This document shows positions 1 through 59,774 of a stretch of DNA of 59,774 nt, one piece after another. The notes below the pieces were generated by a model. The model saw only the letters and a program-made list of their open reading frames with translations, was not told the origin of the DNA and did not search any database. Every line of letters begins with the position of its first letter. Positions within the stretch are counted from its first letter, which is position 1. The stretch lies in contig JAFSWW010000101.1 in assembly GCA_017444345.1 (NCBI GenBank), forward strand, positions 1 to 59,774, read 5' to 3'. This DNA comes from Synergistaceae bacterium (GTDB lineage: Bacteria; Synergistota; Synergistia; Synergistales; Aminobacteriaceae). The position numbers were made by a program, and so were the translations under genes.

Positions 1-1
1 A

Positions 2-2572
2 GGAGTGTCATTTTTCGGGATAAAAGATTTATCAAAGCCTGATGCTTTATTAGCTGGAATTAATATATTGCCGATATTGATGACATTTTTTAATATTTTA
101 GCGACTCTTACGACTAAGAAATTTACAAAACGTGAAAGAGTTCAGGCGTTCGTGATTGCTGCGTTATTTCTTGTCATGTTATATAATGCTCCGTCGGCTT
201 TATTAATTTACTGGACGACTAATAATTTTATTATGCTGCTGAAAAATATTAATTTATCGGGAATAATCAGCGGCGAAAAAATATCAGGATTCATGAATTA
301 TAAATTTGTCCCGACTGGCAAGAAAGCAATTTTTATAAACGCGTTTATGATGTTACTTACTTGGGGATTTCTTGGGAGTTTCTTTGCTTATTTTTATTTC
401 TCATTCGTAAATACAGGTTATGCAAATTTAGCTACAATTACAACGTATCAAAATATTTATTATTTGCTTTTCATGATCCCGGTTATATTTGCATGGATGC
501 TTTATACTAAGTTCATTGCAAGCGGCTTTACTATTCGTGAATTCTTAATAAAAACAGTTTATTTTGCAGTAGGTACTTTGACAATATTTATATTTATGAA
601 ATATATAATGTTTCCGCAAAAAAGTTTTATACGATTATTTGTATTTACATCCATGTTATTTATTTATGTATTATTAATGTCTCTCTTAGTTGTAAAGGGG
701 GTTGATTTGTGCTCATTTGCTTCACGTCTAAGCGGAGGACATAGAAGCTCGTTATTTTTCTCGTCGGTTATATTCATAATAATATTTATATGCGTATTCT
801 ATCCGTCATTATTATATTTTACTGATCCTAATTTCTTTCTTGATTCATTTGCCGGGACGATTTCAGGAGTCAGTGCTTACGGAATGACTTTATTATTTGC
901 ATTGATTCTTATATGGCCGTTAATTCCTGAATTACTGCAAAATATATTTGCTTTTGCCGCAGCTTTTCTTGTGTGTATAGCATTTATAAATTCGTTCGTC
1001 CTCACTGAAAATTACGGAAATATTAACGTAACATTTATAAATAACATGATGATGATGACGGAGCGCGCATTAATTAGGGATATATTGAGCTTTCTGATAA
1101 CTTCAGTGATAATAATTTTGTGCGTGTGGCGAAAGTATATAAAACATTTAGTAAGCGCGTTTCTGTTAATTTCGCTGGCGATGTGCGGTGCAAGTGTATA
1201 TTGCTATTTAAATATAGCTCATGACAATAAAGCTAAACTTGCAGAAAATATTATAGAATTTCCGGAATATCATAATAGAATCTGGAGATTTAGCAGGACT
1301 GGTAAAAATGTAATTTGTTTATTTTTTGACGGTTTCACAGGAGGACACATAAATAAAATATTCACAGAAAATCCGGAGCTTGTGAAATCTTTTGACGGCT
1401 TTATTTATTTTCCTGATACAATATCAACAGGTTCGTACACTTTTCCGTCAGCACCTTCAATTTATGCAGGTCCTGCCTATAATCCATATAAACTAGATAC
1501 TACACGGCCAAATGAAAAACTTGTCGTGAAATATGGAGAAGCTGTCTCATTTTTGCCTAATATTTTTTCAGGAAAGGGCTACGATTCAGTTATGATTGAT
1601 GCTCCATATGGTATGGACTACAAAAATTTTTACACCAATAATCTTAAATATCCTGATAGAGTATTAACTCTTTATGAAGGCAGTAACTGGGAAAAAAATT
1701 ATTCATCTTATTGGCTTAAATGGGCCGATAATAGAGATATTCATGTTCTAACAAAAGAAAAGTCGGACATTTCAGGATTCTTGATAATCTTGTCGTTATT
1801 TAGATCTATTCCATTTAGTTTAAGAAACGCTTTACATAATTCCGGCCGATGGGTTTGGGGGATTTCTGACCAAGTAGCTGAAATGGCAATCTTAAATAAT
1901 TTCCTTCCGAATATTGCTATACTTCAATTTATGGGAGATTTTCTACAGGTTGATGACGGAGATCCTGCATTTAAATTTATACATAATAATTTATCTCATA
2001 GCGACTGGTATTTGCAGCCTGATTCTCTTCAACCGGTATTAGATCCCTATCCTGAATCTGAAGGACAAAATACTTTAATTGATGGAATTATTCCCGAACA
2101 TTATTATACAGAAGTTCACATTATGAATTTCATGGCAAATTTTATAGCTTCACTTAAAGCAGCAGGTATTTATGATAATACGAGAATTGTTTTCGTGTCA
2201 GATCATGGCTGGGGAGATAGTCAAAAATTAAACGAAATTTTCAATAATAAAATTTACACTGGATCTTTTCGTCCTCATGCTCTGTTAATGTTTAAAGATT
2301 TTGATACTCGCGGAGATTTCAAGACTTCTGACAATGCATTAATGTCAATTGAAGATACTTCAGCTCTATTGATTGCAGGAATAGATAAGGCCGCAGGAAT
2401 TAACACGCTTGAAGAGTTAAAAACTTTGAGTCATTCCGACAGAGTTAGAATATTTAGCGATAATGCTACTAACAATGACGAAATTATAAATCGATATCTG
2501 TTCAAATTTGAGAAAATATATCAAGTTAAAGGCACAATGTTTAAGCGAGAAAACTGGACTAGAATCAAGTAA
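2..2572 (+). CDS. Membrane protein with YidC/Oxa1-like segment and C-terminal sulfatase domain (5' truncated)
   Basis: The reading frame is open to the window edge, so the gene probably starts upstream; a GTG at 5 is the first possible start inside and residues are numbered from it. Residues about 21-83 (LPILM early, IYWTTNNFIMLL at the end) resemble the last transmembrane part of YidC/Oxa1 insertases. Many further hydrophobic helices follow to about residue 410. Residues about 435-800 look like an alkaline-phosphatase-superfamily sulfatase/phosphotransferase domain: ICLFFDGF with candidate metal ligand D442, candidate nucleophile T479 in GSYTFPSAPS, D733-H734 in VSDHGWGD, and H758 in RPHALL. 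Such domains sit outside the membrane and modify lipids, glycans or teichoic-type polymers; the substrate is unknown. The 3' end overlaps recF, on the other strand, by 8 bp. The sulfatase assignment is firm; the insertase part is by resemblance only. Confidence 0.72.
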   Translation, partial: GVSFFGIKDLSKPDALLAGINILPILMTFFNILATLTTKKFTKRERVQAFVIAALFLVMLYNAPSALLIYWTTNNFIMLLKNINLSGIISGEKISGFMNYKFVPTGKKAIFINAFMMLLTWGFLGSFFAYFYFSFVNTGYANLATITTYQNIYYLLFMIPVIFAWMLYTKFIASGFTIREFLIKTVYFAVGTLTIFIFMKYIMFPQKSFIRLFVFTSMLFIYVLLMSLLVVKGVDLCSFASRLSGGHRSSLFFSSVIFIIIFICVFYPSLLYFTDPNFFLDSFAGTISGVSAYGMTLLFALILIWPLIPELLQNIFAFAAAFLVCIAFINSFVLTENYGNINVTFINNMMMMTERALIRDILSFLITSVIIILCVWRKYIKHLVSAFLLISLAMCGASVYCYLNIAHDNKAKLAENIIEFPEYHNRIWRFSRTGKNVICLFFDGFTGGHINKIFTENPELVKSFDGFIYFPDTISTGSYTFPSAPSIYAGPAYNPYKLDTTRPNEKLVVKYGEAVSFLPNIFSGKGYDSVMIDAPYGMDYKNFYTNNLKYPDRVLTLYEGSNWEKNYSSYWLKWADNRDIHVLTKEKSDISGFLIILSLFRSIPFSLRNALHNSGRWVWGISDQVAEMAILNNFLPNIAILQFMGDFLQVDDGDPAFKFIHNNLSHSDWYLQPDSLQPVLDPYPESEGQNTLIDGIIPEHYYTEVHIMNFMANFIASLKAAGIYDNTRIVFVSDHGWGDSQKLNEIFNNKIYTGSFRPHALLMFKDFDTRGDFKTSDNALMSIEDTSALLIAGIDKAAGINTLEELKTLSHSDRVRIFSDNATNNDEIINRYLFKFEKIYQVKGTMFKRENWTRIK

Positions 2573-3587
2573 AATTTATTTCGCGAAAATTTTTTGATGT
2601 CCTGAATGGCTTTTCCGGTGCAGTGATAAAAATTTGCCAGCCCGTTTTTATTAATTCTTTATGCACAAATTCGCGCCCCTGTGAGTCTAACTCTGATGTG
2701 AAATCGTCAAGTAAAAGCACGGGGGCTCGTTTTAATCTTGACTCTATTAATTTGCCCGCTGTGATTATGATATAAAGTATTAATCTCCGTTTTTGTCCGC
2801 GACTCAGTGAATCAGCTGCCGGCCTGTTACTGTCAGCTAAATTTATAGCAAGTTCGTCAAAGCCCGGCCCGCATATGACTCTTTGTGCCCTGCGTTCCCG
2901 GAATGACTCGCGCTTTATGAATTCCTGCAAATATTCCCCGCATGAGTCAGGCTTTATGACCGGCAATAACTCAAGCAATAATTTACTATCAGACGGGAAT
3001 AAACCGCGCAATAAATTCAAGACTTTACGCCGAGTCGACATTATGAATCCTCCGAGCTGGCAAAATAATATCGAGGTGCTTTCAGGTGATTTATTTTCTT
3101 TGAGCAGGGCCGCCCGTTTTCTTGCTACAAATTTGAAATCTGATAACTTTCTTGCGTAGACTGGCACAAATAACGCGCATAATCTATCTATAAATAATCT
3201 TCTCGCAGCAAGTGAGGAGTCAATTAAATTTACATCGCCCGTTAAAAATATCATTGACGGCAAAACTAATCTTAAATCAGTGCATGATATGGACTTGTCA
3301 AATAACTTGATTGAAATCTTTGACGAAATATTTGCGCTGACTGTGAAATTTTCTTCTCCTGAAACTTTTGCGGAAATTAACGCGTTTTGATTCGGATTCT
3401 CCCATGTGATTAAATTTTTAGTGCGTGAGAATGCCCCCCATCCTGATAGAATGCTTAGAGATTCTAATAAATTTGTCTTGCCGCTGCCATTTTTGCCCAG
3501 AATCAAATTAATACCCGACTCAAAATTTAATCTCAAGCCGGGTGCTAAATTCCTGAAATTATTAATATACAGGCTCGTGAACTTCAT
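2565..3587 (-). CDS. recF: DNA replication/repair protein RecF
   Basis: RecF is the SMC-like ATPase that helps load RecA at single-strand gaps. The 340-residue protein has Walker A GKNGSGKT at residues 31-38, an ABC signature-like LSRGQKRRL and Walker B VLLLDDFTSELD near the C-terminus. A longer reading frame runs upstream to 3713, but its first 42 residues are a low-complexity basic/hydrophobic translation of the dnaN tail. The ATG at 3587 begins MKFTSLYINNFRN, the usual RecF N-terminus, so it is chosen. That start lies inside the end of dnaN (26 bp overlap), implying translational coupling in a dnaN-recF operon. Neither dnaA nor gyrB is adjacent. The 3' end overlaps the convergent sulfatase gene. 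Confidence 0.9.
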   Translation of the reverse strand: MKFTSLYINNFRNLAPGLRLNFESGINLILGKNGSGKTNLLESLSILSGWGAFSRTKNLITWENPNQNALISAKVSGEENFTVSANISSKISIKLFDKSISCTDLRLVLPSMIFLTGDVNLIDSSLAARRLFIDRLCALFVPVYARKLSDFKFVARKRAALLKENKSPESTSILFCQLGGFIMSTRRKVLNLLRGLFPSDSKLLLELLPVIKPDSCGEYLQEFIKRESFRERRAQRVICGPGFDELAINLADSNRPAADSLSRGQKRRLILYIIITAGKLIESRLKRAPVLLLDDFTSELDSQGREFVHKELIKTGWQIFITAPEKPFRTSKNFREINFT

Positions 3588-4878
3588 TATTAGAGTCAGA
3601 ATTAGAATCAGGATTATTATTTTCTTGTGATTCTTGCTGTTGTTCTTGATTATTATTCGCGTCTTGATTTTCTTGACTCTCTTGACTCTCTTGATAATCT
3701 TGAGACGGTGCAAAATCTCCTATTTCTTCTTCAGTTATTGCGTCCTGCATACTTAAACGCGCTGGCATTAACATATACAAGAAATTATTATCTTCGCTGC
3801 GGGTCATTCTGCACTGTCCTTCTTCGTGGCTGAACTCTATAACTATTTCGCCCGAACTTAAAGCCTTTAACCCGTCTTCAAAGTAGCTGACGTTAAAGCC
3901 GATTTGCATATTATCGCCGTCGATTACTGCATCAAGAGATTCACGGGCTGTTCCTGCTTCCGGGGCTCGTGCAGTAACTATTAAATCCCCGTTCGGTTCA
4001 AGCAAGAACGCCATTATATGAGCCGGAGTAGTTTTCGCAATAATATCAACGCGGTCAATTACAGCAAGCAATTTATCACGGGAGATTCGCAAAGTCGTTC
4101 GTGTATCATTATTTAATATGCGCTCATAGTTAGGGAATGTAGAATCTATTAATCTTATCGAGTACTCAATATCGGGCAAAGCAAACCACGCTACTGAATT
4201 ATCCGATAAAATTTTTACGGTGTCTTCGCCTTTACTTGTTAATAGCATCTTGCTTAATTCTTTTAACGCAGCAGAAGGAAGCATTAAATCTTGAGCCTTT
4301 TGCACATTAGTTAATAACATTTTAGAGAGTGCGAGTCTTTTTCCGTCAGTTGATACTGCTTTGATCTCGTTTTGTCCGTCATTCATTGAAGTCCTGAATA
4401 AACAAGTGCCGAGATATTTCGGGAAGTCTTGAGGCTGTGAACTTGCTGCAGTGCCTTCACTTATGAGTCTAACTAAATCAGCATTCATGATTTCGCAAAT
4501 TAATTCAGATTGTGCGCTGTCGGGTAATTTCGGGAAGTCGTCAACATTGAATATAGCAAATCTTACTTTGCTTTTACCTGCGATTAATAGGCCTCTTTCT
4601 TGATTTACTTCAAGAATAATATTTTTCTCGGTCGTCTTCTTTAACAAATTTCCGAATATATTAATAGATAATACAGCCTCCCCCGGTTCAATTACACGAA
4701 CTCCGGCAGCACAGCATTTAACGGAGCTTTTAAGGTCTGTAGCTTCAAGAGTTACGTTATTCTCGTCTGCTTTGACAAGAATCCCGCTGATTATGTCTTT
4801 AGGGCTCTTAGTGCTGGCTGATTTCTCGGCTGTCTGCCATGCTTTGAGAAAATTTGCGCGCTCTAATTCTAATTTCAT
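3562..4878 (-). CDS. dnaN: DNA polymerase III beta sliding clamp with long Q/N/S-rich tail
   Basis: The beta clamp tethers the replicative polymerase to DNA. Residues 1-375 cover the three clamp domains and end in the usual C-terminal clamp sequence LMPARL. The start ATG at 4878 has a good AAAGGGGA ribosome site. Unusually, the protein continues for 63 more residues, rich in Gln, Asn, Ser and Glu, and ends EVHEPVY. Bacterial clamps normally stop at the LMPARL position, which lies next to the partner-binding pocket. The tail DNA contains near-perfect 9-bp repeats coding QES/QEN, suggesting growth by slippage. recF begins within the tail-coding DNA. The clamp call is certain; any role for the tail is unknown. 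Confidence 0.95.
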   Translation of the reverse strand: MKLELERANFLKAWQTAEKSASTKSPKDIISGILVKADENNVTLEATDLKSSVKCCAAGVRVIEPGEAVLSINIFGNLLKKTTEKNIILEVNQERGLLIAGKSKVRFAIFNVDDFPKLPDSAQSELICEIMNADLVRLISEGTAASSQPQDFPKYLGTCLFRTSMNDGQNEIKAVSTDGKRLALSKMLLTNVQKAQDLMLPSAALKELSKMLLTSKGEDTVKILSDNSVAWFALPDIEYSIRLIDSTFPNYERILNNDTRTTLRISRDKLLAVIDRVDIIAKTTPAHIMAFLLEPNGDLIVTARAPEAGTARESLDAVIDGDNMQIGFNVSYFEDGLKALSSGEIVIEFSHEEGQCRMTRSEDNNFLYMLMPARLSMQDAITEEEIGDFAPSQDYQESQESQENQDANNNQEQQQESQENNNPDSNSDSNNEVHEPVY

Positions 4879-5075
4879 GATTAAATATTCCCCTTTCTTG
4901 AGTCAAAATAAGAATAATTATACTCTATTATGAATCAACGTAATTAAAGCGAAATAATTATATTTATCATGACTCCGCAATAATATTTTTTCAGGAGACT
5001 AATTAATTTTAAGAATTCAGTATAAGCGCAAAAAATTTTTATCGTGTCTCACTTGAAAATAGTATTTATCAATTA

Positions 5076-5104
5076 TTGACCCCCCTAAATAAGACATATA
5101 TAAT
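5076..5104 (+). promoter_or_regulatory. Sigma70-type promoter of dctP
   Basis: TTGACC at 5076-5081 and a perfect TATAAT at 5099-5104 are separated by 17 bp, about 50 bp before the dctP start, with a GAAGGAT ribosome site at 5141-5147. The rest of the 277-bp gap between dnaN and dctP is AT-rich. No convincing DnaA-box cluster was seen. Confidence 0.8.
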
Positions 5105-5155
5105 TCAAGTAATTTATTTTCCAAAATTTTATTATAGAAAGAAGGATTTATATTC

Positions 5156-6166
5156 ATGAAAAAATTTTTATTTGCTTTAACCCTTGCTGCTGTGTTAGCT
5201 CTCACGGCCTCGATTTCTTTAGCTGCCCCGGAACTGTCTTTAATTATTGCCTCCAATCAGACAGATTTGACTAATCCCTATAGTCTAGGCTTGGAAAAAT
5301 TCAAGGAAGTTGCTGAAAAAGTTTCAGGCGGAAAGATTCAAGTTACTGTCCATAAAGGCACGCTCGGAGAAAACGAGTCAGAACTCATCGAAAAATTAAT
5401 CATGGGCGCGGCTGATTTAGTAGTAGCTTCACCGGGCTTTATGACGGCAATCGGAGTCCCTGAGATCGATATTTTATCGCTTGAATACTTATTTGACAGT
5501 TTTGAGCACTGGGAGAAATGTTTAGACGGCGATTTCGGCCAAGCAATGCGCAAAATAGTTCTGGAGAAAACAGGCAATCAATTCAGAATTATGGGCTATT
5601 GGAGCTCATCAGTCCGCGATGTCTACGCAAAGAAAGCCATCAAGAAACCTGAAGATTTAAAGGGTTTGAGCATTCGTACTCAGTCATCGCCGGTACAGCA
5701 GGAATTCTTTAAAAATTGCGGTGCCATTCCGACAAGTGTCGCATGGGGTGAACTCTATCAGGCATTACAACAGGGAGTCGTCGACGGTGCAGAGAATGAC
5801 TATACAAATTTCACTCAGAAAGAACATCACAAGACGGCGAACGGCAAATATGTATCAGAAACTCATCACGATTTCACTACAAGATTATTCTTAATGAACG
5901 GTGATAAGTATGATGCACTGACTGACGAGCAGAAAAACTGGATCAATCAGGCCGCCGAAGCAAGCACAGCAGAAGAACGCGCAGTAACTTACAAAATGTT
6001 CGGTGAAAGCAAAGAAAGAGCTAAGAAGGACGGAGCAGTAATCACAGAATTTGCAGAAATCGACATCCCGGCATTCAAGGCAATAGCTGAACCGATTCAA
6101 GATAATTTTGCGCAAAAAAATAATATGCAGGATCAATTAAATATGATTCGTGCAGCTGGTAAATAA
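5156..6166 (+). CDS. dctP: TRAP transporter solute-binding protein, DctP family
   Basis: This is the periplasmic binding component of a tripartite ATP-independent transporter for an organic acid. A signal peptide (MKKFLFALTLAAVLALTA..SLA) is probably cut near residue 23. The mature protein has the DctP fold, with the substrate-specificity helix region LSIRTQSSPVQQEFF; its Arg normally binds the ligand carboxylate. The segment ALQQGVVDGAEN is typical of the family. At 336 residues it is normal length. It is followed by a hairpin terminator and then dctQ and dctM. The neighbouring KDG kinase hints at a sugar acid as substrate, but this is only inference from context. Confidence 0.92.
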   Translation: MKKFLFALTLAAVLALTASISLAAPELSLIIASNQTDLTNPYSLGLEKFKEVAEKVSGGKIQVTVHKGTLGENESELIEKLIMGAADLVVASPGFMTAIGVPEIDILSLEYLFDSFEHWEKCLDGDFGQAMRKIVLEKTGNQFRIMGYWSSSVRDVYAKKAIKKPEDLKGLSIRTQSSPVQQEFFKNCGAIPTSVAWGELYQALQQGVVDGAENDYTNFTQKEHHKTANGKYVSETHHDFTTRLFLMNGDKYDALTDEQKNWINQAAEASTAEERAVTYKMFGESKERAKKDGAVITEFAEIDIPAFKAIAEPIQDNFAQKNNMQDQLNMIRAAGK

Positions 6167-6186
6167 AATTTAAATGTTTATGCTGG

Positions 6187-6218
6187 AAAGATGGATTTGC
6201 GTCCGTCTTTCTTTTTTT
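6187..6218 (+). terminator. Intrinsic terminator/attenuator between dctP and dctQ
   Basis: AAAGATGGA (6187-6195) pairs with TCCGTCTTT (6202-6210), 9 bp with one G-T wobble and a 6-nt loop, followed by C and seven T residues. Its place inside a single operon suggests partial termination, giving more binding protein than membrane subunits. Confidence 0.75.
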
Positions 6219-6247
6219 GTTATTTGTTAATTCGAGGTGAAAATTTC

Positions 6248-6733
6248 ATGAAAAAATTAATTGACGGCTTACAGAAAATACAAATTGCGATCGGCGGGTT
6301 ATTCCTGCTTGTATTTCTCGTAACAGTCGTATATCAAATTATATGCCGCTATATGGGAGTCGCTGCTATGTGGACTGAAGATGTCAGCATGTATTCATTT
6401 ATATGGGCTGTCTTCATGGGAGCGGGGGCGATGGTGCATTCAAACGCTCATTTTGCATTCACGAGCCTTTATGACTCTCTGAAAAGTGAACGAGCTAAAA
6501 TTTTCCTGCAAATTATTATAGATATAATCGTGCTAGTTTTCTGCGTCTTAATGGTCTATTACGGATATTTAGCGGCAAAACAATTCTGGAATTTCAGGTG
6601 GGTTAATATTCCGACTATGAAGCGCGGGCCGACTTGGCTGTGTATTCCCATATGCGGAGCAACCGGAGCAATTTATTTAATTTACGGGATATTTAACGAG
6701 TTCGGCAAACTCATGAAGGGAGATAACAAATAA
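6248..6733 (+). CDS. dctQ: TRAP transporter small permease, DctQ family
   Basis: DctQ is the small four-helix subunit that pairs with DctM. The 161-residue protein has four hydrophobic segments; the stretch RYMGVAAMWTEDVSMYSFIW between the first two is typical of the family. The frame can be read from 6191, but that ATG lies in the terminator stem. The ATG at 6248 (MKKLIDGLQ) has GAGGTGA at 6234-6240, so it is preferred. Its TAA stop shares one base with the dctM ATG (TAATG), indicating coupled translation. Confidence 0.88.
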   Translation: MKKLIDGLQKIQIAIGGLFLLVFLVTVVYQIICRYMGVAAMWTEDVSMYSFIWAVFMGAGAMVHSNAHFAFTSLYDSLKSERAKIFLQIIIDIIVLVFCVLMVYYGYLAAKQFWNFRWVNIPTMKRGPTWLCIPICGATGAIYLIYGIFNEFGKLMKGDNK

Positions 6734-8022
6734 TGCTCGGAACTGTATTAATAATTATGTTCGTAGGATTTATAGCAATCGGGGTGCCAATAGCTTTTGC
6801 ACTGGGAATCGTGTCATTTACGGGAATCGCCTGCCTTCCTGCCATTCCCAACACAGTAGTATTCACAAAGATGTTTAACGGGCTCAACAGCTTTACACTT
6901 TTAGCAGTGCCGTTATTTATTCTAGCAGCAAACTTAATGAACGAGGGCGGAATAACTGAAAAATTAATCGAGTGCATTTGCGATCTTGTCGGACACAAAA
7001 AAGGCGGCCTCGCATATGCAAACGTTCTCGTCTCAATGGTATTTGCGGGAATTTCGGGATCTTCACAGGCTGATACTTCAGGAGTAGGGAAAATATTTAT
7101 TCCTGCTATGGAGCGTCAGGGCTATGATAAGGGCACTTCAGTGGGAGTCACGGCTGCGTCGTCAACACTGGGTTCAATAATTCCGTCGAGTATAACAATG
7201 GTAGTATATTCGGGGATTGCGAGCTGTTCAACTGGAGCATTATTCATGACGGGAATCGTTCCGGGGATTCTGCTCGGAGTCGCTCAAATGATAGTCATAA
7301 AAATGTACGCAAAATCTAAGAACTTCCCTCAAAGCGAAAAAGTGCCGTTCTCTGTAGCTCTCAAGCACACGCTAATTTCTATGCCGGCATTACTCACACC
7401 CATTATATTAATAGGCGGGATAGTGTCAGGATTCTTTACTCCGACGGAGTCAGCTGCATTTGCTTGTATATATGCTTTATTAGTGGGAATATTCTTTTAC
7501 GGGTCTATCAAAATCAGCAGACTTCCGGGGATCTTAATTGACACTATGAAAATGGCTTCATTGTCATTATTTGCGCTGGCAACGGCGAACGCACTCGGTG
7601 AATTATTGAGCTATTATCAATTGAATATTTTAGCGAGAAATTTATTTTTAGCACTTCCCGGCGGTAAAGGAATATTTTTACTCGTAACAGTATTATTTTT
7701 CTTATTTGTCGGGACATTTATGGACGCTGTGCCTGCAATGATTTTATTTGTGCCGATTATATTGCCGTCATCTACAGCACTGGGAATCAGCCCGATTATA
7801 TTAGGACTTATTATAATAGTAACTCTTGCGCTCGGCCTTGTAACACCTCCCTATGGGCTTTGTTTATTATTAGCGTCATCAATAAGCGGAACTACTATAG
7901 AAGAAGGCTTCAAGGGAACATTGCCTTATTTCATTTCGTCATTAGTCGTGCTGCTATTATTAATAATATTCCCTGAATTCTGGCTTGCAATTCCTAAAAC
8001 TTTATTCCCTGCATTATTCTAA
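6733..8022 (+). CDS. dctM: TRAP transporter large permease, DctM family
   Basis: DctM is the large, sodium-driven transport subunit of the TRAP system. The 429 residues form about 12 transmembrane segments. Family features include AGISGSSQADTSGVG near residue 110, GSIIPSSITMVVYSG, and FFTPTESAAFACIYALLVG around residue 240. Length is normal. The start overlaps the dctQ stop by one base. A hairpin follows and separates it from the convergent kinase gene. Confidence 0.92.
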   Translation: MLGTVLIIMFVGFIAIGVPIAFALGIVSFTGIACLPAIPNTVVFTKMFNGLNSFTLLAVPLFILAANLMNEGGITEKLIECICDLVGHKKGGLAYANVLVSMVFAGISGSSQADTSGVGKIFIPAMERQGYDKGTSVGVTAASSTLGSIIPSSITMVVYSGIASCSTGALFMTGIVPGILLGVAQMIVIKMYAKSKNFPQSEKVPFSVALKHTLISMPALLTPIILIGGIVSGFFTPTESAAFACIYALLVGIFFYGSIKISRLPGILIDTMKMASLSLFALATANALGELLSYYQLNILARNLFLALPGGKGIFLLVTVLFFLFVGTFMDAVPAMILFVPIILPSSTALGISPIILGLIIIVTLALGLVTPPYGLCLLLASSISGTTIEEGFKGTLPYFISSLVVLLLLIIFPEFWLAIPKTLFPALF

Positions 8023-8029
8023 AATTTTC

Positions 8030-8066
8030 AGGCCGCTGGACATATTTATTTTATATCTAACGGCCT
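8030..8066. terminator. Bidirectional hairpin between dctM and kdgK
   Basis: AGGCCG (8030-8035) pairs with CGGCCT (8061-8066), and the stem can extend inward through TGGA/TCTA after one mismatch. AT-rich flanks (AAAATTTTC on the left, AATTATTTT on the right) suit termination from both converging genes. Confidence 0.6.
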
Positions 8067-8073
8067 AATTATT

Positions 8074-9126
8074 TTATCGCTTTATATCATAGGACATATT
8101 CATTAAACTTTGAATGCTCTCTACATCGTCCGTGATATTTCCGTCGCCGTGTATAGTGTGCTTAATAACGCTGCTGGCAACTGCAAAATTTACCATGTCC
8201 ATGGGCTTATAATTATTCATCATGGCATATATAAGCCCGCTAGCAAATGCATCCCCGCCGCCGACTCTGTCAAGAATGTTAAATGTAAATGTCCTGCTCT
8301 CGAAAGTATGACCCTGATACCACATATAAGCCATTAAACTATTTTCGCTGCCTGAATGAGCGTATCTCACATGTCTAGCTATACACTTCAAATTCGGGTA
8401 TCTCTCGACAAAACGCGAAAAAATATCGTCCTGCTGTTCATAATTCGGCTGAAGTGGGACTCCGTCCTTAAAATCTCCCTTGCTGTGATCGTTCTCATCG
8501 CGCCATAAATGATAAGGTTCAATTCCCAGTAAGACATCAACAAACGGCAGGCATTGAGTGCAGAAATCCCGCGCCTCGTCCCAGCTCCATAGTGTGCTCC
8601 TGAAATTGCCGTCAAAGCTGACAGTTAAATTTTTCTCCCGTGCCTTCTCAAGACAAGCTAAAATAAAATCCGCACAGCTTTGAGACAATGCCGGAGTTAT
8701 TCCGCTCAAATGCAGCCATTGAAAGCCGTCTAGTAAATTATCAAGATTGACCCCGCTAAAATCGTATTCAGTAATTGCGCTGTGTTTCCTGTCATAAGTT
8801 ACTTTGCTCGGCCGAATCCCGTAGCCAGTCTCAAGATAATATGTCCCGAGTCTATGAGTCGGCGTTTCTTCGGGAGTGCTTAATATAACCGGGCTGCAGT
8901 GAACGTCATTACTTCGTAACATTCTTATTGCGCTCTTACCGAGTGAATTATTTGGCACAACACTAAAAAATGTGCTGTCGATTCCCAGATTCGCAAGAGC
9001 AAGGGCGATATTTGCCTCACTTCCGCCGTAAGTTGCCTCAAAGAAGCTGGCCATGCGGATTTTCTGGTAATTCGGGGGCGTGAGTCTTAGCATGACTTCT
9101 CCGAACGTGATAAATTTCTGCTTCAT
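8074..9126 (-). CDS. kdgK: PfkB-family sugar kinase, probably 2-keto-3-deoxygluconate kinase
   Basis: A ribokinase/PfkB-fold kinase of 350 residues, predicted to phosphorylate 2-keto-3-deoxygluconate to KDPG in sugar-acid catabolism. The N-terminus has FGEVMLRLTPP and the substrate-side motif YGGSEANIALALANLG. The C-terminal signature DRVGGGDAFASGLIYA contains the catalytic base D292. The FGEVMLRL/SEAN pattern matches KdgK-type kinases better than fructokinases, but specificity is inferred. It converges on dctPQM, which may import a sugar acid. No KDPG aldolase gene is present in the window. Confidence 0.8.
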   Translation of the reverse strand: MKQKFITFGEVMLRLTPPNYQKIRMASFFEATYGGSEANIALALANLGIDSTFFSVVPNNSLGKSAIRMLRSNDVHCSPVILSTPEETPTHRLGTYYLETGYGIRPSKVTYDRKHSAITEYDFSGVNLDNLLDGFQWLHLSGITPALSQSCADFILACLEKAREKNLTVSFDGNFRSTLWSWDEARDFCTQCLPFVDVLLGIEPYHLWRDENDHSKGDFKDGVPLQPNYEQQDDIFSRFVERYPNLKCIARHVRYAHSGSENSLMAYMWYQGHTFESRTFTFNILDRVGGGDAFASGLIYAMMNNYKPMDMVNFAVASSVIKHTIHGDGNITDDVESIQSLMNMSYDIKR

Positions 9127-9208
9127 GACATTTTCTCGTCTCCATTCTTAATTAAATATTAATATTCTAAAAATTTGCTGGTGATTTAATTATAAGAGTA
9201 AAAATATT

Positions 9209-10132
9209 TTAATGGAATATCGAAATAATATCGTCTTGTTTTGCTGAGCCGTCTTCAATAACCCGCGCAAAAATTCCTTCACGAGGCATAACACAATCGC
9301 CCGCAATTTTCCTAATAGCGCAGTCATTATGACATTCTTTGCCGATTTGAGTTACTTCACATAATGCGCTGCCAATTCGTAATTTTGTGCCGACTGGTAA
9401 TTTATTGAGTTCGATTCCTTGAGTCAAAATATTTTCTGCAAAAGCTCCGGCGGGGAATTTCATATTTGAAGATTTCTCAAGTTTTTTAACGCTCTCTACT
9501 GCTAATAGACTCACTTGTCTGTGCCAGTTCCCGGCGTGGGCATCTCCTATAATTCCATAATCTGACTTGAGAGTTATATTTTTAACAGCGTGTTTCTGTT
9601 CGCCCTTGTTTTCACTGATACATACAGCGATAATCTTTGCAGGAACTTGGCCGCAGTCTTGAGTTTTGCCCGATAACATTTCAGTCCCGTGTGAGATTGC
9701 CGCCCTGACACTATTAAAACATTCGCACGCAGCTTTCTCACTGCCGGGAAGATTTATAATTAATGACTCGTTTCTTATGCCTGACACTGCACGGGATAAA
9801 CAGCCGAACGGAGTAATTTTCATGCTTTCTGATCTCATGACTTCAGGAATCCCCCGGACTTCACGATTTATCACAGCAAGAGTCGCTTCAGGTGTTATAT
9901 CTCTAGGTGAGAATCCAGTCCCGCCCGTTGTGAGTATTAGACTTGCTTTTAACTCGTCTGAACATTTTATAAGCTCAGATTTTATCATGTCAAAATCATC
10001 GGGAATAATATTTTGATAAATTACTTGCCAGTTGTCAGACTCTAAAATTTTTACCAGAGCAGGCCCGCTTGTGTCCTGACGTTCTCCCCTTGAGCCTTTA
10101 TCGCTGATTGTGATTACTGCTGCATATTTCAT
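9209..10132 (-). CDS. MogA-like molybdopterin adenylyltransferase fused to a MOSC domain
   Basis: Residues 1-150 form a MogA/MoaB domain that adenylylates molybdopterin before metal insertion, with TTGGTGFSPRDITPEATL (GGTG at 70-73) and an INLPGS-type motif. Residues about 165-305 form a MOSC domain, a fold that binds molybdenum cofactor or sulfur carriers; KECHNDCAIRKIAGDC carries several cysteines. The start ATG at 10132 has AGAAGGAG upstream. This is the last gene of the minus-strand molybdenum block, 87 bp after moaC, and that gap holds a copy of an intergenic repeat. The fusion suggests coupling of adenylylation with a later cofactor step. Confidence 0.88.
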   Translation of the reverse strand: MKYAAVITISDKGSRGERQDTSGPALVKILESDNWQVIYQNIIPDDFDMIKSELIKCSDELKASLILTTGGTGFSPRDITPEATLAVINREVRGIPEVMRSESMKITPFGCLSRAVSGIRNESLIINLPGSEKAACECFNSVRAAISHGTEMLSGKTQDCGQVPAKIIAVCISENKGEQKHAVKNITLKSDYGIIGDAHAGNWHRQVSLLAVESVKKLEKSSNMKFPAGAFAENILTQGIELNKLPVGTKLRIGSALCEVTQIGKECHNDCAIRKIAGDCVMPREGIFARVIEDGSAKQDDIISIFH

Positions 10133-10166
10133 TATTAAATTTCTCCTTCTTATTACATATATCGCA

Positions 10167-10221
10167 CGTGAATATTCACAAAAAAATTTTTATACAGTTA
10201 ATGCGAGATAAACCCGTTATT
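10167..10221 (-). repeat. Intergenic repeat copy between moaC and mogA-MOSC
   Basis: This roughly 55-bp stretch resembles one at 10798-10858 between moaA and moaC. Read on the minus strand, both contain TAACGGG, a CTCRCA..ATTAAC block and an A/T run leading to GTRAATATTCAYG. One frame of each copy gives FFVNIHxR, with the Val and His codons differing only at the third base. Confidence 0.6.
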
Positions 10222-10696
10222 AATCAAGTTTTATATAATCTCCGTGAACTCCGCCGCTTTTGGAATTCAAGCAAATATCACTAATTATCATATCTTTCTG
10301 TACTGCCTTGCACATATCGTAAATAGTGAGTAATGCAATACTAACAGCCGTTAATGCTTCCATTTCTACACCTGTGCGGCCTGAGCAGGAAATTTCAGAT
10401 TTTACTTCAACCGAAAAATTTGATTCGTCAAGTGAAAGCGATATATCAGCTCCGTTAATATTAATCGGGTGGCACATGGGTATAATATCCGGAGTTTTCT
10501 TTGCGCCCATGATCCCGGCGATTTGTGCGACTGTCAAGACATCACCTTTTTTTATGCCGCCTGACTTTATAAGCTCGAAAGTTTTAGAATTTACGTATAT
10601 GCGACCTGATGCCGCTGCTTTGCGATTCGTTATATCTTTATCGCCTACATTTACCATTTTTGCGCGTCCTTCGTCGTTAAAGTGTGTGAAGTCCAT
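10220..10696 (-). CDS. moaC: Cyclic pyranopterin monophosphate synthase
   Basis: MoaC converts the MoaA product to cyclic pyranopterin monophosphate. The 158-residue protein shows all hallmarks: MVNVGDK near the N-terminus, IMGAKKTPDIIPMCHP with the active-site region, and GVEMEALTAVSIALLTIYDMCKA. The catalytic Lys/Asp region near the C-terminus ends SGGVHGDY. The start ATG at 10696 has GGGAG upstream. It lies between moaA (173-bp gap) and mogA-MOSC (87-bp gap); both gaps contain related repeat sequence. Confidence 0.96.
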   Translation of the reverse strand: MDFTHFNDEGRAKMVNVGDKDITNRKAAASGRIYVNSKTFELIKSGGIKKGDVLTVAQIAGIMGAKKTPDIIPMCHPININGADISLSLDESNFSVEVKSEISCSGRTGVEMEALTAVSIALLTIYDMCKAVQKDMIISDICLNSKSGGVHGDYIKLD

Positions 10697-10750
10697 TTGT
10701 TAGCTCCCTTATTTTATTATATTTGCTTAACATTTTAGCGAGTCCGTTAT

Positions 10751-10861
10751 TTAAGCCCGCCTATAACGTGAATATATTAATGCTGCTTCCCGCCTCTCAT
10801 GAATATTTACAAAAAATTTTATTGCCGTTAATGTGTGAGTCATCCCGTGCCCGTTATTCAT
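10751..10861 (-). repeat. moaA/moaC gap: repeat copy and 36-codon micro-ORF
   Basis: The 173-bp gap between moaA and moaC holds the second copy of the intergenic repeat (10798-10858). An ATG 8 bp after the moaA stop opens a micro-ORF of 36 residues (MNNGHGMTHT.. to ..YSRYRRA), ending at 10751. A further diverged CGGGCTTAAATAACGG piece lies near 10745-10760. No conserved protein is recognisable, so this is listed as repeat-derived sequence rather than a gene. Confidence 0.5.
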
Positions 10862-10869
10862 GAAAATTT

Positions 10870-11802
10870 CTAGCCTCCGATTCTGTTCATGGGTCTTAGT
10901 GATTGAGTCTTCTTACGTGAAATTAGCGCGTGTCTTTCCGGTTTTGACTCGATTGCTTGAATGATTAAAGATTTAAGCTCGCTTTTATTCTTGTGTCTTA
11001 CAAAAATTTCCGTCTCTGAATGCAGACAAGGCTTTATATATCCGTCAGCGGTGAGTCTGATTCTGTTGCAACTTGAGCAGAAAGCATTACTAATCGGGCT
11101 GATAAATCCTATATTGCCATGAGAATCCGGCAATTTGTATAATTTGGCGACTCCGTCATTCTTAAGCGGCACGAGTTCGGGCAAAATCTCTAAAATTTTC
11201 TGCGATGACATAAATTTTTTTGCGTCATTAAATTCAAGCATGGGCATTAACTCAATAAAGCGAACATCAATATTTGAATTAATCGTGATTTCTGCGAGAT
11301 CTCTTATTTCGTCATCGTTGAAACCGTTAATCAAGACAGTATTTAATTTAACCCTGAAATTATTTTCTTGAGCTGCCCTAATTCCCCGTAAAGCATCATC
11401 AAGACAGCCGCCGCGAGTTATATACGAATATTTTCCGGGATTAAGAGTGTCAAGACTGATATTTAAGCGTTCGACTCCTGATTCTCTTAGAGATTTAGCA
11501 AGTTCGGGCAAAAAAATTCCGTTCGTTGTAATACAAATTTCGTTTATTGCTTGAATCTCCCGTGTCCGACTGCATATTGAGACAATATTTTTGCGTAAAA
11601 GAGGCTCGCCCCCTGTGAATCGTATTTTATTGATTCCTAGTTCTGAAGCTGCCTCAATAATTAATATAATCTCGTCATCGCTCATAATATCAGACTTGAA
11701 ATTTTCAGGCTGACTCGTTTTACAATAGCGGCAATTGAGATTACATTTATCAGTCAAAGAAATCCGCATGTAACTTATTTCACGGTTAAATAAATCTCTC
11801 AT
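10870..11802 (-). CDS. moaA: GTP 3',8-cyclase (radical SAM)
   Basis: MoaA performs the first step of molybdopterin synthesis, rearranging GTP by radical SAM chemistry. C20, C24 and C27 (CNLNCRYC) bind the SAM cluster. A second, substrate-side cluster is provided by FCSSCNRIRLTADGYIKPC. The protein ends in NRIGG, the conserved Gly-Gly tail required for catalysis in the family. At 310 residues it is slightly shorter than average but complete. It starts one base after the stop of the MoeA-like gene upstream, so the two are likely coupled. Confidence 0.96.
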   Translation of the reverse strand: MRDLFNREISYMRISLTDKCNLNCRYCKTSQPENFKSDIMSDDEIILIIEAASELGINKIRFTGGEPLLRKNIVSICSRTREIQAINEICITTNGIFLPELAKSLRESGVERLNISLDTLNPGKYSYITRGGCLDDALRGIRAAQENNFRVKLNTVLINGFNDDEIRDLAEITINSNIDVRFIELMPMLEFNDAKKFMSSQKILEILPELVPLKNDGVAKLYKLPDSHGNIGFISPISNAFCSSCNRIRLTADGYIKPCLHSETEIFVRHKNKSELKSLIIQAIESKPERHALISRKKTQSLRPMNRIGG

Positions 11803-11803
11803 G

Positions 11804-12820
11804 TTAATAACGCCCGAATGTGCAATTAGGAAAATGGCAATCTTTACAGAGCTGACAGAGTCCCCCGTCCCCTAAGTTAATTAAATCTTGACGAGTAAAT
11901 TTTTTCCGTGTAAAAATTTGCGGCAGTAACACATCAAAAATAGTAGTCTTCATGATAATTGCTGCTCCGGGAACTCCGATTAAAGCTATATTATTTAAAT
12001 ATGCAAGCAAAGTCATATTCCCGGGCTGAGAAGGGACTCCATATGAAATTATTTCGGCTCCTGTTCGTGCAATGGCTGAAGGCGTTAAATCATCGGGATC
12101 TACTGACATCCCGCCGGACATTATGATAATTTCTGCGCCCTGTTGAATAAATAAATTAATTGCGTCATTTAACATAGCTAAATCATCATCACAAATTTTT
12201 ACGCCTAAAATCTCACACGGATAATGCGATAATTTCTCACGCGCTACACTCTCAAATTTATCTTGAATCAAGCCATTATAAATCTCTGAACCGGTTATAA
12301 TTATTCCTGCTTTCATGTTATTATAAGGCAATAAATTAATTAATTCTCGATTCCTGCATAAATTCTCGGCCTGAATTATATTTTTTTCTTGAGTAACTAA
12401 CGGAATTATTCTCATTGAAGCGAGTCGCGCGCCCTTCTTCACCGGGTAATTATTAGGCATTGTCGAAATAGTTATATCTTGAATAGAATTTATTTCGCGC
12501 AAAAGTTCACAGTCAACACAAAACAGTCCGTCAATATCAGAAATTAATAAAATTTTCCCCTCGTTCGGCTCCGTAAAATGAGTAAATTTGCATTCACATA
12601 TTTTTGCGAGTCTCTTGGCCGCATCTTCCTCGTGAATTTCGCCGGATTCAGACTCCCATATAAAAACGTGTTTCTTTCCGAGTCGCAGCAATTCCGGAAT
12701 GTCTGAACTTGTTATAATATGCCCCCGCTTGAAAGCTGCTCCCTTAAAGCCGTCCCGCATTGCTGTTATATCGTGGCACAATTCGCGGCCTTCTGAGTCC
12801 TCGACTCTAATTTTTCTCAT
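11804..12820 (-). CDS. Molybdopterin-binding (MoeA/MogA-fold) protein with Cys-rich C-terminus
   Basis: This 338-residue protein has a MoCF_biosynth domain in its second half (AGIIITGSEIYNG, IIIMSGGMSVDPDDLTPSAI, LIGVPGAAIIMKTTIFD). It lacks the MoeA domain order. The tail GGLCQLCKDCHFPNCTFGRY has four cysteines that could bind a metal or sulfur. Similar stand-alone proteins accompany molybdoenzyme and xanthine-dehydrogenase-type operons in anaerobes, but their exact step is not established. It overlaps moeA by 4 bp and precedes moaA, so it belongs to the cofactor operon. Confidence 0.8.
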   Translation of the reverse strand: MRKIRVEDSEGRELCHDITAMRDGFKGAAFKRGHIITSSDIPELLRLGKKHVFIWESESGEIHEEDAAKRLAKICECKFTHFTEPNEGKILLISDIDGLFCVDCELLREINSIQDITISTMPNNYPVKKGARLASMRIIPLVTQEKNIIQAENLCRNRELINLLPYNNMKAGIIITGSEIYNGLIQDKFESVAREKLSHYPCEILGVKICDDDLAMLNDAINLFIQQGAEIIIMSGGMSVDPDDLTPSAIARTGAEIISYGVPSQPGNMTLLAYLNNIALIGVPGAAIIMKTTIFDVLLPQIFTRKKFTRQDLINLGDGGLCQLCKDCHFPNCTFGRY

Positions 12821-13998
12821 ATTATGAACCCCTTTAATCTTGTATTTTCCGGTAATTTATCACTGCCAGCCGGAATAACTGCCATTAAATTACTTCCTGC
12901 CATAGTGCTTAATACTCCGTTGCCCTGCTCTGAAGGAACGTTTATAAAAATTTGCCCGTCTCTAATAATTAATTTGCCGCGAATAATTCTCATCATGGGG
13001 CTTCTTTTATTGAACGGGTTAGCAAGAATTATATCAATCTCATCGGGAATAAAATTTTTTGAGCCTGATAATTTCTCCAGCGCAGGAAGTGCCACCGCAT
13101 AATAATTAGTGAGTGCCGACGCGGGATTACCTGATAAACAGCAAATTAATTTGTTATCTTTCACGGCATAAATACATTTTCCGCCCGGTTTCAAGTCAAT
13201 ATCACGAAATAAAATTTTTGCACCTGAAATTTTCAAAGCGTCAGGGGTCTTGTCATAATCGCCTGCTGATACTCCGCCGGTTAAAATCAACGAGTCGCAA
13301 GTTGATAGAGATTCTATTATCGAGTCAGAAATTTTTTGCGCGTCATCTTGACAAATTCCCATAAATTTAGGCTCAAACCCTGCGAGCTTTAATGCTGTCA
13401 TGAAAGTATAATGACTCGCGTTATAAATCTTTCCGGGCAAAATCTCGCTTTGTAGTTCCTGAATCTCGTTACCTGTTGTGATTATTCCGATTACTGGGCG
13501 GCGGTAAACTTGAACAGAAAAAATATTTTGTGAGGCCAAGAGTCCCGCTGTTCCTGAGTCAATAAATTCCCCTTCACGTGCAATAATTTCCCCAGCTTTC
13601 ACGTCTTCACCTGATTTAATAATATTTTCGCCCGGCCTGAAAGTTTTAGAGATCTTCACTTTTTCCGCCGTGAACTCTGTATCTTCATATTTGATAATAG
13701 CATCTGCACCTTCAGGAATAGCAGCACCCGTTAAAATTTTTGCGGCCTCACCTTTCTTTAACGCGATATTAATAAAATCTCCGGCTTTGATCTCGCAAAT
13801 AATATTTAATTCTCCGGGGACATCTTGAGATCTGAACGCGTAACCGTCATAGGGCGAACGGTCAAACATGGGAATATTATAATTTGCTGTTATATCAGCT
13901 GCTAAGATTCGGCCTGCTGATTCGGACAATGAAATTTTTTCAGGCGGGACGGGATTAACATTTTCGATAACGATATTTCTTGCGTCGTAGAAATTCAT
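12817..13998 (-). CDS. moeA: Molybdopterin molybdotransferase
   Basis: MoeA inserts molybdate into adenylylated molybdopterin. The 393-residue protein has the expected order: N-terminal domain with NIPMFDRSPYDGYAFRS, a beta domain with ILTGAAIPEGADAIIKYEDT, the MoCF-binding domain with GIITTGNEIQE and LILTGGVSAGDYD, KPGGKCIYA with LSGNPASALTNYYA, and a C-terminal beta barrel. Length is standard. It overlaps the next cofactor gene by 4 bp and starts 6 bp after modC, linking uptake and insertion. Confidence 0.95.
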   Translation of the reverse strand: MNFYDARNIVIENVNPVPPEKISLSESAGRILAADITANYNIPMFDRSPYDGYAFRSQDVPGELNIICEIKAGDFINIALKKGEAAKILTGAAIPEGADAIIKYEDTEFTAEKVKISKTFRPGENIIKSGEDVKAGEIIAREGEFIDSGTAGLLASQNIFSVQVYRRPVIGIITTGNEIQELQSEILPGKIYNASHYTFMTALKLAGFEPKFMGICQDDAQKISDSIIESLSTCDSLILTGGVSAGDYDKTPDALKISGAKILFRDIDLKPGGKCIYAVKDNKLICCLSGNPASALTNYYAVALPALEKLSGSKNFIPDEIDIILANPFNKRSPMMRIIRGKLIIRDGQIFINVPSEQGNGVLSTMAGSNLMAVIPAGSDKLPENTRLKGFII

Positions 13999-14004
13999 AA
14001 TAAA

Positions 14005-15030
14005 TCACTCCTTCAAGATTAATAAATTTTCGGGGGGAATTGAAATTTTCACAATATCTGATTTTATTTGCTGCCATAAATTTTTGTCAACTTCCCAGCC
14101 GATTGGACTAATATTTTTATTCGCACATATGGGAATAAGCATTATAGTAAAAGAAAACGGATTCTCTATGACCTGAATAACTTTGCAGTCAAAACAATTA
14201 ATTTTACTGGATTCATGAATTATACTGTGCATTCTAACGCCTATAAATTTTGTGTCAGATTTAAAATTTTTGCACTTGAGCATTATATCCCAGTCAAGCG
14301 CGTAAATTTGACCGTTAATTATTTCTGCACGCGATATATTTTTACAGCCTGTTAAGATTGCCGCGTTCTTAGTTAGTGGATTCGTAAAAATTTCCTGCTT
14401 AGTCCCAAAATTTTCGACTTGGCCGTTATTAAAAATTGCGATTTTATCACAGAGTCTAAAAACTTCGTCCCTATTATGCGATACAAGAATTATAGAGCCC
14501 TCGAAATCAGTAAAAATATTCAATAATTCGCGCTCCATCTGAAAACGTAAATGGCTGTCAAGTGCTGATAAAGGCTCATCGAGCATTATTATATTTGGAC
14601 GGGATAATAACATTCTTGCGAGTGCTGTTCTTTGCTGCTGACCTCCTGAAATCTGAGACGGGTATAAATTTTTAACGCAGTCAAGCCCGAATCTCTCAAG
14701 AGTCATGAAAATTTCAGATTTATTTTTGCAGGAAATTCTGATATTCTGCTCAACCGTCATATTTGGAAATAGCGCGTAATTCTGAAACATTAAGCCAGTT
14801 TTACGCATTTGAGTCGGCAAATTAATTTTTTTATCGCTGTCAAATAAAATATTATTATCGAGAATGATTTGCCCAGTATCAGGCTTTATTATTCCTGATA
14901 TAGATTTCAGAGTTAGACTTTTGCCGCAGCCCGACGCACCCAGAATCGCAAGAGACTCATTTTTTATATTGAATGAGACATCAAGATTAAAGCCTGAAAA
15001 TTTTTTGTGAATATCAAGATAAAGACTCAT
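14005..15030 (-). CDS. modC: Molybdate ABC transporter ATP-binding protein
   Basis: ATPase of the molybdate importer. Walker A is GASGCGKS (residues 31-38), the Q-loop region is MFQNYALFPNMTVEQNI, the signature is ISGGQQQR and Walker B is IIMLDEPLSALD. The C-terminal 110 residues are diverged and only weakly like the usual molybdate-binding TOBE domain. Its ATGA start sequence is a second copy of the modB stop/start junction 58 bp upstream. Confidence 0.9.
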   Translation of the reverse strand: MSLYLDIHKKFSGFNLDVSFNIKNESLAILGASGCGKSLTLKSISGIIKPDTGQIILDNNILFDSDKKINLPTQMRKTGLMFQNYALFPNMTVEQNIRISCKNKSEIFMTLERFGLDCVKNLYPSQISGGQQQRTALARMLLSRPNIIMLDEPLSALDSHLRFQMERELLNIFTDFEGSIILVSHNRDEVFRLCDKIAIFNNGQVENFGTKQEIFTNPLTKNAAILTGCKNISRAEIINGQIYALDWDIMLKCKNFKSDTKFIGVRMHSIIHESSKINCFDCKVIQVIENPFSFTIMLIPICANKNISPIGWEVDKNLWQQIKSDIVKISIPPENLLILKE

Positions 15031-15090
15031 GATTTACACCTGAATATTTTTGCCCGCCCGTTATAGCCCGATTTATATAATTTCTCATGA
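15027..15090 (-). repeat. Duplicated modB/modC stop-start junction (2 copies)
   Basis: The sequence AAATCATGAG occurs at the modB end (TCATGA at 15085-15090, TGA being the modB stop) and again at the modC start (15027-15032, ATG being the modC start), 58 bp apart. The ATG in the first copy opens a 24-residue micro-ORF (MRNYINRAIT..) running to 15014, just inside modC. The simplest ancestor is a normal ATGA overlap duplicated once. The spacer holds AACGGGCGGGC and AAATATTCAGG, similar to sequence in the moa gaps. Confidence 0.6.
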
Positions 15091-15741
15091 TTTCCTGCGC
15101 TCAAGAAAATTTATAATCATTAATACAGCAAACGAGATCGCAATATTCACTAAGACCCATTTAAATGCAAGTTCGTCATTACCCGTGCGCCATAATTGAT
15201 AAACAGTCGTAGAAATTGTAGCAGTCTTACCCGGCGTGTAACCTGAAATCATGCTGGTAGCTCCATATTCACCGAGTGAACGCGCAAAAGATAAAACACT
15301 TCCGGCCATTATGCCATTTTTGCAGCATGGTAAAATAATTTTCCAGAATATAAACGTGTCTGAGAGTCCCAGTGTCCGAGCTGAATATATTAAATTTTTA
15401 TCGAGGGACTCAAACGCTCCCCGCGCAGTCCTGTACATTAACGGAAATGCTACGATTACAGAAGCAAACACGGCAGAATACCACATCATTGAAAGTTTTA
15501 CAGCAAAATTTTCAAGCATAAACGAGCCTATTATTCTTTTAGGGCCAAGTAAACGCAGCAAAAAATATCCTGTTACAGTCGGAGGCAGCACTAAAGGCAG
15601 AGTCAATATTACATCAACAAAGCCCCGTAATAACGCCGGCAATTTCGCTACATACCACGCCGCAGCAATCCCAGTTAAGAAAACTATAAAACTTGAAATT
15701 AACGCGACTCTGATAGAATTTAATAACGGGTATAAATCCAT
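15085..15741 (-). CDS. modB: Molybdate ABC transporter permease
   Basis: Membrane subunit of the molybdate importer, 218 residues with five hydrophobic helices. It shows family motifs LPLVLPPTVTGYFLL and the cytoplasmic EAA loop ARTLGLSDTFIFWKIILPCC, followed by SFARSLGEYGATSMISG. Length and motifs are normal. It lies 11 bp downstream of modA. Its TGA stop sits in the duplicated junction described separately. Confidence 0.94.
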   Translation of the reverse strand: MDLYPLLNSIRVALISSFIVFLTGIAAAWYVAKLPALLRGFVDVILTLPLVLPPTVTGYFLLRLLGPKRIIGSFMLENFAVKLSMMWYSAVFASVIVAFPLMYRTARGAFESLDKNLIYSARTLGLSDTFIFWKIILPCCKNGIMAGSVLSFARSLGEYGATSMISGYTPGKTATISTTVYQLWRTGNDELAFKWVLVNIAISFAVLMIINFLERRKS

Positions 15742-15752
15742 TTTTTATTATT

Positions 15753-16508
15753 TTATTTTGCCATAGAGAAGCCTATTGACGAGAAAATTTTTATTGCTTG
15801 TGAAGATTGCAGGAACTCAAGAAAATTTTTAGCTCTTACTGGATTCTTTGCATTCTTGATAATTGCCGCAGGATATATAACAGGAGTCTTTAACATTCCC
15901 GCCGGAGCCTCGCCTATTATCATTAATTTATGAGTCGCCGCGTCAGTTGCATAAACGATCCCGCAGTCTACAACACTTTCACGCACCTGCATAGCTACTT
16001 CTGTAACGTTGCTTGCAAATGAAATTTTTTTCTCCGAGTTCAATTTGTCCCAGATTCCCATATTCGTCAAAATTTCCTGTGAATAAGCACCTACAGGAAC
16101 ATCTGAATTTCCAAGTGCAATTAAATTTATTTGTCCGGATTTCAAGTCATCATAAGAATTTATTTTTGCTGGGTTGCCTTCAGGGACGACTAAGACGATT
16201 TTATTTTCAAGTAAATTAATTCTTGATTCTGAGTCAATTAAGCCTGCTTTATCAAGTGCATTCATTTGCTTTTGAGCCGCAGAAATAAATAAATCACAGT
16301 CCGCGCCCTCTATAATCTGAGTCTTTAACGTTCCCGACGAGTCAAAATTATATACGATTTCTACATCAGGATTTAAATTTGTGTATATGCTCGAAATTTT
16401 TTCAAGTGAATATTGCATTGAGGCCGCCGCGAAAACTGTCAGGATTTCAGCAGATGCGCTGCTAGTGAATGCAGATAATATAATTAATAACGCGATAAAT
16501 TTTTTCAT
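15753..16508 (-). CDS. modA: Molybdate-binding protein ModA
   Basis: Periplasmic molybdate-binding component. A signal peptide (MKKFIALLIILSAFTSSASA) precedes LTVFAAASMQYSLEKI, the oxyanion-binding N-terminal motif, and NFDSSGTLKTQIIEGADCDLFISA. The middle has GNSDVPVGAYSQEIL, typical of ModA. At 251 residues it is normal. Its start overlaps the mobA stop by 4 bp, so cofactor-nucleotide synthesis and molybdate capture are in one transcript. Confidence 0.94.
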   Translation of the reverse strand: MKKFIALLIILSAFTSSASAEILTVFAAASMQYSLEKISSIYTNLNPDVEIVYNFDSSGTLKTQIIEGADCDLFISAAQKQMNALDKAGLIDSESRINLLENKIVLVVPEGNPAKINSYDDLKSGQINLIALGNSDVPVGAYSQEILTNMGIWDKLNSEKKISFASNVTEVAMQVRESVVDCGIVYATDAATHKLMIIGEAPAGMLKTPVIYPAAIIKNAKNPVRAKNFLEFLQSSQAIKIFSSIGFSMAK

Positions 16509-17077
16509 GATAATATCTCCTTATTTAATAGCCAATTTCTATAATCTTCAGGTGTGTTAAGATTCACGAGAAAATTTTTATAATTATTATCCAAATATAA
16601 ATAATGCACGTCAATATTTGCTAGAAATTTTTTGACACTGAAAATATTTGCGTTTATTGCCGACTCGATTTCTTTAATGCAGGATTTATTATATATTCCC
16701 GTTAAAGGCTGGATTTTGCCATTCAAGACAGGGATCAAGCAATTATCAGATTCATTCAGGTTAAAATAAAGCTCGTCAATAAAATTTGCGCTTATTCCGG
16801 GAACATCGCAGGAAGTAACAAATATAAATTTACTAGCTGACATTTTCAAAGCTGTGAGAATTCCACCGAGCGGCCCGCAATTTTCCACGCAGTCAGGCCA
16901 TAAAGTAAATTTGCTGTCCGTGATTTGATGCTCATCCCTGACTGATAAAGCTATATTATTAAATCCTGTCAGATTCGGAATTATTGAATCAAGAAATAAT
17001 TTATACTTGGGAGTCTTCATTCTAGTAGAGAGTCCCCCGCATAATATCACAGCCGTAGATTCTGATTTATTTATCAT
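16505..17077 (-). CDS. mobA: Molybdenum cofactor guanylyltransferase (MobA-like)
   Basis: A nucleotidyltransferase-fold protein of 190 residues that attaches GMP to molybdopterin to make the MGD form used by DMSO-reductase-family enzymes. AVILCGGLSTRMKTPKYKLFL is the nucleotide-binding P-loop-like motif, in which the family GGxSxRMG..K is slightly altered. FVTSCDVPG is the metal-binding segment. The start ATG at 17077 sits in the first TCATGA of the repeat array that separates it from tatC. Without that array the two genes would overlap by ATGA. Confidence 0.88.
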   Translation of the reverse strand: MINKSESTAVILCGGLSTRMKTPKYKLFLDSIIPNLTGFNNIALSVRDEHQITDSKFTLWPDCVENCGPLGGILTALKMSASKFIFVTSCDVPGISANFIDELYFNLNESDNCLIPVLNGKIQPLTGIYNKSCIKEIESAINANIFSVKKFLANIDVHYLYLDNNYKNFLVNLNTPEDYRNWLLNKEILS

Positions 17078-17461
17078 GATTCACACTCTAAACATAAAGC
17101 AATATCAAGCATAAAAATTTTTGATTCAAGAAATAATTTACTTTCATTCTAGTTAATAATTCCCCCGCGAAAAATTTATCATGCTTCACACCTGAAACAT
17201 AAAGCAATATCAAGCCGCAAAAATTTTGATTCAAGAAATAATTTATATGCGTTCATTCTCGCAATTACCCGCAAAAATTCATGATTCACGCCTGAAAACA
17301 CGAGACAACACAGCCACGAAAATATTATTATATGCGTTTATTCTCGTAAAATTTATCATGATTTCTGCTTCAAACATGAGACAATATCAGCCCCGAAATA
17401 TTATATATATTCATTCTCATGATTCACGCCTGAAACGTGAAGCAATCTCCGCCCCGAAAAT
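17074..17461 (-). repeat. Five-copy tandem array of the tatC/mobA stop-start junction
   Basis: Five imperfect units begin with TCATG at 17074, 17179, 17279, 17356 and 17417 (spacings 105, 100, 77, 61 bp). The last is the true tatC 3' end; the first contains the mobA start codon. Each shares CAT-x-ATTCACRCCTGAAAC followed by RAGCAATATCA and, in several, a TATGCGTTCATTCTCG spacer. The ATG at 17359 opens a 26-residue ORF that begins MIN like MobA and ends FRRES like TatC, with its TGA at 17279-17281 overlapping the next ATG. The whole 339-bp gap between the two genes is made of these units. Confidence 0.85.
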
Positions 17462-18136
17462 CCCTATTTCATACAAAATCAATAACGGAACAGCCATTAG
17501 AACTTGCGAGACTACATCAGGAGGAGTCAAAATCGCTGACACTATAAAAATTATTAACACGCAATATTTTCTTTTTGACCTTAAAGAATCAGGCTTTACG
17601 AGTCCTATTAGTGCCAATAATGACAACAAAACGGGAACTTGAAACGCCAGCCCGAATAATACAAGAAATGTCCATATAAACGACATGTAATTATTCAGTG
17701 TATACATGGGTTTAACGCCGCTGACTGTGAGACCGGTCAAGAAATTCAAGGCCGCAGGGATTATCACGTAATAAGCGAATAACATTCCCAGCAAAAATAA
17801 GCCCGCCCCGATTAATAGGCCATGAAATAAATATTTCCGCTCGTTATCTTTCAAGCCAGGCCATAAAAACGCGCAGACTTGATACAAAATCACCGGCGAT
17901 GACAGGAATAATCCCGCAAAAAATGCAGTCTTCAAACTTTCCATAAATAATTCAGTAGGACTCACTGTGATTAACTGCAAATTTACAGAATGAGCCAATA
18001 ATAACGCAAAAATATAATCCTGAAATAAATAACTCAATCCAAAACCTAGACATAAAGCAATAACGCTCCGGATAATTCTATTTCTTAACTCCGATAAATG
18101 CCCCGTGATTGTCATTAATTTATTGTCAGGAGTCAT
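17417..18136 (-). CDS. tatC: Sec-independent protein translocase TatC
   Basis: TatC is the receptor subunit that recognises twin-arginine signal peptides. The 239-residue protein has six transmembrane helices. Family motifs include HLSELRNRIIRSVIA at the N-terminus, SPTELFMESLKTAFFAGLFLSSP, and LLIFIVSAILTPPDVVSQ near the end. It directly follows tatA. The Tat-signal-bearing molybdoenzyme in the same block is the obvious client. The last 15 codons are repeated, degenerately, in the array downstream. Confidence 0.95.
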   Translation of the reverse strand: MTPDNKLMTITGHLSELRNRIIRSVIALCLGFGLSYLFQDYIFALLLAHSVNLQLITVSPTELFMESLKTAFFAGLFLSSPVILYQVCAFLWPGLKDNERKYLFHGLLIGAGLFLLGMLFAYYVIIPAALNFLTGLTVSGVKPMYTLNNYMSFIWTFLVLFGLAFQVPVLLSLLALIGLVKPDSLRSKRKYCVLIIFIVSAILTPPDVVSQVLMAVPLLILYEIGIFGAEIASRFRRES

Positions 18137-18139
18137 TAA

Positions 18140-18331
18140 TTAGCCTTCTTTCTTGTCAACCTGCTCGGATTTATTAACTTTTTCGTCCTTGTCAGGATCG
18201 CGCGCGTAACCTCGAAATTCAGCGATTGCCTTCCCGAATGCTTTGCCGATTTCCGGTAATTTATTCGGTCCAAATATTATTAACGCGATTATCAATATTA
18301 TAATTAATTCAGATATTCCAAGCCCGAACAT
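18140..18331 (-). CDS. tatA: Sec-independent protein translocase TatA/E
   Basis: Small pore-forming Tat component: one N-terminal transmembrane helix (MFGLGISELIIILIIALIIF), the FGPNKLPEIGKAFGKA hinge and amphipathic helix, and a charged Asp/Lys/Glu tail, 63 residues. A longer frame starts at 18394, but the ATG at 18331 has AAGGAGTG just upstream and the canonical N-terminus. It is 3 bp before tatC. No separate tatB is seen, as in many organisms with a two-component Tat system. Confidence 0.92.
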   Translation of the reverse strand: MFGLGISELIIILIIALIIFGPNKLPEIGKAFGKAIAEFRGYARDPDKDEKVNKSEQVDKKEG

Positions 18332-18350
18332 TTTATCACTCCTTAAATAT

Positions 18351-19331
18351 TTATGACCTGAAACAAGAAATACATAAATCTTGATTCTGTTCACTCTTAA
18401 TAAAATACATCCCGCAATGACGGCAGCGAGTCATTATAATTTCACGCTTTATATTTTCATTAATCGGCCAAGAAAATTTTTTACACAATTTTATAGCATT
18501 TCTAGGGCATTTTCTCACGCATAAATCACAGCCGCTGCATTTCTCAGCATAAAATTTTAATATAGCTTTCCCGCCCGACTTCACGATTTTTAACGCTCCT
18601 GAAGGACATAAACCCTCACAAAGTCCGCATAAATCGCAGCTTTCTAACACGTCAAAATTATAAAATATTCCCGAGTCAATTTGCCCGTTATAATTAATTA
18701 ACTTATCACAGAGAAATTTACGCGCATTGAATGAATTATTTTTGTCGTGCCAAATAAAATTTTCGATTAAATTATTGCTTTTATTCCTGCTCCATGTTAA
18801 AAAATTTTTTATTAAATCACGTCTTGACAATTCAGACTCGAAATTCTTATCACGAATAATATTTATATCATGATTTATTTTAAGCGAGTCAAGAAATTTT
18901 ACAGCGATTTCTAAATTATCATTATTAACTCGTGAATTAATCTCGCAATTCTCACAGGGCATTATAAAATTTATATCAGGCTTAATCACTATCAATGCAG
19001 CAAGAAAAGCCGCGCTGAAAGATTTTATACAGTAAGCCCCGCCAGTTTTCAAGCATTTAAGCACGTTATCAGCTAAAATATTTCTTAGAACCTGATAATC
19101 ACGTAATTTTATGGCTTCAGACGGACAAATATAAGCACATAGCCCGCAGCTTATACAATTTTTGCTATTAATTTCAGGGAGTCCATCAGAAAATTTTATA
19201 GAGTCAGAGCCGCAAATTTTCCCGCATAAATTACACGATTCAAAACGATTACGGCGGTTTAGACACATAGATTTATTCAATACCGGCAAAGTATCAGAAA
19301 AAAATATGTCAACTAATCCGCCGTGCAACAT
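18351..19331 (-). CDS. Polyferredoxin-like 4Fe-4S protein
   Basis: A 326-residue soluble protein with four CxxCxxxC-type clusters: CNLCGKIC (33-40), CISCGLCAYICP, CDLCGLCEGLCP and CSGCDLCVRKCP. Two are near each end, and a final CRHCGMYF..CISC pair may bind zinc or iron. The middle (residues about 90-210) is not recognisable. It lies 3 bp after the DmsB-like gene and upstream of tatA, so it is probably an extra electron carrier for the molybdoenzyme or helps its assembly. No transmembrane segment or signal peptide is evident. The exact partner is unknown. Confidence 0.8.
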   Translation of the reverse strand: MLHGGLVDIFFSDTLPVLNKSMCLNRRNRFESCNLCGKICGSDSIKFSDGLPEINSKNCISCGLCAYICPSEAIKLRDYQVLRNILADNVLKCLKTGGAYCIKSFSAAFLAALIVIKPDINFIMPCENCEINSRVNNDNLEIAVKFLDSLKINHDINIIRDKNFESELSRRDLIKNFLTWSRNKSNNLIENFIWHDKNNSFNARKFLCDKLINYNGQIDSGIFYNFDVLESCDLCGLCEGLCPSGALKIVKSGGKAILKFYAEKCSGCDLCVRKCPRNAIKLCKKFSWPINENIKREIIMTRCRHCGMYFIKSEQNQDLCISCFRS

Positions 19332-19334
19332 GAT

Positions 19335-19886
19335 TTAAGCCTTCATACCCTTTTTAGGCTTGTAATATAAATTCGGCCCTGTTTTTTCCGGTGAAATATC
19401 TTCATTGACTGCACGAACTAAGCCGCTTTCTTTCTGTAAATCGTCAAGATCTACCAAAGTCAGGCACCTGCTCGTACACGAAGCAACACAGACGGGCAAT
19501 TCTCCATTTTTCTGTAATTCAAGACAGCCGTTACATTTTGCCGCCTTCTTTATGTCATCACGAACTTGAACGGCATTATATGGACATGCTTTAACACAAG
19601 CCCCGCAGCCTATGCAGACATCTTTATTTACGCTTACCATTCCGGTTTCTGAATCTTTTGTCATTGCGCCGGTCGGACATGCTGAGACGCACGCAGGATT
19701 TGAACAATGCCGGCACATTTGAAGAGTGAACCAGACAAAGACATTCGGGAATTTTCCGCGCTCATCTTCACGGATCTTGATAAAATTTACTCCGACGGGC
19801 AGATCGTTCTTATCTTTACACGAGACAACGCAAGCCCTGCACTCAAGGCATTTATTCATGTCGTAGCGAAAACCTTTTTGACTCAT
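19335..19886 (-). CDS. Four-cluster ferredoxin subunit of molybdoenzyme (DmsB/NrfC type)
   Basis: Electron-transfer subunit of a DMSO-reductase-family enzyme, 183 residues. Cysteine groups CLECRACVVSC (13-23), CRHCSNPACVSACP, CIGCGACVKACP and KCNGCLEL..CVASC give four cluster sites in the usual order. It has no Tat signal, so like DmsB it would be co-exported with the catalytic subunit. It follows that subunit's gene by 21 bp with an AGGGGGG ribosome site. No membrane-anchor gene (DmsC/NrfD type) is nearby. Confidence 0.92.
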   Translation of the reverse strand: MSQKGFRYDMNKCLECRACVVSCKDKNDLPVGVNFIKIREDERGKFPNVFVWFTLQMCRHCSNPACVSACPTGAMTKDSETGMVSVNKDVCIGCGACVKACPYNAVQVRDDIKKAAKCNGCLELQKNGELPVCVASCTSRCLTLVDLDDLQKESGLVRAVNEDISPEKTGPNLYYKPKKGMKA

Positions 19887-19907
19887 AGTTAACCCCCCTT
19901 AATCAAG

Positions 19908-22487
19908 CTAAAATATTATTCTCTGAGGCCATAAAGCATCAGGAAGTGAAGGCTTATCATATTTTGCGACTTCTGCAATACACACGAACGACTCAATGTC
20001 AGGACCGGACGGAAATGTCCCAGTCAAAACATTCGGACAGCCTCCTATATCGTAACCGTCTTCATTAAGCTGAACCCACGAACCTTCACCGAGCATAACG
20101 ACTCCGGGCATAACCCGCTCAGTTATATGAAGTCTCCTTACTACTGTGCCATGATCGTTAAAAATTTTAACGGTGTCGTCTTCCTTGAGTCCCCGTGCCT
20201 TTGCGTCATCAGGATTCATTAATAAGGGAATCGGGAAGGCCTCACGCAGCCAAAGTGAATTACTTACATTTCCGTGTGCACCTCTTGGAACGTGAACGCT
20301 GCAGACCTGAAGTGGATATTTGCCCTTGATTCCCTTCTCGAAATCTGAAAATGTCGCCTCATATCCTTCTGTTGACGGCTCATAAATTGCTATAGGGTGC
20401 CCCTTGTTCCATCCTGCTTTGTCTACCATTTCGGCAAGTTCTCCGCAGTAAATCTGAACTTTTCCATCACGAGTCTTTAATGGGTGCTTCTCCGGGTCGT
20501 CCCTGAATTCCTTATTATTAATATAATAATATGCATCGTCCATTTTTCGCGGAACTTGATAACTTCCTGACTCGCGCAATTCATTTATTGAGATTCTGCC
20601 CTGCTGAGGTTCTCCCTCAACGCCCATTGCTTTAATGTCTTCTGCTGTGATAGTCAAAAGAGTCTCCATTCCTGAATTATCAGGTTTAGCGACTTTTGCC
20701 CCGGCTAACATGTTAAAATTTTGCTGCTTCAGTGATACCGGCTCTACTTCTTTAGGGTCAAGTCCGAGTCTCTTCCCTAATTCTAAAGCAATCCAGCCGT
20801 CGTCTTTTGCCTCAAATAACGGGTCAATAACTTTTTGAGTCCAAATCATGACCTCGCGGGCACCGCCTAAGACCATCCCATCGCGCTCCCATGGTGTAGT
20901 AATCGGCAAAACAACATCCTAGAACATAGCATTACTATTTAATAAAAACTGGTGAGTTACGATAAAATCTACTTTCTTGTGAGCCTCGATACTTTCCATA
21001 GTGTTAGCAGTCTGAGAGACTATATTACTATGAGCATGATAAATAACGTGAACGTCTAAATCTTTTTTCGCGCCCTTCCCAGCTGTATATTTGCCCGTCA
21101 AGATTGCCCGCCAATGTTCATTAGCGCACATTCTTTCACTATTCGGGACGGGATTCTTGATTGACTTGACTCCAGTTTTACCCGGAGCGACTAAAGCAGG
21201 GCCGCCCTCCGTTGAACGTTCCTGACAACTGCACGAGAATGCACCGCCGGGGATCCCCATATTTCCAGTCATTGCAGCAAGAGTAACTTGTGCTAAACAT
21301 ACATGAGTCGCCTTATCAGCACGCGCCGAATTCCAAGCAAATAATGCTGTAACAGGTTTTGTTAAGCCCACTTCACGAGCTAATTTATAAATTTTATCAA
21401 CAGGAGTCCCGCAAATTTTTGAAGCCCACTCGGGAGTTTTTGGCAGGCCGTCAAGATTTCCTAACACGTAATCTTTAAAATTTAATTTCGGGTCAGCACC
21501 CTCCGGCATGTGTTCAGAATCGAATCCCACCGTGCAGCGATTCAAGAAATCCCAATCAATCATGGGCTTTTCGGGGCTGTCTTCTTTCAGCATTACATAG
21601 GCCATAGCGAGAATCAAGGGCGTATCAGTCGCAGGTCTAATCGGTATATACTCATCGGCAATAACTGACGCAGTAGTCGTATACATCGGGTCAATTGCGA
21701 TAATTTTTGCTCCGGCCTCTTTTGCTCGGATTAAATTATTCATTGCTGACGGGTAACTGTTCCAAGCGGGATTACTGCCCCAGAGTAAAATTAATTTTGC
21801 TTTCACGAGATCGAGTCTGTCATTCTGATTGTGAAATTTTCTGTCATAGCCTAAAATAGGTCTCATTGCCTGCCGCCATGCACCGCGCGAACGACTGCCA
21901 TATTTTGACATATAACCGCCGTAAAGTCCCAGCACTCTAAAAATTTCGCCGCCCTGATTGTTGAAATTCTCATCCATTAAGAAAATTGATTTAGGGCCGT
22001 ATTTTTCCTTTGAGATTTTAATTTCGGACGCTACTATGTCTAAAGCCTCATCCCATGAAATTCGTTCCCATGTGTCACGCCCTCTTAATGACTTATCGCC
22101 GCCGCCGTGTTCCCAGTGAGTCCGCTTCATTGGATATTTTAACCTGTCTGGGCCTGCTACTTGCTGACGTTGAGCGTGTCCCCTTGCACATGCCCTTAAC
22201 TGCGGATAATCAATAGAATCCGGGTGTGTGTCGTCGGTCTTGAGTCTCACAATTTTTCCGCCGCTTACAAGTGCCTTAATATGACAGCGTCCCCCGCAAT
22301 TATGCCAGCACGGAGCATTTTTCCATTCTCCTTTTTCCTGTGAAATAGTTTGAGCTTCAGCACTAGAAATTTTCTTTAGCTCATTCTCATAACCCGACAA
22401 AGCAGTTAAGGCCGATATTGCTGCACTCCACTTGATAAACGCTCGACGGCCTAATTTGAAACTGGCTATCTTGTCGATTATTCCCAT
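19908..22487 (-). pseudogene. Tat-exported molybdopterin oxidoreductase catalytic subunit interrupted by in-frame TAG
   Basis: A DMSO-reductase-family catalytic subunit of about 859 codons. It has a twin-arginine signal (LGRRAFIKW, R14-R15), an N-terminal 4Fe-4S motif with C60, C64, C68 and C100, the molybdopterin domain (LILLWGSNPAWN, KIIAIDP, IPIRPATDTPL) and a C-terminal domain after residue 523. TAG at 20921-20919 stops translation in the middle of a conserved motif: MF, stop, then DVVLPITTPWERDG. The frame is otherwise uninterrupted, with normal codon use on both sides. The segment KYGSRSRGAW suggests a serine rather than cysteine molybdenum ligand, by comparison with DmsA. Substrate is unknown. 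It is either a nonsense pseudogene, a read-through gene or a consensus error. Confidence 0.85.
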
Positions 22488-22505
22488 TTTTATAAGCTCC
22501 CTTCA

Positions 22506-23144
22506 TTAAATAATTTCATCTAGCAAATTCAAATCCTCAAAAATAAAGCCTTTAAGGATAATTGCTGCACCTCTATAAAATTCAGTCAGTGCGTACTTCT
22601 GAACATCGCACGAAAAATCAGGAATCCACTTTGTCAAATGCTCCTGTAAAAATTTTCTGCTGTCTCGTAATGCGCTTTTATCCGTGCTCAATTGCAGCAT
22701 AAAATCAAGCTCAAAGCCTATATTATCGTCCGCCTCATGAGGGTAATTCTTGGGAATAAAATTATATTTCAGGTAATCCCGGCGGACTTCAAAGGCTGTA
22801 TCTTGATATAATAAATGCTCGTTGCTGCGGTAAACTGACTCCCACGGCGGAGCGGGTAAAGCATAGGGCCCGACAAATAACTGCGTGAAATCCCAGCGAA
22901 TCTCTGAAATCATCTCGTTATCGTCTTTCTTGTCAGTAAAAAATTTGTTGATTATATTTATTCCCGTGTCAATTAGATTTTTGCTTTCTCTAAATGGGAA
23001 GTTGTCAAAAATTTTATTGTCCCTCAGTGATTGAATTAACTGCTTGGCCGGTTCAACGTAAAATAATTTTTTCAATACGTCATAGCCGTAGCCCCGCATT
23101 TCCATTATAATTTTATAGTCTTCGCTGCTTATTTCTCCACGCAT
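22506..23144 (-). CDS. TorD/DmsD-family molybdoenzyme chaperone
   Basis: A cytoplasmic helical chaperone of 212 residues that binds the Tat signal peptide and apo-enzyme until cofactor is inserted. The diagnostic motif is RWDFTQLFVGPYALPAPPWE followed by SVYRSNEHLLYQ. A TTG at 23159 could extend it by five residues, but the ATG at 23144 has GAGGGGT seven bases upstream and is preferred. It is the first gene before the catalytic subunit (18 bp), the usual position. Confidence 0.88.
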   Translation of the reverse strand: MRGEISSEDYKIIMEMRGYGYDVLKKLFYVEPAKQLIQSLRDNKIFDNFPFRESKNLIDTGINIINKFFTDKKDDNEMISEIRWDFTQLFVGPYALPAPPWESVYRSNEHLLYQDTAFEVRRDYLKYNFIPKNYPHEADDNIGFELDFMLQLSTDKSALRDSRKFLQEHLTKWIPDFSCDVQKYALTEFYRGAAIILKGFIFEDLNLLDEII

Positions 23145-23461
23145 AAATTTACCCCTCAAAATATAGTTTTTACAGCTACAAAAAAGTCAAATTTTTATAG
23201 TCGTAACAAGCATTTATAAAGCAAAAAATTTTATATATATATTCAAATTTGCCGCGCACGTTTTAGTTGAAAAGTAAATTTTTATGAGTGAATAATTAAT
23301 TATTTTTCCGTTCACATGTCGACGGCAGCACAAATGCAGCACCTGCAAATATATATACTGTTCATGTTACTGTCTGACTCTGAAACAAAAAAATAACGCT
23401 CCTTTTTATGATTTATATATTTATATCCGTGAAAATTTTTATAAATCTTAGCAAGATATTA
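23145..23461. other. Intergenic gap without recognisable gene
   Basis: 317 bp between mobB and the TorD-type gene. It is AT-rich with several A/T-run segments and a short direct repeat GCAGCAC near 23323-23340. No ORF with homology, hairpin terminator or strong promoter was identified. Confidence 0.4.
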
Positions 23462-23947
23462 TTACGACTTCAATAACTGAATATCATTAATGAGCCATTC
23501 ACAAAAACTGTTATAATCATTTATGTTAAATACCGGCAACTCTGATTTTAAAGGGGTGTCGCTGATTATCGCAATATATTCGCCGTCGGGGAGTTCGTAA
23601 TTTGCGCGCCTGATTCCTATTTTGCGAAAATTTTTGCCGGAATTCTTGAAGCCTTCAATAATTATTATGTCTACATCGTGAATTAAATCTAAAATTTTTT
23701 CAAGCGAAATATATCTATTTTCCATGATTGCCGCGTGAGTCCCTGATGAAATTATTACAAGTTCCGCGCCCGCCTCTGAGAATTTAAAAGTGTCCTTGCC
23801 TCGTTTGTCAATTTCGAAATCGTGTGAGTCATGCTTTATAACTGAAACTCTCAGGCCGAAATTTTTTAAGACTGGGATAATGCCTTCTATAAAAGTTGTC
23901 TTGCCAACGCCTGACCAGCCCGCAAATAAATAAATGGGAATAATAAT
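23462..23947 (-). CDS. mobB: MobB, molybdopterin-guanine dinucleotide adaptor, with non-standard or lost start codon
   Basis: A GTP-binding P-loop protein assisting MGD formation, about 161 residues. All family blocks are in one uninterrupted frame: IPIYLFAGWSGVGKTTFIEG with Walker A GWSGVGKT, VIKHDSHDFEIDKRGKDTFK, FSEAGAELVIIS and DIIIIEGFKNSGKN. No ATG, GTG or TTG occurs between the in-frame TGA at 23953-23951 and the Walker A. The only candidates are three ATT codons (23947-23939), preceded by GTGAGTGA. The first ATG (23725) would remove the whole P-loop. So the gene uses AUU or has lost its start. A 31-bp piece of its coding sequence is duplicated upstream (23967-23997). Confidence 0.75.
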   Translation of the reverse strand: MIIPIYLFAGWSGVGKTTFIEGIIPVLKNFGLRVSVIKHDSHDFEIDKRGKDTFKFSEAGAELVIISSGTHAAIMENRYISLEKILDLIHDVDIIIIEGFKNSGKNFRKIGIRRANYELPDGEYIAIISDTPLKSELPVFNINDYNSFCEWLINDIQLLKS

Positions 23948-24284
23948 AAATCACTCACTTTTTTGCGAAATATTTTAACACAGGGATAATGCTTTCAAGT
24001 AAGTAATTACAATTTTTGACGAAATATTTTATTGTGTCTTGAATCTATCAGGCGAAAATTTTTATAGATTATTACAGCTTTATAATTTGCAGACTTGGCC
24101 GGAACATTTTTAATAATTGCCCAGTCAACACGAAAATTTTTACACTCTTTCATGAAAGATATATTTTTTTGCGTAAAAGTCAACTTCTCTGCATAAATGT
24201 TCACGAGAATATATTTAATTTTTGCCTGACACATGAAATAATTATATAAAATTTTTGCATATTATAAATTAGGAGGAATTAGGC
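23948..24284. other. Divergent gap between mobB and lysC with partial mobB duplicate
   Basis: 337 bp separating mobB (minus) from aspartate kinase (plus). Bases 23967-23997 match mobB-internal bases 23858-23888 at 26 of 31 positions in the same orientation, 109 bp apart, a relic of tandem duplication. A 75-codon minus-strand ORF (24007-24234) has no recognisable features and is probably chance. AGGAGGA at 24271-24277 is the lysC ribosome site. Confidence 0.5.
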
Positions 24285-25607
24285 GTGATTGTCTCAAAAT
24301 TTGGAGGAAGTATAATAGCTGACACTGGAAAATTAGCGCGGGCAATGGACATATTAAAATCTAATCCCGAACGACGTTATATTATAGCCTCTGCACCAGG
24401 TCAAAATCCTAATGCTGCAGGAATCACTAATTTATTATTCATGTGCCATTCAAGTTTTAGCAAACGAGAAAATTATAATATTTTATTGGCGAAAATTTCA
24501 GAGATTTATAATAACATAATTAACTCTTTAGGCGTAAAATTTGATTTAGACTCAGAAATTGACGAGTTGAGAAAAAATTTAATTTCGGGCAAATCAGGCG
24601 ATTATATAGGCAGTCGCGGCGAATACATAACGGGACGAATTCTAGCAAAATTTCTCGGCTGGGAGTTCGTTGACGCGTCGGAATTAATTTTCTTTCATGA
24701 AGATGGGACTCTCGATAAAGGAAAAACTTTCACGACTGCAAGAAATAGGCTTCAATCACTAGAACACGCAGTAATACCCAGTTTTTATGGCATAATGCCG
24801 GACGGAAATATAAAAACTTTTCAACGTGGAGACGGGGACTCATCGGGCGCAATAGTTGCGAGTGCCGTTAATGCTGATTTATTTGAGAAATGGAGCAGTG
24901 ATATAAAAACTTACAGCGCAGATCCCGCAATAGTTCCAAATCCTGAGACAATCAAAAATATAACTTATGACGAGGCTGTAGAATTAAATTATTCCGGCAT
25001 AAATATAATTAAAGACAGCGTTATATTCATGTTGAAGGAGTCTGGAATCCCCCTAAAAATTTGCTGTATTGAAGATGAAGACGACGGGAATAATGGCATG
25101 TTAATAAGTTCGCAATTACCCGGAAATATTTCGCGAAATATAGCAGTGTGCATAACAGGACGCAGAAATTTTGATGTGATTCACCTTGAGAAATACGGAC
25201 TCAATCAAGAATACGGATTCGGGGCTAAATTATTCGGGCTGTTCACAAATTATCATATTCCCTGTGAGCATTGTTTATCGGGAATCTATAAAATGTCGTT
25301 CGTAATAAAAAATATGATGTTCAACTTGCACTATAAAGAAATTATTGACGACATTAAACGCGAAATGGAGCCGGACTCTATAACTGTCGAGAAAAATTTA
25401 TCGTTGATTGCTGTAATCGGTCAGGAAATGGGAACGGTTAAAGGCATGTTCGAAAAAGTTTTCTCGGCACTTGCAAACGCTCAAATTAAAGTCAAAATGA
25501 TAGATCAAGGCTCGGACGATTTGAATATAATTCTGGGAGTCTCTGATTCAGATTACGAGAACGCGATAAAAGCTCTATATCAAAATCTCATAGTGAAGGG
25601 GGATTAA
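24285..25607 (+). CDS. lysC: Aspartate kinase
   Basis: Catalyses the first step of lysine, threonine and methionine synthesis (aspartate to aspartyl phosphate). The protein starts with a GTG codon; VSKFGGSIIA is the kinase nucleotide motif, with GDYIGSRGEYITGRILAKFL and FQRGDGDSSGAIVASAVNAD in the catalytic domain. The C-terminal about 130 residues form two ACT regulatory domains (NIAVCITGRR.., LSLIAVIGQEMGTVKGMFEKVFSALANA). At 440 residues it is typical of monofunctional enzymes. It stands alone, divergent from the molybdenum block. A separate ACT protein resembling such a regulatory part lies at 50.4 kb. Confidence 0.93.
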   Translation: MIVSKFGGSIIADTGKLARAMDILKSNPERRYIIASAPGQNPNAAGITNLLFMCHSSFSKRENYNILLAKISEIYNNIINSLGVKFDLDSEIDELRKNLISGKSGDYIGSRGEYITGRILAKFLGWEFVDASELIFFHEDGTLDKGKTFTTARNRLQSLEHAVIPSFYGIMPDGNIKTFQRGDGDSSGAIVASAVNADLFEKWSSDIKTYSADPAIVPNPETIKNITYDEAVELNYSGINIIKDSVIFMLKESGIPLKICCIEDEDDGNNGMLISSQLPGNISRNIAVCITGRRNFDVIHLEKYGLNQEYGFGAKLFGLFTNYHIPCEHCLSGIYKMSFVIKNMMFNLHYKEIIDDIKREMEPDSITVEKNLSLIAVIGQEMGTVKGMFEKVFSALANAQIKVKMIDQGSDDLNIILGVSDSDYENAIKALYQNLIVKGD

Positions 25608-25668
25608 ATATTATTCTTTATTGCAAGTCTTGATAAATTATTACTTGATAAATAATGAAAATATATTA

Positions 25669-25698
25669 TTGTTTTTCCTGAATAAATTAGTCTACAAT
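25669..25698 (+). promoter_or_regulatory. Putative promoter in lysC/transglutaminase gap
   Basis: TTGTTT (25669-25674) and TACAAT (25693-25698) are 18 bp apart. Direct repeats CTTGATAAAT at 25629-25638 and 25644-25653 lie just upstream and could bind a regulator. It is followed by AGGAGG (25717-25722) and the small ORF at 25733. The 333-bp gap otherwise shows only short inverted repeats. Confidence 0.45.
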
Positions 25699-25732
25699 AT
25701 AGCAAAATATTAAATCAGGAGGAAAAATTTTT

Positions 25733-25795
25733 ATGTCAAATAAATTAACGTGAGCCGAATACATAAATGCACGTGCTGCAGTCCTGCCGCGTTAA
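25733..25795 (+). other. Small ORF with in-frame TGA (leader peptide or gene remnant)
   Basis: A strong ribosome site (AGGAGG, 10 bp spacing) precedes ATG at 25733: MSNKLT, then TGA (25751-25753), then AEYINARAAVLPR and TAA. Both halves read like an ordinary protein N-terminus, so this is either the remnant of a deleted gene, a short leader peptide of six residues, or a recoded ORF. No homologue is recognised, and no selenocysteine insertion hairpin was identified after the TGA. Confidence 0.35.
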
Positions 25796-25940
25796 TCATG
25801 ACATAGAGATAAATTCTTAAAACTTTTCCATTTCTCTATAAATCTTTCAATTATTCCGGCAGTCAATATAAATAAATCTTGTGTAGAAGTCTAAAGCGTT
25901 TATTTGCGCTTGGATTAATTTTATAAAGGAGTGATTCTTT

Positions 25941-26957
25941 ATGCGTAAATTTTTAGGTGTACTTCTCGTTATTGCAGTTGTGTTATCATGTTCGGCTGCA
26001 TTCGCTGAGTACAAAGGCAAAGTAACATTTAATGTCTCATTGAGGGACGCGGAGAAATCTTCAAAGGCTGAATTATGGCTTCCATATCCGTTATCAGACG
26101 CAAATCAGACAATTACTGATGTTGATATTGAGTCAAACGGCGCAAAAGTCGGAGTCGAGAGCGATCCAAAGGCCGGCGGGGTTTATCTTCACGCAGTATG
26201 GACAAAACCGGGCAAAACCCCAAAACTTACTATGAGCTTTAATATTGACTCGCATTACAAGAAAAATAATGACCTCAAAGAAACTAAAGACGCATTCCCC
26301 CCCGAAGTCATGAAATATTTACAGGCGACTCCGTCATTGCCGATCGATAAGGGATTTTGTGCAGAAGCAAGCATGGAATTTATTAACAAGAAATCAATAC
26401 TTGAGAAAGCACAGGGGATTTATCGCTGGGTACTTGAAAATACTTTCAGGGATGAGGACGTAAAAGAAGGCTGCGGGCTTGGTCTTCCCATTCGTACAAT
26501 TTCAGAGAAAAAGGGCGGCGGTAAGTGTGCAGATATTAGCGCGGTATTTGTTGCACTTGCTAGAGCGTCGGGAATTCCCACAAGAGACGTTTACGGATTG
26601 AGAGTAGATCCGGCAAAATCAGGCGAAATCACCGGTAATTATCATTGCTGGACAGAGTTTTATTTGCCCGGTACAGGCTGGGTAATGGCTGACCCTGCAG
26701 ATGTCCGCAAAAAAATGCTCAATGAAAAAATTGAGAAAGTTGACGACGCTAAAAAATGGGTTGATTTCTTCTGGGCCGGTGATGATTTATTGAGAATCGC
26801 ATTAAACCGTGATACACGCGAGACAGTTTTAAGCGAGGCTACAGAGAAGACTCCATTAACATATTTCATGTATCCATATGCAGAAATTGACGGGAAGGCT
26901 GTAGACTGGTTCAGCCCGAAAACTTTTGAGTTCAATGTAAAATTTGAGCTTAAATAA
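25941..26957 (+). CDS. Secreted transglutaminase-like protein
   Basis: A 338-residue protein with a signal peptide (MRKFLGVLLVIAVVLSCSAAFA) and a transglutaminase/cysteine-protease fold core. The likely triad is C196 (KKGGGKCADISAVF), H235 (GNYHCWTEF) and D251 (WVMADPAD). The N-terminal 120 residues form a beta-rich domain seen in bacterial homologues. A cysteine near residue 17 is not clearly a lipobox. RBS is AAGGAGTG. It probably acts in the periplasm on peptides or cell-wall protein; the substrate is unknown. A strong terminator follows, so it is a single-gene unit. Confidence 0.88.
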   Translation: MRKFLGVLLVIAVVLSCSAAFAEYKGKVTFNVSLRDAEKSSKAELWLPYPLSDANQTITDVDIESNGAKVGVESDPKAGGVYLHAVWTKPGKTPKLTMSFNIDSHYKKNNDLKETKDAFPPEVMKYLQATPSLPIDKGFCAEASMEFINKKSILEKAQGIYRWVLENTFRDEDVKEGCGLGLPIRTISEKKGGGKCADISAVFVALARASGIPTRDVYGLRVDPAKSGEITGNYHCWTEFYLPGTGWVMADPADVRKKMLNEKIEKVDDAKKWVDFFWAGDDLLRIALNRDTRETVLSEATEKTPLTYFMYPYAEIDGKAVDWFSPKTFEFNVKFELK

Positions 26958-26969
26958 TTAGCTTGTTAT

Positions 26970-27009
26970 GCCCTGTCTTATATAAATATTATGAGGCGGG
27001 GCGTTTTTT
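26970..27009 (+). terminator. Strong intrinsic terminator
   Basis: GCCCTGTCTTATA (26970-26982) pairs with TATGAGGCGGGGC (26990-27002), 13 bp with three G-T wobbles, followed by G and six T. It ends only 5 bp before the preferred start of the next gene, so it may also act as an attenuator or block its ribosome site. Confidence 0.85.
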
Positions 27010-27014
27010 ATGAC

Positions 27015-27695
27015 ATGAAATTATCAGGCAAAATATTAATTATTTCGGGATTTGTTATCGCTATATTACTATATTTTATTATTCCCGAGTATAAAAATTT
27101 TATGGACATGACATTTAGGGCGTTTGCTTCCGGAGATTTCGAGAAAATGCGCGATTTTGTTGCAAATTACGGGGCATATGCTGCTGTAGTGTCATTCTTA
27201 TTAATGATTTTGCAGTCAATTGCGGCTCCCTTACCTGCGTTTATAATAACTCTGGCAAATGCGAATCTTTTCGGCTGGGTTCGAGGTTCGATTCTTTCAT
27301 GGTCTAGCGCGATGGCTGGGGCGGCGATATGCTTTCATATTGCTAGGATATTAGGGCGTGAGACAGCAGAGAGATTCACAAGTAAAGCGGGCTTAAATTC
27401 AATCGATAAATTTTTTGAGCGTTATGGGACTCACAGTATATTAATAGCTCGTTTACTGCCGTTTATCTCGTTTGATTTAGTGAGTTATGCGGCCGGATTG
27501 ACTTCAATAAAATTTTTGCCGTTCTTTATAGCGACAGGACTCGGACAATTGCCGGCTACTATTATATATTCATATGTCGGAGGAATGCTCACGGGCGGGG
27601 CTAAGTTGTTAATGACTGGGCTGTTAATATTATTTGCTCTGTCAGCTCTAATAATTTTATTGCGGAAAATGTACACGGAGAGTCGCAATAAATGA
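27015..27695 (+). CDS. VTT-domain (TVP38/TMEM64) membrane protein, first copy
   Basis: An integral membrane protein of the VTT (DedA-like) superfamily, 226 residues from the ATG at 27015. Typical features are PLPAFIITLANANLFGW..G, a re-entrant loop motif, and ERYGTHSILIARLLPFISFDLVSYAAG. Members are proposed lipid scramblases or transporters. An ATG at 26991 would add eight residues but lies inside the terminator stem without a ribosome site, so the later start is preferred. It overlaps a second VTT gene by 4 bp. Such proteins recur beside rSAM/selenodomain genes like those downstream. Confidence 0.85.
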   Translation: MKLSGKILIISGFVIAILLYFIIPEYKNFMDMTFRAFASGDFEKMRDFVANYGAYAAVVSFLLMILQSIAAPLPAFIITLANANLFGWVRGSILSWSSAMAGAAICFHIARILGRETAERFTSKAGLNSIDKFFERYGTHSILIARLLPFISFDLVSYAAGLTSIKFLPFFIATGLGQLPATIIYSYVGGMLTGGAKLLMTGLLILFALSALIILLRKMYTESRNK

Positions 27696-28357
27696 GAAAA
27701 TTTCTTAAACCTGCAATATTTATAATGATACTCGCTGTGATGTTATTATTAAGTCATTATTATAATTTGTCCGGAGAATTTATTAACTCAATTCCGCGAA
27801 TTCGTGAACTCGTTAATAATAATAAATTTTTAAGCATGATTATATATATTCTTGCGGCTTCTTTAGGCTGTGTAATTCTTGCTTTACCCGGGGCGGCGTT
27901 TGCAGTTGCTGCGGGATTATTATTTGAGCCATTCACGGGGACTGTGTTATGTTTAGTAGCTGCGACTCTGGGTGCTGTGCTGGCTTTCTTGGCCGGGCGG
28001 TATTTTTTGCGGGATTATGTAAGGCCTATGCTTGAGAAAAATTTGACTCTCAAAAAATTTTTATTCGATGATCCTGAATATAATATTATTATTTTATTGA
28101 TGATTACAAGATTAGTGCCGTTATTCCCGTATAATTTGCAGAATTTTGCGTACGGTCTGACTGATATAAAGATTTTGCCGTATACTCTTTACACGTTTAT
28201 ATTCATGACACCCGGGGCGGCTGTCTTCACACTGGGAGCTGCGGGAGTAAGTGACTCAGAACGAGGCAAATTATATTTATTAATGGCCGGGACAATCGCA
28301 ATAATTTTATTGATAGCATGTTATGTTTTGCGAAAGAAATTTATCAAGTCTCATTAA
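27692..28357 (+). CDS. VTT-domain (TVP38/TMEM64) membrane protein, second copy
   Basis: A second VTT family protein, 221 residues, with LALPGAAFAVAAGLLFEPFTGTVLC followed by the re-entrant-type AGRYFLRDYV, and LLMITRLVPLFPYNLQNFAYGLT, the matching arginine-containing motif. It starts in a 4-bp overlap with the first copy, so the two are translated together and may act as a heterodimer. Sequence identity between the pair is low; they are old paralogues rather than a recent duplication. Confidence 0.86.
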   Translation: MRKFLKPAIFIMILAVMLLLSHYYNLSGEFINSIPRIRELVNNNKFLSMIIYILAASLGCVILALPGAAFAVAAGLLFEPFTGTVLCLVAATLGAVLAFLAGRYFLRDYVRPMLEKNLTLKKFLFDDPEYNIIILLMITRLVPLFPYNLQNFAYGLTDIKILPYTLYTFIFMTPGAAVFTLGAAGVSDSERGKLYLLMAGTIAIILLIACYVLRKKFIKSH

Positions 28358-28644
28358 TGGCGGGGCAAAATTTTTTATCGTTATGCATCAGTGATTATGA
28401 TAAATATTTAGTGAGTTCTCGGCATTCTGATATTATGAGGCAGAACGGGGGCAAAAAATTTATATTATTAAATCGAGTTTGTGATATTCGCAAAAATTTA
28501 TAGTGATAAGTTCGCAGTAATATAATTTTTACGGGCTATCATGTGAAAAGCTATATATTTTGTAGTAGGTTAGCGGCACTTGCGAAAATCATAGTGTTAT
28601 GAAAATTTTATCGAGCTATATAATTTAGGAGGTATTTATTTATC
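28358..28644 (+). other. Intergenic gap with degenerate GCAAAAATTTAT-like motifs
   Basis: 287 bp between the second VTT gene and the YdjY gene. It contains several GGGGCAAAATTTTTTAT / GCAAAAATTTATAGTGATA-like stretches that may be an eroded repeat, but no clear unit could be aligned. A 61-codon ORF out of frame with the VTT gene is not supported. AGGAGG at 28628-28633 is the ribosome site of the next gene. Confidence 0.35.
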
Positions 28645-29274
28645 ATGAAAAAATTTTTATTAGTCATTGCAATATTAAGCGCGTTATGTTCCCTTGCATT
28701 CGCTGAAGAGTTAATTATTAACAAGGACAAGGGCGAAATTATTATACCTGCTGAAGTCAACGGCAAATATTTAGTAAGTCCCACTAAGCACGCTCTATCT
28801 TTCTATAAGGGCGGAAACGGGGAGAAGTCCATAATGCGGGCTCTTGTAAGCGAGATAGATTATTATAATGCTTTAACGGAACTCGGTGCAAAACCGGGCA
28901 ATAATATCAAGCCTGAAGATATGAAAGCAAAATCAAGCGCAGAAGGCAAATCAACAGAGGGCGATAAAATTTCAGTATTCTTGACGTGGGAAGGCTCAAA
29001 CGGTGAAATCCCATTAGATGACGCTATAGAGACTCATACACCGGACGGGCAGACAAGAAAGTTAGATTTAAGATTCACTGGTAATTTAGAATTTGCGCAG
29101 AAATTTCACCCGGGCTGCTTTATATGTCTTGACTCATGCGCGGCAGGTATAACAACAAATGCTGCTTGGCCTACAGGAGCTATGAATAATAAAGAAGTCA
29201 GCTTTAAGGGTAACGCAAAAACTCTCCCGCCCGACGGAACTAAAGTCAATGTTATAGTGAGGCTCGTTAAATAA
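28645..29274 (+). CDS. Secreted YdjY-domain protein
   Basis: A 209-residue exported protein (signal peptide MKKFLLVIAILSALCSLAFA). The C-terminal half has the YdjY pattern HPGCFICLDSCAAG (C158, C161, C165), then NKEVSFKGN and LPPDGTKVNVIVRLVK. The three cysteines could hold a metal or cluster. YdjY proteins are of unknown function and often sit next to Fe-S or selenium-linked genes. One base separates it from the next small membrane protein gene, so they are co-translated. Confidence 0.75.
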   Translation: MKKFLLVIAILSALCSLAFAEELIINKDKGEIIIPAEVNGKYLVSPTKHALSFYKGGNGEKSIMRALVSEIDYYNALTELGAKPGNNIKPEDMKAKSSAEGKSTEGDKISVFLTWEGSNGEIPLDDAIETHTPDGQTRKLDLRFTGNLEFAQKFHPGCFICLDSCAAGITTNAAWPTGAMNNKEVSFKGNAKTLPPDGTKVNVIVRLVK

Positions 29275-29275
29275 A

Positions 29276-29650
29276 ATGTTGTCGCGTCTGTATAATTCTT
29301 TCTTGCTTAGTATGTTAATCAGCGTGATATTATTCAAATCCGAGTGGCTGGAAATGCGCGTTAATTTAGGCTGGGTATTTTTCGGGCTCGTTATAGTGCT
29401 TTTCTTGTTGATGGGAGCATTAAAATTTTTCTCAAGTTTCGCGGCTTCTCTGATTATATTAATAATTTCATGTTCGGGAATATTTTTATTAACAGGCCAA
29501 GAAGGAATCTCAATAATTCCTGCGTCAATAATTCGCGAGGGCATAGGGCAGACTCATATAAAATTTAACACGATAAATTATGCCTTACTTGCGATAATAT
29601 TTGCTGGCTTAATATTAACGTTTATATTTAGCAGGCGGCATGAACACTAG
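29276..29650 (+). CDS. Small hydrophobic membrane protein of unknown family
   Basis: A 124-residue protein with about four transmembrane helices and a basic end (FSRRHEH). No family recognised. It starts one base after the YdjY stop and ends in CATGAACACTAG, where the stop TAG is embedded in a sequence identical to the start of the CCG gene 200 bp downstream. That junction has been tandem-duplicated. Context suggests it acts with the YdjY protein, perhaps as its membrane partner. Confidence 0.7.
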   Translation: MLSRLYNSFLLSMLISVILFKSEWLEMRVNLGWVFFGLVIVLFLLMGALKFFSSFAASLIILIISCSGIFLLTGQEGISIIPASIIREGIGQTHIKFNTINYALLAIIFAGLILTFIFSRRHEH

Positions 29651-29870
29651 ACGCGTTATATTTGCGGGTGAGTATTTATCATGAATGCTAGAAACTTTTT
29701 AGACGCGTCAATAAATTCGGGTTATATACTCGTGAGTATTTATTTATGTGTTTACAAGTTAGGAAGTATTATAAACATGAACACTAGAAAATTTTTAGGC
29801 GCGTTTACGAGTTATTTTTGCTGGGCTATATCAAGAAATCGCTATGAACACTAGAAAATTTTTATTTAAT
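29640..29870 (+). repeat. Four-copy array of a stop-start junction before the CCG gene
   Basis: ATGAA..CTAG elements start at 29640, 29681, 29777 and 29844 (spacings 41, 96, 67 bp). The first overlaps the stop of the small membrane protein (..RRHEH); the last is the true start of the CCG protein (MNTRKFLF). The third shares 18 bases with the last (ATGAACACTAGAAAATTT). A frame from 29681 to 29854 (57 residues) begins MNARNFLD, passes through MNTRKFLGAF and ends YEH, its TAG lying inside the CCG start sequence. The first unit encodes MNTRRVIFAGEYLS and stops in an ATGA overlap with the second. Confidence 0.8.
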
Positions 29871-30644
29871 ATGGCCGTGAAGATCGATCAATTTTTTGCG
29901 GCCAGTAAATTTTTAAGACGTGCTAAGAAATCAGGCAATATTATATTTATGCCCGGTTGCAGCTTAAGAGGTTATAATCCTGAATATATTTTCATGACTC
30001 GTGATTATTTGCGGGAGAAATTAGGCGATTGCGGGATAATTACTGCTTGCTGCTCCAAACCGTTAAAATTAATAGGCGACTCGAAAACTTTTCAGCTAAG
30101 AATCAAGAATCTTATAACTGAACTCGATAACATGAACGCAAAAATTTTAATAACAGCCTGCCAAAATTGCTATAATGTCATGAAATTATATGACTCTAAC
30201 AGGAAAATTTTATCTCTATGGCCTTTAATGCAAAAATTTGGCTTGTCTGAATCACTCAAGAATAAATATTCAGGTCTTGAAGCAAGTATACAGGACTCAT
30301 GCGTTAGTAATCATGAAATTATTAAGAGTGTCCGCGAAATAGTAAAATTTTTAGGTGTAAATATTCACGAGTTCGAAAATATTAAATGTTGCGGAGGAGT
30401 CAAGACTTTAACTACCGGAAATATTAAATTATCGCGTGAATACATGAGGCAGCGTGCGTCCGAGTCACCCTGTAATGTGATAATATCTTATTGCGCGTCA
30501 TGCCGTTCAGCTATGAGTCTTGATAATAAATATAAGAGTATTCATTTACTTGATTTAATTTTCGGGAATGGCGAGCCTTTGAACTCAAAGAATAATTTAT
30601 TGAATCGCCTTATAACAGCACAAAGATTATCGCGAGAAATATAA
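29844..30644 (+). CDS. CCG-domain (heterodisulfide-reductase-like) Fe-S protein
   Basis: A 266-residue protein with two cysteine-rich CCG modules, as in HdrB/GlpC/LutA: FMPGCSLRGYNP with ITACCSKP, and DSCVSNHEI with FENIKCCGG, plus ISYCASCRSAM. Such modules bind unusual Fe-S clusters and handle electrons or disulfides. It lies 24 bp before the AhpD-like gene and ArsS and so belongs to the same operon. Its start sequence is the last unit of the junction array. The exact reaction is unknown. Confidence 0.8.
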   Translation: MNTRKFLFNMAVKIDQFFAASKFLRRAKKSGNIIFMPGCSLRGYNPEYIFMTRDYLREKLGDCGIITACCSKPLKLIGDSKTFQLRIKNLITELDNMNAKILITACQNCYNVMKLYDSNRKILSLWPLMQKFGLSESLKNKYSGLEASIQDSCVSNHEIIKSVREIVKFLGVNIHEFENIKCCGGVKTLTTGNIKLSREYMRQRASESPCNVIISYCASCRSAMSLDNKYKSIHLLDLIFGNGEPLNSKNNLLNRLITAQRLSREI

Positions 30645-30668
30645 TTTTGTAAAGGAGTTAAAAATTTT

Positions 30669-31001
30669 ATGGGAATGTATTATAAATCTGAAGACTTAGA
30701 GAAATTTGCGGCTATGGGAGAATTTGCGCCCGATTTATGGGAAAAATTTATGGCTTATTACGGCTCAGTCTTTGAGTCAGGTGCATTGACTAAACGCGAG
30801 AAGGCATTAATTGCGCTTGCTGTTGCTCATGCCGTGCAGTGTCCGTATTGTATTGACGCTTATACACAAAGTTGTCTCGAAAACGGAGCGAATGAAGAAC
30901 AGATGACGGAGGCCGTGCATGTTGCTTGTGCTATAAGGGGCGGGGCTTCTCTCGTTCACGGTGTCCAAATGAAAAATTTAGTGAAGGAGTTATCATTTTG
31001 A
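30669..31001 (+). CDS. AhpD/carboxymuconolactone-decarboxylase-like protein of the rSAM/selenodomain locus
   Basis: A 110-residue AhpD-fold protein with redox motif CPYC (C58, C61) followed by DAYTQSCLENG and the helix EAVHVACAIRGGASLVHG. It matches the peroxidase-like family found beside ArsS in arsenosugar-type loci, where some members have selenocysteine; here the motif is CxxC. AAGGAG upstream. Its TGA stop overlaps the TTG start of arsS (TTGA). Confidence 0.86.
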   Translation: MGMYYKSEDLEKFAAMGEFAPDLWEKFMAYYGSVFESGALTKREKALIALAVAHAVQCPYCIDAYTQSCLENGANEEQMTEAVHVACAIRGGASLVHGVQMKNLVKELSF

Positions 31002-31960
31002 CGGAAATAATAAAGCCTGAAATAAAATCTTTTGAAAGCATGATAGATAATGTTAATCCCGATTATAAATTTACTCATGAAAAATTACGCGTCATTCAAG
31101 TAAATATCGGGAAATTATGCAATCTTTCTTGTAAACATTGTCATGTGAACGCCGGGCCGAATCGCACTGAAATAATGACTCGTGAGACTATGCAGCATAT
31201 TTTAAGACTACTGCCAAATTTTGAGACTCTTGACATCACAGGTGGCGCGCCTGAAATGAATAAAAATTTTTGCTGGCTCGTTGATGAGGCTGTAAAAACG
31301 GGAATTCATGTAATAGTCAGAAGCAATCTTGTTATCTTACATGAGAAAGAATATATTAACATTCCCGAATTCTTAGCAGATAGACACGTTGAAATCGCAG
31401 CGTCACTGCCTTATTATTCAGAAAATGACTGCGATAAACAAAGAGGTTCGGGAACGTTCAAAGCAATTATATCAATGCTCAAAAAATTAAATTCACTGGG
31501 CTACGGAATTGACAATAAATTAATTTTGAATCTCGTCTATAATCCCGGCGGTGCTTTCTTGCCTCCCAGTCAAAGCGAGTTAGAGCAGCAATATAAATCG
31601 CGTTTAATGTCAGATTATGGAATTAGATTTAATAATTTATTTGCGATTACTAATAATCCCATCGGACGATTTGAAAATTTCTTGAGACGAACGAATAATT
31701 ATGATAGATACATGAAAAAATTATATGACTCGTTTAACCCTGCCGCGCTTGAAAATATGATGTGCAGATCTCAAATTTCTGTAGGCTGGGACGGGCAATT
31801 ATACGACTGCGATTTTAATCAAGTCTTAAATCTCAAAATTGACGGCGTTAATAATATCTGCGAGCTTTACGAGATCCATAAACGTAAAATAAAATTTGCT
31901 GATCATTGTTACGCATGCACAGCCGGGAGCGGTTCGAGCTGCGGAGGCACTACGGCATGA
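30998..31960 (+). CDS. arsS: Radical SAM protein ArsS (rSAM/Cys-rich, arsenosugar type)
   Basis: A 320-residue radical SAM enzyme with C41, C45 and C48 (CNLSCKHC, followed by HVNAGP) and C-terminal Cys-rich block DHCYACTAGSGSSCGG. These are the defining features of the ArsS family, which attaches the adenosyl group to dimethylarsenic compounds in arsenosugar synthesis. The frame is open from 30926, but TTG at 30998 has GAAGGAG eight bases upstream and overlaps the previous stop, so it is the likely start. Glycosyltransferases follow. No arsenic methyltransferase is present, so the true substrate remains uncertain. Confidence 0.85.
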   Translation: MTEIIKPEIKSFESMIDNVNPDYKFTHEKLRVIQVNIGKLCNLSCKHCHVNAGPNRTEIMTRETMQHILRLLPNFETLDITGGAPEMNKNFCWLVDEAVKTGIHVIVRSNLVILHEKEYINIPEFLADRHVEIAASLPYYSENDCDKQRGSGTFKAIISMLKKLNSLGYGIDNKLILNLVYNPGGAFLPPSQSELEQQYKSRLMSDYGIRFNNLFAITNNPIGRFENFLRRTNNYDRYMKKLYDSFNPAALENMMCRSQISVGWDGQLYDCDFNQVLNLKIDGVNNICELYEIHKRKIKFADHCYACTAGSGSSCGGTTA

Positions 31961-31999
31961 AATATATTTTTGTGAATAGTCAGGTGTAATATTATAAAT

Positions 32000-32692
32000 A
32001 TGAAGGTCTCTATAATAATCCCTGTTCTTAATGAGGCAGCCAGAATCGAGAAATTAATAAATTTGCTTGAGAATCTTGACGGCGACAAAGAAATAATTAT
32101 CTCAGACGGAGGCAGCACTGACGGGACATTACAGAAAATAAAAAATTTTTGCGGAGTAACTCTTATAAATTCTCAATCGGGGCGGGCTTCACAAATGAAC
32201 GAGGGCGCAAAATTTTCAACGGGCGATATTTTATGGTTCTTACACGCTGACTCGATTCCTGCAGATTCAAGCATTCAAGATATAATACGAGCTATAGAAG
32301 ACGGCTTTATCGGGGGATTCTTTAAGTTATATTTTTATGATTCACACGATAAATTTATGAATTTCATAGCAAGGACTTCACATATAAGGGGCAAAAATTT
32401 TTGTTTGATTTTCGGGGATCAGGGCTTATTCTTGAGGCGTGATATTTTTATGAGTCTTGGAGGCTTTGCAGATATTGCTTTAATGGAAGACTGGGAATTA
32501 TCGCGGCGATTAAAAAATTTTCATAAAGGGGGCTGTATCTGCGCACTTGACAGCAAAATCGGCACTTCAGCACGGCGATATATAAATAACGGGCAAATTA
32601 GAACTTGGCTCAAAATGAACGTAATAAAATTTTTGTACATAATCGGAGTCTCGACAAAATTTTTGAGGTTGTTATATGACAGCAGAAAATAA
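32000..32692 (+). CDS. Family 2 glycosyltransferase of the arsenosugar-type locus (TIGR04283-like)
   Basis: A GT-A fold glycosyltransferase of 230 residues: VSIIIPVLNEAARIEKLI at the N-terminus, EIIISDGGSTDGT, and WFLHADSIPAD as the metal-binding region. GDQGLFLRRDIF and ALMEDWELSRRL form the acceptor/catalytic part. It corresponds to the transferase family historically called rSAM/selenodomain-associated. The 3' end overlaps the next transferase by 17 bp. Confidence 0.88.
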   Translation: MKVSIIIPVLNEAARIEKLINLLENLDGDKEIIISDGGSTDGTLQKIKNFCGVTLINSQSGRASQMNEGAKFSTGDILWFLHADSIPADSSIQDIIRAIEDGFIGGFFKLYFYDSHDKFMNFIARTSHIRGKNFCLIFGDQGLFLRRDIFMSLGGFADIALMEDWELSRRLKNFHKGGCICALDSKIGTSARRYINNGQIRTWLKMNVIKFLYIIGVSTKFLRLLYDSRK

Positions 32693-33344
32693 GCAGGCTA
32701 TTATAATTTTTTCAAGACTTCCCATAGGCAGCGAAACAAAAACGAGACTCGCAAGTTTACTTAATGAACAACAGCGCGAAATTTTACACGTTGCAATGTG
32801 GGCTGATATTTTCTCGGAAGTTATGAATTTAAGCGGTAAAATAAATATATTTCTTTACTGGACTGGGAGCGGCGATATAAATAATTATAAAAAATTTATT
32901 CCTGAAAATTTTATCTTGAGACAGCAAACGGGCGGCAATCTCGGCGAAAAAATGAATAATGCCATGCGAGAAATTTTTTATACTGGCTATAATCGTGTAG
33001 TATTAATCGGCTCTGATATTCCTTCAGTGAGACATGAAAATATAGAACGTGCATTTGACTCGTTAAATCATAGCGATGTAGTAATCGGCCCTTCAGAAGA
33101 CGGCGGATATTGGCTTATAGGCATGAAAAAATTTATTTCTGACGCGTTTAATATATCAAGATACGGCGATTCAAGCGTGTTAGATTCTACAATCATGAAA
33201 TTAAATGATTCGGGAATAATATATAATTTAGTTGATACTTTGCAGGATTTAGACACTCCGGATGATATAAAAATTTTCATGAGTCAAGCTGATAATCAAG
33301 ACAGAAAGACATATAAATATTTAGAGTTCATACTAAAAAATTAG
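32676..33344 (+). CDS. DUF2064-type nucleotidyl/glycosyltransferase of the arsenosugar-type locus (TIGR04282-like)
   Basis: A 222-residue protein beginning with AIIIFSRLPIGSETKTRLA and containing VVLIGSDIPS and VVIGPSEDGGYWLIGM, the classic blocks of the rSAM/selenodomain-associated transferase 1 family. It is the last gene of the locus and overlaps the convergent LysR gene by 17 bp at the 3' ends. Together with the upstream transferase it probably adds or activates a sugar moiety on the ArsS product. Confidence 0.87.
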   Translation: MTAENKQAIIIFSRLPIGSETKTRLASLLNEQQREILHVAMWADIFSEVMNLSGKINIFLYWTGSGDINNYKKFIPENFILRQQTGGNLGEKMNNAMREIFYTGYNRVVLIGSDIPSVRHENIERAFDSLNHSDVVIGPSEDGGYWLIGMKKFISDAFNISRYGDSSVLDSTIMKLNDSGIIYNLVDTLQDLDTPDDIKIFMSQADNQDRKTYKYLEFILKN

Positions 33345-34215
33345 GATTATCGCGATAAATTTTTTGCAGGAGTTTCACGAAATTATAAACGCTTTCTCTC
33401 TGTTCGCTCGCATGAGTACATAGAACGCACTTGACAGTCTCAGGGCAGTTAAACGGGATCCAAGCGAATTCGTTATAATGATCGTTAAGAAATCCCGGCG
33501 CGAGGCATATTCCCTTGTGAGTCGCTATATTAGTTAATGTCGTGTCATAATCATTGCTGTTAAAATACGGAATATTGAGCGCGTTAATAATTCTCTGCTG
33601 TACTGCCTTAAGTTCAGGAGGTGAACCGCCCCCGACCATTAGAGTGCGATTCTTGAGGTCGTCAAGATTTATGATTTTTTTCTGTGCTAATGGGTCAGAT
33701 TTTTGCGTTATTAGATAAATCCTGCTCTCGAAAATCGGGTGTAAATTTATATCGGGAATTCTTTTAACGTCGACTTCCATAGAGAATAAAATATCTTCTT
33801 CACCCTTCAGAAATGATGACAAATCGAATAATGGCCAGAAATGAGGCGTTATAAATATAGACTCGTTTTCGCGCTCAAAAATTTCAATGGCTTGAGGCAA
33901 AAAATATAGTGCTGATCTTGTCGGGAGTCCTATTGATATATTTGTCTGATAGTGTGAGCTGAAATTTTGCCCCTGTTCGATTGCTCGTTTAAGTTCATTG
34001 CGTATATTGCGGAGTGTCGTGCAAAATTGTTCGCCCGCTGGTGTAAGCACTGCCCCTCTTGCTGAACGTTCAAATAAAGTAAATCCTATTTCGTCCTCAA
34101 GTAATTTAATTTGATACGTCAATGCAGGCTGCGAAATAAATAAATTCTCGGCGGCTCTGTTGAAATTCTTAGTATGTGCGATTTCTAAGACAAAATCTAT
34201 TTGCTTTGTATTCAT
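33328..34215 (-). CDS. LysR-family transcriptional regulator
   Basis: A 295-residue regulator with the LysR helix-turn-helix (FVLEIAHTKNFNRAAENLFI, SQPALTYQIKLLEDEIG) and a periplasmic-binding-like effector domain. It is divergent from the aldo/keto reductase genes with a 129-bp intergenic region, the classic arrangement for controlling the neighbours. The effector is unknown. Confidence 0.92.
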   Translation of the reverse strand: MNTKQIDFVLEIAHTKNFNRAAENLFISQPALTYQIKLLEDEIGFTLFERSARGAVLTPAGEQFCTTLRNIRNELKRAIEQGQNFSSHYQTNISIGLPTRSALYFLPQAIEIFERENESIFITPHFWPLFDLSSFLKGEEDILFSMEVDVKRIPDINLHPIFESRIYLITQKSDPLAQKKIINLDDLKNRTLMVGGGSPPELKAVQQRIINALNIPYFNSNDYDTTLTNIATHKGICLAPGFLNDHYNEFAWIPFNCPETVKCVLCTHASEQRESVYNFVKLLQKIYRDNPNFLV

Positions 34216-34344
34216 GATTAATAATTAATAAAAAATTTTTATTTGCTATCAAACTTTTCTATTTGAATATTATATCACTCGGCTTTAAAATTTAATCGTT
34301 CACAAAAAATTTAAATATTTAATATAAGGGAGATAAAATTTTTC

Positions 34345-35341
34345 ATGAAATATGTAAAACTAGGTAACAGCGGCGTTGATGTCTCAAGAATTTGTCTCGG
34401 CATGATGAGTTTCGGCAAGCCCGGCTCAGAAAACGGCGTATTTCCGTGGGCTATGGAATTCGAGGACGCAAAACCTTTATTCAAGAAAGCAATAGAACTC
34501 GGAATAAATTTTTTTGACACTGCTAATGTTTATCAATTAGGGAGCAGCGAAGAAATTACCGGAAAATTAATCCGCGAATTCAATTTAAACCGTGATGAAA
34601 TTGTTGTAGCAACTAAGGTAAATTTTGACATGCGGGCAGGCAGACCGAACGGGGGCGGCTCTTCACGTAAAAATATTTTGAGCGAAATCGATCACAGTTT
34701 AAAACGTTTAGGGCTTGATTACGTTGATTTATACCAGATTCACAGGCTTGACCCTTTCACTCCTATGGAAGAAATTATGGAAGCATTGCACGATGTCGTA
34801 AAAAGCGGGAAGGCTCGTTATATTGGAGCTTGCACGATGGACGCTTGGCAGTTCGAGAGATTGCAGAATATCGCTGAGCGTCATGGCTGGACAAAATTTA
34901 TTACTATGCAGAATCAATATAATTTAATTTATCGCGAGGAAGAACACGAAATGATGCCTTTATGTCTTGACCGCAAAGTCGGTGTGAATCCTTGGAGTCC
35001 TTTAGCTGGAGGGCGTTGCGCTCATTCATGGGGGACTCAGACAGCACGCACGAAAATTGACGCAGTATCTCCGGCAGTCTGGACGGAAAAAACAGCCGAA
35101 CAAGATAAAAAAAGTTGTCGACAATCTTGAGAAAATCGCAAAAGAGAACGGCCGGACTATGGCACAAGAAGCACTTGCCTGGATGTTGAGTAAGCCGTTT
35201 ATCTGCTCCCCTGTTGTAGGAACTACCAGCGTTAAACACGTCGAAGAAGCGGCCTCAGCAGTTGATATAATATTAAGTGATGACGAGATTTCAGCACTTG
35301 AATCGCCGTATGTAGCTCACACTAAACAGCACGCATTTTAA
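34345..35341 (+). pseudogene. Aldo/keto reductase interrupted by a +1 frameshift in an A7 run
   Basis: An NADPH-dependent aldo/keto reductase of about 330 codons. The tetrad residues D58 and Y63 (FFDTANVYQ), a Lys in VVATKVNF and a His in LYQIHRLD are intact, as are QNQYNLIYREEE and NPWSPLAGG. At 35107-35113 a run of seven A breaks the frame: reading six A gives EQDKKVVDNLEKIAKENG and continues to a normal C-terminus ending at 35341. So the gene is either mutated, corrected by transcriptional slippage, or the run was miscalled. Probably controlled by the divergent LysR gene. Confidence 0.85.
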
Positions 35342-35357
35342 AGAAAGGAATATTTTA

Positions 35358-37136
35358 ATGACGGGGAAAATTTTTATTGCGCTTGTTATGATTCTAGCTT
35401 TATCGATTCCGGCAAATTCTGCAGAGACTCAAAAAGTTAAGTATATTGAAGCTCCTGATTTTCCGGGACAAATTTATTTATATGACAATCCCAGCGAGCA
35501 GGATATAAATTTTGAACAATGGTACGAGATCGAGGGGCGCGGGCAATTTGTGAGAAATGTTAAAGTCCCTGCTTTGATTCCATATTTGCCGGATCCTGAA
35601 AAGTCAAACGGTGCAGCTATAATTATCGCTCCCGGGGGTGCGTTCTTACATCATACTTTCGGCAGCGGGGGTTATGAGGCCGCAGAATATTTCAGAAGTC
35701 AGGGCTTTGCGACGTTCATATTAAAGTATCGCGTTGAAATCACACCCCGTGAAGAGTCAGATTATCAGGCATATGTCGCTGAAAAAATGGCCGGTTATAT
35801 TGCTGGAGGTCTAAGCAGGAATTATGCGCCTGCTACACCTGATTACGCGTTTGAAGATATTAATAAATCCGTGAAATTATTGCGTGAGAGAGCGAAAGAA
35901 TTTAATATCAAGCCTAACAAAATAGGAATCGTAGAATTTTCTGCGGGTGCTTTGATGGCCGTCTACAATGCAGAGAGCGCGCCGAGTGATTCAAAAGCTG
36001 ATTTTATCGCCTCAATTTACGGTCAATTAGTAATGCGTGATATGCCCGAAAAATTGCCCCCGATGTTCGTAGCTATGTCTTCAGATGATGAATTATCAGG
36101 CCAGAGCGGTTTTGAGATTATTCAGGCTTGGCAGAAAAGGGGAGTCGTTGAGCTTCATTTATATGGCAAGGGCGGGCATAATTTCGGAATGGGTCACGAA
36201 CCTTTTACGAATTATTTATGGCCTGTAGAATTTCTTGCGTGGCTCAGAATGTTAGATATTATTGACTCACCTGCTAATAAGGCTGTAATCAAATTAAATA
36301 ACGGTCTCGAAATGCCTCAGTTTGGGCTCGGTACTTATCGTTCAAGCGTAGAACAAGCTCATGATGCTGTATTAGCTGCGTTAAAGGCCGGTTATAGACA
36401 CATTGACACGGCTCATGCTTACCAGAATGAACGCGGAGTCGGTGCTGCAATTCGCGAGTCAGGAATCCCCCGCAGTGAAATCTGGATAACCAGCAAATTA
36501 TGGCCGACTGATTATAATTCCGGAAATGTTGCGGACTCGATTAATAAAATGCTTGATAGACTCGGAACTGATTATATAGATTTATTATATCTTCATCAGG
36601 CAGTGGGCGATTACATGGCAGGCTGGCGAGGTCTTGAAGAGGCCGTGAAAAATGGCAAAGTCCGCGCTATAGGATTATCAAATTTTGACGTGAAGCCCGA
36701 ATTATTTGACGATGTATTAAATAAAGCAGAAATTAAGCCCGCAATAGTTCAAATTGAGTTACACCCCTATGCACAGAGAAAAGAATTTCGCGGGAAGTGC
36801 GCAAAAAATAATATTGCAATTGAAGGCTGGTATCCACTGGGAGGCACTCACGGCGGGAATAATATTTTATTCGCAGACCCCGTAATTCTTGAGATTGCAG
36901 GACGATATGGCAAGACACCGGCTGAAATAATTTTACGCTGGCACGTTCAAGAAGGTTTCTCGACAATTCCCGGCTCAAGAAATCCGGCGCATATAAAGCA
37001 AAATATTTCGGTTTATGGATTCACTCTTTCAGAGTCAGACATGAATAAAATCCGCGCTCTTGACTCAGAAAAAAGATTCTTCACGTCAACATGGGAAGAG
37101 ATTCAACGCTTTAACGACTGGAAGCCTGAAGATTAA
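35358..37136 (+). CDS. Exported alpha/beta hydrolase-aldo/keto reductase fusion
   Basis: A 592-residue two-domain protein. A signal peptide (MTGKIFIALVMILALSIPANSA) is followed by an esterase/lipase-type alpha/beta hydrolase domain (residues about 30-305): oxyanion IIAPGGAFLHH, nucleophile S195 in EFSAGA and H in GKGGHNFG. Residues about 310-592 are a complete aldo/keto reductase with D350, Y355, K380 and H413, ending in DWKPED. Such a fusion is unusual, and the signal peptide would export a domain that normally needs cytoplasmic NADPH. It follows the frameshifted reductase by 16 bp. Substrate is unknown. Confidence 0.85.
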   Translation: MTGKIFIALVMILALSIPANSAETQKVKYIEAPDFPGQIYLYDNPSEQDINFEQWYEIEGRGQFVRNVKVPALIPYLPDPEKSNGAAIIIAPGGAFLHHTFGSGGYEAAEYFRSQGFATFILKYRVEITPREESDYQAYVAEKMAGYIAGGLSRNYAPATPDYAFEDINKSVKLLRERAKEFNIKPNKIGIVEFSAGALMAVYNAESAPSDSKADFIASIYGQLVMRDMPEKLPPMFVAMSSDDELSGQSGFEIIQAWQKRGVVELHLYGKGGHNFGMGHEPFTNYLWPVEFLAWLRMLDIIDSPANKAVIKLNNGLEMPQFGLGTYRSSVEQAHDAVLAALKAGYRHIDTAHAYQNERGVGAAIRESGIPRSEIWITSKLWPTDYNSGNVADSINKMLDRLGTDYIDLLYLHQAVGDYMAGWRGLEEAVKNGKVRAIGLSNFDVKPELFDDVLNKAEIKPAIVQIELHPYAQRKEFRGKCAKNNIAIEGWYPLGGTHGGNNILFADPVILEIAGRYGKTPAEIILRWHVQEGFSTIPGSRNPAHIKQNISVYGFTLSESDMNKIRALDSEKRFFTSTWEEIQRFNDWKPED

Positions 37137-37161
37137 TTTTATTGAATGCATGAATAAATCG

Positions 37162-39378
37162 CTAAAATAATTTCTCGGCTTGATTGTTATTTTTTCCGGG
37201 AGTGAAGATTTTCACATTTACAACTGCGCTCCGGCCTTCTGAGTCAGCAGCACTGATTATGTGTTCTCCGTCGGGTACGTCATGGAAAAATGTAGAATCA
37301 GGCAATGACGTGCCTATATACTTCCCGTCTAAGTACCACCAGACTCGTTTTTTTGCGCCTTCTGTCTTCATTGGAATTTTGCGCTCAATGTCAAAAGGTG
37401 CTATATAATACGACGCTCCCGGAATGGGTGAAATTATGCTTAAATCAGCATGTTTCTTGATAATATTTTTCGCCGGGCTGAACTCTGCGGGCATACTTGC
37501 GACTGATTGACCGGATTTTATTGCGTGCATATCACAAGGGAGAGTCTTTGTTACGCCTTTAATAAACCATTCAAATTTTTTGACTGGACATAAAGCCGTC
37601 GGGGGTTTACCTGAAAGCGAGCATACTTCCTGCAAATATAAATCATCGGGCTTGTCGTACCATGTTGATTTAGGTGAGACAACGCGCAAAATTTTTACAG
37701 CAACAGGAGCAGACGCTCTAGCACCTACGAGTCTCTCCCAGTAAGTGCCGTCGGGATTCCCTGCCCATACTACAACCGTATAATCAGGAGTCCAAGCCGC
37801 CGCCCATGCGTCCCGGAGTCCGTAAGATGTCCCAGTTTTTAACGCGACCCTCCATTGTCGGCCAAGTGTACCGCGCGCAAATAATGATAATTCGCCCTTA
37901 TGAGTCAAAATATCACTTACAAGCCAGCAGCCCGCCTCGCTCGCAATTCTTTCACTTGTTTGTGCTGAGTCCTGCAAAAATTTTAATTGCCTGTGAATTC
38001 CCAGTGACGCAATAGAAGTAAAAGCCTCTAACTCTTCTAATAAAGTTACATCACATCCGCCGAGAATTAACGAGTCCCCGTAATAATAAGCAGATTGAGA
38101 CAAATGACTCAAGCCGGCCGAACGCATTAAAGCAAGAACATTATCAGACCCGGCAGCGCGTAAAACTCTAGCAGCAGGAGCATTTAACGATTCAGACAAA
38201 GCAGCCCGCGCAGTAACTGCCCCGTGATACTGTAAATCAAAATTTCTAGGTGCCCGGCCGGAAAATGCCATAGAAGTATCAGCTAATAAAGTCGACGGCG
38301 ATAAAATACCCTGCTCAATTGCTGATAAATACGCAAAAGGTTTCAGAGTCGACCCCGGCGAACGTGGAGCACGCCCGCAATCAACCCATGAGGCCGAGTC
38401 AGCATTGTAATTAAATCTCGCATTACCTACCCATGCTACAAGAGACGCGCTTTTATTCTCGACGATTCCAGCAGCAAGCGTTATATTAATCGGAAAATTA
38501 TTTAATGACTGCCGCAAAATTGACTCTAGTTTTGTCTGAATCTCAAGATTTAAACTTGTATTAAATTTTTTAGGGACTCCCGGATTCTGCGATAATATTA
38601 TCTCTGAGAAGTGCCACGCCCTAGAAGGTAATTCAAACTTTCTGCGGGGTAATTCTTCAAGTTTCGCGCGTCTTGCCTCGTCATGAGTAAAAACTTTTTT
38701 GCGTTCCATGAGATTAATAATTTCGTCGCGTCTCTTTCTTGCTGCACTTGGCCTCGTGTCAGGTCTATAGAGAGTCGGCCCCTTAAGCATTCCGATTAAT
38801 AAACACGCTTCACCGGGTGAAATTTGTGATGCAGATTTGCCGAAATATATCAAGCTCGCCGCCTGAACTCCCCGAATATTCCCGCCGAATGGAGCAAGAT
38901 TCAAGTAACATTCTAAAATTTTTTGTTTGGATAATTCGCGCTCTATCTTCATTGCCATAATGAATTCTCGAATCTTTGTTAGCGGAGTTCTTTTCCTGCC
39001 TTCACGTTCAGAAATAGCGAGCCTTATTACTTGACTCGTTATAGTTGACGCTCCTGACACGATATGACCCCGCGTAATATCCTGATAAATTGCCCGTAAT
39101 AAAGCAAGAAAATCTATTCCAACGTGATTATAAAATCTCCCGTCTTCAGCATTAACAGCCACTAAGGGCAGCCATTTGCCCATTTCATTTAGGGGAATCG
39201 TAATTTGCCATTCAGACGCTGGCGATAATCTCACGTGAAATAATTTATCGTTTACGTCATGAAATGCAGGCGACGCAAAAATTGTTGTAACTCTCTCAGG
39301 GTTCACGTCAATATTTACCCATAAGAGAATAAAACTTGAAATCAGCGCAATTATTACGAGCAATAAAAATTTTTTCAT
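37162..39378 (-). CDS. pbpC: Penicillin-binding protein 1C
   Basis: A bifunctional peptidoglycan synthase, 738 residues, with one N-terminal membrane anchor. The glycosyltransferase domain has AVNAEDGRFYNHVGID (catalytic E78) and GASTITSQVIRLA. The transpeptidase domain has SPGSTLKPFAYL (SxxK), SLN (in SESLNAPAARV) and KTGTSYGLRDAW. A C-terminal beta domain (about the last 90 residues) is typical of the PbpC group. No alpha-2-macroglobulin partner gene lies beside it. It is 3 bp downstream of the Na/Pi gene, so the two may share a transcript. Confidence 0.93.
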   Translation of the reverse strand: MKKFLLLVIIALISSFILLWVNIDVNPERVTTIFASPAFHDVNDKLFHVRLSPASEWQITIPLNEMGKWLPLVAVNAEDGRFYNHVGIDFLALLRAIYQDITRGHIVSGASTITSQVIRLAISEREGRKRTPLTKIREFIMAMKIERELSKQKILECYLNLAPFGGNIRGVQAASLIYFGKSASQISPGEACLLIGMLKGPTLYRPDTRPSAARKRRDEIINLMERKKVFTHDEARRAKLEELPRRKFELPSRAWHFSEIILSQNPGVPKKFNTSLNLEIQTKLESILRQSLNNFPINITLAAGIVENKSASLVAWVGNARFNYNADSASWVDCGRAPRSPGSTLKPFAYLSAIEQGILSPSTLLADTSMAFSGRAPRNFDLQYHGAVTARAALSESLNAPAARVLRAAGSDNVLALMRSAGLSHLSQSAYYYGDSLILGGCDVTLLEELEAFTSIASLGIHRQLKFLQDSAQTSERIASEAGCWLVSDILTHKGELSLFARGTLGRQWRVALKTGTSYGLRDAWAAAWTPDYTVVVWAGNPDGTYWERLVGARASAPVAVKILRVVSPKSTWYDKPDDLYLQEVCSLSGKPPTALCPVKKFEWFIKGVTKTLPCDMHAIKSGQSVASMPAEFSPAKNIIKKHADLSIISPIPGASYYIAPFDIERKIPMKTEGAKKRVWWYLDGKYIGTSLPDSTFFHDVPDGEHIISAADSEGRSAVVNVKIFTPGKNNNQAEKLF

Positions 39379-39381
39379 GTC

Positions 39382-41016
39382 TTAAGCTGCCGGCTTCTTG
39401 CTTTTATCAAGTGAAAGAATCTCAAGTGTATAGCCTGCTACGTTATTGCTATGATCGCCGATTCTTTCGAGATTGCTTAATAGTGTAATGAAGTTTACGC
39501 CCTTTTCCGGGTCACACTCCCCGCGGTTGAGTCGTTCGATATGATTTTTGCGGTATTCGCGTTCCTGCTCGTCGATTCGTTTCTCGTACTCATAAATAAC
39601 TTTCCATGCTTTAGACGCGCTTTCTTCGCCTATTGAGTCAAGTGATGTAGTTATTGCAAGAGTTGTCGTGTCGTACATGTCGCGAAATTCGTTAATGGCC
39701 TCTTCTGATAAATAATTGTCCATATAATCGCAGCGTTCTATTAAATTTTCTGCTCGGTCGCCTATTCTCTCAAGGTCAAGAGACGCATTTACATAGCAGC
39801 CCAGAACGGTCGACACTTCATCGGAGACTCCCCTTTGCCATATTTCAGACGCATATGACGATATAGCACGAGTTAATTTGTTTACGCTTTCCTCGTAACT
39901 GTCAAATTTTTTGCGGCGGTCATCAAGTTTTGTAGCGTCAAAATCAAAGAATGCCTCACGAATCAACTTAAACATTTTTTCAATAATTTCTCCCATGTGT
40001 AATAACTCATCTTTAACGGCAGTAACTGCGCTTGCTGACGAGATATTTATTAGAGTCGGGTCAAGATACATAATATCTTCGGGCTTGTCTTCAGGTCTTA
40101 AGGGAATAAGAGCAGTTATTAATTTTGCGAGTAATTTCACGAACGGGAAGAATATAATCGTGTTGAGTACGTTAAAAATTGTGTGAGCATTTGCAATTTG
40201 TCGCGATATATCCGGAGAACTCCATAATATAATTTGCTTGTAAACCGGCACAGCAAGTAAAAATATAATGCTCCCTATCAAGTTAAATAGCACGTGAGCC
40301 ATTGCCGCTTGTTTTGCCGGGCGGGTCGCATTAAGTGAGACTACTACAGCCGTTAAAGTTGTGCCTAAATTATCGCCTAAAATTATGGGAATTGCCGCAT
40401 CAAGTGTAATTAATCCCTGAGACGCTAGAGCCATTGTTAAACCGATTGTAGCTGCGCTTGACTGTATTAGAATCGTGAGAATCATTCCCGCAATTACTCC
40501 GGTTATAGGATTCGTGCCGAGCATTAATAACACGTCTTTATACTGGGCTATTATATGCGTTGTTGCTGATATTGTCTTCATTCCCGTGAAGAGAAGGCCA
40601 AGCCCTACGACTCCATTTGCGAAATATGAAAGTCTCTTAGTTTTGCTGCACATTGAGAGAACTACACCAATTGCAATTAATGGCAGTGCAAAGGCTTCAA
40701 TTTTGAATGCTATGATCTGGGCTGTTACAGTTGTACCGATGTTAGCTCCCATTATAATGCCGATTGCTTGAGTGAGATTTAACAGTCCTGTATTAACAAA
40801 ACTTACTGTCATTACTGTAGTGCCTGTGCTTGACTGAATTAGAACTGTAACGAGGATTCCCACGAAAATCCCGCGTAAAGGTGTCTTTGTGAGAGTTCCT
40901 ATTAACTGACGCATTTTGTCGCCCGCTATAAATTGCAGAGCCTCGCTCATGAGTCTTATTCCGTAAAGAAATAATGCGACTCCGCCGGCAATATTAAAAA
41001 ATGTCTGTATATCCAC
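39382..41016 (-). CDS. Na/Pi cotransporter family protein with PhoU-like C-terminus
   Basis: A 544-residue protein with two repeated QSS motifs (LIQSSTGTTVMTVSFVNTG and LIQSSAATIGLTMALASQG) that define the Na/phosphate cotransporter II family, eight or more membrane helices to about residue 310, and a helical PhoU-like domain at residues about 340-540. It starts with GTG at 41016 after AGGAGGAAA. Predicted phosphate or other anion transport, or regulation thereof; the direction is not certain from sequence. Confidence 0.9.
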   Translation of the reverse strand: MDIQTFFNIAGGVALFLYGIRLMSEALQFIAGDKMRQLIGTLTKTPLRGIFVGILVTVLIQSSTGTTVMTVSFVNTGLLNLTQAIGIIMGANIGTTVTAQIIAFKIEAFALPLIAIGVVLSMCSKTKRLSYFANGVVGLGLLFTGMKTISATTHIIAQYKDVLLMLGTNPITGVIAGMILTILIQSSAATIGLTMALASQGLITLDAAIPIILGDNLGTTLTAVVVSLNATRPAKQAAMAHVLFNLIGSIIFLLAVPVYKQIILWSSPDISRQIANAHTIFNVLNTIIFFPFVKLLAKLITALIPLRPEDKPEDIMYLDPTLINISSASAVTAVKDELLHMGEIIEKMFKLIREAFFDFDATKLDDRRKKFDSYEESVNKLTRAISSYASEIWQRGVSDEVSTVLGCYVNASLDLERIGDRAENLIERCDYMDNYLSEEAINEFRDMYDTTTLAITTSLDSIGEESASKAWKVIYEYEKRIDEQEREYRKNHIERLNRGECDPEKGVNFITLLSNLERIGDHSNNVAGYTLEILSLDKSKKPAA

Positions 41017-41177
41017 GTTGCAAATTTCCTCCTGATTATAAAATATTTAATAAATTTCTTGCATTAAGTATAGCAGATTGATAATAATTCATTCTTGATA
41101 TTGTTATAAGCGCGATTATTTTTGCGTAATCTATGATAATATTTCACAATATAATCATGAAAAAATAGGTGTATTGA

Positions 41178-42297
41178 ATGAATCAAAATTTAAATCTCAA
41201 GACAGAACTGGAAGAACTGCACGCGCTAATTACTGCAATGCAGGACAGCCTTTGACATCCCCGAACTTGAAAGACGCTCCCGTGAACTCACGCAAATAAC
41301 TTCAGATCCCGCTTTCTGGAACTCAGAGGGCAGCAGCGAGACTCTTAAGGAACTCTCACAAATAAATTCTCGGCTTGATAATATGACTCATATAAAATCA
41401 GAATATGATGATTTAGTTGCGCTCGAAGAAATTTTATTAGAGACTCAAGATAACGAATTAGAGTCAGAATTCACGCAAAGAGCCTCGAACTTGAGAAATG
41501 AACTCGAACGCCAAAGCCTATTATTATTATTAAACGAGCAATATGACTCGTCAAATGCAATATTAGTAATTCATGCGGGATCGGGCGGGCTTGACTCTCA
41601 AGACTGGGCGGGAATGTTAATGAGAATGTATTTACGTTACTGCGAGCGCGAGGGATTCAAGACAAACATAATCGAGGCAACAACGGACGAGGGCGAGGGC
41701 ATTAAAAGCGCGGCGATTTTAGTAGAAGGCGATTATTCATATGGATTTCTCAAAGCAGAAAAGGGAGTTCATAGACTCGTAAGGATTTCGCCGTTTGACT
41801 CAGCTCACAGGAGACACACGAGTTTTGCGGCTGTTCTTGTCTCACCTGAAATCAGCGACGACGTAAATATTGATATAAAGCCTGAAGATTTAAAGATTGA
41901 CACATTCAGAGCGAGCGGCGCAGGGGGTCAATACGTGAACAGGACGGACTCGGCAGTGCGAATTACTCATATACCGTCGGGAATAGTCGTAACCTGTCAG
42001 AATGAACGCTCCCAGCACATGAATAGACAAGTAGCAATGCATGTTTTACGCAGCAGATTATACGAACTGGCTAATCAAGAAAGACAGGAAGAAATTGACT
42101 CAGTAATCGGCGACAAGAAAGAAGCAGCATGGGGCAGTCAAATACGCAGCTATGTTTTACACCCTTATACGCTCGTTAAAGATCACCGGACTAATTACGA
42201 ACGAGGCAACGTGCAGGCAGTACTCGACGGCGATATAAATGATTTCATTATGGAATATTTGAGACAGCGCGCAAAAGAGGTCAGGCCTAATGCGTAA
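41178..42297 (+). CDS. prfB: Peptide chain release factor 2 (programmed frameshift)
   Basis: RF2 terminates at UGA and UAA codons. Translation from ATG at 41178 reaches CTT then an in-frame TGA (41253-41255) after 25 codons. The classic +1 shift at CTT-T-GAC restores the frame, giving a 372-residue protein. Downstream lie the tripeptide anticodon motif SPF (VRISPFDSAHRRHTS) and GGQ (ASGAGGQYVNRTDSAVRITH), both intact. The last 8 bp overlap the S55 peptidase gene. Use of an autoregulated RF2 shows that TGA is a genuine stop codon here. Confidence 0.95.
41242..41256 (+). promoter_or_regulatory. prfB programmed +1 frameshift site
   Basis: CTTTGAC (41250-41256) is the canonical shift heptamer, with the TGA slowly recognised when RF2 is scarce. 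AGGA (41242-41245) lies just upstream in the place of the usual internal Shine-Dalgarno AGGGGG, but is a weaker match. Confidence 0.9.
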
Positions 42298-43942
42298 AAT
42301 TTTTATTGCTGTATTAATTATGATAACTTGTGAGAGTTCGCAGGCTTTTACTCCTGAACAGCCAATCATGAAATTAAATCAAGTAAGACCCGGAATGACC
42401 GGCCGCGCTTTAACAGTCTTAAGAGGAATCACTCCCGAAAAAATCCCCGTCAAGATAATCAGCATAATTCCTAAAACGCCGAATCATAACGAGATATTAA
42501 TAAAATTTTTAGGAGGCTATAAACTTGCTAAGGGTATGAGCGGCTCACCTGTATATATTCGCGGGAGAATTGCCGGAGCAGTCCGCAGCGGGTGGGAAGA
42601 TTCAGATCAGACTCTAGCGGCAGTTACTCCGATTGAAGAAATGTGCGCTATACTTGACGATAATTTGAATCATGATAAAAATTTTTTAGCGGGCGACTTG
42701 ATTTTATCGGGAATGAGTAAAAATTTTTTGCTTGAGAAATTTGCTGATTCACTTGGCCTGAATTTGACTCAGGGAATTTCGCGGGCCTCACATAATATAA
42801 ATATAGATAACTCGCGACTCAAGCCCGGCGACTCTGTATCTGTCTTGCTTGCATGGGGCGACGTTGATTTATCAGCATCAGGGACAATCACGGCGACATC
42901 GAAAACGGGCGAATTTATTGCGTTCGGTCATTCGTTTTTGAAGCGTGGCGGTGCGAATTATCCTGCGGCAAAGACTTTCATACATGAGACAGTAAATAGC
43001 TCGTCATTCCCATTTAAATTAACGACTCCACTATCAATTAACGGCACAATCACTCACGATAAAGAGTCGGGAATCGCTGGCAGATTTAATTATTTCGGGC
43101 ATTCTATAGGGTGCGAGCTTGTATTTAACAATTTAGACACGGGCGAGTCAAGCAATTATAAATTTCGTGTTATAGCTGATGAGTTTCTGACTCCTTCACT
43201 GCTTAACGGGCTTTTTACGGGCTTGACAGAAGAGGCATGGGGTCGCAAAGGTCAGGGCACAATGTTAATAAATCTGCGGATCGACTCAAAAAATGTTAAT
43301 AACGGCTGGACTCGTCAAGATATATTTTTCTCCGGTGAAAATGTTTTAGCTAAAGCATTTGAGCAGCCAGTAAAAATTATAGACGCTTTCATGACTCAGC
43401 CGTTTATAAATATTATGCCGGCCGGGTTTAGAATCACGGTAAATGCGACTCAATATCCGCGGGCCCTAATAATTGAAGACGTTGACGCACCTAAAAGCGC
43501 GAGGCCGGGCGACGATGTAGCAATATTAGTTACATTAAGGGAGTGGCGAAAAGATACATTCAGGCGTAAATTTATTTTGCGGATTCCTGAATCAGCTTCC
43601 GGAGTCTGTGAGGTCGTAGTAAGAGGCGGCAATACTCAGCCTATGAGTCAACTTGCTGTAGAATCTGGCTATAAATCTATAAATAGTCTTGCAAGAATGT
43701 TAGACGAGTTAAAGGCAATCGACTCAAATAATGAGCTGTTTATTGAGCTTAACACGGATAAACTCGGCGAGTCATTACGCAGTGCACTATCAGGCAAGAA
43801 TAATTCTGATTTTTTGCCGGAGGAACAGGAATATTTAAGCGAGACCAAATCACGCCGAATCAAAGAAGGAACGTTAAAGATTTTGAGTTCAGAATATTTT
43901 ATTGACGGCATGATGAAGCGCATTATACATATAGATAAATAA
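42290..43942 (+). CDS. Exported S55 (SpoIVB-type) peptidase domain protein
   Basis: A 550-residue protein with a signal peptide ending near residue 19 (MRKIFIAVLIMITCESSQAF). The S55 serine-peptidase core is LAKGMSGSPVYIRGRIAGAV with nucleophile S84 and a GEFIAFGHSF-type motif. The remaining 350 residues are beta-rich and poorly characterised, and end with a helical stretch. Homologues are common in non-sporulating bacteria of this group; the substrate is unknown. It overlaps prfB by 8 bp. Confidence 0.82.
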   Translation: MRKIFIAVLIMITCESSQAFTPEQPIMKLNQVRPGMTGRALTVLRGITPEKIPVKIISIIPKTPNHNEILIKFLGGYKLAKGMSGSPVYIRGRIAGAVRSGWEDSDQTLAAVTPIEEMCAILDDNLNHDKNFLAGDLILSGMSKNFLLEKFADSLGLNLTQGISRASHNINIDNSRLKPGDSVSVLLAWGDVDLSASGTITATSKTGEFIAFGHSFLKRGGANYPAAKTFIHETVNSSSFPFKLTTPLSINGTITHDKESGIAGRFNYFGHSIGCELVFNNLDTGESSNYKFRVIADEFLTPSLLNGLFTGLTEEAWGRKGQGTMLINLRIDSKNVNNGWTRQDIFFSGENVLAKAFEQPVKIIDAFMTQPFINIMPAGFRITVNATQYPRALIIEDVDAPKSARPGDDVAILVTLREWRKDTFRRKFILRIPESASGVCEVVVRGGNTQPMSQLAVESGYKSINSLARMLDELKAIDSNNELFIELNTDKLGESLRSALSGKNNSDFLPEEQEYLSETKSRRIKEGTLKILSSEYFIDGMMKRIIHIDK

Positions 43943-43962
43943 TAAAGAAGTGAAGTGAGGCA

Positions 43963-44565
43963 ATGAAAGCAAAATTTATTGTAATAGAAGGCATTGACGG
44001 GAGCGGGAAGAGTACTCAGGCCGAGAAAATAGCAAAATGGCTTGAGAATTTCACCGGACTCAAGACTACACGGACATTTGAGCCGGGGGGCTGTGAGACC
44101 TGCAAAAAATTGCGCGAGTTCATATTATCGAGCATAAATTATAATAGTTTCTCGGAATTGTTATTATTTCTTGCTGACAGAGCCGAACACGTGAATAAAT
44201 TAATTTTGCCTGAACTAGAAAGCGGCCATAATGTAATTTGCGAGCGATATAATGACTCGACTCTTGCTTATCAATCGGGCGGGCATAATGAGAATCTTTC
44301 ACGCGTAAAAAAAATAATAGCTGCCTGCGAATTCCCCGAACCTGATATAAAAATTTTACTCGATATTACACCGGAAATAGCTTTTAAACGAGTTCAGGAG
44401 CGCAAGAATCTCAATGATAAATTTGAGTCTGAAGGCTTAGAATTAATGACCCGAGTCGCAAAATTTTACAGGTCATGCAGTGATTTTATAGTGATTCATT
44501 GTGATAATCTTTCAGAAAATGAAGTTTTTAATGCGATAATTGCAGAATTGGAGGCTAGAATTTGA
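43963..44565 (+). CDS. tmk: Thymidylate kinase
   Basis: Phosphorylates dTMP to dTDP. The 200-residue protein has the P-loop EGIDGSGKST (residues 9-18), the FEPGG substrate segment, RAEHVNKLILPEL and the DR-type motif CERYNDSTLAYQ. Its stop overlaps the TTG start of yaaR. The gene order tmk-yaaR-holB-ricT matches that of Bacillus, without yaaQ. Confidence 0.94.
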   Translation: MKAKFIVIEGIDGSGKSTQAEKIAKWLENFTGLKTTRTFEPGGCETCKKLREFILSSINYNSFSELLLFLADRAEHVNKLILPELESGHNVICERYNDSTLAYQSGGHNENLSRVKKIIAACEFPEPDIKILLDITPEIAFKRVQERKNLNDKFESEGLELMTRVAKFYRSCSDFIVIHCDNLSENEVFNAIIAELEARI

Positions 44566-45017
44566 GTCCCATTCAGATAAAACGAGGGGGCGGGGGAGAG
44601 CCTGCACAGCCCAGAGTCGAATTTGGAAGCTCAAGCACAGGACATCACGCCGAACCGGCATCAAATATTTCTGCGTCAGGATTTTCTTTTGAGTCAGCAA
44701 TGGAGGCCGCCGAACTTGAAGACTTGCTAGATCAGTTATATGAATTATCCGATAAATTATCAGTATTTCCGGGGGGTAGATTAATAGCTGAATACCGTTC
44801 AGTCCTGAATGAGTTATTAAAGCGTGCGACAAAGGGACTGCGAATCAAGCGCGACATGAGATGGCGGAAAACTGACCGCAAATTATACGTAACAATTGAA
44901 CGCGCGGAACAGGCAATGGACGAATTAGAAGAGGCGTTCTTATACGAGGGGAATCGCACGAAGGCACTAGCTTTAATGGAGGAAATAAAAGGTTGTCTAA
45001 TCTCGCTGTTAATGTAA
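44562..45017 (+). CDS. yaaR: YaaR family (DUF327) protein
   Basis: A 151-residue helical protein of the YaaR family, function unknown. The central LYELSDKLSVFPGGRLIAEYRSVLNELLKRATKGLRIKR and the DELEEAF segment are typical, and a Gly/Ser-rich N-terminal tail precedes them. It starts with TTG overlapping the tmk stop and overlaps holB by 25 bp, so it is tightly coupled in the operon. Confidence 0.82.
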   Translation: MSPIQIKRGGGGEPAQPRVEFGSSSTGHHAEPASNISASGFSFESAMEAAELEDLLDQLYELSDKLSVFPGGRLIAEYRSVLNELLKRATKGLRIKRDMRWRKTDRKLYVTIERAEQAMDELEEAFLYEGNRTKALALMEEIKGCLISLLM

Positions 45018-45700
45018 CATGGCAGAATATTTTAAACGAGTCAGATCCTCACTGCAGAGCCATAGCAGCCCCGGCCAAGTGGCATAATGAAATAATAGAG
45101 TCTCTTGCTGTGAAAATTTTAGGGAGTTATAAGCCTTCTCATCCTGATTTATTGATAATAGGCAATATTGACAAGGCCCCGAATATAGATTTATGCAGAA
45201 ATTTAATAAATGATATAGCTTTGAAGCCTTTAGAGTCTCGAAAACGTTTAGGAGTAATAATGTGCGCTGACAAGTTATTATTACCTGCCGCAAATAGTTT
45301 ATTGAAGCTCGCAGAAGAACCCCCCGAACACGCATATTTATTATTTTTGATGGAGGACTCGCGTTTTTTCCTGCCGACATTGAGGAGTCGCTCAAGATTT
45401 ACCACTTTAGTATCACATGAAAAACTAGAGACTTCACCCGTGCCCCAGAATGACTCGGACTGGATAGAATGGCTTGCTAAGACACGAAATATAAATATTG
45501 ATGATATTATAATCGATTTAGATAACTGGCTTAACTGGGCGGCAATTAATAATTATTATGAGCTGGCCGAACGTGTTGCATTCCTGAAGATTTTAGCTGA
45601 CAAGAAAAATTTATCAGTTCCGCAGATTTGCGACGTTATAATATTAACACTAAGAGAGGAAAATAATTACTGTGAATGTATACTTGACGATCTTTGGTAA
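44993..45700 (+). CDS. holB: DNA polymerase III delta-prime-like subunit
   Basis: A 235-residue, shortened delta-prime-like clamp-loader protein. It lacks a Walker A motif, as expected, but has the sensor region LPAANSLLKLAEEPPEHAYLLFL and the SRS-type segment FLPTLRSRSRF. The C-terminal collar domain is shorter than usual. TTG start at 44993, overlapping yaaR by 25 bp and ricT by 29 bp. Position in the tmk-yaaR-holB-ricT operon supports the call. Confidence 0.85.
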   Translation: MSNLAVNVTWQNILNESDPHCRAIAAPAKWHNEIIESLAVKILGSYKPSHPDLLIIGNIDKAPNIDLCRNLINDIALKPLESRKRLGVIMCADKLLLPAANSLLKLAEEPPEHAYLLFLMEDSRFFLPTLRSRSRFTTLVSHEKLETSPVPQNDSDWIEWLAKTRNINIDDIIIDLDNWLNWAAINNYYELAERVAFLKILADKKNLSVPQICDVIILTLREENNYCECILDDLW

Positions 45701-46835
45701 GCCTCGATATTTAGGACTTGCAAAGATAGATGACGGAAAAATTTTACATGATTTAGAAGAAAATAAATCGCGCTGGATAGTTATAAAGACTCCTCGTGGC
45801 TATGAAATGGGATTACCGGGCGGGAGGCTTTCACCTGAGCAGGAAGAAATGTATCAAGCGGACGCAGCTACGTTTGAGGACACAACAGAGGCATTATTAC
45901 AGAATGTTGAATTTGTGAGGGAGGCAGACTCACAGGACATCGAGAATTATTACACATGCCGGAGCGACGAACAGGAGGCATTATTAAAGGCTCGTGATAT
46001 TTCGTTGACTCATGACTTAAAAATGAAGCTGGTAGACGTTGAATATATGCTTGACAGGAAAAAATTATATTTTTATTTTACTGCTGAACAGAGAATTGAT
46101 TTCCGGGCATATGTTCGGGATTTAGCGCACGAATTCAAGACCAGAATCGAAATGCGTCAAATCGGGATTCGCGACGAGGCCCGAATAGTAAGGGGTATTG
46201 CGTCATGCGGTCGGCCATGCTGCTGCGGTTACTGGCTGAGGGGATTTTCTCCGATAAGCATTAAAATTGTGAAGGAACAGAGAACGGCGTTAAATCCCAC
46301 GAAAATTTCAGGTTTATGCGGCCGCTTAATGTGTTGTATGTCGTATGAGAAAGAGTTATACACTGAATTATGGTCGAAATTACCCGGTCCCGGTGCAAAG
46401 ATAAAGACTGAACAGGGAGCATATATTCTTGAAAGTTTAGACTTAGGCCGTGAACAGGTTAATGTAAGATTCCCGACTGGTAGACTCGTGCCTGTGTTGA
46501 TTAGTGAATTCCCTGACTTTAGAGAAGCAGTCTTAAAGGGTGAAGAGTGGGGCGAAGATAAAGAGTTTCTCGAAAAAAAGAAGGCTGCTCAAGAAAGAAT
46601 CGCACGGATTGAGCAGGCAAAACTTGAGAGACAAGAGAGACAGGAACGCCCGCGAGTGAGAGTAAACGCCGGAACTTTACGGCCAAGCAAGCCAGTAACG
46701 AGTCAAAATCAGAATCAGAATCAGGACTCACGCAAGAATAAACCGGCAAAGACTAAGCAGCAAGCTAACAAGAATAAATCTCAACGCCGCAGGAAGCCCC
46801 GCAAAGATAACAAAGACTCCGGCAAAGAGAGCTGA
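45672..46835 (+). CDS. ricT: PSP1/RicT-family regulatory factor with long basic Q/N/K tail
   Basis: RicT (YaaT) belongs to the Y-complex that carries Fe-S clusters and promotes RNase Y processing in Bacillus. Residues about 60-275 show the PSP1 core with CGRPCCCGYWL, SGLCGRLMCCMSYE and KLPGPGAKIKTEQG, including the conserved cysteines. The last 100 residues form an extra charged, Gln/Arg-rich tail ending in basic repeats (SQNQNQNQDS, RRRKPRK) coded partly by 6-bp repeats. It starts within holB. A hairpin follows its stop. Confidence 0.9.
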   Translation: MNVYLTIFGKPRYLGLAKIDDGKILHDLEENKSRWIVIKTPRGYEMGLPGGRLSPEQEEMYQADAATFEDTTEALLQNVEFVREADSQDIENYYTCRSDEQEALLKARDISLTHDLKMKLVDVEYMLDRKKLYFYFTAEQRIDFRAYVRDLAHEFKTRIEMRQIGIRDEARIVRGIASCGRPCCCGYWLRGFSPISIKIVKEQRTALNPTKISGLCGRLMCCMSYEKELYTELWSKLPGPGAKIKTEQGAYILESLDLGREQVNVRFPTGRLVPVLISEFPDFREAVLKGEEWGEDKEFLEKKKAAQERIARIEQAKLERQERQERPRVRVNAGTLRPSKPVTSQNQNQNQDSRKNKPAKTKQQANKNKSQRRRKPRKDNKDSGKES

Positions 46836-46886
46836 TAAATACCCTGCGGAGGGCAAAAGCTATTTATCATCATAATGTCCTCCGCA
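46833..46886. terminator. Overlapping inverted repeats between ricT and the yoeB remnant
   Basis: TGATAAATA (46833-46841) pairs with TATTTATCA (46861-46869), and TGCGGAGG (46845-46852) pairs with CCTCCGCA (46879-46886). The two stems interlock and cannot both form simply, so this may be a two-state terminator serving both converging genes. No long T-run follows. Confidence 0.5.
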
Positions 46887-47126
46887 CGCAGCTATAGTTA
46901 CTTGTTTATCAGTTACATGAAAAACGAGTCTATTTTTCTTGTCAATTCTCACACTCGCCAAGCCCGCAAAATCATGTTTCAGTTTTTCGAGTTTGCCGTA
47001 TGAACATTTATAACCGTTTCACTGAATATCTTTAATGAGGAGATTAACTCTCTTCAGTAATGCCGCTTGAGTTTGCATATCTATATAACTATCCCAAGCA
47101 GACGCTTCCCAATAAATCCCCCGCAT
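46860..47126 (-). pseudogene. YoeB-type mRNA-interferase toxin with in-frame TGA
   Basis: An 88-codon Txe/YoeB toxin frame starting at ATG 47126, 3 bp after the antitoxin stop. Codon 36 is TGA (47021-47019): RVNLLIKDIQ, stop, then NGYKCSYGKLEKLKHDFAGL. Family members usually have Arg here, so CGA to TGA is the simplest lesion. The remainder is well preserved, including Glu in LEKL, Arg in SVRID or KKNRLVF, and the C-terminal GGHY. Only a 35-residue peptide would be made, so the toxin is presumably dead. Confidence 0.85.
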
Positions 47127-47129
47127 GAT

Positions 47130-47411
47130 TTAGTCTTTAATGATCCCTTTTTCTTGCAATTCCTTCACACGCCGGGCTAACTCTTTCGCTTCAGCCGGTG
47201 TAAAACCGTTAATATCGAGTGAAGAAATCTTTATTTCCTGCTTTCTTATTGCCTGTCTGATCATAGCATTTATAGCCATTGATACAGGAATCCCTATAGC
47301 ATCGCAGAAAATCGAAAATTGCCGCTTAGTCAACGCGTCCGTCTTTATTGTCATTGTCGCTTTAGTGGCCTTCTCTCTGTTAACCTGTTCTCTTAACTCT
47401 TCTCTTGTCAT
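47130..47411 (-). CDS. RelB/DinJ-family antitoxin
   Basis: A 93-residue antitoxin with a ribbon-helix-helix N-terminal part (TMTIKTDALTKRQFSIFCDA) and IGIPVSMAINAMIRQAIR, followed by a Lys/Glu-rich helix that would wrap the toxin. Fully intact, with toxin immediately downstream (3 bp) interrupted. It may still repress its own promoter or neutralise other toxins. Confidence 0.85.
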   Translation of the reverse strand: MTREELREQVNREKATKATMTIKTDALTKRQFSIFCDAIGIPVSMAINAMIRQAIRKQEIKISSLDINGFTPAEAKELARRVKELQEKGIIKD

Positions 47412-47455
47412 GATTTAATCACTCCATGAAATTTTTTAGCAGATTATAACATACA

Positions 47456-47493
47456 CAAAAAAAGCGGCGCACCCACTCTCGGATACACCGCTT
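47456..47493 (-). terminator. Strong intrinsic terminator downstream of the SLH porin
   Basis: On the minus strand AAGCGGTGTATCC (from 47493) pairs with GGGTGCGCCGCTT (ending 47462), 13 bp with three G-T wobbles, then a T-run. It lies 139 bp beyond the porin stop. The rest of the 220-bp gap to the antitoxin shows nothing else. Confidence 0.85.
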
Positions 47494-47631
47494 GTAAATT
47501 CTTCTTTCATGTCAGAAGCTCTTGAACCCTTTTATATTCCGATTCCTTCCCCATTTATCATCAAAACTGTCGGAAAAGATAATTAAGTCCCGAACTTCTT
47601 TGCGTTAAATTTTAATTGTTTCAGCCTCAGA

Positions 47632-49299
47632 CTAGAAGGAGATTGCTGTTCTGAATCTTACAACGTTGTCCTTGTCGTCGCCGGGGATGTCGCTCTTTAC
47701 GCTGACATAGTTAAGTCCCATTGTCGTGTAGTCATTGAGCTTATACTGTACACCTACGCCGACTTCATGAGGTTTCACACCGTAATATAAATAAGTTCCG
47801 TCAGTGTAAGCATAATCACTAAGGTCATAGCCATAGTAGAAGATATGTGTTGCAAACTTCTCTGTCCACTGCTGACCAAGTGCGACTCTCCAGTATTTCA
47901 CCTTATAGTCAAGCTGGTTGCCGGTCATGAAACGATCTGTAAGAACGCTGCTTCCGCTGTAGAATATATGATCCTGATCGCCTTCAGTTACTACGAAGCC
48001 CTCATCAAACTGGCCATACTCGAGCCAAATGCTGGTGAACTTCAAAGCGTCCTGCTTTACATCAAACATGACTGCCCAGTGGTTAGGATCGTCAAAATCA
48101 ACGCCTGACCAGAACATATAAGGACTTAATGAAGGAACATACATAAGCTCGTCTGCTTTGATCTTCTGATGATAGTAAATACCTTTGAAAGCAATACTAT
48201 CAGTGAAGTTAAAGCGAAGACCTGCGAAAATCGTCCACATATTCTTGAATGAAAGCGCACCGCGATTATAAATAGTGCCGTCGCCTGCATCTGCGAATGT
48301 GTAAACTGGGCTCTCCTCTGCGTTGTCGCCGACGTAAATCTGTCCGCCGAGATCTAATCCGATACGCTCTGTGAACTGGAATGAGCCGTTAAGCATGAAC
48401 ATCCAGTTATTTGTAGGCGTTACAGAATTAAGAGTTGCTGCACCAGTCTTAGGATCGATATCTGCATTATAAACTGATACGCCGAACTCTTCAGGATGTG
48501 CTATGATTGCCTGAACTCTGCCGATACCGAAATTCTTTGTAAGTCCAAATCCGTTCGTTCTGAAGTCGGAAATCAATGCGCCGCCGTGCCAACCGCCAGT
48601 CTCGGGCATTTTACCGTCTACTACGTATGCACTCTCCCAGTTCCATGCAAAGCGTCCAACTGTCAACCTTGAGTCGCCGAAGAAAGGCATCTCAACAAAG
48701 AATCTGTCAAACCATGCGCTCTCTGTATTCTTGTTTGAATGACCGCCGTTGCCGTTGCCTTCGTTTCTAAGTCTGGCTACGAACTTATACTCGTCATTCT
48801 CGCCCCATGTACGCTCAAAGAAGATTCTGGCTTCATCATACTTGAATTGGCCTTCAGGATCCGGAGCCTCATTTGCGCTCTTGTAGTTGACATCGAACAC
48901 TAATGTTCCATGAATGTGCCAGCCGCCGAGTCTGTCCTCAAGCACTGCTACTCTCTTATCAAGCTCATCAACGCGGACTCCGAGTGCCTCAAGCTCGTCC
49001 TTAAACTCAACAACGAGTCTCTTTAACATCTCGACATCCTGTTTGCTGGCTTTGGTCATATCTACAACTGCGAGTGCTCTTGCTAAAGCTGAAGCCATCT
49101 CATAACGTGTAGTGGCCTGTCTGCCTTTGTAAAGTCCATCGGGATAACCTGATAAAATACCATGTGCTGCTAACTGACCGATTGCATCATATGCCCAGTG
49201 GTTCATCGGTACGTCCATGAAGGGATTTGTTGCCGAAAGAGCCGGGGCTGCAAGTACTGCTACTGAAACAATAGCTAATAAAGCTACTAATTTTTTCAT
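47632..49299 (-). CDS. SLH-domain outer membrane porin-like protein
   Basis: A 555-residue major envelope protein. A signal peptide (MKKLVALLAIVSVAVLAAPALS) precedes one SLH domain (residues about 25-75, MDVPMNHWAYDAIGQLAAHG, YPDGLYKGRQATTRYEMA), a coiled coil (residues about 85-130, DELEALGVRVDELDKRVAVL) and a beta-barrel with alternating aromatic strands. This combination is typical of outer-membrane porins of Synergistota and relatives, where the SLH domain binds the cell wall. The ribosome site is AAGGGGG. A long structured leader precedes it. Confidence 0.9.
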   Translation of the reverse strand: MKKLVALLAIVSVAVLAAPALSATNPFMDVPMNHWAYDAIGQLAAHGILSGYPDGLYKGRQATTRYEMASALARALAVVDMTKASKQDVEMLKRLVVEFKDELEALGVRVDELDKRVAVLEDRLGGWHIHGTLVFDVNYKSANEAPDPEGQFKYDEARIFFERTWGENDEYKFVARLRNEGNGNGGHSNKNTESAWFDRFFVEMPFFGDSRLTVGRFAWNWESAYVVDGKMPETGGWHGGALISDFRTNGFGLTKNFGIGRVQAIIAHPEEFGVSVYNADIDPKTGAATLNSVTPTNNWMFMLNGSFQFTERIGLDLGGQIYVGDNAEESPVYTFADAGDGTIYNRGALSFKNMWTIFAGLRFNFTDSIAFKGIYYHQKIKADELMYVPSLSPYMFWSGVDFDDPNHWAVMFDVKQDALKFTSIWLEYGQFDEGFVVTEGDQDHIFYSGSSVLTDRFMTGNQLDYKVKYWRVALGQQWTEKFATHIFYYGYDLSDYAYTDGTYLYYGVKPHEVGVGVQYKLNDYTTMGLNYVSVKSDIPGDDKDNVVRFRTAISF

Positions 49300-49658
49300 T
49301 ATAAATAACCCCCTTATTAAATTGTCAATACACTATCGTTTTTTACGCACTCAAGTCTTTAATATATTGCCCTGAGCTGTGGGGGTGCGGAAAGTTACCT
49401 TGTTTCCTTTCTGTCCCTTCTGACAGTTCGTCGGGCTTGTCTTCCGACCTCCTGCGTCCTTCGCATCTACTTTTTTCTTAATGGCTGACGGGGATTCACG
49501 CCTCGCTTTCTTGCCTTCCGATTTTATTAAGTACTGCGTCGGTTTTACGATCTTTGTCTACGTAATTCCCGTAAACGATGAGTATAATACACTAGAGATT
49601 TTATTTTGTGTATCAGTAAAACTACGTAATAATTTTAGCAGTGAAAATAGGGAGAAAC
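49300..49658 (-). promoter_or_regulatory. Upstream leader region of the SLH porin with four tandem hairpins
   Basis: 359 bp without a credible gene. On plus coordinates four short stems lie in a row: GGAAA/TTTCC (49389-49407), CTGTC/GACAG (49411-49426), GTCGG/CCGAC (49430-49448) and TGCG/CGCA (49453-49465). Read as porin leader RNA, the hairpin region holds several GGA motifs, some in loops (e.g. AAGGA in the last stem). A TATACT-like box lies near 49584. A plus-strand 134-codon ORF here is considered spurious. The function (5' leader, small RNA) is unknown. Confidence 0.4.
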
Positions 49659-50070
49659 TTATACGATTCTTATGCAAGACTCTTCATAATCGCCGAGTAA
49701 ATCATCATGCGTCAAGAATCTCATGCCTTCAGCTTTTGCCTGTGCAATTAAAATTTTATCGAACGGGTCGTTATGTTTCGGGGCTTTTTCCGGGCGTGAA
49801 AGAGTCTCTAGTGCCTGTATATGTTCGATATTTAAAGTCAATACGTGCAAGCCTGCTTTACGGCAAAGTTCGAAAAGTTCCTTAGAGGTCAAATCTGTTA
49901 TTTGCTCTGACTTCTTCTTTTGCTTGATTGATATTTCCCATATTGATAGATATAAGACTATAATATATCTGGTTGTTTTCGCTATTAAGAATCGCCTTAG
50001 TTTTTGCCGTGAGATTATCAGGATTTAAGACCGCCCATAACATTATATGAGTGTCAATTAGATACTTCAT
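49659..50070 (-). pseudogene. PIN-domain (VapC-type) toxin with frameshift
   Basis: A PIN-domain ribonuclease toxin of about 136 codons. The N-terminal part from 50070 has MKYLIDTHIMLWAV (catalytic D6). At about 49941 one extra base shifts the frame: skipping it gives WEISIKQKKKSEQITDLTSK, which continues with NDPFDKILIAQAKAEGMRFLTHDD, the remaining acidic residues, to the stop at 49659. As written, the product ends after 62 residues. It overlaps the antitoxin gene by 17 bp. The lesion is not in a long homopolymer. Confidence 0.85.
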
Positions 50071-50338
50071 CGGGGAATAATGCTCCTTCCAACATTTGTT
50101 TGGCTACTTCTTCGTCAATTGCGTCATATTCAGCTTGATTAGCCGGCGAAAAATTGAATTTGCCCTTACCTATACCAAGTTTGCGCGGAGTATCTGTTTC
50201 GTGCGAATAATATTCGACTATTTTTGCAACAGGGCGGCCTTTACGTGTGATAACGACATAATTCTCTTCGCCGTCTTCTAGCAGCATGACAAATTCATAT
50301 AGACGTTCTTTTGCTTCCTTAAGGCTCGTATAAATCAT
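50054..50338 (-). CDS. Phd/YefM-family antitoxin
   Basis: A 94-residue antitoxin with the Phd/YefM DNA-binding N-terminus (LKEAKERLYEFVMLLEDGEE, YVVITRKGRPVAKIVEY) and an acidic C-terminal toxin-binding tail. It is intact and overlaps the frameshifted PIN toxin. It is the second antitoxin in 3 kb whose partner toxin is broken. Confidence 0.86.
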   Translation of the reverse strand: MIYTSLKEAKERLYEFVMLLEDGEENYVVITRKGRPVAKIVEYYSHETDTPRKLGIGKGKFNFSPANQAEYDAIDEEVAKQMLEGALFPDEVSN

Positions 50339-50368
50339 AAATATCTATCTCCTTCTATAAATAAATAA

Positions 50369-50402
50369 TAAAAAATTTCCTGCTCGTTATGTTAAGCAGG
50401 AA
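50369..50402 (-). terminator. Intrinsic terminator after the ACT-domain gene
   Basis: TTCCTGCT (50377-50384) pairs with AGCAGGAA (50395-50402), an 8-bp perfect stem with 10-nt loop, followed on the minus strand by ATTTTTTATTATTT. Confidence 0.85.
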
Positions 50403-50434
50403 TCAAATAATTCACAACGTTATATTTGCTGAAA

Positions 50435-50881
50435 TCAGTCAATAGCCTTCTTGAGAGCTTCTAAGCCGTCATGTGCCTTAGTGAGACTTACTATGCAGAT
50501 CGCGCTTTCTGAAGTTGAGTTAATGATTTCGATATTCACATTTACTGAAGCAAGAGCTTTGAACATTTTCGCTAATGTGTTCGCCGAGTCTGATTTTAAA
50601 TCTACTGTGATGGCTGCGACTTCTGTAGCAAATGATACGCCCTGCCCGCCCACTTTTGCAGCAACTTCACGGCAAACGGGAATCATCTCGTCAAGTTTTT
50701 CACGCGCTATCAAGAATGATAAATCAGAACGCCCGCCCCTCATAGTGTTTTGTGTTACCATGCTGATATTTACAGAGTGTTCGGATAATGTGCTGAAAAT
50801 TTCTGCGGCAATTCCCGGCACGTTCGGAACTCCTAAGAAAACTACGTGAACGCAGTTATCATTGAATGTAATCTTGCTCAT
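50435..50881 (-). CDS. Tandem ACT-domain protein (aspartate-kinase regulatory-like)
   Basis: A 148-residue protein of two ACT domains. VHVVFLGVPNVPGIAAEIFSTL and VNISMVTQN are like the regulatory end of aspartate kinase, and AITVDLKSDSANTLAKMFKAL with NIEIINSTSESAICIV forms the second. No kinase domain is present. It may bind an amino acid and regulate another enzyme in trans, possibly the kinase at 24.3 kb, or form a regulatory beta subunit. A clear terminator follows. Confidence 0.8.
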   Translation of the reverse strand: MSKITFNDNCVHVVFLGVPNVPGIAAEIFSTLSEHSVNISMVTQNTMRGGRSDLSFLIAREKLDEMIPVCREVAAKVGGQGVSFATEVAAITVDLKSDSANTLAKMFKALASVNVNIEIINSTSESAICIVSLTKAHDGLEALKKAID

Positions 50882-50999
50882 AAAAATTTTTACTCCTTAT
50901 TTATATATACTATTTATAGACGAGCAGATTTTATCACAAGCTATGCTAAAATTAACTTAAATTCACATACACAAATTCATTTATAGGGGAGGTAATTTA

Positions 51000-51473
51000 T
51001 TGAGCCTCGTATATTTTATTTTATGGGTAATATTTAACGGACGCATGACACTTGAAATTTTTATATCGGGTGTAATTATTGCGCTGCTGCTCGATTTATT
51101 CGTGAAAAGAGTCCTAAAGATTAATTTTTCCGGCTCGTTCGTGAATTTCTTGACTCTCTTGCCCTATGCGCTGCTTTATGCCGTAGTGTTATTAATTGAG
51201 ATAGTGCGGGCAAATTTCGCAATTATAAAATTAGTTCTCGCTCCTGATATTGAAGTTGAGCCGTGTCTTGTGAGATTTAATACTCCGTTAAAGACTCAGG
51301 CGGCAAGGGCTGCACTCGCGAATTCTATAACTCTAACGCCGGGAACTATTACAGTTTCTCTTGCCGGGAATCAATTATTAGTACATGCCCTGAATCGTGA
51401 AATAGCACACGGACTTGAAGGCAGCTTGTTCGAGAGGCTTTTGTCAATGATGGAGGCGAGAGTTAATGCTTGA
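51000..51473 (+). CDS. mnhE: Mrp/Mbh antiporter subunit MnhE
   Basis: The first gene of the antiporter operon, 157 residues. It has an N-terminal hydrophobic part and IEIVRANFAIIKLVLAPDIEVEPCLVRF, then ALANSITLTPGTITVSLAGNQLLVHAL, the MnhE family signature. TTG start at 51000 with GGGGAGG upstream. Its TGA stop lies in the first unit of the array that separates it from mnhF. Confidence 0.9.
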   Translation: MSLVYFILWVIFNGRMTLEIFISGVIIALLLDLFVKRVLKINFSGSFVNFLTLLPYALLYAVVLLIEIVRANFAIIKLVLAPDIEVEPCLVRFNTPLKTQAARAALANSITLTPGTITVSLAGNQLLVHALNREIAHGLEGSLFERLLSMMEARVNA

Positions 51474-51925
51474 GATTTCCGGGTATTTCCGGGTGGGGAA
51501 AGAGCGCGAGAAAACGGGCACGGGGTTTTCTCGCATACAGGGAATAAAAAATTTTACAGCTATAACAAGAGGGCGATAATCAATGCTTGAAATAAATTTA
51601 TTTGCATGGACAACGGGCGGGAATTTCTCTCACTCGTATTTACACACTAAAAAATTTTACAGCTAAACGAACGGAGGGCGATGATTCATGCTTGATAATT
51701 GCTTTGCGATAAATTTATTTGATGACGGCGTATTTATGGGCGGGAATTTTCTCTCACTCGTATTCACGAAATAAAAATTTTTACAGCTATAACAAGAGGG
51801 CGATATTAATGCTTGAGATAAATTTATTTGCATGGAAACGGGCGGGAATTTCTCTCACTCACATTCACGAAATAAAAAATTTTTGCACTATTACACGAAC
51901 GGAGGAGCGATAATTAATGCTTCCT
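51466..51925 (+). repeat. Five-copy array of the mnhE/mnhF stop-start junction
   Basis: ATGCTTGA-like starts occur at 51466 (overlapping the mnhE stop), 51583, 51688, 51809 and 51917 (ATGCTTCC, the true mnhF start); spacings 117, 105, 121, 108 bp. Each later start follows a GAGGGCGAT or GGAGGAGCGAT ribosome-site block. Units share ATAAATTTATTTGCATGG, GGGCGGGAATTTCTCTCAC and a TTTTACAGC stretch. They encode micro-ORFs of 37, 27, 28 and 34 residues (two start MLEINLFAW). A 15-bp core GATAAATTTATTTGC also occurs exactly at the mnhD start (54262-54276). The array fills the whole 443-bp gap. Confidence 0.85.
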
Positions 51926-52216
51926 AATGCTGAAGAGTTACAGAGATATTTACTAATTGGCAGCGTCATATTTTTGTCGATTACTATTTTTATATGCTTG
52001 CTTAGGGCGGCACTGGGTCCGAGATTCTCAGATAGAATAATTGCTGCTAACATAATCGGGACTAAAGTAATTTTATTAATTGCTGTGCTGGCGTTAATAA
52101 TCGGAGAAAATTATTTAGTTGATATATGCCTGATTTACGCGATAATAAATTTCTTGTCGGTCGTTGTGCTTGCCCGTTCAGTAATTGAGAAGAAGGAAGG
52201 GAAGGGAGAATTATGA
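51917..52216 (+). CDS. mnhF: Mrp/Mbh antiporter subunit MnhF
   Basis: A 99-residue protein of three transmembrane helices with the family motif RAALGPRFSDRIIAANIIGTK between the first two. AGGAG at 51902-51906 and the last unit of the junction array lie just upstream. It overlaps mnhG by 4 bp. Confidence 0.92.
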   Translation: MLPNAEELQRYLLIGSVIFLSITIFICLLRAALGPRFSDRIIAANIIGTKVILLIAVLALIIGENYLVDICLIYAIINFLSVVVLARSVIEKKEGKGEL

Positions 52217-52548
52217 TTCGCTTGATTATTGCGGGAGTCTTAATTATTGCGGGTCTGTCTGTGCTTGGCCTTGCTACAATCGGAATATTTAGATTTTCTA
52301 CTATGTTGAATCGTATTCACGTCGCCGCAAAATGTGATACTCTCGGAGCTTTGCTTGTGTTGTCGGGCTTGATGATTCTTTCGGGCGCAAATGTCTTCTC
52401 GCTGAAATTATTTCTCGTCATAATTTTTTTATGGCTGTGCAACCCCGCAGCAAGTCATTTAATAGCACGTGCTGAAGTCGAGACTAACCCGAATTTAGAT
52501 TTAATTTGCGATTATATTGACTTAACAGGAGGCGAGAAAGAGTCATGA
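52213..52548 (+). CDS. mnhG: Mrp/Mbh antiporter subunit MnhG
   Basis: A 111-residue, three-helix subunit with FRFSTMLNRIHVAAKCDTLG, typical of MnhG/MbhC. It overlaps mnhF and the MbhD-like gene by 4 bp each, so these three are translated as a unit. Confidence 0.92.
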   Translation: MIRLIIAGVLIIAGLSVLGLATIGIFRFSTMLNRIHVAAKCDTLGALLVLSGLMILSGANVFSLKLFLVIIFLWLCNPAASHLIARAEVETNPNLDLICDYIDLTGGEKES

Positions 52549-52805
52549 TTCTTGTCGAATGGCTGTTATTAATTTTCCTGATAGTCTGCGCTATTGCCGT
52601 GTCAGTCTCAAAAAATTTATTGAACTCTGTGATTATTTTCATGAGTTACAGCCTTGTCATGGCCGTTATATGGGTCTTGCTGAGATCTCCGGACTTGGCA
52701 ATTACTGAGGCCGCTGTAGGTGCAGGAGTTACAAGCGTGTTATTTTTCCTGGCTCTGCGCAAAATAGGCAAACTCGAACATAATAAAGACGATGAGAAAA
52801 ATTAA
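52545..52805 (+). CDS. MbhD-like (DUF4040) antiporter subunit
   Basis: An 86-residue protein with three transmembrane helices and the segment LRSPDLAITEAAVGAGVTSVLF, characteristic of MbhD and of the matching part of large MnhA subunits. Its presence as a separate gene shows the operon follows the Mbh/archaeal-type split arrangement rather than the Bacillus MnhA form. Confidence 0.85.
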   Translation: MILVEWLLLIFLIVCAIAVSVSKNLLNSVIIFMSYSLVMAVIWVLLRSPDLAITEAAVGAGVTSVLFFLALRKIGKLEHNKDDEKN

Positions 52806-52832
52806 TTTAACGCGAAAGGAGATATATATTAA

Positions 52833-53828
52833 TTGAATGAAGAAATAAAATTAATCTGGCTCAAATTTTTTAACTGGGTGTCAGGTAACGGGCCAAGACC
52901 GGAAAATGAAGTAATACCCCCCGAACCTCCGCCGGATCTGCCATTCACTCAGAAACCTAAAGACAAATATACACGCTTTCATGAGGCGACACTCAAGGAA
53001 CGCTATAATCAATGGCTCGAAATTCACGGACTGCATATTTTCTCGCTTGTATATTCGGGCTTGAGCGTATTAACTTGCATTGTTATTGTCTCGTTATTGC
53101 TGGCTACTGTTGCAGAACTGCCGCCGTTTGGAGATGAGAAGAATCCCGCAAATAATGAAGTCATACGCCGTTATGTCGAACACGGAGGCCATGAGACTGG
53201 AGCGCAAAATATAGTCGCCGGGTTAATTCTTGATTATAGAGCCTTTGACACTTTCGGGGAGTCCGCTGTGTTATTCACGGCCGCTGTGAGTGTCTTAATG
53301 ATTCTGGGAGTTTCGAGACGTAATAATATAGAAGAGTCCTCACCTAAATTAAACGAGTCGGGAATAAATTTTTTAGAACGTGCGCCGCCTGTAAATTTTC
53401 ACGAAATCAGGCAGGATGACTCAATTCTGCGTGCCGTTGCGTCGTTGTCTATACCTGCAATTTTATTAATGGGCTGTGTAGTAGTAATTAACGGACATTT
53501 AACGCCGGGCGGGGGATTCTCAGGCGGAGCAATTCTCAGTACTGCATTAATACTCTGTGCTAATGCTTTCGGATTTGAACGAGTCCATAAATTTTTTAAC
53601 GAGCGAACATTTATAATTTCGAGTTCGAGTGCTTTAATGATTTATGCGTTGTCAAAAGGTTATTCATTCTTTACCGGAGCGAATCACTTTCACTCAATCA
53701 TACCTAAAGGCACAATCGGGAATATCTTAAGCGGCGGGCTTATTTTACCGTTAAATATCTGCGTGGGACTCATTGTAGCAGGGACTCTATACGGATTTTA
53801 TGCGCTCTTCAGCAGGGGTGATATATAA
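52833..53828 (+). CDS. MbhE-MnhB fusion antiporter subunit
   Basis: A 331-residue protein. The first 70 residues are cytoplasmic and proline/charged-rich. Residues about 75-170 resemble MbhE (VEHGGHETGAQNIVAGLILD, YRAFDTFGESAVL). Residues about 205-330 are an MnhB domain (NGHLTPGGGFSGGAILS). TTG start at 52833 with AAAGGAG about 11 bp upstream. A gap of 27 bp separates it from the MbhD-like gene. The fusion keeps the order MbhE then MnhB seen as separate genes elsewhere. Confidence 0.82.
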   Translation: MNEEIKLIWLKFFNWVSGNGPRPENEVIPPEPPPDLPFTQKPKDKYTRFHEATLKERYNQWLEIHGLHIFSLVYSGLSVLTCIVIVSLLLATVAELPPFGDEKNPANNEVIRRYVEHGGHETGAQNIVAGLILDYRAFDTFGESAVLFTAAVSVLMILGVSRRNNIEESSPKLNESGINFLERAPPVNFHEIRQDDSILRAVASLSIPAILLMGCVVVINGHLTPGGGFSGGAILSTALILCANAFGFERVHKFFNERTFIISSSSALMIYALSKGYSFFTGANHFHSIIPKGTIGNILSGGLILPLNICVGLIVAGTLYGFYALFSRGDI

Positions 53829-54263
53829 ATGCTTGAAAAATTATTCTTGAATCACTATGAAGCAGCGGCAGTTATTTTATCAGGAATAGGCCTCACAAAT
53901 TTATTATTGCAGAGAAATCTAATCAAGAAAATTATCGGGCTTAACATAATGGATACTGCTGTATATTTATTTCTCGCTGCTAAAGGTTATGTAGAAGGTC
54001 GGGCGGCTCCGATATTACTAGAAAACGGCTCAGGGGGCTGGCTGAATTCCGCGAGTCTCTACGTGAATCCAGTTCCGGCGGGGCTTGTCTTGACGGGAAT
54101 CGTCGTGAGTGTCAGTGTTACGGCGTTTGCTTTGGCTTTGACTCTGAAACTTTACGAGTATTACGGGACATTGAATATTGACGAGGCACTAATGAAGATG
54201 ACGCAGGAACAGCAGGAATTAGAGTCAAAAATTGATGACGCAGAAGAGGAAGTGCTCGCATGA
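53829..54263 (+). CDS. mnhC: Mrp/Mbh antiporter subunit MnhC (NuoK-like)
   Basis: A 144-residue subunit with three membrane helices related to NuoK, including LIKKIIGLNIMDTAVYLFLAAKG and NPVPAGLVLTGIVVSVSVTAFALAL. A charged helical tail (MTQEQQELESKIDD) extends the C-terminus. It starts directly after the mnhB stop and overlaps mnhD by 4 bp. Confidence 0.92.
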   Translation: MLEKLFLNHYEAAAVILSGIGLTNLLLQRNLIKKIIGLNIMDTAVYLFLAAKGYVEGRAAPILLENGSGGWLNSASLYVNPVPAGLVLTGIVVSVSVTAFALALTLKLYEYYGTLNIDEALMKMTQEQQELESKIDDAEEEVLA

Positions 54264-55765
54264 TAAATTTATTTGCTTATAATATCCCCTTTGCGAGTAT
54301 ATTTTTATTGATGATTTCAGCGATAATTACGCCTTTATTGCCTAAAAAAAATCGCATTCCCGAAAAATTATCTTGCTGTGTAATCGGGCTTGTAATGCTT
54401 TTATCGGGATATTTGCTTTATTCTCTAACAAGTTCAGGCGAAATCTTGAGCTTCAATTTTCCGATGGGACACTTTCCTGCACCCTGGGGCAATGAGTTAC
54501 GCGCGGGACCTCTTGAGGCTGTATTATCTCTAGTATTCTGCGCGTCCATGTTATTATCTTTGCTGGGTAATTTCTCGTCAACTGCTGAAGATATTGCACC
54601 GTCAAGAAGACAAATTTTTTGCGTGCTCGTGAATTTATTGACAGCGTCATTATTAGCACTTACTTATACTAATGATTTATTCACGGCTTATGTCTTTATC
54701 GAGATAAACACGATTGCTGCATGTGCCATTGTTGCCGTTAAAGAAGGTCCGGAGACTACACGGGCGGCCCTGCGTTATCTAGTAATGAGTCTTGTCGGGT
54801 CGGGGCTTGTTATGATTGCGATTTGCTTATTATATGACTTGACGGGACATTTATTAATGCAGAATATGCACGCGGCGATTCAAGTTTTGATTACTACAAA
54901 TAGTTATTTAATGCCTTTGACTGTGTCGCTTGCATTAATTACAACCGGACTCGCAATAAAAAGCGCGTTATATCCTTTTGCGGCGTGGCTTCCTGATGCT
55001 CATGGAAGTTCAACAAATGCGTCAAGTGCTATATTATCAGGTTTAGTTCTCAAGGGACATATTTTCACGATTATAAAAATTTTTTATCGGGTATTCGGGC
55101 TTGACGTGATTCATTTATTGAGAATGGATCATGTTATATTTATACTGGGCTTGCTTGCTATGATTATGGGATCTGTACACGCTCTGAGACAAAACAATGT
55201 AAAACGCATGATCGCATGGTCGAGTGTCGCTCAAGTGGGATATATTTTTTTAGGAGTCGGACTAAATACTAATGCAGGAATCGCGGCGGCCTGTCTTCAT
55301 ATTATAGTACACGCATGTATTAAGCCCATGTTATTCACTGCGGCGGGAGGACTCAGCAATGCAGCAGGACACAAAAAAGGTCTTCACGCTCTAATGGGAA
55401 CATTTTATGTGAATCAATGGGCAGGGCTTGGCCTCGCGGTCGGTGCTTTCTCAATGATGGGAATTCCGGGATTTGCTGGTTTCGCGTCAAAATTGAGTCT
55501 CACTCTTGCGTCATTTGATAGTCCCGTTATAATTTGGTCGCTGGCAGCACTCGCAGCAAGTTCGGTGTTAAATGCGTTATATTATGTTCCCGCAGTAATA
55601 GTTATATTGACTCATCATGAAGACGCTCATAAAAATTTTACTGCACATGCTCCGACAAGATTATATAAAATCTCAATGGGAATATTTATCGCTATAAATT
55701 TTTATCTGGGATTATTCTGCGTGCCTTTATTAAGACTAATCACGAGGGGAGTTAATGTACTATGA
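54260..55765 (+). CDS. mnhD: Mrp/Mbh antiporter subunit MnhD (NuoM/N-like), first copy
   Basis: A 501-residue, about 14-helix proton-pumping subunit. AALRYLVMSLVGSGLVMIA, KSALYPFAAWLPDAHGSSTN and RMIAWSSVAQVGYIFLGVGL are the conserved antiporter blocks with the functional lysines. It is followed by a second D-type subunit in 4-bp overlap. Confidence 0.92.
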   Translation: MINLFAYNIPFASIFLLMISAIITPLLPKKNRIPEKLSCCVIGLVMLLSGYLLYSLTSSGEILSFNFPMGHFPAPWGNELRAGPLEAVLSLVFCASMLLSLLGNFSSTAEDIAPSRRQIFCVLVNLLTASLLALTYTNDLFTAYVFIEINTIAACAIVAVKEGPETTRAALRYLVMSLVGSGLVMIAICLLYDLTGHLLMQNMHAAIQVLITTNSYLMPLTVSLALITTGLAIKSALYPFAAWLPDAHGSSTNASSAILSGLVLKGHIFTIIKIFYRVFGLDVIHLLRMDHVIFILGLLAMIMGSVHALRQNNVKRMIAWSSVAQVGYIFLGVGLNTNAGIAAACLHIIVHACIKPMLFTAAGGLSNAAGHKKGLHALMGTFYVNQWAGLGLAVGAFSMMGIPGFAGFASKLSLTLASFDSPVIIWSLAALAASSVLNALYYVPAVIVILTHHEDAHKNFTAHAPTRLYKISMGIFIAINFYLGLFCVPLLRLITRGVNVL

Positions 55766-57252
55766 CAAGCAATAATTTTTTGACTCTAGTTCCCGTTATA
55801 TTTCCGATTTTGACGGGATTCGCGCTCTTCTCTCGGCCTATATTTGAAGACAGGCACGTTTATGTAGGAGTTATGACGTTCATAAATTCTGCGATAACTT
55901 TTGCGGCGGCATTCATGACCCATGAAGATATTATAATTTTATGGCGCATAACTGATACACTTTCTATAGCGTTCAGATTTGATTATCCTGCGAGGGCGTT
56001 TGCTTGTCTGGTCGCGTTTATATGGCCGCTTGTTACTCTTTATGCATTTGAATATTTGCGCCGTCGTCCTCCTGTAGATAGATTTTACGCGTTTTTCCTG
56101 TCAACTTTCGGGATATTAATCGGAGTTGCCTGTGCTGCGAATTTATTGACGTTATATTTATTTTATGAGCTGATGACATTTATGACTCTGCCCCTAGTAA
56201 TGCACTCTCAACAACGCGAGGCGATTCGTGCTACTGTCTCATATTTATTATATTCACTTGCGGGGGCGGCGTTGGCACTGGGAGGATTCTTTTTCTTTCA
56301 GGTCTATGGAGTCTCAATGGAATTTACGCCGGGCGGAGTCTTAGACATTGCGCGAATTACATCAGAAAAAAACGAGTCTATGATTTTGACAGTAACATTT
56401 TTGACTCTGGTAGGATTCGGGGCAAAAGCGGGACTCGTTCCACTTCATGCGTGGCTGCCTACTGCTCACCCTGTTGCACCTACTCCGGCGAGTGCTGTAT
56501 TATCAGGCTTAATAACTAAGGCGGGAGTTATCGCTATGTTCCGAGTAATTTATTATGTAGTCGGGGATAAATTTTTGCGCGGAACATGGGTACAGAACGC
56601 AATATTAATAATGGCACTGATTACTATTTTCACCGGCTCAATGATGGCATTCACAGAAAAGCACCTGAAAAAAAGAATTGCTTGGTCAACAGTGAGTCAA
56701 GTCTCTTATGTAGTCTTTGCTATGATGTTATTGACTCCGGACGGGATTCGCGGGGCAGTATTGCAGATTGCGGCTCATGCTATGTCTAAAAGCTGCTTAT
56801 TCTTGAGTGCGGGCGTAGTAATTTATTTCACTTTACAGGGTGCAAATTATCATTATGCCGACCAGTTAAGGGGTGTGGGTAAGGAATTACCGATTACAAT
56901 GACATGTTTTGCGCTCGCTTCAATTTCGTTAATAGGACTCCCGGTTACCGGCGGATTTGCTGCTAAATTCTATATGGCCTCAGGAGCGTTAAATTTAGGA
57001 GTTATAGGCCTGTCAGGAGTCGCCGTCTTGATGATAAGTGCTTTATTGACAGCTGGATATTTGCTGCCGATTGTAACAGACTCATTTTTCCCGGGCGATG
57101 ATTATGATTATTCTAATGTAGTGCCGCTTAAATTGCCGGTAAATATGAAGCTGCCATTATTATTATTAAGTGCCGGAGCGATTTTGACGGGATTATTTGC
57201 GGGATCATTAATAAATTTCGTGAACGATAAGATAATTGCTATATTGCTATAA
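55762..57252 (+). CDS. Mrp/Mbh antiporter subunit MnhD-type, second copy
   Basis: A 496-residue NuoM/N-like subunit with YLFYELMTFMTLPLVMHSQQ, GAKAGLVPLHAWLPTAHPVA and RIAWSTVSQVSYVVFAMMLL. It is distinct from the first copy. Two D-type subunits with no long MnhA are as in Mbh-like clusters. It is the last gene of the operon; a hairpin terminator follows. No hydrogenase or oxidoreductase subunits lie downstream, so the complex probably acts as a plain cation/proton antiporter. Confidence 0.9.
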   Translation: MTSNNFLTLVPVIFPILTGFALFSRPIFEDRHVYVGVMTFINSAITFAAAFMTHEDIIILWRITDTLSIAFRFDYPARAFACLVAFIWPLVTLYAFEYLRRRPPVDRFYAFFLSTFGILIGVACAANLLTLYLFYELMTFMTLPLVMHSQQREAIRATVSYLLYSLAGAALALGGFFFFQVYGVSMEFTPGGVLDIARITSEKNESMILTVTFLTLVGFGAKAGLVPLHAWLPTAHPVAPTPASAVLSGLITKAGVIAMFRVIYYVVGDKFLRGTWVQNAILIMALITIFTGSMMAFTEKHLKKRIAWSTVSQVSYVVFAMMLLTPDGIRGAVLQIAAHAMSKSCLFLSAGVVIYFTLQGANYHYADQLRGVGKELPITMTCFALASISLIGLPVTGGFAAKFYMASGALNLGVIGLSGVAVLMISALLTAGYLLPIVTDSFFPGDDYDYSNVVPLKLPVNMKLPLLLLSAGAILTGLFAGSLINFVNDKIIAILL

Positions 57253-57259
57253 AAATTTC

Positions 57260-57290
57260 TCCCCTCTGACTCATACAAAGCCGGAGGGGA
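57260..57290. terminator. Bidirectional terminator after the antiporter operon
   Basis: TCCCCTCTG (57260-57268) pairs with CGGAGGGGA (57282-57290), 9 bp with one wobble. It is flanked by AAAAATTT on the left and TTTATT on the right, and serves both converging transcripts. Confidence 0.8.
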
Positions 57291-57302
57291 TTTATTACAT
57301 AT

Positions 57303-59774
57303 TTATTCGCGCTCGACTACTATAACAGGACAATAAATTACTTCTTTAGTGAGCCACGCAGAAATTTTTATTACATGACTCTCCGGGACTGTTATAATTT
57401 CTTGGCCGGTCTCGTCAAAAAATTCCGCAATTAAATCATCTTCTGAAGGCTCGTGATTCTGCGGACATGCAAGCCAGATTAATTTTGCGCCCGTGTTTAT
57501 TTTCTCGTCAAGCTCAATATCTAAATCTAAATCATATAGGCCGCTTTCTGTTACGTGAATTTCAGGCAATACAGCAGCAATTATATATTTATCCTGCGAG
57601 TCAAATTTTATAGAATTAATATCGCGTTCAGGGCCTATAAAAATTTTCTGCTCGTGATTTATTGACTCCGAGTTTATTTCTTGTTCGGGTTCTTTCACGT
57701 CATCACTATTAGATTTGCTTGTTGTGCTTGTGCCTCTAATTATGAGCCTCAAATTTTTTGACGCTTGGCCGCCTGAATTCTCTGCAATTATAGTTATATA
57801 CTCGTCAAATGCTTCTGTAGGAGTGCCGCTTAATGTTCCGGTTTCTTCGTCAAATTCGAGTCCCGCGGGCAAATTTCCGGAATATTCCCATGTTATAGGA
57901 GCTGTTCCCGTTGCTCTGATAATTGACACATATGCTTTTCCTACAGTTCCATTAACAAATATTGACTTAATTGTTGGAGCTATTCCCTTAATTGTAAGAT
58001 TATAAATTTGTGAGAATGTCCCAGTTTTATTTGTTGCTGTAACAGTGAATATAAATGTGCCTATTTCTTTAGGAGTTCCGCTAATTGTCCCCGTGTTTGA
58101 TTTTAGAGTGATTCCAGCAGGCAGAGTCCCGTCTGTAAGAGTAAAAGTAACCGGCTTAGTTCCTGAAAAAATAATCTTATGAGAATATTTTGTGTTAATT
58201 GTGCCGTCTGGTAATGATTCATCGTCAGCTATTCCGGGAGGTGCAGAGATAACAAGCTTTAATTTTTTCGACACTTTTTTTGAATCATTTTCTGCGTAAA
58301 TTGTAACCGTGAAATTTCCTGATTCGGTCGGGATTCCTGAAATTTGATTATCATTTATTGATAGTTCCATAGGCAGCCCTGACGCAGTTATATTTATTGT
58401 CGGACTCCCAGTTACAGAAATATCCGCGCTGTATTCAGTGTTAATCATGCCTTCAGGAAGTGATGAAGTCTTTATGGCCGGAGCAATTTTCTTTATAGTG
58501 AGCTTGAAAGTTTTTGACGCTTTGCCCGCCGTGTTTTCCGCAGTAAATTTAATTTGTAAATTATTGCATTGTTCCTGCGGTATGCCTTTAATAGTGCGTG
58601 AAGTCTCATCAAAATATAATCCTTCAGGTAAATTATCGGAAATAGTGAAAGTTATCGGCTCTGTACCAGTTAATTTTATAGGGGACTCGTATTCTTCTAA
58701 GTAAGTGCCGTTGGATAATTTGCTAGTAGTTATCTTGGGTGGAATTGCAGCTATATTGAGAATAAAATTTTTCTTGTCCTCTCCTGCCGGGTTGCTAAGT
58801 GTAATTGTTAATGAATATGTGCCGAATTCTTTAGGAATACCGTAAAATTTACCAGTTTCAATATCAAATGATAGTCCTTCGGGCAAATTCCCTTCAAGAG
58901 TCCATGTTAAAGGTTTTGTGCCTGTACAAGCTAATTTTTTGTTATATGCCTTGTCAATTTTTCCATTTGCTAGAGTCTTTGTAGTAATTACCGGCAGCAC
59001 ATAATTTGAAATCGTGAAAGATTTTGAATCAGTCCCGTATGTATTAGACGCTTGAATTATAAATGAAGATTTACCGGCAGATTTTATAGTGCCTGATATA
59101 AGCCCCGATGTAGAAAGTTTCAAGTTTTGGGGAAGTTTTCCGCCTATTATCTTCCATGTTATGGGAGCTGATCCCGTTGCATTAAGCTGGAATGAATAAT
59201 TTTGCTTAACTGACCCCGGCAAAATTTCTGTAGTAGTAATTACAGGTGCGCCTTCTGTTGTACTTTCTGAAATAGTGATAGTGAATTCTTTAGAGTCATT
59301 GCCGTATGAGTTCGCAGCTTTTACAGTAAATGTGAAAGTCCCCGCAGTCGTCGGAGTTCCTGAAATTTTGCCGCTGGAATTAAGACTCAAGCCGTCCGGT
59401 AAAGTCCCGGAGTCCAGCGTCCACGTTATAGGAGTCGATCCTGCCGCAATCACTGTAAAATTATAGCTTTTATTCTCTGTCCCGTTCGGGAGTGAATTTG
59501 TAGTAATTTCAGGTACAGCAAATATAGAAATTGTGAATTGTTTTGACGCGCTGCCATAATTATTTGAAGCCTGAACTGTAAATGTAAATATTCCCGCTGC
59601 CGTTGGAGTTCCTGTTATAGTCCCGGCTGAATTAAGAGTCAAGCCAGTGGGTAATTTGCCGCTTGTTATTCGCCACGTTATAGGAGTCGCCCCTGTTGCA
59701 GTGAGTGAAGCACTATAGCTCGTATTTAATTCTGCGTCTGCAAGTGATACTGTAGTGATTACAGGAATCTCGCC
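57303..59774 (-). CDS. Ig-like (He_PIG-type) repeat surface protein, 5' truncated by window edge
   Basis: The frame is open to the window end, so the N-terminus is missing. It holds at least eight repeats of about 83-90 residues, each with a PITW..LPxGL core, a TGxISGTP turn and a TVxAxNxxG strand, typical of putative Ig domains of bacterial adhesins. The repeats diverge from the N- to the C-terminal side. A Ser/Glu-rich linker (TSTTSKSNSDD) leads to a distinct C-terminal domain of about 100 residues (IAAVLPEIHVTESGLYDLDL, WLACPQNHEPSED). Likely secreted or surface-exposed and used in adhesion. Confidence 0.85.
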   Translation of the reverse strand, partial: GEIPVITTVSLADAELNTSYSASLTATGATPITWRITSGKLPTGLTLNSAGTITGTPTAAGIFTFTVQASNNYGSASKQFTISIFAVPEITTNSLPNGTENKSYNFTVIAAGSTPITWTLDSGTLPDGLSLNSSGKISGTPTTAGTFTFTVKAANSYGNDSKEFTITISESTTEGAPVITTTEILPGSVKQNYSFQLNATGSAPITWKIIGGKLPQNLKLSTSGLISGTIKSAGKSSFIIQASNTYGTDSKSFTISNYVLPVITTKTLANGKIDKAYNKKLACTGTKPLTWTLEGNLPEGLSFDIETGKFYGIPKEFGTYSLTITLSNPAGEDKKNFILNIAAIPPKITTSKLSNGTYLEEYESPIKLTGTEPITFTISDNLPEGLYFDETSRTIKGIPQEQCNNLQIKFTAENTAGKASKTFKLTIKKIAPAIKTSSLPEGMINTEYSADISVTGSPTINITASGLPMELSINDNQISGIPTESGNFTVTIYAENDSKKVSKKLKLVISAPPGIADDESLPDGTINTKYSHKIIFSGTKPVTFTLTDGTLPAGITLKSNTGTISGTPKEIGTFIFTVTATNKTGTFSQIYNLTIKGIAPTIKSIFVNGTVGKAYVSIIRATGTAPITWEYSGNLPAGLEFDEETGTLSGTPTEAFDEYITIIAENSGGQASKNLRLIIRGTSTTSKSNSDDVKEPEQEINSESINHEQKIFIGPERDINSIKFDSQDKYIIAAVLPEIHVTESGLYDLDLDIELDEKINTGAKLIWLACPQNHEPSEDDLIAEFFDETGQEIITVPESHVIKISAWLTKEVIYCPVIVVERE

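Follow-up and report, generated by a model that had tools for sequence, protein, structure and literature searches.

Start-sequence arrays between operon genes of an uncultured Synergistales genome: probable tandem duplications across tight gene junctions

The mem/CCG junction

We analyzed a stretch of 59,774 nt (the window) from the genome of an uncultured, gut-type Synergistales bacterium. Three genes follow one another on its plus strand: a ydjY-domain gene (28645-29274; NCBIfam NF040466, E 1.4e-37); mem, an ORF for a 124-aa membrane protein (29276-29650), whose homologues adjoin CCG in relatives; and CCG itself, a gene with a cysteine-rich domain (29844-30644; PF02754, E 1.8e-10). A spacer of 193 nt (29651-29843) separates mem from CCG. 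CCG is followed, at 30669-31960, by a gene resembling arsenosugar-associated peroxidases (TIGR04169) and by an ArsS-type radical SAM gene (TIGR04167); a role of the operon in arsenosugar metabolism is therefore possible.

The sequence ATGAA(C/T)(A/G)CTAG was found four times at this junction, at 29640, 29681, 29777, and 29844. In copy 1, ATGAACACTAG at 29640-29650 encodes the H-E-H-stop of mem and simultaneously provides an ATG; the mem stop thus lies inside the copy. Copy 3 (29777-29797) and the CCG start, which is copy 4, agree at all of 21 nt, and copies 2 and 3 are 86% identical over 29 nt. The initial annotation had described a four-copy array of start sequences here, with the end of mem serving as a start-like sequence that recurs at 29681 and 29777, and our results bear this description out. 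Moreover, ATGAA[CT][AG]CTAG occurred only four times in 581 kb of the genome, every time within the array, and the self-similarity of the mem/CCG gap reached z=7.2 over dinucleotide shuffles.

We then examined the reading frames of the gap. Copy 1 opens a 14-codon micro-ORF, MNTRRVIFAGEYLS (29640-29684, plus strand), and the TGA of this ORF overlaps the copy 2 ATG. Copy 2 opens a 57-codon ORF (29681-29854, plus strand) that stays in frame across copy 3 and terminates with Y-E-H-TAG inside the CCG start, as had been proposed. Because of the overlap at copy 2, the two ORFs together span the whole gap, with a stop/start overlap at each hand-over. The two starts of the longer ORF, MNAR and MNTRKFL, resemble that of CCG, and its YEH end resembles the HEH of mem; the start and end of this predicted 57-residue product would be accounted for by a CCG 5' end joined to a mem 3' end. 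It had no match in Pfam or NCBIfam. Both frames are predicted ORFs, and their peptides are putative.

Junctions in related genomes

We compared the mem/CCG junction among relatives. Eight same-genus relatives have a single copy of each gene. In every one of them the mem stop and the CCG start overlapped directly, usually in the form ATGAACATTAA, as their sequences show, and the 193-nt spacer was missing. Because mem and CCG overlap in these relatives, the spacer is an insertion and the overlap is the older arrangement, in agreement with the earlier suggestion that the unexpanded overlap is ancestral. We also looked in the relatives for a longer homologous gene between mem and CCG, of which the array might be the remnant, and saw none. 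Among named relatives the nearest is a metagenome bin from red deer, whose CCG gene is 83% identical; it is evidently genome G016. Because the G016 contig starts within CCG and the genome yielded no mem gene, the junction could not be read there. In genome G019 (L022 1495-2747, G019:C99), a partial tandem CCG copy of 454 nt precedes CCG, so the junction was duplicated on a larger scale there.

The mem/CCG case is one of a genome-wide pattern. At the tatC/mobA junction (17078-17420, minus strand), where the initial annotation had recognized the same logic, the genes overlapped in three relatives and were 339 nt apart in this genome, and the gap held diverged units made of the mobA 5' end and the tatC 3' end; the parallel was thus confirmed. 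A third array was found at mnhE/mnhF (51474-51916, plus strand). These genes overlapped in 19 same-genus relatives, were separated by 443 nt with four units of 105-121 nt here, and by 97 nt with one unit in G016. At least three further junctions lie outside the window. At C8:14460-14613, the distance was -8 to +2 in 13 relatives, +153 here, and +219 (with Ns) in G016; at C88:14480-14738, it was +6 to +19 in 11 relatives, +258 here, and +101 in G016; and at C95:6108-6410, it was -4 in G017, +11 in G018, and +302 here. Five junctions besides mem/CCG were therefore tight in relatives and expanded by 153 to 443 nt in this genome, and G016, an independent assembly, was expanded at all three junctions that could be read (+97, +101, and +219). 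The six junctions were chosen for being expanded here, and the regularity lies in their tightness in the relatives.

To gauge the extent of the pattern, we surveyed 581 kb of the 2.33 Mb genome. Genes were called by a simple script of our own, and gaps of 60-600 nt were scored for locus-specific repeats at z>6. Among 116 codirectional gaps, 15 held such repeats, as did 11 of the 46 divergent gaps. When the entire 581 kb were scanned, 35 gap duplications emerged, or 608 per Mb noncoding, most with lags of 81-123 nt. The corresponding values were 342 in G017, 244 in G016, and 963 in G024; two same-genus genomes of higher GC gave 65 and 0, and four other families gave 0, 0, 0, and 217. In 100 kb of E. 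coli, used as a control, there were one strong duplication (lag 101) and two weak ones. These rates are approximate, because the samples were partial and some contigs had been picked for weak hits. Gap duplications were abundant in the AT-rich members of the genus and rare in the controls, and the junction expansions were confined to part of this one genus.

About a quarter of the divergent gaps also held duplications, and the process is thus not limited to operon junctions. The duplications in divergent gaps were locus-specific and about 90-160 nt long (L113 6795-7199, L108 10034-10559, and L117 18302-18703, among others). One 87-nt array ended contig C20 (L108 15851-16143) and began contig C82 (L113 1-171). 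Since arrays can break assemblies in this way, they are probably undercounted.

Origin of the spacers

The arrays most likely arose by local tandem duplication across a gene junction that was tight and probably coupled in translation. If the duplicated segment starts within the upstream gene's 3' end and stops within the 5' end of its downstream neighbor, both genes would stay intact, and the sequence inserted between them would consist of a downstream 5' part followed by an upstream 3' part. Repeated duplication, in units mostly of 80-120 nt, would produce an array of start sequences, which would then decay through substitution and indels. We infer that the duplications hit at random and persist where the genes are unharmed.

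We aligned the spacers locally to their flanking gene ends and, for comparison, to the ends of other genes in the genome. The spacers at tatC/mobA, C8, and C95 matched both flanking gene ends (p at most 0.005), and several others matched on one side. The mem/CCG spacer matched the CCG 5' end (p=0.0025), whereas its match to the mem 3' end was weak (p=0.05; 71% over 41 nt). For mnhE/mnhF, the alignment to gene ends recovered no flank origin. The termini of the ORFs within the units were chimeric in the same manner. At C95, two 39-aa ORFs start with MKKF like the downstream protein and end with TVIQK or MVIQG, compared with TVIQE in the upstream protein; units at C8 end with VRLYA and MRLYV, resembling the upstream gene; and a tatC/mobA unit ends with SRVFRRES, compared with SRFRRES in tatC. 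The density of gap duplications favors the duplication account as well, and so do the repeats inside genes, which were multiples of three in 11 of 12 cases. Some observations speak against it. Random duplication does not explain why units of about 80-120 nt are favored, coupled last ORFs were somewhat commoner than simulated neutral decay predicts (see below), and the weak mem 3' match and the unrecovered flank origin at mnhE/mnhF also count against it.

Other origins were considered. Mycobacterial interspersed repetitive units (MIRUs) are short intergenic repeats with a small ORF that is coupled to the next gene via a stop/start overlap and disturbs expression little, and they have been described as one mobile, dispersed family (PMC12548453). 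The architecture is similar here, since the small ORF of a unit is overlap-coupled to the following gene at mem/CCG, C8, C95, and mnhE/mnhF of G016, but the likeness is one of architecture only. Units of different loci were barely more alike than ordinary intergenic gaps; a dispersed family was apparent against shuffles, but the excess nearly vanished against such gaps, and the top match was the single array split between two contig ends. Every locus carries a distinct unit made from the genes that flank it, the mem/CCG motif is unique in 581 kb, and several spacers are built from flanking genes instead of arriving as an insertion at a start codon. Because the units form no dispersed family in the 581 kb surveyed, they are not a MIRU-type mobile element in spite of the architecture, and we consider a mobile element that carries a coupled ORF of its own into start codons very unlikely. 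Still less credible is that a gene once stood between mem and CCG and decayed to the present array: the composition of the 57-codon ORF is weakly coding-like, but it has no family match and the relatives have no gene there, mem and CCG overlapping instead. An assembly artefact deserves equally little credence. The draft metagenome bin consists of 141 contigs and one array lies at two contig ends, but the copies have diverged from one another at some 10-35% of positions, and G016, assembled separately, is expanded at three junctions.

As repeats, the arrays are minisatellite-like. They share with minisatellites and VNTRs head-to-tail related units of tens to about 120 nt and a copy number that varies between close relatives, with spacers of 443 vs. 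97 nt at mnhE/mnhF and 258 vs. 101 nt at C88 (this genome vs. G016). They are unusual in that the unit spans a gene boundary, each copy carrying a start and a stop, and in that one genome has many such loci. We found no description of such a junction-duplication pattern in the open-access literature that was searched. The window had no Rfam match for a structured RNA, and the folding of the units was not unusual (mean z -0.46 vs. -0.69 for other gaps).

Translation across the spacers

In E. coli and Haloferax, translational coupling is nearly lost at a distance of about 20 nt (PMC10666635), so an untranslated spacer of 193 nt should uncouple mem and CCG. However, each duplicated unit opens with a downstream start and closes with an upstream stop, and the spacer thus need not fully uncouple the genes. 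Such a unit can carry a chimeric micro-ORF that would pass the terminating ribosome to the next start, and ribosomes presumably use this relay. The ancestral junctions are overlaps of the termination-reinitiation type (PMC10666635), and the hand-overs in the arrays imitate them; the difference is that any coupling here would pass through intermediate micro-ORFs.

It is possible, though we think it unlikely, that the duplications arise in the same manner and selection then keeps the chain of micro-ORFs open, preserving or tuning the coupling of the two genes. Relays using only ATG starts span 6 of the 15 codirectional array gaps, where shuffling would lead one to expect 0.9; of the 60 other gaps, 3 are spanned. 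However, simulated junction duplication gave a relay in 58-60% of cases before decay and in 5-44% at 10-30% substitution, varying with the number of units. Because a duplicated junction carries the relay along with it, the 6 of 15 are not exceptional (P 0.06-0.28). The last ORF was coupled to the downstream gene in 9 of 15 codirectional arrays but in only 8 of the 60 other gaps (Fisher test, p=0.0005), and for divergent arrays the figure was just 1 of 22 sides. Under simulated neutral decay, 31-36% of last ORFs are expected to be coupled, fewer than the 9 of 15 observed (P 0.017-0.047), but three other genomes gave 4 of 10 (13 of 25 combined). Pooled comparisons of unit copies gave a pN/pS of 0.52, but in the largest pair it was 0.95. 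A single 34-codon ORF is kept at mnhE/mnhF in G016; the unit lengths at tatC/mobA (61, 77, 100, and 105) break the frame. Taken together, these sequence comparisons suggest that selection may act on the micro-ORF relay. A broader claim, that the lineage builds MIRU-like relays from its own junctions, appears rather doubtful: recurrent duplications of about 100 nt would create chimeric micro-ORFs, selection would keep the chain open, operons would lengthen without loss of coupling, and novel chimeric peptides, such as one in which a downstream signal peptide is fused to an upstream C-terminus, would be exposed.

Duplication across the junction offers a simple, testable route from overlapping to spaced genes by way of intermediate small ORFs and with no mobile element. 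Across the related genomes, junctions range naturally from those with no unit to those with one or several, and the disputed passage of ribosomes through micro-ORFs becomes testable. Short ORFs in operon gaps should be annotated with caution, as they can be duplicated gene ends instead of genes. At C95 (L126, 6178-6410), the two 39-aa micro-ORFs combine a downstream signal-peptide-like N-terminus with an upstream C-terminus; the upstream and downstream genes at this junction are paralogues of each other.

Repeats of other kinds were also seen. A large protein encoded on the minus strand of the window (57303-59774) has internal repeats of 252-255 nt (84-85 aa). At about 5500 and at 6700-6780 of L117, arrays with a 7-nt period flank one gene and may be slippage tracts of the phase-variation kind.
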